Assembly: GCA_900314605.1 (NCBI GenBank)
Contig: OMVX01000014.1
Coordinates: 1-39,139 of the forward strand
Reading direction: 5' to 3'
Length of the DNA stretch: 39,139 nt
DNA from: an uncultured Methanobrevibacter sp.
Lineage (GTDB): Archaea; Methanobacteriota; Methanobacteria; Methanobacteriales; Methanobacteriaceae
Part shown: piece after piece, positions 1 through 39,139 of the stretch
Numbering within the stretch: position 1 is the first letter of the stretch
Layout: each line of letters starts with the position of its first letter
Position numbers and translations under genes: made by a program
The notes under the pieces: generated by a model
The model's database searches: none
The model's input: the letters and a program-made list of their open reading frames with translations, nothing else
Told to the model about the DNA's origin: nothing

Positions 1-330
1 TCTATTTTAACTCATAGAACAATTTCAAGTGTAAATTAAAATAAGCATATATTTTTTTAAGTTAATTGAGGGTTTATCAGTTAAATTTTTTACAGCCCCA
101 AATAATTATATGAAGGCCCTTTCAAAAACTTAATTTATTTTAATTTTTAAATAATATTCAGATAGAAATTTTTTTTCTCTATGAATTTTTCATTATTTAT
201 ATAGTAGTTTAGAATAGTCTTAATAAAATCGTAAATCTTAAAAAAAATAACTAATACGTCTTATCAAGTATAAAAACATTTAAAGTCTAATTTTTAATAT
301 AGATATTTAGTAACTAATTAATATAATTGA
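1..330. other. AT-rich intergenic stretch at window edge
   Basis: This stretch lies downstream of the minus-strand glycosyltransferase that ends at 331 and runs to the window edge. It is strongly AT-rich with several T runs, which could serve as oligo-T transcription termination for that gene. I see no ORF, RNA gene or clear repeat. A short minus-strand run near 70-125 has slightly higher GC and reads as about a dozen sensible codons before a stop, but this is too short to name. Confidence 0.4.
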
Positions 331-1419
331 TTAATTATCTATGGACTTAATGAATTCGTCGATGTTTAATTTATAATCTTCAAAATTTTTACAAGATAAA
401 ATAAATTCTACTTCAAGTAATAGCTTTTTAGGAAGATTAGAATCTAAGTTTATTTCTTTTAATTTTTCTTTCGTTTTGTAGAAATTTTCAACAATTTTCC
501 CATTTCTTAATATTAATGTTGAAAAAAACAAATCAAAATATAAGAGTTCATCTTTATAATTGCTTAAAGTTTTTGTATTATCAAATATTTCATTAAATAT
601 TTTATAAAATTCAGTATCTTTATTTTTAATAGATGTATTTAAATCTCCTATGAAAATTTTTTTAAGTTTATTTGCATTTTTTTTGAATTTATAGTAATCT
701 AAAATTTCAAGAAGAATTTTAAAGTGAACAATATAATCATGTTTCATCTGATAATTCTTAAATTTGTCTTTATAATTTCCATTTATTGTATAATCATAAC
801 CATATAAATCTATAGGAATTATATAAATTTCTTGAATTGAAGTTAAAAAATCTACTAAAAAGAGAACATCTGAGCCTATTTTTAAATCTGGAAAACCAAT
901 ATTATTTTTTATTATGAAATCTTTTTTAAATATATTTTTTTGAAAATCCCAAGGAAGGCCATAATGTTTCGGTCTGACAAGATAATATTCTGTAAAATAT
1001 GAAGAATAATCTAATTTATAATTAGGGTTTTTTAAAATCTCATTATCTGAATTAATTCTTTTTAAATTTCCACAAACTATATTTGCATCATTTTTTAAAG
1101 CCCAATTATACATTTTTTTTAATGCAGTTTTATCTAGAAAAATATCACCAGGATCTAAAAATGCAATATATTTTCCTAAAGATTCCTTTATTCCTTTGTT
1201 ACGTGCGTCAGCTAAACTAAGATTTTCCCCATTGATAATTTTAATAAAATTATATTTTTTGGAAAACTTATTTAAGGTTTCTAGGCAGTTATCTGTTGAA
1301 CTGTAATTAATACAAATTAATTCAATATCTTTTAAGTTTTGATTATTAACACTTTCAATAGATTTTTCAATTAAATTACTTTCATTAAAAACTGGCATTA
1401 TTACAGATACTTTAACCAT
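331..1419 (-). CDS. GT2-family glycosyltransferase, atypical donor motif
   Basis: This is a 362-residue cytoplasmic glycosyltransferase with a GT-A fold in its first ~200 residues, probably adding a sugar to a cell-surface glycan. The N-terminus (MVKVSVIMPVFNE) and the stretch LADARNKG are classic GT2 features, and FLDPGD at 87-92 is the metal-binding DxD-like site. The usual NDGSTD motif is replaced by NYSSTDN at 38-44, so the Asp that normally contacts the nucleotide is missing. Residues 200-362 are a Lys/Ile/Asn-rich helical tail with no recognised domain. The start is supported by AGAGGT eight bases upstream of the ATG on the minus strand. Its N-terminus closely resembles that of the 611-residue enzyme at 3117, so the two are probably paralogues. 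Substrate is unknown; reduced or altered activity is possible. Confidence 0.85.
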   Translation of the reverse strand: MVKVSVIMPVFNESNLIEKSIESVNNQNLKDIELICINYSSTDNCLETLNKFSKKYNFIKIINGENLSLADARNKGIKESLGKYIAFLDPGDIFLDKTALKKMYNWALKNDANIVCGNLKRINSDNEILKNPNYKLDYSSYFTEYYLVRPKHYGLPWDFQKNIFKKDFIIKNNIGFPDLKIGSDVLFLVDFLTSIQEIYIIPIDLYGYDYTINGNYKDKFKNYQMKHDYIVHFKILLEILDYYKFKKNANKLKKIFIGDLNTSIKNKDTEFYKIFNEIFDNTKTLSNYKDELLYFDLFFSTLILRNGKIVENFYKTKEKLKEINLDSNLPKKLLLEVEFILSCKNFEDYKLNIDEFIKSIDN

Positions 1420-2666
1420 TTAAATAACCTCTATAAATATTTATTAGTTCTTTAATTTTTATTTTATGTTATTTATAATTAATTATTATAGTTTTGCTAG
1501 AACTATCAACTGTTATGACCTCTTTTTGGATTATATCCATCATTTTTCTAAGCATTAAATATATCAAATATTCCATAGGAGTATATAACTTATATTAGTA
1601 TGTTTATCTAACTCTTCCAAAGTGATTTTTCTAATTTAATAATTGTACTGTCTAATTTATTTATCTTTATGGAAATCCTATAAAAATTTTTATAAAAAAT
1701 AAATTTTACTATAATTTTCTATAAAAAAAACCCTATTAGCTTTTATTTCTGTTCTCATCTAATTAAAATGATATTGATTTTAAAGTATGAAATAAAGTTG
1801 TCTCACAAAATATTTTAAAGATTTGATGGTCTTATAACTGATTAATAACTTTAAAATATAATTTTATATTTTTATACATTGCTTAAATTAGAAAATACAA
1901 CATGAAAAATTATTTATAATAAAAATTAGAATAATTATTAATATTAATCGAATAAATAACTATTCACAATATGAATATTTATCTTTAAAACATATAATCT
2001 TTTGGATTAGGACTTAAATTTCAAAATAAAAATCCTAAACTAAAAGTCTAAAAAGCTGATAAAAGTCAAAAATATCCTATTAAATTACACAGAAATTGAT
2101 AGTAATTTTTTGCTAAAATTATATTTCCAAATTTTCAAATAATTTAAGTAATTATATCTATAAGCAACAGTTCTAGTTCACTATCCTTCAACATGAATTT
2201 ATTTAAATCAAATGAAAAATAATAGATTATAGATTATTTTTTTATTTAAAATTATTTTTTAAGTATTTAAAAAAGTATTTAATAAATTTTAATAGTTTAT
2301 TTTGTTTAATTTATTTGTTAATTTTATTAATTTTTTGAGTATAGGTTTTTTCAAAACCAAAATCCGAAAGATTTAATTGTTTTGAAAATAAATTAGTATT
2401 AGGAAAATATTTGTTTTTTGATTTTATACTAAATATATATTATCCTTTTAACCTTATATAATTTTATATTTCTTATTTTTCTTATTATATTGATATTAAA
2501 ATATAGTAATAAAAATACTAAAAATTAATGTGTTTTTATAAAATTAATTAAAAATAGAAAAAAATATTGTCTTAAAAAAAAATGAGAAAATCAAATAGGA
2601 TTTCTATAAAGCCAAAAAATATAAAAAATATAATTCATATTAAATTTATATAATGTGGGGATTTAA
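1420..2666. other. Long gene-poor AT-rich region with coding relics
   Basis: This 1.25-kb interval separates the divergent glycosyltransferase at 1419 (minus) and the coiled-coil gene at 2667 (plus). No intact ORF is present. The minus strand carries short, broken, protein-like runs: one at about 1469-1635 (listed separately) and a shorter one near 2140-2215 that reads FMLKDSELELLLIDIIT and then stops. The rest is low-complexity A/T sequence. It probably holds promoters for the two flanking genes and the remains of a decayed gene. Confidence 0.5.
1469..1635 (-). pseudogene. Decayed coding relic, family unknown
   Basis: On the minus strand two reading frames join into a protein-like stretch. 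From 1635 one frame gives KITLEELDKHTNISYI, and after a frame change near 1590 another gives YTPMEYLIYLMLRKMMDI, continuing QKEVITVDSSSKTIIINYK to a stop at 1469-1471. An in-frame stop lies just before 1635. Amphipathic, low-repeat sequence of this kind is unlike the surrounding A/T noise, so I read it as the C-terminal relic of a lost gene. A transposase origin is possible, but I could not identify the family. Confidence 0.35.
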
Positions 2667-3089
2667 ATGATTGATAATGAAAATTATGAAGATGACGAGG
2701 AATTACTTCAAAATAAAGTTAGTCAATTAGAAGATAAATTAAAAGAAAAAATATTTATTTCAAATAATAATAAAGAGTTACTTTTTCATTTGAAAAATGA
2801 ACTAATTGAAAAAGATAAGAAACTAATTGAAAAAGATAAGAAGATAACTAAAATTACAAATACATACATGAAGTGTTATTGGCGAAAAAGAAGGTGTTCT
2901 ATTCGATATAAATCTCTAGAAAAAACATTTAAAAGAGTGGAAACTGAAAATATATTTCTAAATAAAAAAATTGCATTTATTGAAAGAGACCTTGCTAAAG
3001 TTAAAAAAGAAAACAGTAAATTAAAATCATCTACAAGTTGGAAGATTACAAAACCTTTAAGGTTAGTAAGTAAAAAATTAAAAAATTAA
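2667..3089 (+). CDS. Small coiled-coil protein with SWKITKPLR tail
   Basis: This 140-residue, highly charged protein has no signal peptide or membrane segment. Residues ~5-60 and ~85-120 have heptad-like Leu/Ile spacing typical of coiled coils. An exact internal duplication, LIEKDKK-LIEKDKK, lies near residues 47-60. Between the helices is a basic patch, CYWRKRRCSIRYK. The end of the protein, TSWKITKPLRLVSKKLKN, carries the S-W-(K/R)-(I/L)-T-x-P-L-R motif that I recall at the tails or linkers of many bacterial polysaccharide glycosyltransferases. Here it stands on its own gene, 27 bases before a glycosyltransferase with the same orientation, so the two are probably co-transcribed. A scaffold or adaptor for surface-glycan enzymes is an inference. 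The start has a GGGGAT sequence upstream. Confidence 0.7.
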   Translation: MIDNENYEDDEELLQNKVSQLEDKLKEKIFISNNNKELLFHLKNELIEKDKKLIEKDKKITKITNTYMKCYWRKRRCSIRYKSLEKTFKRVETENIFLNKKIAFIERDLAKVKKENSKLKSSTSWKITKPLRLVSKKLKN

Positions 3090-3116
3090 AAAATTTAATT
3101 ATTATAGGGGATTAAA

Positions 3117-4952
3117 ATGGTTAAAGTTTCAGTTATAGTTCCAGTTTATAATGTTGAAAATTACTTAAGAAGATGCTTAGATAGTATAATTAATCAAACA
3201 TTAAATGATATTGAAATAATTTGTATTAATGATGGTTCTACTGATTCTTCATTAGAAATCCTTAACGAGTATAGTAAAATAGATGATAGAATTATTGTTA
3301 GCTCCCAAGAAAATCAGGGCGTAAGTGTAGCTCGTAATCACGGTATAAAAATAGCGAAAGGAGAATATTTTTATTTTATTGATCCAGATGATTGGATTGA
3401 ATTAGAATGTCTAGATAAACTTTACTGGCATGCTGTATATAATAATTCAGATATTGTATTATTTAATTCAATTGAACATCAGAAAAACAATGAACTTAGA
3501 GAACGAATATATTTACCTACAGATGAAGATATTGATTATACTAATTTTGTATTTGATGTCCATTATAATAAGAGTTTATTATTAAATAAATTTAGTGTTG
3601 TTTGGTCTATACTTTATAAATCTTCATTAATAAAAGACAATAATATAAAATTCCCCCGTTTAAGAATGTTTGAAGATGCTGTCTTTCACGTTGAAACACT
3701 GATTTTAGCTAAAAGAATATCATATGTTCCAGAATTTTTACATCATTACAACAGATTAAATCAAAATTCTCTACAAAATAAAACTACAAAATATAACAAA
3801 CGTTTAGCTCTTTTTGAAGGAATTGATAAAATAGAGGAAATTTTAAATAAATATGGCTATTATGAAGAATTTAAAATAAGGTTTTTTAAATTTAAAATAA
3901 AACAAAATATGGTAAATTTTAAAATGATTAATAATGAAGAGTTTAAAGAGGAATTTTATAACAAACTATGGAAAGATTTTACAAAAATGAAATTAAATCC
4001 CTCAACTCTAGAAAAACTTCCTATTGAATTACATCAATTTTATGTTTATGTAATCAATTTTAAATCATATAAAATTTATAAAAAATTTAATCGTACGAAA
4101 AACTTAAATTATGTTAATAAACCAGAATTAGATGAAATAATTTCAGATTTTAAAGAAATAGGAATTGATAATGATAATCCGGAATCTGTTATTGTTTCTT
4201 TAACCTCTTTTCCTGAACGTATGTATGATATTCATTATTGTTTATATTCCTTATTAACACAAGAGTTAAAGCCTAAAAAAGTTATTTTATGGTTAGCTGA
4301 AGAACAATTTCCAAATAAAGAGGAAGATATTCCGCAAAAAGTATTAAAACTTAAAGATAATGGTTTATCAATTAAATGGTGTAATGATATTAAAGCATAT
4401 AAAAAATTAATTCCAGCGCTTAAAGCATATCCAAACGACTATATTGTAACAGCGGATGATGATCTATTTTATCCAAAAAATTGGTTAAAAGAAATTTGGC
4501 AGACACACAAAGAATATCCTGGGACAATTATTTCTTCAAGAACACGACAAGTATCCTTTGATGAAGAAGGAAATTTAAATGACTATAATGATTGGGAATT
4601 AAGTACCGCAAAAAAAGAACCCTCCTATTTAAATTTTCCAACAAATGGTGCAGGAACTTTATTTTATCCAAATTCCCTTCAAAAAGAGGTATCAAATGAA
4701 GAATTGTTTTTAAAATTATGTCCTACTGCAGATGATATATGGTTTTGGACTATGGCTATTTTAAATAAAACTAAAATCACAGGTGTTGAAAAACCATATA
4801 CACAGCTTTGTTATGTAAATATGACTCGAGAATTAAATGTTTTAGATGAATACACTTTATGGGAAGTTAATAAAGAAGGAAATAATGATATTCAATTAAA
4901 TAATATTTTAAATCGCTTCCCAGAAATTAAAGAGAATCTTTATGAAGAATAA
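3117..4952 (+). CDS. Two-domain glycosyltransferase (GT2 plus second GT-A-like domain)
   Basis: This 611-residue enzyme has an N-terminal GT2 domain (1-~220) with VSVIVPVYN, CINDGSTDSS, GVSVARNHG and the DxD-type site FIDPDDW near 87-93. A basic helical linker follows at ~225-355. A second GT-A-like domain spans ~360-575: it begins VIVSLTSFPERMYDI, has the acidic triad D447-D449 in TADDDLFYP, and ends with a conserved-looking ADDIWFW. The second domain type occurs in capsule and LPS clusters in my recollection, but its exact family is uncertain. Two catalytic centres in one chain suggest addition of two successive sugars. RBS AGGGGATTAAA precedes the ATG, and the gene follows the coiled-coil gene by 27 bases. 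No membrane segment is visible, so it is likely cytoplasmic. Confidence 0.85.
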   Translation: MVKVSVIVPVYNVENYLRRCLDSIINQTLNDIEIICINDGSTDSSLEILNEYSKIDDRIIVSSQENQGVSVARNHGIKIAKGEYFYFIDPDDWIELECLDKLYWHAVYNNSDIVLFNSIEHQKNNELRERIYLPTDEDIDYTNFVFDVHYNKSLLLNKFSVVWSILYKSSLIKDNNIKFPRLRMFEDAVFHVETLILAKRISYVPEFLHHYNRLNQNSLQNKTTKYNKRLALFEGIDKIEEILNKYGYYEEFKIRFFKFKIKQNMVNFKMINNEEFKEEFYNKLWKDFTKMKLNPSTLEKLPIELHQFYVYVINFKSYKIYKKFNRTKNLNYVNKPELDEIISDFKEIGIDNDNPESVIVSLTSFPERMYDIHYCLYSLLTQELKPKKVILWLAEEQFPNKEEDIPQKVLKLKDNGLSIKWCNDIKAYKKLIPALKAYPNDYIVTADDDLFYPKNWLKEIWQTHKEYPGTIISSRTRQVSFDEEGNLNDYNDWELSTAKKEPSYLNFPTNGAGTLFYPNSLQKEVSNEELFLKLCPTADDIWFWTMAILNKTKITGVEKPYTQLCYVNMTRELNVLDEYTLWEVNKEGNNDIQLNNILNRFPEIKENLYEE

Positions 4953-5144
4953 TGATATTTTAGTAAACCTTAAGTTCTTATAAATTAATTAAAAGTTATT
5001 TAAGATATAAGTAAAATTCTAAAAAATTATTATTATAATTAAATATTAAATAATTAAATTAGGTTAATTAATATAATACAAAATATAGAAATACTATAGA
5101 ATACATATTTTTAATTATTAAAATAAATAATTTTGAGGTTAATA

Positions 5145-6893
5145 ATGGCATTTAAAACGAATAATTCATCAATGAAAAATTTAACTGTTGATGTAATTGT
5201 TCCTGCATATAATGAAGAAGAGTCAGTAGCTCAAGTTATTAATGTAATTAAAGAACTTGAATATATTAATAATGTTATTGTAGTAAATGATGGGTCTACT
5301 GATAATACAGAAAAATTAGCAACTGAGGCAGGTGCTGAAGTTATTAATCATAAAATTAATAAAGGTAAAGGTGCTGCGATTAAAACAGGTGTTAAAGCTA
5401 GTGATGCCGATATATTAGCATTTATTGACTCTGATATTAAAAATTTAACTTCCTATAAAGTAGATGCATTTATTAAACCTATTTTAGAAGGGAATGCAGA
5501 AATTACAAAAACGAAATTTGCAAGAGAAAGTGGACGTGTAACTGAACTGACTGCAAAACCCCTTTTAAAATTTTTCTTTCCTGATATCCATTATGAACAG
5601 CCTTTAAGCGGTCAATTTGCTGCTAAACGTTCAATATTAAAAAAAATTGATTTTGAAGATGATTATGGTGTAGATGTAGGTATTGTTCTTGATGCAAATG
5701 TGAGGGGAATAAAAATTCTTGAGGTAGATATTGGTGAGATAAAACATGATATGTCCCCACTTAGTGACTTACATGAAATGGCAAATGAAGTTGTAAGATC
5801 TATAATTATACGTGCAATGACATATGGCCGTGTCGCAATGATGGATACTGTAGGAAATTATATAAGAATGTCTATACTAGGATTATCCTTAATTATTTTA
5901 GGATTATTTTTATTATTCTTTGTATCTTATATACCTTTCCAATTAAGCATATTAATTGGAATATTAGGGCTTTTAATATCAGTTATTTATTTAATTAGAT
6001 TGATTATTAAATCAATTATATTATTTAGACGAGATAATGTTCAGGAACTTCCTAAATTATTTATTCAGATGCATTTTCCAATTATCATTGTTTTTGTCGT
6101 ATTATTGATAATGATTTCGACATTTATGTCTGCAGCTACAATTGAAGATAATGGTCAAATATCTATTGAAGCTACATCTAGAAACATTGTAATATTTGGA
6201 CAAGGATCTGAAAACCATATAGCTGTTAGAGGTCCATTTACTGTTGATAATGCAATTGAAAATGAATCCGATTTAATCCATATGCCTTATCATGCCCTTC
6301 AAACACTACAAATGAGCTATGGCGATACTATAATTATTGATGATAACTCTTATTCCGTTAATAAAACTATAGGAGACGAAAATAATATAATTAGATTACC
6401 TGCAAATTCACGTGCAGATTTAGGAGTGCATGTAAAAGATATAATACCTAACAGCAGAATACCTAATGTATTTTATAAATCAAAAGTAATTCATACAGTA
6501 AGAATGTCAAATACAAGTACTTTAGATTATAATATTACAGAATATTATGATATTGCTTATAAATCTAAGAATGCTAATGCTTTTGATATCTATATTGATG
6601 GTGAGTTAATTACTTCAAGTTCGGCAATATTTAAAGAAAATAATACTTATACATTAAATATTAATGATGAATATATTGGTGAATTTAATAAAAAAGATAT
6701 TGTCCGCACCAATTCTATTAATTATACATACAATGACCATATTATAGAACTTAAAGGTAAAAGTAATACCCTATCTGTTAGAAATGCTATAAGTTCAGAT
6801 AAAGGAGTATTTTTAAATTTAATTTTAAATGAAAGGGAAGATTCGAATCATTCAAATAATACAGATATTGGTTATATTGATGATAGGCAGTGA
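5145..6893 (+). CDS. Membrane GT2/GT81-like glycosyltransferase with outer-face domain
   Basis: This 582-residue protein starts at the ATG at 5145, because GAGGT sits at the right distance; an upstream in-frame TTG overlaps that site. Residues ~14-215 form a GT-A domain with VIVPAYNEEE, VNDGSTDNT and DSD at 95-97. PLSGQFAAKR and HDMSPLSDLHEMANE recall glucosyl-3-phosphoglycerate synthases and dolichyl-phosphate-sugar synthases. Hydrophobic segments at ~243-264, 267-294 and 309-328 follow. The last ~250 residues are Asn/Ser/Thr/Ile-rich, probably beta-structured, with several N-x-S/T sequons, so this part probably lies outside the membrane. A role in making a lipid-linked sugar or a glycolipid is an inference. 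The tail shows no family I recognise. It ends 24 bases from the convergent gene at 6918. Confidence 0.75.
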   Translation: MAFKTNNSSMKNLTVDVIVPAYNEEESVAQVINVIKELEYINNVIVVNDGSTDNTEKLATEAGAEVINHKINKGKGAAIKTGVKASDADILAFIDSDIKNLTSYKVDAFIKPILEGNAEITKTKFARESGRVTELTAKPLLKFFFPDIHYEQPLSGQFAAKRSILKKIDFEDDYGVDVGIVLDANVRGIKILEVDIGEIKHDMSPLSDLHEMANEVVRSIIIRAMTYGRVAMMDTVGNYIRMSILGLSLIILGLFLLFFVSYIPFQLSILIGILGLLISVIYLIRLIIKSIILFRRDNVQELPKLFIQMHFPIIIVFVVLLIMISTFMSAATIEDNGQISIEATSRNIVIFGQGSENHIAVRGPFTVDNAIENESDLIHMPYHALQTLQMSYGDTIIIDDNSYSVNKTIGDENNIIRLPANSRADLGVHVKDIIPNSRIPNVFYKSKVIHTVRMSNTSTLDYNITEYYDIAYKSKNANAFDIYIDGELITSSSAIFKENNTYTLNINDEYIGEFNKKDIVRTNSINYTYNDHIIELKGKSNTLSVRNAISSDKGVFLNLILNEREDSNHSNNTDIGYIDDRQ

Positions 6894-6917
6894 AAAAAAG
6901 ATAAATATATTATAAAT

Positions 6918-7850
6918 TTATTTATAAATCCTAACTGCTTCATCAGGATTATTATATAATCCTAAAGCAGCAAGTGCACCAATTTTTCCATGGTCCCCTG
7001 TAACAGAGATTAATTTTATACCTAATTCATCTGCAATATTCTGGCAAGTTCCAACATCCATCATTCCAGTTTTAGTTTGATGTGCATATTCTTTTAATTT
7101 ATTTGGTATAGTAATTCCTTCTAATATTGCAATAGATGTTTCATTAGATAAAGTATCTCTTTTTAAAAGTTCAATGATACGATTAATAAGTTTTTCTTTA
7201 TCTTCCTCTTTTACAGCAAATGTTAATGCAATAGATACACAATTTTGTGTTTTATGAGGGTTTTTAGGATATAATTGGCAAATAACATGATCTAAATATT
7301 CGAAGCCTTCACTTTTTAATTCTTCTCCAATATTATGAGCCATAGTCCAAGTTGCACCTTGGTCTTTTATATCTGTATCATCAATACCAATTACCACCTT
7401 TGAAAGTTTTTCACTTACAACTGTTGCTTTACCAATTTTGGAACCTCCACCTTCACTAATAAGTTCAATATATTTAACACCTTCACCCATACCTCTACAC
7501 ATTGCTGCTCCAACACCTGCACCTGCAAGTCCAGAGTGAGTTATTTTGACATTATCTTCCTCTACTACAATTTCTTCTATACCTGCAGCATTATAACTAG
7601 CTTGTAATTTAAGGGGGGATTTACCTATTTTGCAAATATAAACATGTTTATTTCCATCTCTATATGCCATATCTATTAAAGGACTAGAATGTTTATACTG
7701 ATTTAAAAGCCAATGAGAACCAGATATACAAGAATGATATTCTACTAACTCAACAGTATCATTATCCACCATAGTTATAATTTTTTTATAAGGTGCAATC
7801 CAAGGGTCATTATATCTTTCTTTTAAATCTTCAGGTTTTAAAATTTCCAT
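6918..7850 (-). CDS. Methanogenesis marker protein 11-like
   Basis: This 310-residue soluble protein resembles the methanogen-restricted family called methanogenesis marker protein 11. Its function is not established. Visible features are HSCISGSHWLLNQ near 39-51, a glycine-rich stretch (GLAGAGVGAAMCRGMGEG) near 107-124, and VVIGIDDTDIKDQGATW near 152-168. The GIDDTD motif is shared with TiaS, the tRNA-Ile2 agmatidine synthetase, so a related nucleotide-binding fold is likely. The length fits the marker family rather than the longer TiaS. It stands alone on the minus strand, with 260 bases of AT-rich DNA between it and ribH. The name is from recollection of the motif pattern, so an unrelated TiaS-like protein cannot be excluded. 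Confidence 0.65.
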   Translation of the reverse strand: MEILKPEDLKERYNDPWIAPYKKIITMVDNDTVELVEYHSCISGSHWLLNQYKHSSPLIDMAYRDGNKHVYICKIGKSPLKLQASYNAAGIEEIVVEEDNVKITHSGLAGAGVGAAMCRGMGEGVKYIELISEGGGSKIGKATVVSEKLSKVVIGIDDTDIKDQGATWTMAHNIGEELKSEGFEYLDHVICQLYPKNPHKTQNCVSIALTFAVKEEDKEKLINRIIELLKRDTLSNETSIAILEGITIPNKLKEYAHQTKTGMMDVGTCQNIADELGIKLISVTGDHGKIGALAALGLYNNPDEAVRIYK

Positions 7851-8110
7851 AAAATCATCTGTAAAAATAATAAGTTAATTAAAATCTTTAAAAAAAATTG
7901 ATAATAAAATTATCATTAAATATCTATTTAAAAGTTTTATAAATTTTAAAATAGCTATATAATTGTAATTTTAATAATTGATTAATTTAAATCATATTAA
8001 TATTTGTTAAAAATTTATATTAAACAGTGGTTTAATAAATAATTAAAAATTATATTAAAAAGGAATAAAAAGAATATAAAATAATATAAGATTAATTAAA
8101 TAATCAAAAA

Positions 8111-8530
8111 TTAACCTATTTCTTCCATTCTATCTAATATTTTAATAGCTGCTTCAACTGCTTTTTTACCCATGTCAATACGTTTATGAGCATCAAGTCT
8201 AGTCATACCAGGACCACTAATACCTAATGTTACAGGTTTATCATATTCTAAAGATAAATCAGTTATTTTACGTGCTGCATGTTGAGCTACAATCTGATCA
8301 TGGTCTGTTGCACCTTCAATTACAGAACCTAATGCTACAACAGCATCAACATCATCTCTTTCAAGTAATTTTTTAATAGGAAGGGCCATATCAAAGACAC
8401 CTGGAGCAATAAATACTTTTGTAATTTCACTACCTCTTGATTTAGCTTCTTCTTTAGCAAGACCTAACATCATTTGATTAATATCAAAGTTAAATTCTGC
8501 TACAACTGCAGCAATATTATATTTTCCCAT
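8111..8530 (-). CDS. ribH: 6,7-dimethyl-8-ribityllumazine synthase
   Basis: This 139-residue protein is lumazine synthase. It condenses 5-amino-6-ribitylaminouracil with 3,4-dihydroxy-2-butanone 4-phosphate, the penultimate step to riboflavin. In methanogens riboflavin also feeds coenzyme F420-related deazaflavin and FAD pools. Diagnostic parts are AAVVAEFNFDI at the start, IAPGVFDMALPIKKLL, VVALGSVIEGATDHDQIV (with the catalytic-region His) and PVTLGISGPGMTRLDAHKR. The length is typical of the archaeal family. The start is set by a strong GGAGGATTAAG immediately upstream on the minus strand. A 29-codon membrane-peptide gene lies 69 bases upstream and may share its transcript. Confidence 0.95.
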   Translation of the reverse strand: MGKYNIAAVVAEFNFDINQMMLGLAKEEAKSRGSEITKVFIAPGVFDMALPIKKLLERDDVDAVVALGSVIEGATDHDQIVAQHAARKITDLSLEYDKPVTLGISGPGMTRLDAHKRIDMGKKAVEAAIKILDRMEEIG

Positions 8531-8599
8531 CTTAATCCTCCAGAAGAGTAATTTCTTTATAATTATAAATAATTATTTTTAATTTATTAAAAAGAATGT

Positions 8600-8689
8600 T
8601 TATATAACGACAAATGTCACGAAATATGCTACACCACTTAAAACCATAATAAATATAACAAAAAGTGCTGCCCATTGAATTTTATCCAT
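8600..8689 (-). CDS. 29-residue single-pass membrane peptide
   Basis: On the minus strand an ATG at 8689 opens 29 codons ending in TAA at 8600-8602. The peptide starts MDKIQWAALFVIFIMVLSG and continues with another hydrophobic run ending FVVI. It is almost wholly one transmembrane helix with a short charged N-terminus. A strong GAGGT (plus-strand complement ACCTC at 8696-8700) lies six bases before the ATG, matching the spacing of other genes here. That makes chance occurrence unlikely. It sits 69 bases upstream of ribH in the same direction and could be co-transcribed. I do not know its function; a small accessory subunit of a membrane complex or a regulatory peptide are options. Confidence 0.65.
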   Translation of the reverse strand: MDKIQWAALFVIFIMVLSGVAYFVTFVVI

Positions 8690-8786
8690 TTTATTACCTC
8701 TCATTTTTATAAATCTTAATACAATTATTATTTAATATTTAATATTTATCTAATTTATGGTTTATTATTTAGATAATATAAATTAT

Positions 8787-10127
8787 TTAATAATTAATTT
8801 TATTTTTAATACCTATTTGATAATATGTGAATCCTAAATCTTGAAGTTTTTCTGGATTATATTGATTTCTTCCATCAAAGATTACTGGATTTTTAAGTAA
8901 TTCTTTAATTTCACTAAAGTCGGGTGTTCTAAATTCTTTCCACTCTGTTACAAGTACCATAGCATCTACATCTTTTAAGGCATCGTTTCTATTATCACAA
9001 TAAACAATATTTTTATTATCTTTTAAATATTTGTTTTTAGCTTCATCAATAGCTTTTGGATCATATGCTTGTATACGAGCTCCTCTTTTGGTAAGTTCAT
9101 TAATAAGTGTAATGGAACTTGCTTCTCGCATATCATCTGTATTAGGTTTAAAGGACAAACCCCAAAGACCAAATACAAGGCCATTTAAATCTTCTCCAAA
9201 ATGGTCTACTATTTTTCTCACTAAAGACAATTTTTGATTATAATTAACATCCTCAATAGCTTTTAAAAGTTTAGGATCTATACCATTTTCCTGAGCAATA
9301 CTTATTATTCCTTGAACATCTTTTGGGAAACAACTTCCCCCATATCCACATCCTGCATGTAAAAAATGACTACCAATACGTTTATCAGTTCCAATTCCAA
9401 GACGAATATCTTCAATATTTGCACCGGTTTTCTCACAGATATTTGCCATTTCATTCATAAATGAAATTCTAGATGCAAGCATAGCATTAGCTGCATATTT
9501 TGTAAGCTCAGCACTTCTAATATTCATAAAATAAATATTACGAGTTGTATCGGTAAATGGTTCATATAAATCTTCCATTACATGTCTACAGGATTCATCT
9601 TCAAAACCAAGAATAACTCTATCTGGTAATAAACAATCATTTACAGCAGATCCTTCTTTTAAAAATTCAGGATTGGAAATCATTTTAAAATCAAAAGATT
9701 CACCTCTTTTAGATAATTCTGCATTAATAATAGATTTTACCTCATCTGATGTTCCAACAGGAACAGTAGATTTAATAACAATAAAACAATCATGGTCCAT
9801 ATATTGACCAATTTCTTTTGCAACATTATATACATATGTTAAATTACAACTACCATCTTCATTCATTGGTGTTCCAACTGCAATAAAGTAAACATCTGAT
9901 CTTTCAAGTGAGTATTTTAAATCAGTAGTAAAGTATATATTACGTCTTTGCTGATTTTCAATAACTAAATCAGTAAGTTGAGGTTCGTAAATAGGAATTA
10001 TTCCCTTTTTAAGGTTATTTATAATATTTTCATTTACATCTACACAGTAAACATGATTTCCCATTTCGGCAAAACAAGTTCCTGTAACGAGTCCTACATA
10101 ACCGGTTCCTATAACTGTTAATTTCAT
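8787..10127 (-). CDS. ugd: UDP-glucose 6-dehydrogenase
   Basis: This 446-residue enzyme oxidises UDP-glucose twice with NAD+ to give UDP-glucuronate, a precursor of acidic surface polysaccharide. The N-terminal Rossmann domain begins KLTVIGTGYVGLVTGTCFAEMG. The middle carries FIVIKSTVPVGTSDEV, NPEFLKEGSAVND and the catalytic-cysteine motif GYGGSCFPKDV with Cys266. The C-terminal domain includes LWGLSFKPNTDDMREASS. Length and motifs fit the bacterial TuaD/Ugd type, making this the UDP-glucose enzyme rather than the ManNAc one encoded at 11517. RBS GAGGT precedes the ATG on the minus strand. It lies downstream of rfbD in the same direction, separated by 261 bases including a 30-bp tandem duplication, so it probably has its own promoter. 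Confidence 0.92.
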   Translation of the reverse strand: MKLTVIGTGYVGLVTGTCFAEMGNHVYCVDVNENIINNLKKGIIPIYEPQLTDLVIENQQRRNIYFTTDLKYSLERSDVYFIAVGTPMNEDGSCNLTYVYNVAKEIGQYMDHDCFIVIKSTVPVGTSDEVKSIINAELSKRGESFDFKMISNPEFLKEGSAVNDCLLPDRVILGFEDESCRHVMEDLYEPFTDTTRNIYFMNIRSAELTKYAANAMLASRISFMNEMANICEKTGANIEDIRLGIGTDKRIGSHFLHAGCGYGGSCFPKDVQGIISIAQENGIDPKLLKAIEDVNYNQKLSLVRKIVDHFGEDLNGLVFGLWGLSFKPNTDDMREASSITLINELTKRGARIQAYDPKAIDEAKNKYLKDNKNIVYCDNRNDALKDVDAMVLVTEWKEFRTPDFSEIKELLKNPVIFDGRNQYNPEKLQDLGFTYYQIGIKNKINY

Positions 10128-10388
10128 TTTAAAACCTCTATTTAATGTTCAATATAAATTAAAAAGTTTAAATTTCGTATTTTAAATTTTTATAGTACTT
10201 ATGGAGATTATACTCATTTATAAATAATAATCTAATAAATAAAATTAAATTTTTTCTAGACAATATTTTATTAAATAAATATAAAATATTTAAATATTAT
10301 TTTATATGTTTTTATTTTTCTATTAATAAAAATATATGTTTTTATTTTTCTATTAATAAAAATTTCAATAAAGATTAATTAAAAAATA
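10128..10388. other. Intergenic spacer between rfbD and ugd
   Basis: This AT-rich spacer separates two minus-strand genes. It holds a perfect 30-bp tandem duplication at 10304-10363. A minus-strand T-run directly after the rfbD stop codon may act as an oligo-T terminator. The ugd promoter must also lie here, but no single TATA box stands out. Confidence 0.4.
10304..10363. repeat. Perfect 30-bp tandem duplication (2 copies)
   Basis: Two identical 30-base units lie head to tail at 10304-10333 and 10334-10363. Each starts ATATGTTTTTATTTTTC and ends TATTAATAAAAAT. Within each unit a short A/T inverted repeat (ATTTTT ... AAAAAT) could form a weak hairpin on the minus strand. The duplication sits just downstream of rfbD, so it may double a terminator-like element. 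It may equally be a simple replication-slippage product in A/T-rich DNA. Confidence 0.85.
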
Positions 10389-11222
10389 TTAATCTAAATT
10401 TAAATATTCATCAAGTCCATCTTCATAATCTCTTAATTCAGTAAATCCATTATTAATCCATTTTTTATGTGATAATACAGAGTAATGTGGTCTAGGTGCA
10501 GGTGCTTGAAATTCACTACTACTTACTCCTTTAATATTTACATCAATACCCTTTTTTTTAAAAATTAATTTAGCATAATCATACCAAGAGGTACTTCCTT
10601 TATTTGTAACATGGTAAATACCATATTTATTAGATTTTATAACTTCATATATTCCATTTGATAAATCCTTTGTAAAAGTTGGTGAACCTATTTGGTCATA
10701 AACAACATTTAAAGTATCATGACTTTTAGAAAGTTCTAAGATTTTTTCAATAAAATTAGGTCCATTTTTACCATATAACCATGATGTTCTTAAAATAAAA
10801 TATTTATCTAAAAGTTTCTGGATGTGTTGTTCTCCTTCTAATTTAGATTTACCATATACAGATTCAGGACCAAGTTCATCGTCTTCACACAAAGGTTTAT
10901 GTTTATCCCCTTTAAATACATAATCAGTGCTTATATGGACTAATGTTCCATCTATTTTCTTACATCCAAGAGCCAAGTTTTTAACAGCTTCAGAATTTAA
11001 TTTATATGCAAGTTCTTCTTTTGTCTCACATCCATCAACATCTGTCATTGCAGCACAGTTTATAATAATTTCAGGTTTAAAATGGTCTAATTTATTAAAA
11101 ACTTCATCTTGACTAGTTATATCTAAACTATGATGATTAGTTATAATTAAATCTTCATTTTTAAGTGTTTGACATAAATCAGTACCTAACATTCCATTAG
11201 AACCTGTAATAAGGATTTTCAT
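10389..11222 (-). CDS. rfbD: dTDP-4-dehydrorhamnose reductase
   Basis: This 277-residue short-chain dehydrogenase-type enzyme catalyses the last step of dTDP-L-rhamnose synthesis, reducing the 4-keto group with NAD(P)H. It begins MKILITGSNGMLGTDL, with GxxGxxG at 7-13. The catalytic segment includes ISTDYVFKG and YGKSK with Tyr123 and Lys127. DQIGSPTFTKDLS and RPHYSVLSHKKW are typical of RfbD. Length is slightly below the bacterial norm of about 290. RBS AGGTG lies just upstream on the minus strand. It is separated from its pathway partners rfbA-C-B at 17826-20418, which is unusual compared with bacterial operons. It diverges from the plus-strand nucleotide-sugar dehydrogenase at 11517. Confidence 0.95.
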   Translation of the reverse strand: MKILITGSNGMLGTDLCQTLKNEDLIITNHHSLDITSQDEVFNKLDHFKPEIIINCAAMTDVDGCETKEELAYKLNSEAVKNLALGCKKIDGTLVHISTDYVFKGDKHKPLCEDDELGPESVYGKSKLEGEQHIQKLLDKYFILRTSWLYGKNGPNFIEKILELSKSHDTLNVVYDQIGSPTFTKDLSNGIYEVIKSNKYGIYHVTNKGSTSWYDYAKLIFKKKGIDVNIKGVSSSEFQAPAPRPHYSVLSHKKWINNGFTELRDYEDGLDEYLNLD

Positions 11223-11470
11223 AATTACACCTATATTTTATTAAAAAATAATTATTTTATCATTATATTAGGAATTTAAAATAAATATATTTTAACAATT
11301 ATAACTTAAAAAAATAATTAACTTAGATTAAAATATTAATAAATTTAGTAAATTATATGTAAAATATCTCATTATAAATAATACTATCAATATATTATAT
11401 TTAATTTTTAAATATAATGTAATTAAAGGAAATTAATAAAAATATTATATTTATTAAAAATAGATATTAT

Positions 11471-11491
11471 TTTACTATAAATTTACTATAA
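11471..11491 (+). promoter_or_regulatory. Putative TATA region with duplicated TTTACTATAA
   Basis: The ten-base word TTTACTATAA occurs at 11471-11480 and again at 11482-11491, about 35-45 bases before the ATG at 11517. The spacing suits an archaeal TATA box with a short leader that contains the RBS TTGGAGG. Assignment is by position and composition only. Confidence 0.35.
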
Positions 11492-11516
11492 TTATTATTT
11501 GTTTTGGAGGATTATA

Positions 11517-12773
11517 ATGAAAGTATGTGTAGTAGGTCAAGGATATATTGGACTTCCAACAGCAGCACTATTTGCAAAAAATGATTGTGATGTTATTGGA
11601 GTTGATATAAATAAAAAAATGATTGATGATTTAAATAATGGTATTATACATATTGAAGAACCAGGAATAAGTGAAATCATTAATAAGGCTATTAAAGAAG
11701 ATAGATACCATGCATCCTTAGAACCTAAACCTGCTGATGTTTTTATTATAACAGTTCCAACTCCATATATAGTTGAAAATCTTGGTTGTGATTTAAGTTA
11801 TGTAATTAATGCATGTGAATCAATTATAGATTACCTTGAAGAAGGTAATACTGTTATTATTGAATCAACTATTGCACCAGGTTCAACCGAAGAAAGTATA
11901 AAACCAATACTAGAAAAATCAGGTTTTATAGTTGGTGAAACTATTTATTTAGCTCATTGCCCTGAAAGAGTTCTTCCAGGTCAAATTATGTATGAGCTAG
12001 TAAATAATAATAGAATTATTGGTGGAGTAACAAAAAAGTGTACAGAAAAAGCAGCAGAAACATATGGAATCTTTGTTAAAGGAAAACTTTTTAAAACTGA
12101 AGCAAAAACTGCTGAATTATCAAAATGTATGGAAAATACATTTAGAGATGTAAATATTGCACTTGCAAATGAACTTACAAAAATATGTTCTAAAATAGGA
12201 GTAAATGCTTTAGATGTAATTGAACTTGCAAATCAACATCCGAGAGTAAATATTCACAATCCTGGTCCTGGTGTAGGTGGCCATTGTCTTGCAATAGACC
12301 CTTATTTTATTTATTCAAAAGATCCAGATGATGCTCAAATAATAAAACTTGCAAGAGATACAAATAATAGTATGCCTCAATTTACAGCTAATAAAACTAA
12401 ATTAATTTTACAAAACCACACAAATGAATATAAACCAAAAATTAGTATTTTAGGTGTGTCCTATAAAGGTAATACTGGAGATACAAGAGAATCTCCTGCA
12501 TTTGAAATAATATCAACACTTAAAAAAGAAGGATTTACTATAAATATACATGACCCTCATGTAGATAATGAAAAATATCTTTCGTTTGAAAATGCACTTA
12601 AAGATTCATCTATAGCTTTAATACTTGCAGACCATGATGAATTTAAAAACCTAGATTATAATATAATTAAAACAAATATGAAATATCCAATACTTTTTGA
12701 TACAAAAAATATTATAAAAAATCCGCCTAAGGATATAAAACTATTTAATTTTGGAAATTTAGATAAAATTTAG
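11517..12773 (+). CDS. wecC: UDP-N-acetyl-D-mannosamine dehydrogenase (WecC-like)
   Basis: This 418-residue protein belongs to the UDP-sugar dehydrogenase family. It probably oxidises UDP-ManNAc to UDP-ManNAc-uronate, a building block of acidic polymers. It begins MKVCVVGQGYIGLPTAALFA; the GQGYIGLPTA form is characteristic of WecC-like enzymes. Other marks are IESTIAPGST, AHCPERVLPG and the catalytic-cysteine motif GPGVGGHCLAIDPYF with Cys257. The C-terminal domain has LGVSYKGNTGDTRESPAFE. The ATG at 11517 is preferred over an upstream in-frame TTG at 11499 because GGAGG lies between them at proper spacing. No UDP-GlcNAc 2-epimerase is visible in the window, so its substrate must come from elsewhere. 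UDP-GlcNAc dehydrogenase (WbpA-type) is the main alternative. Confidence 0.85.
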   Translation: MKVCVVGQGYIGLPTAALFAKNDCDVIGVDINKKMIDDLNNGIIHIEEPGISEIINKAIKEDRYHASLEPKPADVFIITVPTPYIVENLGCDLSYVINACESIIDYLEEGNTVIIESTIAPGSTEESIKPILEKSGFIVGETIYLAHCPERVLPGQIMYELVNNNRIIGGVTKKCTEKAAETYGIFVKGKLFKTEAKTAELSKCMENTFRDVNIALANELTKICSKIGVNALDVIELANQHPRVNIHNPGPGVGGHCLAIDPYFIYSKDPDDAQIIKLARDTNNSMPQFTANKTKLILQNHTNEYKPKISILGVSYKGNTGDTRESPAFEIISTLKKEGFTINIHDPHVDNEKYLSFENALKDSSIALILADHDEFKNLDYNIIKTNMKYPILFDTKNIIKNPPKDIKLFNFGNLDKI

Positions 12774-13570
12774 TAATTTAATTTTCCTAAAAAATTAAAA
12801 AAGATTATAATATTAATTAATATTAAGAGACTAATAATGCTTTAAATTTTTGATTACAATTGATTTTATGCCCCTTATTTACACTTTTTATATTCTAATC
12901 AAAAGTTCATTACTATCAAGTTAAGATTTTCAAATATTAAAAAATCATGACTTTTGATTCTTTTACAATTTTTTTATTTATTACATAATTTAAGTGTCAA
13001 ATGGTATTATTATTTCATACATTTGATTGTCAATTATTGATGAGATTACAAAGTCAATTTTTGAAACTAGTGTGGAAGAGATTCTAACATTTGCAAAAAA
13101 TATTTCATTGTATTATTTAATAGAATTTCCATTTCTTCAGGTGTTTAATGATAATTTGGAAATTCAACATAAGATCCATCAGTTACAAAAACATGGAAGA
13201 GTGTTTAAAGTATAAAAATCACTCTAAAATAATAATTATTAAATATAAACGAATATTAATTATAATGATTAATAATAAATAAAATATAATATTAACAATG
13301 ATAATACTAAAAAATAGATATAAATAAATTTACACTTTAAATAAAATTAATAATAATAAGGTGTTAATTCAGGTAAAATAAAAAAATAAAAAAAATAAAA
13401 ATAATATAATAATAAAAATAAAAATAAGAAAAAAAATCTTTAACTTGATAGTACTACAATAAGATGAAAAAATTTTTTATTACATAACCCTAATATTTAA
13501 TTATGAAATATTACTATTAACTTATTATTTTCATATAATAATTTAACTAAATATAATTTGGAGAAAAAAT
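12774..13570. other. Gene-poor interval with a decayed gene and A-rich DNA
   Basis: This 800-bp gap precedes a glycosyltransferase. It contains the minus-strand pseudogene at 12990-13204. It also contains an extremely A-rich low-complexity run at about 13376-13436. A plus-strand 62-codon frame at 13027-13215 is best explained as the shadow of the minus-strand relic. The promoter of the gene at 13571 should lie in the last ~60 bases, but I cannot assign it firmly. Confidence 0.5.
12990..13204 (-). pseudogene. Broken gene relic, C-terminal part, family unknown
   Basis: The minus strand reads as protein in two frames. From 13204 one frame gives FHVFVTDGSYVEFPNYH, an in-frame stop at 13145-13147, then TPEEMEILLNNTMKYFLQML. 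Near 13075 the sensible reading shifts frame and continues STLVSKIDFVISSIID and NQMYEIIIPFDT to a natural stop at 12990-12992. A further stop lies just upstream of 13204. Three lesions and a clear C-terminus indicate a decayed gene whose upstream part has been lost. The sequence does not match a family I can name. Confidence 0.6.
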
Positions 13571-14662
13571 ATGGTTAGAACAATATCTGAAAATTTTCAA
13601 AAGGGCATAACTATTATCACTCCTGCATATAAATGTGAAGATTATATATTAAATTTATTAAATTCCCTTAATAAACAAAGTATTGATTTCAATTTATTCG
13701 AAATATTAATCGTTATTAATGGTGAACGAGATAATACTGAAAATATTGTTAAAAATTTTAAAAATAAAAATCCCCATTTAAATATAAAAATTTTTGAATC
13801 TGAGAAAGGAGCATCAAATGCTAGGAATGTAGCTATTGAAAATATTGAAAGAGAATACACAATTTTCATAGATGCCGATGATTATATTTCTTCTAATTAT
13901 CTTGAAAAATTATATAGTTATGCTTCAACCAATAGGATTGTGTTTGGAAGCTTTTGGGATGTTGAATTTGAAACAAATGAGATTATTAAAACTTATTTTA
14001 CTGATTTCTTATTAAATAATCAGGGCGTGACTGAAATTAATAAATTTCTACCTGGTTCTCTTATTATAACCACGAATAAATTAGTTCCAAGTTATTATAT
14101 TAAACAAGTAAAATTTAATCCAAATCTTCGAAATAGTGTAGATGTTGCATATTTCTCTAGATTTTATTCAAAATTTGATTTAGAATTGTTTATATTACCA
14201 AAAGAAGAAGAGGCTATTTATTATAGATTACGAGTTCCAAATTCATTATCTAGAAGTCCAATATCTTATCAACATAATATAACTGATAAAATTAAAGTTA
14301 TGAAAGAAGTTGATAATGATATAAAACATATTGAGAATATTAAAGCAAAAAAAGCCTTGATAAAATTAATAAATGTTGGTCAAATGACTTTTATTAATCG
14401 ATATTTAGATAAATACCCTGAAGATTATAATAAAGTTTTAAAGGACATTCAAAATGCAGATATTGAAAACTTTAAAAGAATTCCTCTTACTGATAAACTC
14501 AAAGAATATAATCCTACACTTGTAACTATTGAAAATTTAAAACAGGATATTAAAATACTTAGAAAAGAAAATAATTATTATAAAAGATTATTAAAGACAA
14601 AACCTTATAAAATTGCAGGTCTTTTAAGAAAAATATCATTAAAAATCAGAAAAATCTTCTAA
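13571..14662 (+). CDS. GT2-family glycosyltransferase with PYKIAGLLR tail
   Basis: This 363-residue enzyme has a GT-A domain at ~11-210: ITIITPAYKCEDYI, GASNARNVAIE and the DxD-type site DADD at 101-104. The usual NDGS motif is replaced by INGERDNT, as seen in some polysaccharide GT2 enzymes. After a helical middle part, the tail has a short coiled coil (LKQDIKILRKENNYYKRLL) and then KTKPYKIAGLLRKISLK. This tail resembles the SWKITKPLR ending of the coiled-coil protein at 2667. The start is supported by TTGGAG upstream. It is isolated by AT-rich gaps on both sides and lies just before the leu genes. Acceptor and donor sugars are unknown. Confidence 0.85.
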   Translation: MVRTISENFQKGITIITPAYKCEDYILNLLNSLNKQSIDFNLFEILIVINGERDNTENIVKNFKNKNPHLNIKIFESEKGASNARNVAIENIEREYTIFIDADDYISSNYLEKLYSYASTNRIVFGSFWDVEFETNEIIKTYFTDFLLNNQGVTEINKFLPGSLIITTNKLVPSYYIKQVKFNPNLRNSVDVAYFSRFYSKFDLELFILPKEEEAIYYRLRVPNSLSRSPISYQHNITDKIKVMKEVDNDIKHIENIKAKKALIKLINVGQMTFINRYLDKYPEDYNKVLKDIQNADIENFKRIPLTDKLKEYNPTLVTIENLKQDIKILRKENNYYKRLLKTKPYKIAGLLRKISLKIRKIF

Positions 14663-14663
14663 A

Positions 14664-14679
14664 ATAAAAAGCTTTTTAT
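14664..14679. terminator. 16-bp palindrome followed by A/T runs
   Basis: ATAAAAAGCTTTTTAT is a perfect palindrome starting two bases after the glycosyltransferase stop codon at 14662. Several T-rich runs follow it. It could end that transcript, although the stem is almost all A-T and leaves little loop, so the structure would be weak. Confidence 0.3.
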
Positions 14680-14933
14680 AATATTTTATGCAAAAAATTT
14701 TTTAATTTGAAAATTAATTATATTATTATTTTAAATATCTTAAATTAATAAAATTTAATAAAATATTTTTTTATACTTTAATTTTATAAAATTCTAGGAT
14801 ATTATAAAATTTAAATTAAACTTTTTTTAAAATAATAATCAATATAAATAATTTTTAAAAAGAGGAAAAAAATTTTTAAAATTATATTGATCTAATTGTT
14901 TATTCTTAAAAAAAAAAAAAAATGGTGAAAATA

Positions 14934-16178
14934 ATGTCAATGACAATGTCTGAGAAGATATTAGCTAGAGCTTCTGGTAAAGATAAAGTTGAAGCTGGAG
15001 AAATTGTTATGGCTAATATTAATATAGCTATGGTTCATGATTTAACTGGACCCCTTGCAGTAAAGGGATTTAAAGAAATTGGAACTGAAAAAGTATGGGA
15101 TAAAGAAAAAATTGTTGTTCCATTTGACCATCAAGTTCCTGCTGATTCAATAGATTCAGCAAATAACCATATATTAATGAGGAAATTTGTAAAAGAGCAA
15201 AATATTACTAATTTTTATGATGTAAATCAAGGTGTATGTCATCAAGTTCTTCCAGAACTTGGTCATGTCCGTCCTGGAGAAGTTATTGTAGGTGCTGATT
15301 CACATACATGTACATATGGAGCATTAGGAACATTTGCAACTGGTATTGGTTCAACTGATATGGCTATGGTTTTTGCAACTGGAAAACTATGGTTTAAAGT
15401 ACCTGAAACTATAAGATATGAAATTAATGGTGATTTGAAAGAAAACACATCTGCAAAAGATGTTATACTTAATATTATTGGTACTGTAGGAGCAGATGGT
15501 TCTACTTATAAGGCCTGTGAGTTTGTAGGTCAAACTATAAGTGACTTTGATATGTCTGATAGAATGGTTTTATCTAATATGGCTATTGAAATGGGTGGAA
15601 AAGTTGGTTTATGTGAAGCCGATAAAAAAACAGATGAATATCTTAAAGGAAGAACTGATAAACCATATAAAGGTTTTATTTCTGATAAGGATGCAAACTA
15701 TGAAACTATTGAATTTGATGTAAGTGACCTTGAGCCACAGCTAGCATGTCCTCATAATGTAGATAATGTAAAACCTGTTAGTGAAGTATCTAAACCAGTT
15801 GATCAGGTATTTTTAGGTTCATGTACTAATGGTCGAATTGAAGATATGAGGGATGCAGCAAAAATTTTAAAAGGAAATAAAGTTGCAGATGGAACTAGAA
15901 TGCTTGTTATACCTGCATCAAAAGAAGTTTACAGTAAATGTTTAGATGAAGGTTTGATTAAAATATTCGTTGATGCAGGTGCACTTGTAACAAATCCATG
16001 CTGTGGTCCATGTCTTGGTGGACATGTAGGTCTTATTGGACCTGATGAGGTTAGTCTTTCAACATCTAATAGAAACTTTAAAGGAAGACAAGGAAGTCCT
16101 GAAGGTGAAGTTTATTTATCATCTGCAAAAGTTGCAGCAGCTTCAGCTATTAAAGGAGAAATATCTTTACCTGAATAA
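14934..16178 (+). CDS. leuC: 3-isopropylmalate dehydratase, large subunit
   Basis: This 414-residue protein is the iron-sulfur large subunit of an aconitase-family dehydratase that interconverts 2- and 3-isopropylmalate in leucine synthesis. Features are [29 protein letters not shown], the 4Fe-4S ligand region SCTNGR (Cys297) and [11 protein letters not shown] (Cys357, Cys360). The ATG at 14934 is preferred because GGTGA lies just upstream; an in-frame ATG at 14922 overlaps that site. A 14-base A run precedes it. It is followed 23 bases later by the small subunit and then by leuB, so the three form an operon. Methanogens have a paralogous homoaconitase (HacA, coenzyme B pathway). The small-subunit specificity loop and the leuB neighbour favour the leucine role. 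Confidence 0.88.
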
Positions 16179-16201
16179 AATAAAAATATAGGGGTTATAA
16201 T

Positions 16202-16687
16202 ATGGAAGGAAAAGTATGGAAATTTGGAAATGATATTGATACTGATGTTATTTTACCTGGAAGATATTTAATCTATAACGATGAAGAAAACTTATCAAAA
16301 CATTGTATGGAAGGTTTAGATGAAGATTTTGATAAAAAAGCTCAAAAAGGAGATATTATTGTAGGTGGAACTAATTTTGGATGTGGATCTTCAAGAGAAC
16401 ATGCACCAATGGCTATTAAAGGTTTAGGTATTAGTGCTGTTGTAGCAGAATCATTTGCAAGAATTTTCTATCGTAACGCATGTAATATTGGAGTTCCTCT
16501 AGTTGAAGCTCCTGGGATTAGTAAAAAAGTATCTGAAGGAGAAAAAATAAATATTGACTTAGAAAAAGGTATTATTAAAATAGCATCAGGAGAAGAAATA
16601 GAATTTAAAAAATTACCTCCATTTATGTTAAACATATTAAATAATGGTGGATTAATACCTTGGATAAAAAATAATCCGGATTTATAA
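16202..16687 (+). CDS. leuD: 3-isopropylmalate dehydratase, small subunit
   Basis: This 161-residue swivel-domain subunit pairs with the product of the preceding gene. It begins with GNDIDTDVILPGRYL and carries NFGCGSSREHAPMAIKG and SFARIFYRNACNIGVPLVE, all typical of LeuD/HacB. The loop that sets substrate choice reads YLIY at 22-25. Work on the Methanocaldococcus enzymes linked a YLRT-type loop, with Arg, to homoaconitase and a form without Arg to isopropylmalate. This therefore favours LeuD. The RBS is AGGGG before ATATG. Spacing to leuC is 23 bases and to leuB 36 bases. Confidence 0.9.
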   Translation: MEGKVWKFGNDIDTDVILPGRYLIYNDEENLSKHCMEGLDEDFDKKAQKGDIIVGGTNFGCGSSREHAPMAIKGLGISAVVAESFARIFYRNACNIGVPLVEAPGISKKVSEGEKINIDLEKGIIKIASGEEIEFKKLPPFMLNILNNGGLIPWIKNNPDL

Positions 16688-16723
16688 AATTTAAACACAA
16701 TTAATAGTTAGATAAGTGATAAA

Positions 16724-17713
16724 ATGTATGAAATAACTGTTATTCCTGGAGATGGAATTGGAAACGAAGTAATGGAAGCTGCTATCAATATTCTTGATGC
16801 TTTAGATATAGATTTTAACTTTACATATGCTAAAGCTGGAGATGATTGTCTTGAAGAAACAGGTGTAGCACTACCTGACGAGACTCTTGAACTTGTTAAG
16901 GCATCAGATGCATGTTTATTTGGTGCTGCTGGAGAATCTGCTGCAGATGTAATTGTAAAACTTAGACAATCATTAAAGTTATTTGCTAATTTAAGACCTG
17001 TCAAATCTTATCCAGGTACTAAAGCTTTATTTGATAATTTAGATATTATGATTGTACGTGAAAATACTGAAGGTTTATATAAAGCAGATACGGAAGAAGA
17101 AACCGAAGAAGGTGCAATAGCAAAAAGAATTATTACAAGAGAAGCAGAAGAAAGAATCATAAGATATGCATATGAATATGCAAAAAGTAATGGTAAAACT
17201 AAAGTTGCAGGTATTCACAAAGCAAATGTATTAAAAAAATCAGACGGATTATTTAAAAAAATCTTATATGAAGTAGGGGAAGAATATAAGAACCAAGGTA
17301 TAGAAACTGATGATTTTTATGTTGATGCTACAAGTATGTATTTAATTACTCGAGGCAGTGAATTTGAAGTTATAGTTACTACTAATCTTTTCGGAGATAT
17401 TTTATCTGATGAAGGAGCAGGTCTTGTTGGTGGTTTAGGTTTAATACCATCTGCTAATATTGGTGAGAACAATGGTTTATTTGAACCTGTACATGGTTCT
17501 GCACCTGATATTGCAGGTAAAGGTATTGCAAACCCAATAGCAATGATTTTATCTGCAAAAATGATGCTTGACTATCTTGGTGAGAAGAAAGAAGCTGATA
17601 GATTAGAAAATGCTATTTTAAAAGTTTTATCTGAAGGTAAAGATGTAACTCCTGATTTAGATGGAAATTCATCTACAATGGAAATGAGTGAAGCTATTAA
17701 GAAAGCATTATAA
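16724..17713 (+). CDS. leuB: 3-isopropylmalate dehydrogenase
   Basis: This 329-residue enzyme of the beta-decarboxylating dehydrogenase family oxidises and decarboxylates 3-isopropylmalate with NAD+ in leucine synthesis. It starts YEITVIPGDGIGNEV and has VKLRQSLKLFANLRPVK (substrate-binding arginines), IMIVRENTEGLY, IHKANVLKKSDGLF, the metal-binding region FGDILSDEGAGLVGGLG and the NAD-site stretch FEPVHGSAPDIAGKG. The archaeal family also includes homoisocitrate/isohomocitrate dehydrogenase (AksF), which cannot be fully excluded by reading. Its position after leuC and leuD argues for LeuB. The RBS is AAGTGAT upstream of the ATG. Confidence 0.88.
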   Translation: MYEITVIPGDGIGNEVMEAAINILDALDIDFNFTYAKAGDDCLEETGVALPDETLELVKASDACLFGAAGESAADVIVKLRQSLKLFANLRPVKSYPGTKALFDNLDIMIVRENTEGLYKADTEEETEEGAIAKRIITREAEERIIRYAYEYAKSNGKTKVAGIHKANVLKKSDGLFKKILYEVGEEYKNQGIETDDFYVDATSMYLITRGSEFEVIVTTNLFGDILSDEGAGLVGGLGLIPSANIGENNGLFEPVHGSAPDIAGKGIANPIAMILSAKMMLDYLGEKKEADRLENAILKVLSEGKDVTPDLDGNSSTMEMSEAIKKAL

Positions 17714-17825
17714 TTTATTAAGAGATTAGTAGAACAAAATTAATAAGATTTTTTCATTGGTTTATTAGAAATATTTATTTAAATAGGTTAAAGGCATATC
17801 TTTTTATAATAAATGGAGTGATAGT

Positions 17826-18692
17826 ATGAAAGGGATTATATTAGCAGGGGGATCTGGAACACGTCTTTATCCAATAACTACCGCAATTTCAAAACAACTT
17901 TTACCAATTTATGATAAACCAATGATATATTATCCACTATCTATTTTAATGTTAGCGGGAATTAGAGAAATATTAATAATATCTACTCCAAGAGATTTAC
18001 CTCATTTTAAAGAATTATTAGGAGATGGTAGTAGTTTAGGTATGTCTTTTTCATATAAGATTCAGAATGAACCTAGAGGTTTAGCTGATGCATTTATTCT
18101 TGGAGAAGATTTTATTGGTAATGATAATGTTGCACTTATTTTAGGCGATAATATTTTTCATGGCCATAGATTTACAGAAATACTTGAAAGAGCAACGAAT
18201 ATTAATGAAGGTGCAGTAATTTTTGGATATTATACTAAAAATCCTGAATCTTTTGGGGTTGTAGAATTTGATGATGAATGGAATGTATTATCTATTGAAG
18301 AGAAACCAGAAAATCCAAAATCTAACTATATTGTACCTGGTCTTTATTTTTATGATAATAATGTGATTGATATTGCAAAAAATGTAAAGCCATCAGAAAG
18401 AGGAGAAATCGAAATCACATCTATAAATGAAGAATATTTAAAAAGAGGAAAACTTAAAGTTGAACTTCTTGGAAGAGGAATGGCATGGCTTGATACAGGA
18501 ACACATGATGGTCTACTTGAAGCAGGAAATTTTATTGAAACAATACAAAAAAGACAAGGATTATATGTTGCATGTTTAGAAGAAATAGCCTATTATAAAG
18601 GTTATATTAAAAAAGAAGACCTTCTGAATAAAGGAAAATCACTTAAAAAAACAGAATATGGTCAGTATTTAATCGATTTAGCCCAGCAATAA
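17826..18692 (+). CDS. rfbA: Glucose-1-phosphate thymidylyltransferase
   Basis: This 288-residue nucleotidyltransferase joins glucose-1-phosphate to dTTP, the first step to dTDP-rhamnose. It opens [18 protein letters not shown], the nucleotide-binding loop, followed by [30 protein letters not shown] carries the metal-binding Asp. [19 protein letters not shown] and [16 protein letters not shown] are typical of RfbA/RmlA. Length matches the family. RBS GGAGTGAT lies upstream of the ATG. It heads an rfbA-rfbC-rfbB set with gaps of 131 and 23 bases. It follows leuB by 112 bases, with a likely separate promoter. Confidence 0.96.
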
Positions 18693-18823
18693 AATCAATT
18701 TTATAAATATTTTATTTTTTTAATATGATTACTAAAATTTAAAAATTTATATTAAATATAAACTATTCAAAAATATAATAATATTATTTATAAAAACCTT
18801 TAACACTATTAGGGGAAATATTA

Positions 18824-19387
18824 ATGGGAAAATTTAAAATTAATAAATTATTTATTGATGGAGTATTTACAGTTGAACCTACTGTAATTGAAGATGAACG
18901 TGGATACTTTATGGAAACATATAATGAAAATGATTTTAAAGCAGAAGGAATTAATCTTAAATTTGTTCAAGATAATCAATCAAAATCATCAAAAGGTGTT
19001 TTAAGAGGATTACATTTCCAATATACACAACCACAAGGAAAATTAGTTAGAGTCATAAAAGGTGCTGTATTTGATGTGGCTGTAGATTTAAGAAAAAATT
19101 CCCAAACATATGGTAAATGGGTTGGAGAGATACTTACAGAAGAAAATAAAAAACAATTATATATTCCAGAGGGTTTTGCCCATGGATTTTTAGTATTATC
19201 TGATATTGCAGAGTTTGTATACAAATGTACTGCTTTTTATAATCAAGATGATGAAGGGGGCATAATATACAATGATAGTGATATTGCTATAGATTGGCCC
19301 ATTGATAAAGTTGGAGAAGAAAATTTACTTTTATCAGAAAAAGATTTAAACTGGAAAACACTTAAGGATACTCCTGTAAAATTTTAA
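18824..19387 (+). CDS. rfbC: dTDP-4-dehydrorhamnose 3,5-epimerase
   Basis: This 187-residue cupin-fold enzyme epimerises dTDP-4-keto-6-deoxyglucose at C3 and C5. It shows ERGYFMETYNENDF, VLRGLHFQYTQPQGKLVRV with the catalytic His64, VAVDLRKNSQTYGKW, and YIPEGFAHGFLVLSD. The catalytic-region Tyr is near 139, in CTAFYNQDDEGGI. Length is normal for RfbC/RmlC. RBS GGGGA precedes the ATG. It is followed 23 bases later by rfbB, so they are almost certainly co-transcribed. Confidence 0.95.
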   Translation: MGKFKINKLFIDGVFTVEPTVIEDERGYFMETYNENDFKAEGINLKFVQDNQSKSSKGVLRGLHFQYTQPQGKLVRVIKGAVFDVAVDLRKNSQTYGKWVGEILTEENKKQLYIPEGFAHGFLVLSDIAEFVYKCTAFYNQDDEGGIIYNDSDIAIDWPIDKVGEENLLLSEKDLNWKTLKDTPVKF

Positions 19388-19410
19388 AATATTAACTAAT
19401 GGGGAATTAT

Positions 19411-20418
19411 ATGACCAAAGTATTAGTAACTGGTGGAGCAGGATTTATTGGAAGCAATTTTCTAAAATATATGGTTAGTAAATATCCGGATTACCATTTT
19501 ATAAATTTGGATAGTTTAACCTATTGTGGAAATCTTGAAAACTTAAAAGATATTGAAGATAAAGAGAATTATTCATTTGTAAAAGGAGATATAAGAGATT
19601 CAAAATTAGTAAGCAATATTATTTCGGATTGTGACTATATTATTAATTTTGCAGCTGAAAGTCATGTAGATAGAAGTATAGAAGATCCAGAAATATTTAT
19701 TAAATCAAATGTACTGGGAACTCAAGTACTACTTGATATGGCAAAAAAGCATAATATTAAAAAATATCTTCAAATTTCAACTGATGAAGTTTATGGTTCA
19801 CTTCCAAAAGAGGGATATTTTACCGAAACAACCCCTCTTCAACCTAATAGCCCGTATTCCGCTTCTAAAGCTGGAGCAGATTTAATGGTTAGAGCATATC
19901 ATAACACTTTTGATTTACCAGTTAACATTACCCGTTGTTCTAATAATTATGGTCCTTATCAATTTCCAGAGAAACTAATTCCTTTAATGATTTCTAATGC
20001 ACTAGAGGATAAGCCACTACCTGTTTATGGAGATGGTTTAAACATTCGTGACTGGCTTCACGTTTATGACCATTGTACTGCAATTGATTTAGTACTTCAC
20101 AAAGGAAAGACTGGAGAGGTATATAATATTGGTGGAAATAATGAAAAAACCAATATTGACATTGTTAAATTAATACTTAAAGAACTTGATAAGAGTGAAT
20201 CATTAATTAAATTTGTTAAAGATCGTTTAGGGCATGATAGACGTTATGCTATTGATTCAGCAAAAATTCAAACTGAATTAAATTGGAAACCTAAATATAC
20301 TTTTGAAAATGGTATTATTGAAACGATTAATTGGTATTTAGATAATCAAAAATGGATAAATCAAGTAAAAACAGGCCAATACCAAGACTATTATAATAAG
20401 ATGTATTCAAATAAATAA
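19411..20418 (+). CDS. rfbB: dTDP-glucose 4,6-dehydratase
   Basis: This 335-residue extended short-chain dehydrogenase turns dTDP-glucose into dTDP-4-keto-6-deoxyglucose. It begins MTKVLVTGGAGFIGSNF, the NAD-binding loop at 8-15. The catalytic site STDEVYGS falls at 123-130 and YSASK holds Tyr149 and Lys153. NNYGPYQFPEKLIPLM and LNIRDWLHVYDHC are diagnostic for RfbB/RmlB. The ATG at 19411 is preferred because GGGGA ends five bases before it; an upstream in-frame ATG at 19399 overlaps that sequence. It completes the rhamnose set together with rfbA and rfbC here and rfbD at 10389. Confidence 0.95.
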   Translation: MTKVLVTGGAGFIGSNFLKYMVSKYPDYHFINLDSLTYCGNLENLKDIEDKENYSFVKGDIRDSKLVSNIISDCDYIINFAAESHVDRSIEDPEIFIKSNVLGTQVLLDMAKKHNIKKYLQISTDEVYGSLPKEGYFTETTPLQPNSPYSASKAGADLMVRAYHNTFDLPVNITRCSNNYGPYQFPEKLIPLMISNALEDKPLPVYGDGLNIRDWLHVYDHCTAIDLVLHKGKTGEVYNIGGNNEKTNIDIVKLILKELDKSESLIKFVKDRLGHDRRYAIDSAKIQTELNWKPKYTFENGIIETINWYLDNQKWINQVKTGQYQDYYNKMYSNK

Positions 20419-20454
20419 TTAACTTATTTTTTAAATTTTAATAATGCTTATTTT

Positions 20455-20480
20455 CTTAATATTATAACTTAATATTATAA
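20455..20480. repeat. 13-bp tandem repeat upstream of exporter genes
   Basis: CTTAATATTATAA occurs twice without a gap, at 20455-20467 and 20468-20480, about 70-100 bases before the exporter permease start. It sits just upstream of a TATA-like stretch near 20508. It could be a duplicated regulator-binding site or simple slippage in A/T-rich DNA. Confidence 0.6.
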
Positions 20481-20504
20481 GCAATTTTATATATTTAAAG
20501 GCAT

Positions 20505-20519
20505 AAAATATATATAATA
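20505..20519 (+). promoter_or_regulatory. Putative TATA box of the export operon
   Basis: AAAATATATATAAT lies about 35-45 bases upstream of the permease ATG at 20553. This is an appropriate place for an archaeal TATA box followed by a short leader carrying AGAGAGAT. A 135-base gap separates rfbB from this gene, which supports a new transcription start here. The call rests on composition and position. Confidence 0.4.
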
Positions 20520-20552
20520 ATTTAATCAATATTGTAAATTTAGAGAGATAAT

Positions 20553-21341
20553 ATGAGTGGGAACCTTCATAGATTTTTAACTAATTTTAACAGATATAAA
20601 TTTTTACTTAAAGAATTAGTTAAAAAAGATGTGCAAAGTAAATACAAGGATTCTGTTTTAGGTTTATTTTGGAGTTTTTTAAACCCTCTTTTACAAATGA
20701 TAGTTCTAACAATTGTATTTTCAACATTTTTTTCTAGATCTATTCCTAATTTTCCAGTATATTTACTTACAGGTAGATTAATTTTAGATTTATTTGCTAA
20801 AGGTACATCTGGAGCTATGAAATCCATTAAAAATAATAAGGCTATTATAAAAAAAATCTATGTTCCAAAATATATGTTTCCCCTTGGAACTATTGTGTCT
20901 GAATTTATTAATTATTTAATATCATTAATTGTTCTTGTTCTTGTAATGATTATAACAGGACAGGAATTTTATTTCGCAATCATTTATACGGTTATTCCAA
21001 TAATATTAGTGCTTATATTAACTATTGGAGTTGGTTTAATATTAACTACACTTGCAACCTACTTTACAGATATAAATTATTTATGGAAAGTTGTAACAAT
21101 GATGTTAACCTACTTAAGTGCAGTTTTCTACCCTATAGATATTGTTCCTAAGAAATTTTTAATATTCTTTAAACTGAATCCAATTTATGCGGCAATATCT
21201 AGTTGTAGAGCCTGTGTTTTATATGGTACTTTTCCAGAAATTAAACCATTGTTATATTTGACTGCTTGTGCATTTATATCATTGACTTTAGGTTTAATAA
21301 TATTTTATAGATATCAGGACAAGTTTATTTTACGAATTTAA
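20553..21341 (+). CDS. ABC-2 polysaccharide exporter permease (Wzm/TagG-like)
   Basis: This 262-residue integral membrane protein is the permease of an ABC exporter for lipid-linked surface polymer. The N-terminus is an amphipathic cytoplasmic segment (LLKELVKKDVQSKYKDSVLG) leading into FWSFLNPLLQMIVLT, a hallmark of ABC-2 polysaccharide permeases. About six hydrophobic segments follow, near 38-60, 70-85, 115-140, 145-172, 180-202 and 232-252. LNPIYAAISSCR before the last segment is also typical. The partner ATPase is encoded 87 bases downstream. Bacterial relatives export O-antigen, teichoic acid or rhamnan; this cluster's rhamnose genes fit that class. The start has GAGAGAT upstream. Confidence 0.9.
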   Translation: MSGNLHRFLTNFNRYKFLLKELVKKDVQSKYKDSVLGLFWSFLNPLLQMIVLTIVFSTFFSRSIPNFPVYLLTGRLILDLFAKGTSGAMKSIKNNKAIIKKIYVPKYMFPLGTIVSEFINYLISLIVLVLVMIITGQEFYFAIIYTVIPIILVLILTIGVGLILTTLATYFTDINYLWKVVTMMLTYLSAVFYPIDIVPKKFLIFFKLNPIYAAISSCRACVLYGTFPEIKPLLYLTACAFISLTLGLIIFYRYQDKFILRI

Positions 21342-21428
21342 TTATGTTAAAAATTAAATTACTTAACTTTAGTTTAAAATTTTAATTATATGGAATATAA
21401 ATAATCCAATAAATCTAGGAGTGAGAAA

Positions 21429-24400
21429 ATGAATGAATTTGACAAATATTATGAAGATGAATTTTTTATAATAGATTCAAATAATATTAATTCAATAAAC
21501 TCAAAATTATATGGTTTTTGTATTCATGATTCAAATTTTATTCAAAATCAAGAAATAACTCACGATTTTAATTTACTCGATTATGGTGTTTTTATTAATG
21601 TAAATGTAACAGATAACGAGATAAAAATCTACCAAGATTTTAATGGATCCTATGGAATATATTTATTTAAACAAAACGATTATTTTGCCATTTCTAATTC
21701 TTTTTGGAAATTAGTTGAACATTTAAAAGGTAATTATCAATTATCTGTTAATGAAGATTTTACTAAATCACTGTTTTTAAGGGATAATCTATATGCATTT
21801 TCATATAAGGACACTTTGGTAAATGAAATTGAACTTATTCCCCGTAATATAATCTTCCATATAAATAAAGAAAATTCAAAATTCGATTTTGAAGAAATTG
21901 ATTATGAAGAATCATCTGTTGAATTGAATTCCAAAGAAGGATTAGAATTATTAGATAATTGGTTTAACAAGTGGATTAATATATTACGTGCTTTAAAAGA
22001 AAAAACTAATAATATAAGCTTTGATTTATCCGGAGGAATGGCTTCAAGATCTATTCTATCAATATTGTTAAATTCTAACATTGATTTGGATAAAGTACAA
22101 ATAAATTCATTAACAGACTCTGTAGATAACCATCAACAAGATTTAGAAATTGCAAATCAAATTGCTGATGAAAACGGATTTAAATTAAATGAAGATGTTT
22201 TCACATCAGAAAAAATCTTTTTTAAAGAATTGGATACAACTATTAATTCTTCTTCATATCTTAAATTAGGATTTAATAATAAATTTTTCAATAATTTTTT
22301 CAAATATAAAGATCCTGTTTACTCATTTAATGGTAGAGGAAGGGATATTTTAAAAGGTCTACCTCTAACTAATAAGACCAACTATTCAGAAGAATTTATA
22401 TTTTCTTATTTATTTTCAGGAGATACAATTTTAAGTAAAATACAAAATAATATGTTTGCTAGCGAATCTTCTAAAAAAATTTTTGAAAAAGATTTAAATA
22501 CTATAGAAGAACTTTTTAATGAGGATGAAGATTGGTTACCATGGAGACACTATAAAGAAACCATAGCTAGAAATTATTATGGTAAAGATTCAGTTGAAGA
22601 ATATTTTGCAAACAAATTTAGTTTATCTCCATTTTTTGATCCTATACTAAATAAATTAAAATTAACAACTGATGAGTGCAATAATAGAAAATTATTATTA
22701 TGTGTAATTTTATCAAGATATTGTCCTAAATTATTAGATATTGAATTTGAAGGAGAATCTTTTGAGGATGAAACTATAGAATATGCTAATTCAATAAATA
22801 ATATTTTACCTTATGAAAAAATCAAAAATGATTTTGTAAGTGGCCCTGAAATAAAATCGATTAATTCTAACAAAGATGAATCACATAATCAAAAAGAACT
22901 AGATGATTATTTAAATAATGTCTTCTATTCCAGTGATTTTAAGAATAAATTTATTGAAAAACTTAATTCAGAAATTTATTATGATTTAGTAGAGCAAATG
23001 GAAAGTGAAAAATATTATCCAATGAAATTTTTCTCCCCCACTTTTAGTTTAGTAAAAATTTATGATGATATAGATATAAGCCATTTAAAAGACTCTAAAA
23101 TATCTGAATGGATTAAAAAATATATGAACAATAATAACAGAAACAGTGAGATTATAAAATCAAATCTATTAAAATACAATAAAGCAAGAATAGATTTACA
23201 AAATGAAGGTGATGGAAATGATCTTGAGCTTTTAGAATATTCAGATGAGAATTTATGGGTATTTAAAAAATGGACTAAAAACAATTTAGGATATGGATTA
23301 AATTTTCATAGTCAAAAAAATGAATTATCTTTAAAGGTTAAATGTATTGGAGATGGTACTTTTAAAATGTACCTTCGGGGACAAGAATTTCGAGATAAAA
23401 ATAATGAAAAAGTTTCTATATACATAGATTTCAGATTTGTATCTATAAACAATAAAATAATATTAGACTCTAGTAAACTTGTAAGTAGAACAGACCCATA
23501 TACCTATGAATTTAATGTAAATAATGGGGACATTATAGATTTAAAATTTAAATGGATACCTTTAAATTATTCAAGTGATGCTGTAAACATTAATCAAGAA
23601 TTAAAGAGAACAAATGAAAAATTAGATAGGGTAACAAACAGATTAAATGGAATTTTAGAAAGGAGAAGGAAAAGATTAGCTAAAAAAGAAGAAGCTTCAA
23701 AAGAAAAAGAAGAAGAAAATCCATTAAGAAGTTTTCCTGTTTCGGATGAGGTTATTATTGATGTTGAAGATGTTTCAATGGAATTCATGCTTGCTGAGGA
23801 GAAAGTAGATAATTTTAAAGAATACATTATACGATTAGTTAAACGTGATTTACCTAAAAAGACTAAATTTAGAGCTTTAAATCATTTATCCTTTAAAGTT
23901 CATAAGGGAGAAAGATTAGGTGTCATTGGTTTCAACGGAGCAGGTAAAAGTACTTTACTTAAAATTTTATCAAGTGTTTTAAAACCTACTGAAGGAAAAG
24001 TCACCGTTAAAGGATCAGTTGCGCCACTTTTAGAACTTGGTGCAGGTTTTGATCATAATTATACTGGTGAAGAAAATATCTTTTTAAATGGTTCAATTTT
24101 AGGTTTACAAAAAGAATTTTTAGAAGAAAAATATGATGAAATTTTAGAATTTTCAGAACTTGATCACTTCATTAAAGTTCCTGTTAAAAATTATTCCTCT
24201 GGTATGAAAGCAAAATTAGGTTTTTCTATTGCTACGATGGTAAGTCCGGATATTTTAATTTTAGATGAGGTTTTATCAGTTGGTGATGTTAAATTCAAAG
24301 AAAAAAGTAGACAAAAATTAGAGGAATTAATGGGAGAGGGGGTTACTGTTATTATGGTAACTCATTCAGTTAGTGCAATTAGAAAAATGTGTAATAAAGT

Positions 24401-24521
24401 TATTTGGCTTGATAAAGGAAACCTAATCAGATATGGTGATGTCGATGAGGTTTGTGATGAATATATTGAATTTGCAAAAACTGGTACAGAAGAGGACTTA
24501 AAAAATATTAAACTCAATTAA
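21429..24521 (+). CDS. Fusion: asparagine-synthetase-like domain + ABC exporter ATPase
   Basis: This 1030-residue protein joins parts usually encoded apart. Residues ~1-480 resemble asparagine-synthetase-type enzymes: a glutaminase-like beta domain, without the catalytic Cys at position 2, followed by a PP-loop region with DLSGGMASR (SGGMASR at 201-207). The usual SGGxDS aspartate is Ala here. Residues ~630-715 look like a beta-sandwich, with FKMYLRGQEFRDKN and IDFRFVSINNKIILD, resembling accessory domains I recall in polysaccharide enzymes. A charged coiled coil spans ~720-765. Residues 775-1030 are a Wzt/TagH-type ABC ATPase: Walker A GFNGAGKST at 834-842, signature YSSGM at 922-926, Walker B ending Asp946-Glu947, and a switch His in VTHS. 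It is paired with the permease upstream, with RBS GGAGTGAG. Export of a rhamnose/uronate polymer, with the N-terminal part sensing or modifying it, is an inference. Confidence 0.85.
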   Translation: MNEFDKYYEDEFFIIDSNNINSINSKLYGFCIHDSNFIQNQEITHDFNLLDYGVFINVNVTDNEIKIYQDFNGSYGIYLFKQNDYFAISNSFWKLVEHLKGNYQLSVNEDFTKSLFLRDNLYAFSYKDTLVNEIELIPRNIIFHINKENSKFDFEEIDYEESSVELNSKEGLELLDNWFNKWINILRALKEKTNNISFDLSGGMASRSILSILLNSNIDLDKVQINSLTDSVDNHQQDLEIANQIADENGFKLNEDVFTSEKIFFKELDTTINSSSYLKLGFNNKFFNNFFKYKDPVYSFNGRGRDILKGLPLTNKTNYSEEFIFSYLFSGDTILSKIQNNMFASESSKKIFEKDLNTIEELFNEDEDWLPWRHYKETIARNYYGKDSVEEYFANKFSLSPFFDPILNKLKLTTDECNNRKLLLCVILSRYCPKLLDIEFEGESFEDETIEYANSINNILPYEKIKNDFVSGPEIKSINSNKDESHNQKELDDYLNNVFYSSDFKNKFIEKLNSEIYYDLVEQMESEKYYPMKFFSPTFSLVKIYDDIDISHLKDSKISEWIKKYMNNNNRNSEIIKSNLLKYNKARIDLQNEGDGNDLELLEYSDENLWVFKKWTKNNLGYGLNFHSQKNELSLKVKCIGDGTFKMYLRGQEFRDKNNEKVSIYIDFRFVSINNKIILDSSKLVSRTDPYTYEFNVNNGDIIDLKFKWIPLNYSSDAVNINQELKRTNEKLDRVTNRLNGILERRRKRLAKKEEASKEKEEENPLRSFPVSDEVIIDVEDVSMEFMLAEEKVDNFKEYIIRLVKRDLPKKTKFRALNHLSFKVHKGERLGVIGFNGAGKSTLLKILSSVLKPTEGKVTVKGSVAPLLELGAGFDHNYTGEENIFLNGSILGLQKEFLEEKYDEILEFSELDHFIKVPVKNYSSGMKAKLGFSIATMVSPDILILDEVLSVGDVKFKEKSRQKLEELMGEGVTVIMVTHSVSAIRKMCNKVIWLDKGNLIRYGDVDEVCDEYIEFAKTGTEEDLKNIKLN

Positions 24522-24575
24522 TTTAATTTTATAAATTTTTTAAAAATTCGAATATTTATTTTTAGGTAGTTAAAA

Positions 24576-25700
24576 ATGGCTTTAAAACACAGAATATACG
24601 CTTTTATTTTTAATGTATTTAGGATTTTTCCAATTAAACACAATGCCATATCATTTGTATCTGATAAAAATGAATCATTTAATGAGGATTTTCGATATAT
24701 TTACAGACAATTTAAAAAAATTAGCAAAAATGAATTTACTTATAATTATATTATAAAAAATAAAATTTCCCTTAAAAACATATATAAACTTGCACGTTCT
24801 AATTATATTTTTTTAAATGATAATTTCTTTCCACTTGCATATATGAAAATATCTAGTAGTTCTAAAGTTATACAACTTTGGCATGGTGCAGGAGGATTTA
24901 AAAAATTTGGATATTCTACTACTCCAAAAGATAATAAAGACTTAATAAATCTCATAAGAAAATCATCTAAAAATACTGATTATTTATTTATAACATCCAA
25001 TAATTATAAAAATGATTTTAAAGAGGCCTTTCAAATAGATGAGAAGAAAATATATCCATTAGGAATGGCAAGGTTAGATTATTTTGCGCCGAAAAACCTT
25101 AAAAATGAAAATATTATAAAAATCAAATCTGAATTTGAAAAAAAATATCCTAAAATTAAGGAGAAAAAAATAATATTATATGCCCCTACTTTTAGAGAAA
25201 CTCATAAGTATAATAATGTTTTCAAATATTTTAAAGTTAAAAAATTCCTCAGTGAACTATCTGAATATGTTATACTCTTAAGATTACATCCTAAAATGTA
25301 TCAATTTGGCCTAGACGATAAGCTAATGGATGATGTTTTAAAATTAGATAATGTATATGATTTAACAGATTATGAATCTATTGAAGAGTTAATGTTAATA
25401 TCCGATATTTTAATAACAGATTATTCCTCTTTAATGGTAGAATATACAATATTAAATAAACCTATTGTATTATTTGCATATGATTTAGATAATTATCTTG
25501 AAAATGAAAGGGGCTTTTATATAGATTATAAAAAAGATGTTCCAGGTACAATTGTTAAAACTACAGAGGAATTAATCAGAACAATTAAAAACAATAATTT
25601 TAGCACCAAACGTTTAAATGAGTTTAAAAATTTACAATTTGATAATTTAGATGGAAAAGCATCAAAGAGAATAGTGGATTTTGTACTTAAGACTAAATAA
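24576..25700 (+). CDS. CDP-glycerol glycerophosphotransferase-like (TagB/TagF family)
   Basis: This 374-residue protein matches the family that transfers polyol-phosphate from CDP-glycerol or CDP-ribitol to teichoic-acid chains in Gram-positive bacteria. Key parts are VIQLWHGAGGFKKFGYS (His103 in the catalytic-type WHG), ILYAPTFRETHKY, ILLRLHPKM, and ISDILITDYSSLMVEY near 277-290. PIVLFAYDLDNYLENERGFY is also typical. It is a single-domain form, shorter than TagF. The N-terminal ~25 residues are hydrophobic and basic and may bind the membrane face. It lies 54 bases after the exporter ATPase and 12 bases before a glycosyltransferase, so it is probably in the export operon. No CDP-glycerol synthase is seen in this window, so the donor is unproven. 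Confidence 0.85.
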   Translation: MALKHRIYAFIFNVFRIFPIKHNAISFVSDKNESFNEDFRYIYRQFKKISKNEFTYNYIIKNKISLKNIYKLARSNYIFLNDNFFPLAYMKISSSSKVIQLWHGAGGFKKFGYSTTPKDNKDLINLIRKSSKNTDYLFITSNNYKNDFKEAFQIDEKKIYPLGMARLDYFAPKNLKNENIIKIKSEFEKKYPKIKEKKIILYAPTFRETHKYNNVFKYFKVKKFLSELSEYVILLRLHPKMYQFGLDDKLMDDVLKLDNVYDLTDYESIEELMLISDILITDYSSLMVEYTILNKPIVLFAYDLDNYLENERGFYIDYKKDVPGTIVKTTEELIRTIKNNNFSTKRLNEFKNLQFDNLDGKASKRIVDFVLKTK

Positions 25701-25712
25701 AGATATGATAAT

Positions 25713-26681
25713 ATGAAAGTATCAATAGTAACACCAAATTATAATGGGTATAGATTTTTAGAAGTATACTTTAAATCCTTAAGTCCTCATAAAGAATATA
25801 TTGAAGATATAGTTATTGTTGATAATGGATCATCTGATGAAAGTATTGATTATATAAATAAAATTATTGAAGATTATCCAATAGAAATTAATTTAATTGT
25901 AAATAAAACTAATAAAGGTTTTGCAGAAGGTGTAAATCAAGGAATTCGTGCATCTAAATCTGAATTAGTTTTTTTACTTAATAATGATGTAGAACTTGAA
26001 AAAGATACAATTAAAAATTTAATTGAATGTATAAATATAGATAATAAGACTTTTTCTGTTACATCAAAAATGGTTCAATATAATAATAGAGAACTTATAG
26101 ATGATGCAGGTGATAGTTATACATTACTTGCTTATACAAAAAAGATAGGAAATAATCAAAATGTTAATAATTTTAACTCATACCGTGAAGTTTTCTCAAG
26201 CTGTGGAGGTGCTGCATTATATAAAAAATCAATAATTAAAGAAATTGGTTATTTTGATACTGAATTTTTTGCATATATGGAAGATGTAGATATTGCATAT
26301 AGAGCACAAATTTATGGATATAAAAATTATTATTGCCCAAATGCAATAGTATACCACATTGGAAGTGGAAGTTCTGGAAGCCAATATAACGAATTTAAAA
26401 TACCTCTTGCAGCTAGAAATAATGTATGGATGATTTATAAAAACTTTCCAATACCACAAAAAATATTTAATTTTCCTTTTATATTTTTAGGATTTTTAAT
26501 AAAATATCTATTCTTTAAAAAAAAAGGTTTTGGATCTCTTTATTTAAAAGGAGTTAAAGAAGGATTAAATAGTCGAGGAAATATTCAAAAAACAAAATAC
26601 AAATTAAAACATAGTAAAAATTACTTTAAAATAGAATGGAAATTAATTAAAAATACATTTAGATTAATAAAAAATAAATGA
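25713..26681 (+). CDS. GT2-family glycosyltransferase, rhamnosyltransferase-like
   Basis: This 322-residue enzyme opens MKVSIVTPNYNGYRFLEVYF and has VDNGSSD at 35-41, GFAEGVNQGIRAS, and the metal site LNNDVE at 88-93. The acceptor-side motif FFAYMEDVDIAYRAQIYGY is typical of WbbL/RfbF-like GT2 rhamnosyltransferases. The last ~70 residues are basic with one hydrophobic stretch (FPFIFLGFLIKYLF) that may anchor it to the membrane. It begins only 12 bases after the TagB-like gene, which indicates co-transcription. With dTDP-rhamnose genes next door, dTDP-rhamnose is a reasonable donor guess, not a demonstrated one. Confidence 0.87.
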   Translation: MKVSIVTPNYNGYRFLEVYFKSLSPHKEYIEDIVIVDNGSSDESIDYINKIIEDYPIEINLIVNKTNKGFAEGVNQGIRASKSELVFLLNNDVELEKDTIKNLIECINIDNKTFSVTSKMVQYNNRELIDDAGDSYTLLAYTKKIGNNQNVNNFNSYREVFSSCGGAALYKKSIIKEIGYFDTEFFAYMEDVDIAYRAQIYGYKNYYCPNAIVYHIGSGSSGSQYNEFKIPLAARNNVWMIYKNFPIPQKIFNFPFIFLGFLIKYLFFKKKGFGSLYLKGVKEGLNSRGNIQKTKYKLKHSKNYFKIEWKLIKNTFRLIKNK

Positions 26682-26734
26682 AATTAAAGATTATTAACCA
26701 TATGCTAAAAACTAAAAAAAGATAGTTATAGTCA

Positions 26735-26760
26735 TCATGTTAATTTTTTATTAATCATGA
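26735..26760 (+). terminator. Hairpin downstream of glycosyltransferase
   Basis: TCATGTTAAT and ATTAATCATGA pair to form a stem of about ten bases with one bulged T around a TTTTT loop. It lies 54 bases after the stop codon at 26681. The word TATGCTAAAA occurs on both sides of it (near 26701 and 26766). It could be a terminator or mRNA-end element. No strong T run follows, so the call is weak. Confidence 0.3.
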
Positions 26761-26919
26761 AGAGTATGCTAAAAAAAATTATAAATGACTAAGTATTAAT
26801 TAAATTAAGAATTTGTTTATAATATAATAGAATAAGCTACAAGTAGTATAGTTAATAAATCAATATATATATTATACATTATTTATAAAATTACAAATAA
26901 ATACCTATGGAGTTTAAAA

Positions 26920-27783
26920 ATGGATTTATCTATAATAATTGTTAATTATAAAACATATGAGTTGACTTTTAATGTAATAAATTCAATATTAGATTCAAAA
27001 TGCAGTTTTTCATATGATGTTTTTGTAGTTGATAATCATTCTGCAGATGGAAGTTTAGAAAAACTAAAAGATTCTTTTAAATATGAAGAAAGGATTAAAT
27101 TCATAGAATCTGATATAAATGGTGGCTTTGCATATGGGAATAATTTAGCAATTAAAAAATCAGAAGCGGATTATATTCTCCTTTTAAATTCTGATACTCT
27201 ATTAGAAGAAAATACCCTAGAAAAATCATTGAAATATATTAAAAATCACGAAAACATAGGAGCTTTAGGTGTTCAGATAAATTTAGCTGATGGAACTCTT
27301 GATAAGGCTTGTAAACGTAGTTTTCCAAATCCTACAAATTCATTAGTTAGATTGTTTCACATTCCAGTGAAAAATTCTAAACTTAATAATTATAATCTGA
27401 ATGATTTAGATAATAATGGAATATATGAGATAGATTGTCTTACAGGAGCCTATATGTTAATAGATAAAAATGCTCTTTTAGATGTAGGACTTCTTGATGA
27501 AACATTTTTTATGTATGGTGAAGATATTGATTTGTGCTATAGAATTAAAAAAGGAGGATATAAAATAGTGTATTATGGAAAAAGTAAAATTACACATTTT
27601 AAAGGTTCAAGTAGTAAGAAGCAAAAATCTAAATTAATATATGAATTCTATAGAGCAATGTATATATTTTATCGTAAAAATCTAAGTAAAGACTATTTCT
27701 TTTTAATAAATATTTTAGTTTATATTGGTATAGGAATTTTACTTATTTTAAAATTATTTATTAATATATTTAAAAGAAAATAA
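26920..27783 (+). CDS. GT2-family glycosyltransferase, rhamnosyltransferase-like
   Basis: This 287-residue enzyme starts MDLSIIIVNYKTYELTFNV, has VVDNHSADGS at 37-46, GGFAYGNNLAI and the metal site LNSDT at 89-93. CLTGAYMLIDKNALLDVG and FFMYGEDIDLCYRIKKGGY match the acceptor-site region of WbbL-like rhamnosyltransferases. The C-terminal ~25 residues form one transmembrane segment with a lysine-rich end, suggesting membrane attachment. A 238-base gap before it implies its own promoter. The RBS is TATGGAG upstream. Donor and acceptor are not determinable from sequence alone. Confidence 0.87.
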   Translation: MDLSIIIVNYKTYELTFNVINSILDSKCSFSYDVFVVDNHSADGSLEKLKDSFKYEERIKFIESDINGGFAYGNNLAIKKSEADYILLLNSDTLLEENTLEKSLKYIKNHENIGALGVQINLADGTLDKACKRSFPNPTNSLVRLFHIPVKNSKLNNYNLNDLDNNGIYEIDCLTGAYMLIDKNALLDVGLLDETFFMYGEDIDLCYRIKKGGYKIVYYGKSKITHFKGSSSKKQKSKLIYEFYRAMYIFYRKNLSKDYFFLINILVYIGIGILLILKLFINIFKRK

Positions 27784-28041
27784 TTTTAATGTTATTATAA
27801 AAGATTTAAAGGTTTTAATAAATTTTCCTAATATTCTATAAAAAATATATAATATAAAATATTAAACCTTTAAAATTAATTTTATATGTTTTTAAAAAAA
27901 AAACCTTAAGAGTTTCCTATTTAAAGCAAAAAATTTTTTAAAATATTTATTTTAAAATATAAAAATATTATTTTAAATATAATTAAGTATTAATATTATT
28001 AAATACTAAAATTTAATAATAAGAAAAAATATTTTTAAAAT

Positions 28042-28055
28042 AACTTTATAAAGTT
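28042..28055 (+). promoter_or_regulatory. TATA-like 14-bp palindrome upstream of sugar transferase
   Basis: AACTTTATAAAGTT is a perfect palindrome whose centre matches an archaeal TATA box. It lies about 30-40 bases before the ATG at 28084. It may serve as promoter, and its symmetry could also suit a dimeric repressor overlapping the TATA site. The surrounding 300 bases (27784-28083) are A/T-rich with no other feature. Confidence 0.35.
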
Positions 28056-28083
28056 AAAGGAAAATTAAACAAATAGGGATATT

Positions 28084-29487
28084 ATGATAAAACAAAACGA
28101 AAGATTATTAAATATAGTTTTATTATTAACTGATATTTTAATCATTATTGTATCCCTATTGATTTCAGCTTATTTAAGGTTTTTTACCACGATGTTTGGT
28201 CCAATAGGAGGACATTTAAGTTTAGAATTATATGTAATCTTTTTATATCTAGTAATATTACCAGTTTATTTAATACTTTATTTTTCATTCGGTTTATATA
28301 AAACATATAGAAACCATAAAAATATATTTTCTGAGGCTTCCCAAATAATTAAAGCAAATATCATTGCTTTTATAATTATCATTGCAGTATTATTTATTAT
28401 AAATCAACCTAATTTTTCAAGAATTCTAATTTTATTAATGGTATTTTTTACAACGATCTTTGGTATTTTAGAAAGGTCAATAGTACGTAAAAAACTAATA
28501 GATTTACGTAAACAAGGAAAGAATTTAAAACATATTCTTATTGTAGGTGATAATGAAATGGCATATAATTTTAATAGAAAAATTAATGAAAATTCTTATT
28601 TAGGTTATTCAATTTATGGATTTTTAGGTAGAGAAGAGAGAGTAGGTTTAGAAATAGATGGTGTTCCTATAGTTGGTGCATTTAAAGATTTAGATGCACT
28701 TTTAGCAAAACATACTTTTGATAGAGTTATTCTTGCAATACCATTAAAATATTATAAACACCTAAACGAATTGGTTACAAGTTGTGAAAATGCAGGTATT
28801 AAAGCAGAAATTATACCTGCATATACAGAATATTTCCCTGCTAAACCTTCAGTAGATATGATAGAGGATATTCCAATTATTAATATTAGATATGTTCCAC
28901 TTGACGATCCATTTAATAATGCTATTAAAAAACTTGAAGATATAACCGTTGCAATAATTGCAATTATTATTACTTCTCCTATAATGCTAATAACTGCTAT
29001 AGCTGTTAAATTATCATCCCCTGGTCCTATCATTTTTAAACAAGAAAGAATAGGTTATAAGCAAAATAAGTTTAATATGTATAAATTTAGAAGTATGAGG
29101 GTTCAAGACCCAGATGATGAGAAATCTGGATGGACTACTAAAGATGATCCTCGTAAAACACGTGTAGGTAATTTTATTAGAAAAACAAGTATTGATGAAT
29201 TACCACAATTTTTTAATGTTTTAAAAGGAGAAATGAGTGTTGTTGGTCCAAGACCTGAAAGACCATATTTTGTAAATCAATTTAAAAAAGACATTCCAAA
29301 ATACATGGTTAAACATCAAGTAAGACCAGGACTTACAGGATGGGCTCAAGTACATGGTTGTAGAGGAAATACTTCTATAAAAAAACGTATAAAATATGAT
29401 ATTGAATATGTAGAAAATTGGCATTTAGGTTTAGATATAGGTATAATGATTAAAACCATTTTAAAACACAATCCTAATGCTTATTAG
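28084..29487 (+). CDS. Polyprenyl-phosphate hexose-1-phosphate transferase (WbaP/WcaJ-like)
   Basis: This 467-residue membrane enzyme starts glycan assembly by transferring a sugar-1-phosphate from a nucleotide sugar to a polyprenyl (in archaea, dolichyl-type) phosphate. The first ~115 residues hold four hydrophobic segments. A Rossmann-like domain follows at ~145-265 (HILIVGDNEMAYNFNRKI). A hydrophobic membrane hairpin lies near 280-305. The catalytic domain runs to the end: GPIIFKQERIGYKQNKF, KFRSMR near 334-339, SIDELPQFFNVLKGEMSVVG, GPRPERPYF and RPGLTGWAQVHGCRG. This is the full-length architecture. It closes the surface-polymer cluster and fits the ABC-exporter-dependent pathway as the initiating enzyme. 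Which sugar is transferred cannot be read from the sequence. Confidence 0.92.
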   Translation: MIKQNERLLNIVLLLTDILIIIVSLLISAYLRFFTTMFGPIGGHLSLELYVIFLYLVILPVYLILYFSFGLYKTYRNHKNIFSEASQIIKANIIAFIIIIAVLFIINQPNFSRILILLMVFFTTIFGILERSIVRKKLIDLRKQGKNLKHILIVGDNEMAYNFNRKINENSYLGYSIYGFLGREERVGLEIDGVPIVGAFKDLDALLAKHTFDRVILAIPLKYYKHLNELVTSCENAGIKAEIIPAYTEYFPAKPSVDMIEDIPIINIRYVPLDDPFNNAIKKLEDITVAIIAIIITSPIMLITAIAVKLSSPGPIIFKQERIGYKQNKFNMYKFRSMRVQDPDDEKSGWTTKDDPRKTRVGNFIRKTSIDELPQFFNVLKGEMSVVGPRPERPYFVNQFKKDIPKYMVKHQVRPGLTGWAQVHGCRGNTSIKKRIKYDIEYVENWHLGLDIGIMIKTILKHNPNAY

Positions 29488-30047
29488 TTTAAATTATAAA
29501 TCAATACTTATTTTTATTCCATTATAATATTAGAATATCTATTTTATAATAATTGATTTTTAATAATTAATTATAGAAATATAATATAATTCTATGCTAG
29601 ACAAAATTTTTTTTTTATTATTTATTTTAATTTAAAATAAAATACTTTAAAATTATTGAAAAAATAAAAATATGATAAAATATTAGTATATTTTAATATT
29701 TTTAAAATATAAATATTCTTAAATAATCTACTAATTTTCAAAAATAAATATATAAAATTATTATAAAATAAAAAACAATTATTTAACAAATGAAGTACCT
29801 TAAAGCTAGACTCTTTTAATTTTTTTAATTTTTATCTATAAAATTTTAGTAAATTATAATAAATTATAAAATTATAAAAATATTTAAGAATATTTTTAGT
29901 AAAATTAATTTTATTAAATTTATTAGATACTTAAAATTTTGAATAATATGTAGGATATTATTTATATATTACTTTTCATGTGCTCTAGGGTATTTCATTT
30001 ATATAGAAAATTTGAAAGTATAATATAATTTTTTGTGAGGGTCTGGT
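29488..30047. other. 560-bp intergenic region before rpa
   Basis: This A/T-rich gap separates the surface-polymer cluster from the replication/recombination genes. It contains a T10-type run near 29605-29614 that could end transcription of the sugar-transferase gene. A TATA-like box for rpa lies near its right end (listed separately). I see no ORF, RNA gene or repeat family in it. Confidence 0.5.
29998..30005 (+). promoter_or_regulatory. Putative TATA box for rpa
   Basis: TTTATATA matches the archaeal TATA consensus. It is 43 bases upstream of the rpa ATG at 30048, which allows a transcript start around 30025-30030 and a short leader with GTGAGGG as RBS. The base context just upstream is not clearly BRE-like. 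Confidence 0.45.
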
Positions 30048-32429
30048 ATGAACGAAGAATTAAAAGAATATTATGAAAAAATTAAGGACAAAATGTCTGA
30101 AGAAGAATTTCTAAATGAAATTGAAAAAAGAAAGGAAGAAAATTCTGATATTAGTTTTATTGATAATAATGATTCTACTATTGCAGATATGATTGTAGGA
30201 GAATATCTTAATGAAAAAAACGAAAGCCATTTTTCAGAAAAGGATTTAAAATTTAAAGACTTGGAAGGACAAGAAAATATTACTATTATAGGTAAAGTAA
30301 TGTCTATTGCAAATCCAAAATCATTTAAAACTCGTAAAGGTGCAAAAGGAAAACTTTGTAATGTAATATTAGCAGATGATACAGAAGAATTAAAATGTGT
30401 ATTTTGGACAGAAAATATGCCTCTATTGGAAAAATTTAAAGAAGGAGATGTAATCAAGATTACTGGAGTAAGAGTTACAAAAAATAGTTACACCAAAAAA
30501 GAAGAATTACAATTAGCACCACGTAGTGAAGTTAATGTAGAAAATGCTGATGATTATCCTGATTTTCCAGAATATAATGAAACTATAACTGATATAGCAG
30601 ATATTTCTTTTGATGAAGATTCAACAAATAATACTGTAAATCTTATTGGAAGAGTATGTAGAAAAAGTTCAATTAATACTTTTAAACGTGAAAATCAAGA
30701 TGATGGGCAAGTTGCACATATTACTTTACAAGATAAATCTGGAAAAATTGACTATACATTATGGAATAAAGATGTAGAATTACTAAATGATTTTGATGTT
30801 GGAGATTCTGTAAAAATATTAAATGCATCTGTAAGACTAGATAATAACGATAATATAAATTTAGTGCATCAAAATAGTAAAATTGAAAAAGGAGAGTATG
30901 ATGTTCCTGAATTTGAAGAAAAATTTATTAAAATAGGAGATGCTGAAGAAATTTCTGATGTTTCTTTAATGGGTGTAGTAAGTAAAATACAAGATGTAAT
31001 AACTTTTAAGCGACAAGATGAAACCGAAGGTTATGTTAGATCTATTGATATTTTAGATGATACTGGTTCTATTAGAGTTACTCTTTGGAATAACAATGCT
31101 CTTAACTTAGATATCAAAAAAAGAGATATTTTAAAAATCATTGGTAGTAATATTGAATATGATGATTATGCAACTACTGGTTATAGAGTAAATACTAATT
31201 GGAACACTAGTTTTACAATAAATCCAACAGAACCTGAAGATTTGATTAATATTTTAGATGAACTTAAAGTAAATATTGGACCTGTTAAAATAGAACAAGT
31301 TCAGGAAGCAGATGATGATGGTATAGAATTTGATATAATTGGACGTGTACTAAATATCGGAGATAAAAGAGAATTCCAAAGAGATGATGGTACTTTAGGT
31401 ACAGTAAAAACTGTTGGTTTTGCAGATGAAACAGGCCAAATTCAATTATCACTTTGGGATGAAAAAGCTACTAACACTAAAATCGAAATTGGTAAAGCAT
31501 ATACAATAGAAAATGCAAGAGCTAGACTGGGAATGAATGATGTACAATTAAATATTGGAAAAACTTCAAGAATTATTGAATTAGATGATGAACAATCTAA
31601 ATATGTTTCTTCAATTGAAACATTAGAAGAATTAATTTACAACAAAAAAAGTATTGATGAATTAGATGAAGATGATATAAACCTTAAAGTAATTGCTAGA
31701 ATACTAAATATTAGACCAATTAACAAGTTTGAAAGAGGTGATGGAACTGAGGGTTCTGTTCAAAATATAGAGATTGCAGACAATACTGGTTCTATTAGAC
31801 TAGCAATTTGGAATCCGAATGAGGATAAAGAATTAAACATCGGGGATCCAATTAAAATAATGAATCCACGGGTAAATTTTAATGGAGATTCATATGAATT
31901 AAGTATTAATAGTGGTTCTAATTTATTAGAACCTAGTGAAAATGAATTAAAATCATTACCTTCAATCGAAGAGATTCATGAATCAATATATGTAGAAAAA
32001 ACTTTAGACGAAATTGAAGAGGATGATACTAATATAAGAATATCTGGCCATTTATCTAATCTTAATGCTAGTAATGTTTTACTTTCAAAATGTCCAAATT
32101 GTAATAACAGATTAGAAAAAGATGAAGAGGGATATTACTGTAATTATTGTGGTGAAGTAATAAACGAACCTAAATATACATTAATGCTACCTGCTCGTAT
32201 TTCAGATAATACTAGTGAAATTCAAATAACGTTTTTCGGTTCTTTAGTTGAAAAATTACTTAATATGAAAGAAAGTGAAATAATAAATCTAATATCAGAA
32301 AGTGGCGATGTAGGTCCTTTAGAAGGTAAAATTGAAAATTTAGAAGGTGAATTTATTGAAGTAATTGCAGATGTAAACTATAACGATTTCGATGAATCAC
32401 TTAGACTTAGACCTAAAGAAATTCTTTAA
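30048..32429 (+). CDS. rpa: Replication protein A, multi-OB-fold single-strand DNA-binding protein
   Basis: This 793-residue protein coats single-stranded DNA in replication and repair. At least five OB-fold repeats are visible, starting near residues 78, 195, 304, 428 and 547. They share a pattern such as F-x-R-D-D-G-T-x-G-x-V and D-x-T-G-x-I-x-(V/L)-x-(L)-W. A four-cysteine zinc finger (Cys682, Cys685, Cys698, Cys701; CPNC and CNYC) sits in a sixth C-terminal OB-like region, as in euryarchaeal and eukaryotic large RPA subunits. The first ~70 residues are acidic and helical. The architecture fits the single-polypeptide or fused RPA of Methanobacteriales. It lies 62 bases upstream of radA in the same direction. 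Confidence 0.93.
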   Translation: MNEELKEYYEKIKDKMSEEEFLNEIEKRKEENSDISFIDNNDSTIADMIVGEYLNEKNESHFSEKDLKFKDLEGQENITIIGKVMSIANPKSFKTRKGAKGKLCNVILADDTEELKCVFWTENMPLLEKFKEGDVIKITGVRVTKNSYTKKEELQLAPRSEVNVENADDYPDFPEYNETITDIADISFDEDSTNNTVNLIGRVCRKSSINTFKRENQDDGQVAHITLQDKSGKIDYTLWNKDVELLNDFDVGDSVKILNASVRLDNNDNINLVHQNSKIEKGEYDVPEFEEKFIKIGDAEEISDVSLMGVVSKIQDVITFKRQDETEGYVRSIDILDDTGSIRVTLWNNNALNLDIKKRDILKIIGSNIEYDDYATTGYRVNTNWNTSFTINPTEPEDLINILDELKVNIGPVKIEQVQEADDDGIEFDIIGRVLNIGDKREFQRDDGTLGTVKTVGFADETGQIQLSLWDEKATNTKIEIGKAYTIENARARLGMNDVQLNIGKTSRIIELDDEQSKYVSSIETLEELIYNKKSIDELDEDDINLKVIARILNIRPINKFERGDGTEGSVQNIEIADNTGSIRLAIWNPNEDKELNIGDPIKIMNPRVNFNGDSYELSINSGSNLLEPSENELKSLPSIEEIHESIYVEKTLDEIEEDDTNIRISGHLSNLNASNVLLSKCPNCNNRLEKDEEGYYCNYCGEVINEPKYTLMLPARISDNTSEIQITFFGSLVEKLLNMKESEIINLISESGDVGPLEGKIENLEGEFIEVIADVNYNDFDESLRLRPKEIL

Positions 32430-32491
32430 AATCATACTTAATTTAATTATAAAATAATTTTAAAAAAAATAAAAAATATGTGAGGGATTAT

Positions 32492-33427
32492 ATGGTAGAA
32501 TTAGAAGATTTACCTAATGTAGGTGAAAAAACTGCTGAGAAATTAAGAGATGCTGGATTTGCAGATATGATGAGGTTAGCAACTGCTACTGCAAAAGAAT
32601 TATCTGTTAAAGCTGAAATTGGTGAAGGTGTTGCAGAGAAAGTAATTGAAGCAGCACGTAAAGCTGAAAAAATTGATTTTGAAACAGCGTTTGATGTGGC
32701 AGAAAGACGAAAAGAAATTGGTAGAATAACTGTTGGAAGTACAGCTTTTGACGAATTAATTGGTGGTGGAATTGAAACTCAAGCTATCACTGAAGTATTT
32801 GGAGAATTCGGTTCAGGTAAAAGTCAAATTTCACATGAACTTGCAGTAACAGTCCAATTACCTCTTGAACAAGGGGGTTTGGACGCTGAATGTGTGTACA
32901 TAGATACAGAAAACACATTTAGACCTGAACGTATACAACAAATTTCTGATAGATTTGGACTAGATCATGAGGAAGTTTTACAAAAAATCCATATTGCAAG
33001 AGCATTTAACTCTTCTCATCAATTATTAATGGCAGAAAAGATTAATGAACTTATTCAAAGTGGTTGTAATGTTAAACTTGTTATAGTAGATTCATTAATG
33101 GCACACTTTAGAGCAGAATATGTTGGAAGAGAAGCACTTGCTGTAAGACAACAAAAACTTAATCAACATTTACATGTACTTCAACAAATAGCAAATACAT
33201 ATAATGTAGCGATATTTATTACTAATCAAGTACAAGCAAGACCAGATGCTTTCTTTGGAAGTCCAACTAAAGCTACTGGTGGACATGTTTTAGGACATGC
33301 ATCAACTTATAGAATATGGCTTAAAAAAGGTTTAGCAGGTAAAAGAATTGCTAGGCTTGTAGACAGTCCTCATTTACCTGAAGGTGAATGTGTCTATAAA
33401 ATCACCAATGAAGGTGTTATTGACTAA
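32492..33427 (+). CDS. radA: DNA repair and recombination protein RadA
   Basis: This 311-residue recombinase is the archaeal RecA/Rad51 homologue that forms filaments on ssDNA and drives strand exchange. An N-terminal helix-hairpin-helix region contains [18 protein letters not shown]. The ATPase core follows with [14 protein letters not shown] (Walker A at 104-111), [35 protein letters not shown] (Walker B and L1 start), and the L2-region stretch [12 protein letters not shown], then [12 protein letters not shown]. The ATG at 32492 is preferred over the GTG at 32480, because GTGAGGG around that GTG forms the RBS. Its position after rpa couples the ssDNA-binding protein with the recombinase. 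Confidence 0.97.
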
Positions 33428-33517
33428 TTATTTTAAATTTTTAAATTTGTTTTTAAATTTAATCACTAATGTAAATTATATATAAAATAAAATGTATATT
33501 TTTTATTAAGTGATTAA

Positions 33518-34420
33518 ATGAATCTCCTTTTTACATTTATTGTAGTATTAATTATTATTTTTATTGGATATTTTGCTAAAAGAATCAATCTTCTAAAATT
33601 AGATGATGTAGAAATTTTAAATAAAATAGTTATTTATATAGCAATGCCAGCACTTGTTTTTTATTCGTTATATAATGCTGATTTATCACTTATTCCAAAA
33701 ATAGGAATGTTACCATTTATTAATATTAGTATAGCTTTAATTTGTGCATTAATTGTTTATTTAATACTTAGTTATCTAAAAATTGATAGTAAGAAAAAAT
33801 GGAGTATTGTACTAGTATCATCAATGGCTAATACAGGATTCTTTGGATTTCCAATTATTTTAGGAATATATGGAAACAATGGACTTATAAGAGCTATATT
33901 TTATGATATTGGAACAACTGTAATCTTTATAATTTTCAATATAATCTTAATTTTAAAATATAATGGAGAATTTAAAGTACTTATTAAAAAGATCTTAACT
34001 TTCCCCATATTATGGGCAGTAATTTTTGGTTTTTGTCTAAATTATTTAAATATATCTCTAGGTTACATATGCTTAACAAGTCTTGAATATCTGAAAAATT
34101 TAACTATACCCCTTATTATGTTATCACTTGGTTTATCAATAGACTTTAAAGGATTTAAAGAAAATATAAATGTTGTTTTATTTACATCATTTATAAAATT
34201 AATATTAGCACCTTTAATCTTATTATTAATAGTTAATATAATAAATTTAGGAACTTTAGAAGAAACTATTGCTATTTGTGAAGCTGCAATGCCCCCTGCA
34301 ATGTTAGCATTAGTTATAGCTTTAAATTATGGTTTAGATACTGATATCGCTTCTGATTGTATTTTTATTGATATGATGATAAGTCTGATAACTTTACCCA
34401 TAATAATGTCAATTATTTAA
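33518..34420 (+). CDS. Auxin-efflux-carrier-family transporter
   Basis: This 300-residue, very hydrophobic protein has about ten membrane segments in two halves, with polar breaks at loops such as SYLKIDSKKKW and LKYNGEFKVLIKK. Family marks are ILNKIVIYIAMPALVFYSLYNADL, SSMANTGFFGFPIILGIYG and LTIPLIMLSLGLSIDFKGF. The ending AICEAAMPPAMLALVIALNYGLD is also typical of AEC permeases. Bacterial relatives move small organic acids such as malate; the substrate here is unknown. It follows radA by 90 bases in the same direction, and function linkage to radA is not evident. RBS AAGTGAT lies directly upstream of the ATG. Confidence 0.9.
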   Translation: MNLLFTFIVVLIIIFIGYFAKRINLLKLDDVEILNKIVIYIAMPALVFYSLYNADLSLIPKIGMLPFINISIALICALIVYLILSYLKIDSKKKWSIVLVSSMANTGFFGFPIILGIYGNNGLIRAIFYDIGTTVIFIIFNIILILKYNGEFKVLIKKILTFPILWAVIFGFCLNYLNISLGYICLTSLEYLKNLTIPLIMLSLGLSIDFKGFKENINVVLFTSFIKLILAPLILLLIVNIINLGTLEETIAICEAAMPPAMLALVIALNYGLDTDIASDCIFIDMMISLITLPIIMSII

Positions 34421-34634
34421 ATTATATTAAAATATTATATTTTGAATAAATTTACAATATATTATTTTATTATAAATTATACAATTAAATAAAATCTTTT
34501 AAATAGATATAAATGATTCAAAAAGAATAATAGAATATAATAATGAATAAAAATTATTAAAATTAAATTAAAAAAATATATAATGAAAATAATAAATTTT
34601 AAGGATTAATCCGCTCTAATCTAAATTATAATAT

Positions 34635-34671
34635 ATAAACCTTACTTAATATTTTTAATAGAAAGGTTTAT
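34635..34671. promoter_or_regulatory. Inverted repeat ATAAACCTT ... AAGGTTTAT, possible operator
   Basis: ATAAACCTT at 34635-34643 and its exact complement AAGGTTTAT at 34663-34671 flank a 19-base spacer. A further near-copy, AAGGTTTTAT, lies at 34701-34710, next to the likely TATA box. Repeated half-sites just upstream of a strongly expressed gene suggest a transcription-factor binding region, although no regulator is known to me for this motif. Confidence 0.35.
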
Positions 34672-34709
34672 TAATATTAATCATTAACATAAATTTATCT
34701 AAGGTTTTA

Positions 34710-34719
34710 TTTTATAAAA
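34710..34719 (+). promoter_or_regulatory. Putative TATA box for hdrA
   Basis: TTTTATAAAA lies about 40 bases before the hdrA ATG at 34757. A start of transcription near 34738-34742 would leave a short leader carrying AAGGTGAT as RBS. The alternative is the TATATAAA stretch near 34631-34639 with a longer leader. Confidence 0.4.
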
Positions 34720-34756
34720 AATTAGATAATGTCACATACTTGTACAAGGTGATTTA

Positions 34757-36739
34757 ATGGCAGAAGAAAAAAATAATGAAAACGAAGAATTAAGGATAGG
34801 AGTTTACGTCTGTCACTGTGGTGTAAACATCGCTGGTGTTGTAGATGTAGAGGCTGTTGCTGAATACGCTGGTACCTTACCAAATGTAGTTCTTTCAACT
34901 GACTACAAATATATGTGTTCAGATCCAGGTCAAAATCTTATTCAAGAAGATATTAAAAAACATAACCTTAATAGGATCGTAGTAGCTGCATGTTCTCCAA
35001 GGCTTCACGAGCCTACATTCAGAAGATGTGTAGAAGAAGCTGGATTAAACAGATACTTGTTTGAATTTGCTAACTTAAGAGAACATGATTCATGGGTACA
35101 CATGGGTGAACCTGAACCTGCTACTGAAAAAGCAAAAGATTTAACTCGTATGGCTGTTGCTAAAGCAAGATTACTCGAACCTTTAAACCCATCTATTGTA
35201 GATGTAAATAACGAAGCTCTTGTTATTGGTGGTGGAGTAACTGGTATTCAAACTGCTTTAGATTTAGCTGATATGGGATTCCATACCTATATGGTTGAAA
35301 GAAACCCAACTATCGGAGGAAGAATGGGTCAATTAGATAAAACATTCCCTACTCTCGATTGTTCAATGTGTATTTTAGCACCAAAAATGGTAGATTGTGG
35401 TAAACACGAAAATATTGAGTTAATTACTTATGCTGAAGTAACTGAAGTAGATGGATACATTGGTAACTTTAAAGTTACAGTTAACAAAAAAGCTAGATAC
35501 GTTGTCGAAGATGATTGTACTGGTTGTGGAGCATGTACTGAAGTTTGTCCTATTGAAATACCTAACTACTTTGATGAAGGTATTGGTATGACTAAAGCAG
35601 CATATATTCCTTTCCCACAAGCAGTTCCTTTAGTTGCAACTATTGATAAAGATTACTGTATTGAATGTAAACTTTGTGATGCAGCTTGTGAACGTGGATG
35701 TATTGACCATGATATGCAAGATGAAGAAATAGAACTTGAAGTAGGTACTATTGTTGCTGCTACTGGTTACGATCCATATGATCCATCAGGTAAATATGAA
35801 TATGGATATGGTAGATACTCTAACGTAATTACTGCAATGGAAATTGAAAGGATGATTAACGCATCAGGTCCTACTACTGGACACGTTATCAAACCTTCAG
35901 ATGGTAAAACTCCTAAACGTGTAGCATTCATCCACTGTGTTGGTTCAAGAGATGAACAAATTGGTAAACCATACTGTTCAAGAGTATGTTGTATGTATTC
36001 CATGAAAAACGCTCAATTATGTATTGACCACGAACCTGATACAGATGTTACTTGTTATTACATGGATATTCGTGCATTCGGTAAAGGATTCGAAGAATTC
36101 TACAAAACTTCTCAAGAAAAATACGGTATTGAGTTCTTAAGAGGTAGACCTGCTCAAATTATCGAAAATGATGATTTAACTTTAACTGTTAGAGCTGAAG
36201 ACACTTTACTTGGAAAAGTAACTGAATATACTTATGATTTAGTTGTTTTATCCGTTGGTTTAACTGCTCCTGAAGGATCTAACGAATTAAGACAAACATT
36301 AGGATTATCTAAATCTTCAGATGGATTCTATATGGAAGCTCACCCTAAATTAAGACCTGTTGATACTTTAACTGATGGTGTATATATTGCTGGTGTAGCT
36401 CAAGGTCCTAAAGATATTCCTGATTCCGTAGCTCAAGGTTCTGCTGCAGCATCTCGTGCTGCAATTCCAATGGCTCAAGGTACAGTAGCTATTGAACCTA
36501 TTATTGCAAGTTCCGATGATTCTATTTGTGGTGCTTGTGAAGTTTGTGTAGAACTTTGTCCATATACTGCTATTAGTATTGTTGAAGTTGATGGATCTAA
36601 ACATGCTGCAATTAATGCTGCATTATGTAAAGGATGTGGTACCTGTGTAGGTGCATGTCCATCAGGTGCTATGGATCAATTCCACTTCAAAACAGATCAA
36701 ATTATGGCACAAATCGATGCTGCACTTGAAGATATTTAA
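34757..36739 (+). CDS. hdrA: CoB-CoM heterodisulfide reductase, FAD/iron-sulfur subunit A
   Basis: This 660-residue protein is the electron-bifurcating subunit of the HdrABC-MvhADG complex, which couples H2 oxidation to reduction of CoM-S-S-CoB and ferredoxin in the last step of methanogenesis. An N-terminal CHCGVN (Cys19, Cys21) and a cysteine-rich first domain precede the FAD-binding motif [20 protein letters not shown] at ~154-173. [15 protein letters not shown] follows. Four ferredoxin-type 4Fe-4S motifs start at Cys254, Cys301, Cys591 and Cys624. Length is standard and all cluster cysteines are present. HdrB and HdrC are not adjacent, as is usual in this order. Codon choice is richer in C-ending codons (AAC, TTC, TAC) than in neighbours, which fits very high expression. 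A strong hairpin-T tract follows the gene. Confidence 0.97.
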
Positions 36740-37042
36740 GTATAGATTGGATTTTTCCAATCTTTTACTTTATTTTTTTTTAAATAATTTAAAATTTTAT
36801 TAATTAATATCTAATATGAAATAAACTTATTTTTAATAAATTTTCTAGGTTTTTACTAATTTTTTAAAACATTTTACTATTTTTTAACATAATATTAATA
36901 TAAGTTAAAATAAATATAATATAATATTTAATATAGTAATAATATGGTATTATTTTAATTTAAATCATATTTTTAACTTAATTTTAATATAATAAATTCA
37001 CTATATATTTTATTGTTATTTAAAAGTTTTAGGAGCATATTA
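36740..37042. other. 303-bp intergenic region between hdrA and glyA
   Basis: After the hdrA terminator the sequence is A/T-rich, with no ORF or RNA gene seen. A TATA-like stretch (TATATATT at 37002-37009) lies about 35-40 bases before the glyA ATG and is the likely promoter. AGGAGC at 37031-37036 is the glyA ribosome-binding sequence. Confidence 0.45.
36744..36780 (+). terminator. Stem-loop and T-tract terminator after hdrA
   Basis: AGATTGG (36744-36750) and CCAATCT (36757-36763) form a perfect 7-bp stem with a six-base loop. T-rich sequence ending in a T8 run follows directly. It starts four bases after the hdrA stop codon. The structure looks like a classic intrinsic terminator, and oligo-T tracts are known to be enough for archaeal RNA polymerase. 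It is by far the clearest terminator in the window. Confidence 0.7.
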
Positions 37043-38311
37043 ATGTCAAATCAAAAATATATAACTCAATTTCAGACTTCTATGAAAAATCATAATGATT
37101 GGATGAAAAATAGTATAAATCTTATTGCAAGTGAAAATATAACCAGTCAAGATGTACATACAGCAATGGTTTCAGATTTAGCTCATAGATATGGTGAAGG
37201 TAAATCACATGAAAGATTATATGAAGGATGTAAGTATATTGATGAAATAGAAGATTTAACTATGGAATTAAATAAAAAATTATTTAATGCTAAATATGTT
37301 GATGTTAGAACCATATCTGGTGTAACTGCTAATTTAGCTGCATTTTTTGGATTTACAAATTATGGAGATAAATTAATGGCATTAGAAGTACCGTTCGGGG
37401 GACATATTTCACATGCTGGTGTAAGTGCTGCAGGTATTCATGGTTTAAACACTATTTCTCATCCATTTAATCCAGATATAATGAATATTGATATTGATAA
37501 AATGCAAAAAAAGATTATAGAGGAAAAACCAAAAGCTGTTCTTTTTGGTGGAAGTTTATTTTTATTCCCTCACCCTATTCAAGAAGCTCGTGAAGCAGCT
37601 GATGAAGTTGGAGCTAAAATATTTTATGACGGAGCTCATGTTTTAGGTCTTATTGCTGGTGGCCAATTCCAAGATCCTTTAAAAGAAGGTGCAGATTTAT
37701 TGATGGGAAGTACACATAAATCTTATCCTGGTACACAAGGTGGAATGATTATATATGATAATGAGGAATATAGAGACATAATTGATGATGCTGTTTTCCC
37801 TGGAGTAGTGAGTAATTATCATTTTCACCATATAGCTGGATTAGGTATTGCTGCAGCGGAAATGTTAGAATTTGGTGAAGATTATGCAAAACAAATTATC
37901 AAAAATGCTCAGGCATTAGCTCAAAGTTTATATGAGTTAGGTTTCAATGTATTATGTGAAGATTTAGGATTTACTGAGTCACATCAAGTAGTTATGGATG
38001 TTTCAGATATTAAAAGTGCAAGTGTGCTTTCAAAACAATTAGAAAGTAACAATATTATATTAAACAAAAATCTTCTTCCATGGGATGATGTAAATAATAG
38101 TGATAATCCATCTGGTATTAGAATTGGTACATCAGAAATTACAAGAAGAGGAATGAAAGAAAAAGAAATGTCTGAAGTAGCTGAATTTATTAAAAAAGTT
38201 GCTATGGATGATAAAGATGTTACTTCTGAAGTAAGTGAATATATGTCAGATTATACTACAGTTCATTATGCATTTAATGAATCTGATGCTTATAATTATA
38301 TTCAATTCTAA
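37043..38311 (+). CDS. glyA: Serine hydroxymethyltransferase
   Basis: This 422-residue PLP enzyme interconverts serine and glycine, passing the one-carbon unit to a pterin; in methanogens the carrier is tetrahydromethanopterin. [34 protein letters not shown], and [13 protein letters not shown] with the PLP lysine at 226 identify it. The C-terminal region has [19 protein letters not shown]. Length is that of archaeal GlyA. The ATG at 37043 is preferred because AGGAGC lies eight bases upstream; the frame stays open upstream, but those codons overlap the likely promoter. It is followed 69 bases later by a flavoprotein gene, possibly in the same transcript. Confidence 0.96.
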
Positions 38312-38380
38312 ATCTTTTATTTATATTGTGATTCTATTTTTATTTTTTAAAAATCATTTAATATTTTTTTAGGAGATAAT

Positions 38381-39088
38381 ATGCGAATAGTTTTTGCCTT
38401 TACCGGAGCAGGACACTTACTTAAAGAAAGTGTAGAGATATATGAAAAACTTGCTAAAGACCATGAAGTTACTGTTTTATTATCTAATGCTAGTTATGAA
38501 GTATTAAAAATGTACGGTCTTTATGAAAGGGTAGAAAAGCATACAGGTGCTAGATATTGTGAATTAGAAACAGATTCTAATCAAAAATATAGTTTTCCAA
38601 TAACCGGTAGATTGTCTCTTGGAAATTATGATTTGTTAATTGTATCTCCTACAACAGCAAATACAGTTGCAAAAATTGTATATGGAATATCAGATACTCT
38701 TGTAACAAATGCAGTTGCTCAAGCAGGAAAAGGTAGAGTACCTACATTAATTGTTCCGGTTGATATAAATCCTGGAGATGTTGATACGGTTTTACCATCT
38801 AAATTAGATCTTTTAAAATGTGAAAAATGTGAATCATGTACATCAGCAGAAGTTTGCCCTGAAAATGCAATTATTCCGCATAAGGAAATATCACTGTTAA
38901 ACTGTGTAGGTTGCAAATTATGTAAAGATTCATGTCCTTATGATGCAATTTCAGTTGGTCAAATAATCCAATTACATATGAGAGACATTGATATTGAAAA
39001 TACTAATAAACTAAAAGAAATGGAATTAATCACTGTTTTAGAACATCCAAATAAAATAGTTCCTTATATTAAAGATAATATTCTTTAA
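38381..39088 (+). CDS. Archaeal flavoprotein-ferredoxin (AfpA/DmrB-like)
   Basis: This 235-residue protein joins an FMN-binding flavoprotein domain (1-~140) to a C-terminal ferredoxin domain. The flavin domain begins RIVFAFTGAGHLLKES and carries LLIVSPTTANTVAKIVYGISD, typical of the archaeoflavoprotein / dihydromethanopterin reductase (DmrB) group. The ferredoxin part has CEKCESCTSAEVCPENAI and CVGCKLCKDSCPYDAI, two 4Fe-4S sites. DmrB of Methanosarcina reduces dihydromethanopterin to the active cofactor, which would suit its place beside glyA, a pterin-dependent enzyme. AfpA, an electron-transfer flavoprotein, is the alternative. RBS AGGAGAT precedes the ATG. Confidence 0.8.
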   Translation: MRIVFAFTGAGHLLKESVEIYEKLAKDHEVTVLLSNASYEVLKMYGLYERVEKHTGARYCELETDSNQKYSFPITGRLSLGNYDLLIVSPTTANTVAKIVYGISDTLVTNAVAQAGKGRVPTLIVPVDINPGDVDTVLPSKLDLLKCEKCESCTSAEVCPENAIIPHKEISLLNCVGCKLCKDSCPYDAISVGQIIQLHMRDIDIENTNKLKEMELITVLEHPNKIVPYIKDNIL

Positions 39089-39139
39089 TTTATTATAAAT
39101 TCAATGACAAAATTTTAAATTAATTTTTTATTTAATTAA

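What the first reader, a model, noticed from the sequence alone, without database searches (positions are those of the whole stretch)
8600..8689. Overlooked 29-residue membrane peptide upstream of ribH
The small frame has an excellent RBS at ideal spacing, a single strong hydrophobic helix and a stop codon. It is far too short for most gene finders. Its place upstream of ribH suggests a conserved small protein or leader.
Basis: partly seen in the sequence, partly recalled or inferred. Interest (0 to 1): 0.5.

Follow-up and report, generated by a model that had tools for sequence, protein, structure and literature searches.

The report
Conserved tiny membrane protein beside ribH
A 29-residue membrane peptide gene just upstream of the riboflavin gene ribH is a real gene kept across a whole class of methane-making archaea, though what it does there is not yet known.

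Summary
On the minus strand, 8600-8689 encodes MDKIQWAALFVIFIMVLSGVAYFVTFVVI, with GAGAGGT six bases before its ATG, 69 nt upstream of ribH. It is a real, selected gene. A profile finds it in 141 of 151 class genomes; of the 10 others, 7 have no ribH in the assembly and 3 have ribH at a contig edge. In 128 of 128 loci fetched it is a 25-43 aa frame on ribH's strand, 2-781 nt upstream; 125 have a ribosome-binding site of at least 4 nt. Selection acts on the protein: pN/pS is 0.21, and identity between two sister species is 88% in the sORF against 48-51% in its flanks. Met and Ser of IM-x-x-S are invariant in 124 of 124 cores. Topology is N-in/C-out. A leader peptide is unlikely. Most likely it is a co-expressed membrane microprotein that acts in trans; its partner is unknown. 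Outside the class the motif appears mainly as the N-terminal anchor of longer archaeal proteins (17 of 240 genomes, against 1 of 395 for a reversed profile). No Pfam, NCBIfam, PHROG, PADLOC, PDB or Rfam family covers it.

The parts
8600..8689 (-). sORF: 29-aa single-span membrane microprotein MDKIQWAALFVIFIMVLSGVAYFVTFVVI, stop TAA at 8602-8600
   Evidence: homologues; selection
8690..8704 (-). Shine-Dalgarno GAGAGGT (8702-8696) plus 6-nt spacer; an alternative in-frame ATG at 8704 would give 34 aa, but lacks an SD
   Evidence: read; start choice (SD 5 nt for the 8689 start, 0 for the 8704 start)
8531..8599 (-). 69-nt spacer to ribH, not conserved (45 of 94 aligned columns identical to the sister species)
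   Evidence: L001 vs L002; no Rfam match
8111..8530 (-). ribH, 6,7-dimethyl-8-ribityllumazine synthase, 139 aa; downstream partner in all 128 loci
   Evidence: TIGR00114 E 9.4e-42
6918..7850 (-). methanogenesis marker protein 11 gene (310 aa), next gene downstream; same order in the relatives
   Evidence: TIGR03280 E 8.9e-121; same strand downstream in 124 of 128 loci; not seen within the stretch held in the other 4
8787..10127 (-). nucleotide-sugar (UDP-glucose type) dehydrogenase, upstream neighbour; lineage-specific, not a conserved partner
   Evidence: TIGR03026; upstream neighbour differs between lineages

Best explanation
The frame is a translated gene for a 25-43 residue, single-span membrane microprotein, found throughout the class Methanobacteria wherever the locus is assembled. 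It sits in a conserved block sORF-ribH-mm11. SHOWN: the open frame, its RBS, purifying selection on the amino acids, linkage to ribH, and lysine/arginine almost only on the N side. INFERRED from the positive-inside rule: N-terminus in the cytosol, one helix, C-terminus just outside. INFERRED, with less confidence: it works in trans as a small subunit, tether or regulator, packing its conserved IM-x-x-S-x-x-A segment against a membrane partner, or presenting its short basic N-tail to a cytosolic partner, and being made together with RibH. My estimates: translated microprotein 0.97; N-in/C-out 0.85; acts in trans as a protein rather than as a leader 0.8; direct functional tie to RibH or to riboflavin or marker-11 metabolism about 0.2.
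For: Profile search: 141 of 151 class genomes at E <= 1.8e-6. Synteny: 128 of 128 fetched loci (of the 141 genomes) have it upstream of ribH on the same strand, gap 2-781 nt, median 25. Start: ATG in 127, TTG in 1; SD >= 4 nt in 125 of 128. Selection: pN/pS 0.206 over 59 independent pairs, codon-position changes 113/61/287. Identity L001 vs L002: sORF 88%, upstream 51%, spacer 48%, ribH 92%. M and S invariant in 124 of 124 cores (4 loci were dropped by the anchoring script, and all 4 also carry M-x-x-S). N-side K/R in 127 of 128, C-side in 5 of 128. The upstream gene changes between lineages (class-V aminotransferase, Iso_dh, glycosyltransferases, sugar dehydrogenase) while sORF-ribH stays.
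Against: No expression, ribosome-profiling or mass-spectrometry data were available. A helix-face test on conservation was not significant at 100 degrees (p 0.23), so a partner-facing side is not demonstrated. No partner is identified. Tight operon spacing (gap <= 50 nt in 89 of 128) is also compatible with a cis role.
Confidence: 0.75

Rival explanations
1. cis-acting leader: translation of the sORF, not the peptide, regulates ribH (attenuation or translational coupling), and the peptide is discarded.
For: It always precedes ribH, with a gap <= 50 nt in 89 of 128 loci.
Against: Selection is on amino acids with free synonymous change. The spacer is unconserved and ranges from 2 to 781 nt; in L036 about 780 nt without an ORF of 70 or more codons separate it from ribH. 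No Rfam element. A hydrophobic membrane helix is an unlikely sensor of riboflavin (inference).
Confidence: 0.08
2. Membrane tether for RibH, or for marker protein 11: like Listeria Prli42, the basic cytosolic N-tail holds a large soluble assembly (RibH) at the membrane.
For: Linkage to ribH in 128 of 128 loci while the upstream genes change. The N-side is basic in 127 of 128. Precedent: Prli42 tethers RsbR of the stressosome through its basic cytosolic tail (PMC6614362, passages).
Against: Operon conservation alone can explain the linkage. The N-tails differ in length and sequence between lineages. No interaction was tested. ribH outside the class has no such neighbour in the 9 genomes looked at.
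Confidence: 0.15
3. Spurious ORF in AT-rich intergenic DNA, conserved by chance.
For: AT-rich intergenic DNA produces many short frames.
Against:: class-wide conservation, codon-position pattern, and higher identity than both flanks.
Confidence: 0.01

Closest known systems
Prli42 (NCBIfam NF033880), stressosome-associated miniprotein of Listeria
   Same: A tiny single-span protein with a basic cytosolic N-tail (passages of PMC6614362). One homologue (L027) gave a sub-threshold profile match, E 0.19, 11.5 bits against a cut-off of 27.5.
   Different: Below the family cut-off; bacterial. No stressosome link was tested here.
Archaeal small membrane proteins found by Ribo-seq, e.g. sORF_05 of Methanosarcina mazei
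   Same: An unannotated archaeal sORF giving a membrane-associated hydrophobic helix (PMC11456600, passages).
   Different: Another order, with homologues only in Methanosarcinaceae according to those passages; sequence not compared here.
MtrI of Methanosarcina mazei
   Same: A small protein overlooked until found bound to a methanogen membrane complex (PMC12774963, passages).
   Different: 68 residues and a stand-alone gene, discussed there for Methanosarcinales; no sequence comparison made.
N-terminal signal-anchor segments of longer archaeal proteins (TSP3-repeat protein, ectodomain proteins of other lineages)
   Same: A similar basic-tail, A-L-F-I-x-x-I-M-V-x-S-x-x-A pattern; 17 of 240 genomes at E <= 0.01, against 1 of 395 with the reversed profile.
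   Different: There most carry an ectodomain of about 80-450 residues; in Methanobacteria the anchor stands alone.

Membership tests
Prli42 (NF033880) | Score above the curated cut-off of the family model | tested here: not met
   Only L027 matched, 11.5 bits vs cut-off 27.5; the window protein did not match
Prli42 (NF033880) | Single span with basic cytosolic N-tail | tested here: met
   K/R on the N side in 127 of 128, on the C side in 5 of 128; topology inferred
Prli42 (NF033880) | Binds the stressosome protein RsbR | not tested
   No search for stressosome genes was made
DUF7248 (PF23906) | Pfam gathering score | tested here: not met
   14.2 bits vs 27
Regulatory leader peptide | Selection on codons/RNA, not on protein; conserved leader RNA and spacing to the regulated gene | tested here: not met
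   pN/pS 0.21; spacer 2-781 nt and unconserved; no Rfam match
Conserved membrane microprotein (general kind) | Short frame with RBS, one hydrophobic span, purifying selection across genera | tested here: met
Conserved membrane microprotein (general kind) | Translated and membrane-located in the cell | not testable with these tools
   Needs Ribo-seq or mass spectrometry and fractionation

The most novel reading that the evidence does not exclude
The peptide is the free-standing form of a widespread archaeal 'IM-x-x-S' signal-anchor module that is recognised by a dedicated membrane partner. In Methanobacteria it has become a universal subunit or tether, co-made with RibH and marker protein 11, linking flavin synthesis to the membrane.
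Probability: 0.12. Interest if true: 0.75.

Novelty: new member of a known kind. Interest (0 to 1): 0.5.

Why it matters
A gene of 25-43 codons kept by every class genome in which the ribH locus is assembled with enough upstream sequence is very probably important, yet none of the family libraries searched here covers it. Methanobacteria are the main methanogens of the gut and rumen (established knowledge), so an unrecognised universal membrane protein there is a concrete target for Ribo-seq, deletion and pull-down. The motif shared with N-terminal anchors of unrelated archaeal proteins suggests a recognisable membrane-anchor code in archaea that can be tested.

Tried and rejected
Chance ORF: rejected.

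Leader peptide: disfavoured.

Extension or fusion of ribH: rejected, because an in-frame stop ends the frame and the gap to ribH is variable.

Known family: Pfam, NCBIfam, PADLOC and PHROGs gave nothing above cut-off. PDB sequences gave nothing at E <= 10.

Partner-facing helix side: tested by conservation periodicity and not significant at 100 degrees (p 0.23). The peak near 110 degrees is post hoc and not claimed.

Other-frame control of pN/pS: one frame gave no usable pair because of stops; the other gave a ratio of 2.6 over 40 pairs.

Exceptions sought: 10 of 151 class genomes lack the sORF by profile at E <= 1e-4. 7 of them have no ribH match either. In G020, G067 and G145 the contig ends 74, 137 and 0 nt upstream of the ribH match, so they are uninformative; for the 137-nt one (G067), gaps of 43-170 nt in its genus mean that it is not a clean negative.

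Literature: searches listed nothing that I recognised, from titles and abstract starts, as describing this peptide. Only openly licensed PMC papers are searched, and only the listed papers were seen.

Full report
OBSERVATION. The frame 8600-8689 on the minus strand reads MDKIQWAALFVIFIMVLSGVAYFVTFVVI and ends in TAA. GAGAGGT lies six bases before the ATG. A second in-frame ATG at 8704 would add five residues but has no RBS. ribH (TIGR00114) starts 69 nt further on, followed by methanogenesis marker protein 11 (TIGR03280), all on the same strand. The upstream neighbour is a nucleotide-sugar dehydrogenase (TIGR03026).

WHERE IT COMES FROM. The first search found 35 of 60 genomes with a match at E <= 10. 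A same-genus genome, G003, holds a 27,779-base contig, the same length as Methanobrevibacter sp. 87.7 contig4. Likewise G146's 20,632-base contig equals a Methanosphaera contig. So the window is most likely from a Methanobacteriaceae genome of the genus holding strain 87.7. From recall only, the contig lengths of G046, G048 and G022 look like M. thermautotrophicus, Methanothermus fervidus and M. smithii.

DISTRIBUTION. A profile of 26 homologues (A1) was run on all 151 held genomes of the phylum, which here are all of the class. At E <= 1e-4, 141 of 151 match (147 genomes with a hit of 395, 6 of them outside the class; the weakest in-class E is 1.8e-6). The 10 without a match were tested for ribH. 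Seven have none in the assembly, and three have it with only 74, 137 and 0 nt of contig upstream. No assembled and informative locus lacks the gene. A named-genome scan gave 57 loci, titled Methanobrevibacter or Methanosphaera, with one 'archaeon' MAG.

SYNTENY. I read the locus in 128 of the 141 genomes. In 128 of 128 the sORF is upstream of ribH on its strand, with a gap of 2-781 nt (median 25; 89 of 128 at 50 nt or less). Marker 11 follows in 124 of 128; in the other 4 it was not seen within the stretch held. The upstream gene differs between lineages: class-V aminotransferase (PF00266), isocitrate/isopropylmalate dehydrogenase (PF00180), family-2 glycosyltransferase (PF00535), a protein without a Pfam match, or the sugar dehydrogenase. 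The block that stays together is sORF-ribH-mm11.

SELECTION. Over 59 independent pairs pN/pS is 0.206, and changes at codon positions 1/2/3 are 113/61/287. The other-frame control gave 2.6 (40 pairs) in one frame and no usable pair in the other. Between the window and its closest sister (L002), identity is 88% in the sORF, 51% upstream, 48% in the spacer and 92% in ribH. Met and Ser of IM-x-x-S are invariant in 124 of 124 cores. Four loci were dropped by the anchoring script because it latched on to a second M-x-x-S near the C-terminus; they keep the motif.

PROTEIN. Lengths run from 25 to 43 residues (median 32), with 114 distinct sequences; starts are ATG in 127 and TTG in 1; SD is at least 4 nt in 125 of 128. 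Lysine or arginine lies on the N side in 127 and on the C side in 5. By the positive-inside rule this is N-in/C-out. A conservation-periodicity test for a partner face was not significant (p 0.23).

MECHANISM. The best reading is a membrane microprotein acting in trans, co-expressed with RibH and marker 11. A leader is disfavoured: selection is on amino acids, the spacer is variable and unconserved (in L036 about 780 nt with no ORF of 70 codons or more), and Rfam has no hit in the window or in five relatives. A tether for RibH, in the manner of Prli42 on the stressosome (PMC6614362, passages), is possible and untested.

OUTSIDE THE CLASS. In 240 searches of single genomes among the 244 other archaeal genomes, 17 match at E <= 0.01 (6, 5 and 6 of 80). 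The reversed profile matched 1 of 395. Read residue by residue, most are N-terminal anchors of longer proteins. Examples are a TSP3-repeat protein (PF18884) in several genomes of one family, and 450-residue ectodomain proteins. L211 (internal), L220 (a short frame cut by a stop) and probably L221 (signal-peptide-like) look unrelated. L214 is another stand-alone peptide, of 42 residues. None of the 9 ribH-bearing genomes outside the class that I looked at shows such a peptide in the 420 nt upstream (by eye). Whether these anchors are homologous or convergent is open.

NOVELTY. No family model or solved structure covers it. Paper searches listed nothing recognisable as this peptide; only listings and abstract starts were seen, and the library is partial. 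It is a new family of a known kind, conserved single-span microproteins. Its universality and invariant motif raise its interest; the unknown partner limits it.

Noticed in passing
L133, L135, L219: In three genomes a roughly 450-480 aa ectodomain protein with the IM-x-x-S-type N-terminal anchor lies next to genes that look like a proteasome beta subunit and an FKBP-type isomerase (labels by eye, not tested); no Pfam match for the two scanned.
   Followed up: partly
L131, L132, L136, L209, L210: In one archaeal family (f5) a 120-146 aa anchored protein, with a TSP3 repeat in the two copies scanned by Pfam (L131, L136), lies beside a MinD/CooC-like ATPase (label by eye).
   Followed up: partly
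L214:1478 downwards (-): A stand-alone 42-aa anchor peptide MAKKAKRARAQPRLNRKQLIGLGLIFIFILSTLAYAVIQAGL outside the class (genome G305), not near a recognisable ribH.
   Followed up: partly
L036:1897-2858: An unusually long spacer (about 780 nt, no ORF of 70 codons or more) between the sORF and ribH in genome G006.
   Followed up: no
window 6918-7850 (-): Methanogenesis marker protein 11 carries TiaS-like domains (PF22641, PF08489) and is co-located with ribH across the class; its function is open.
   Followed up: no
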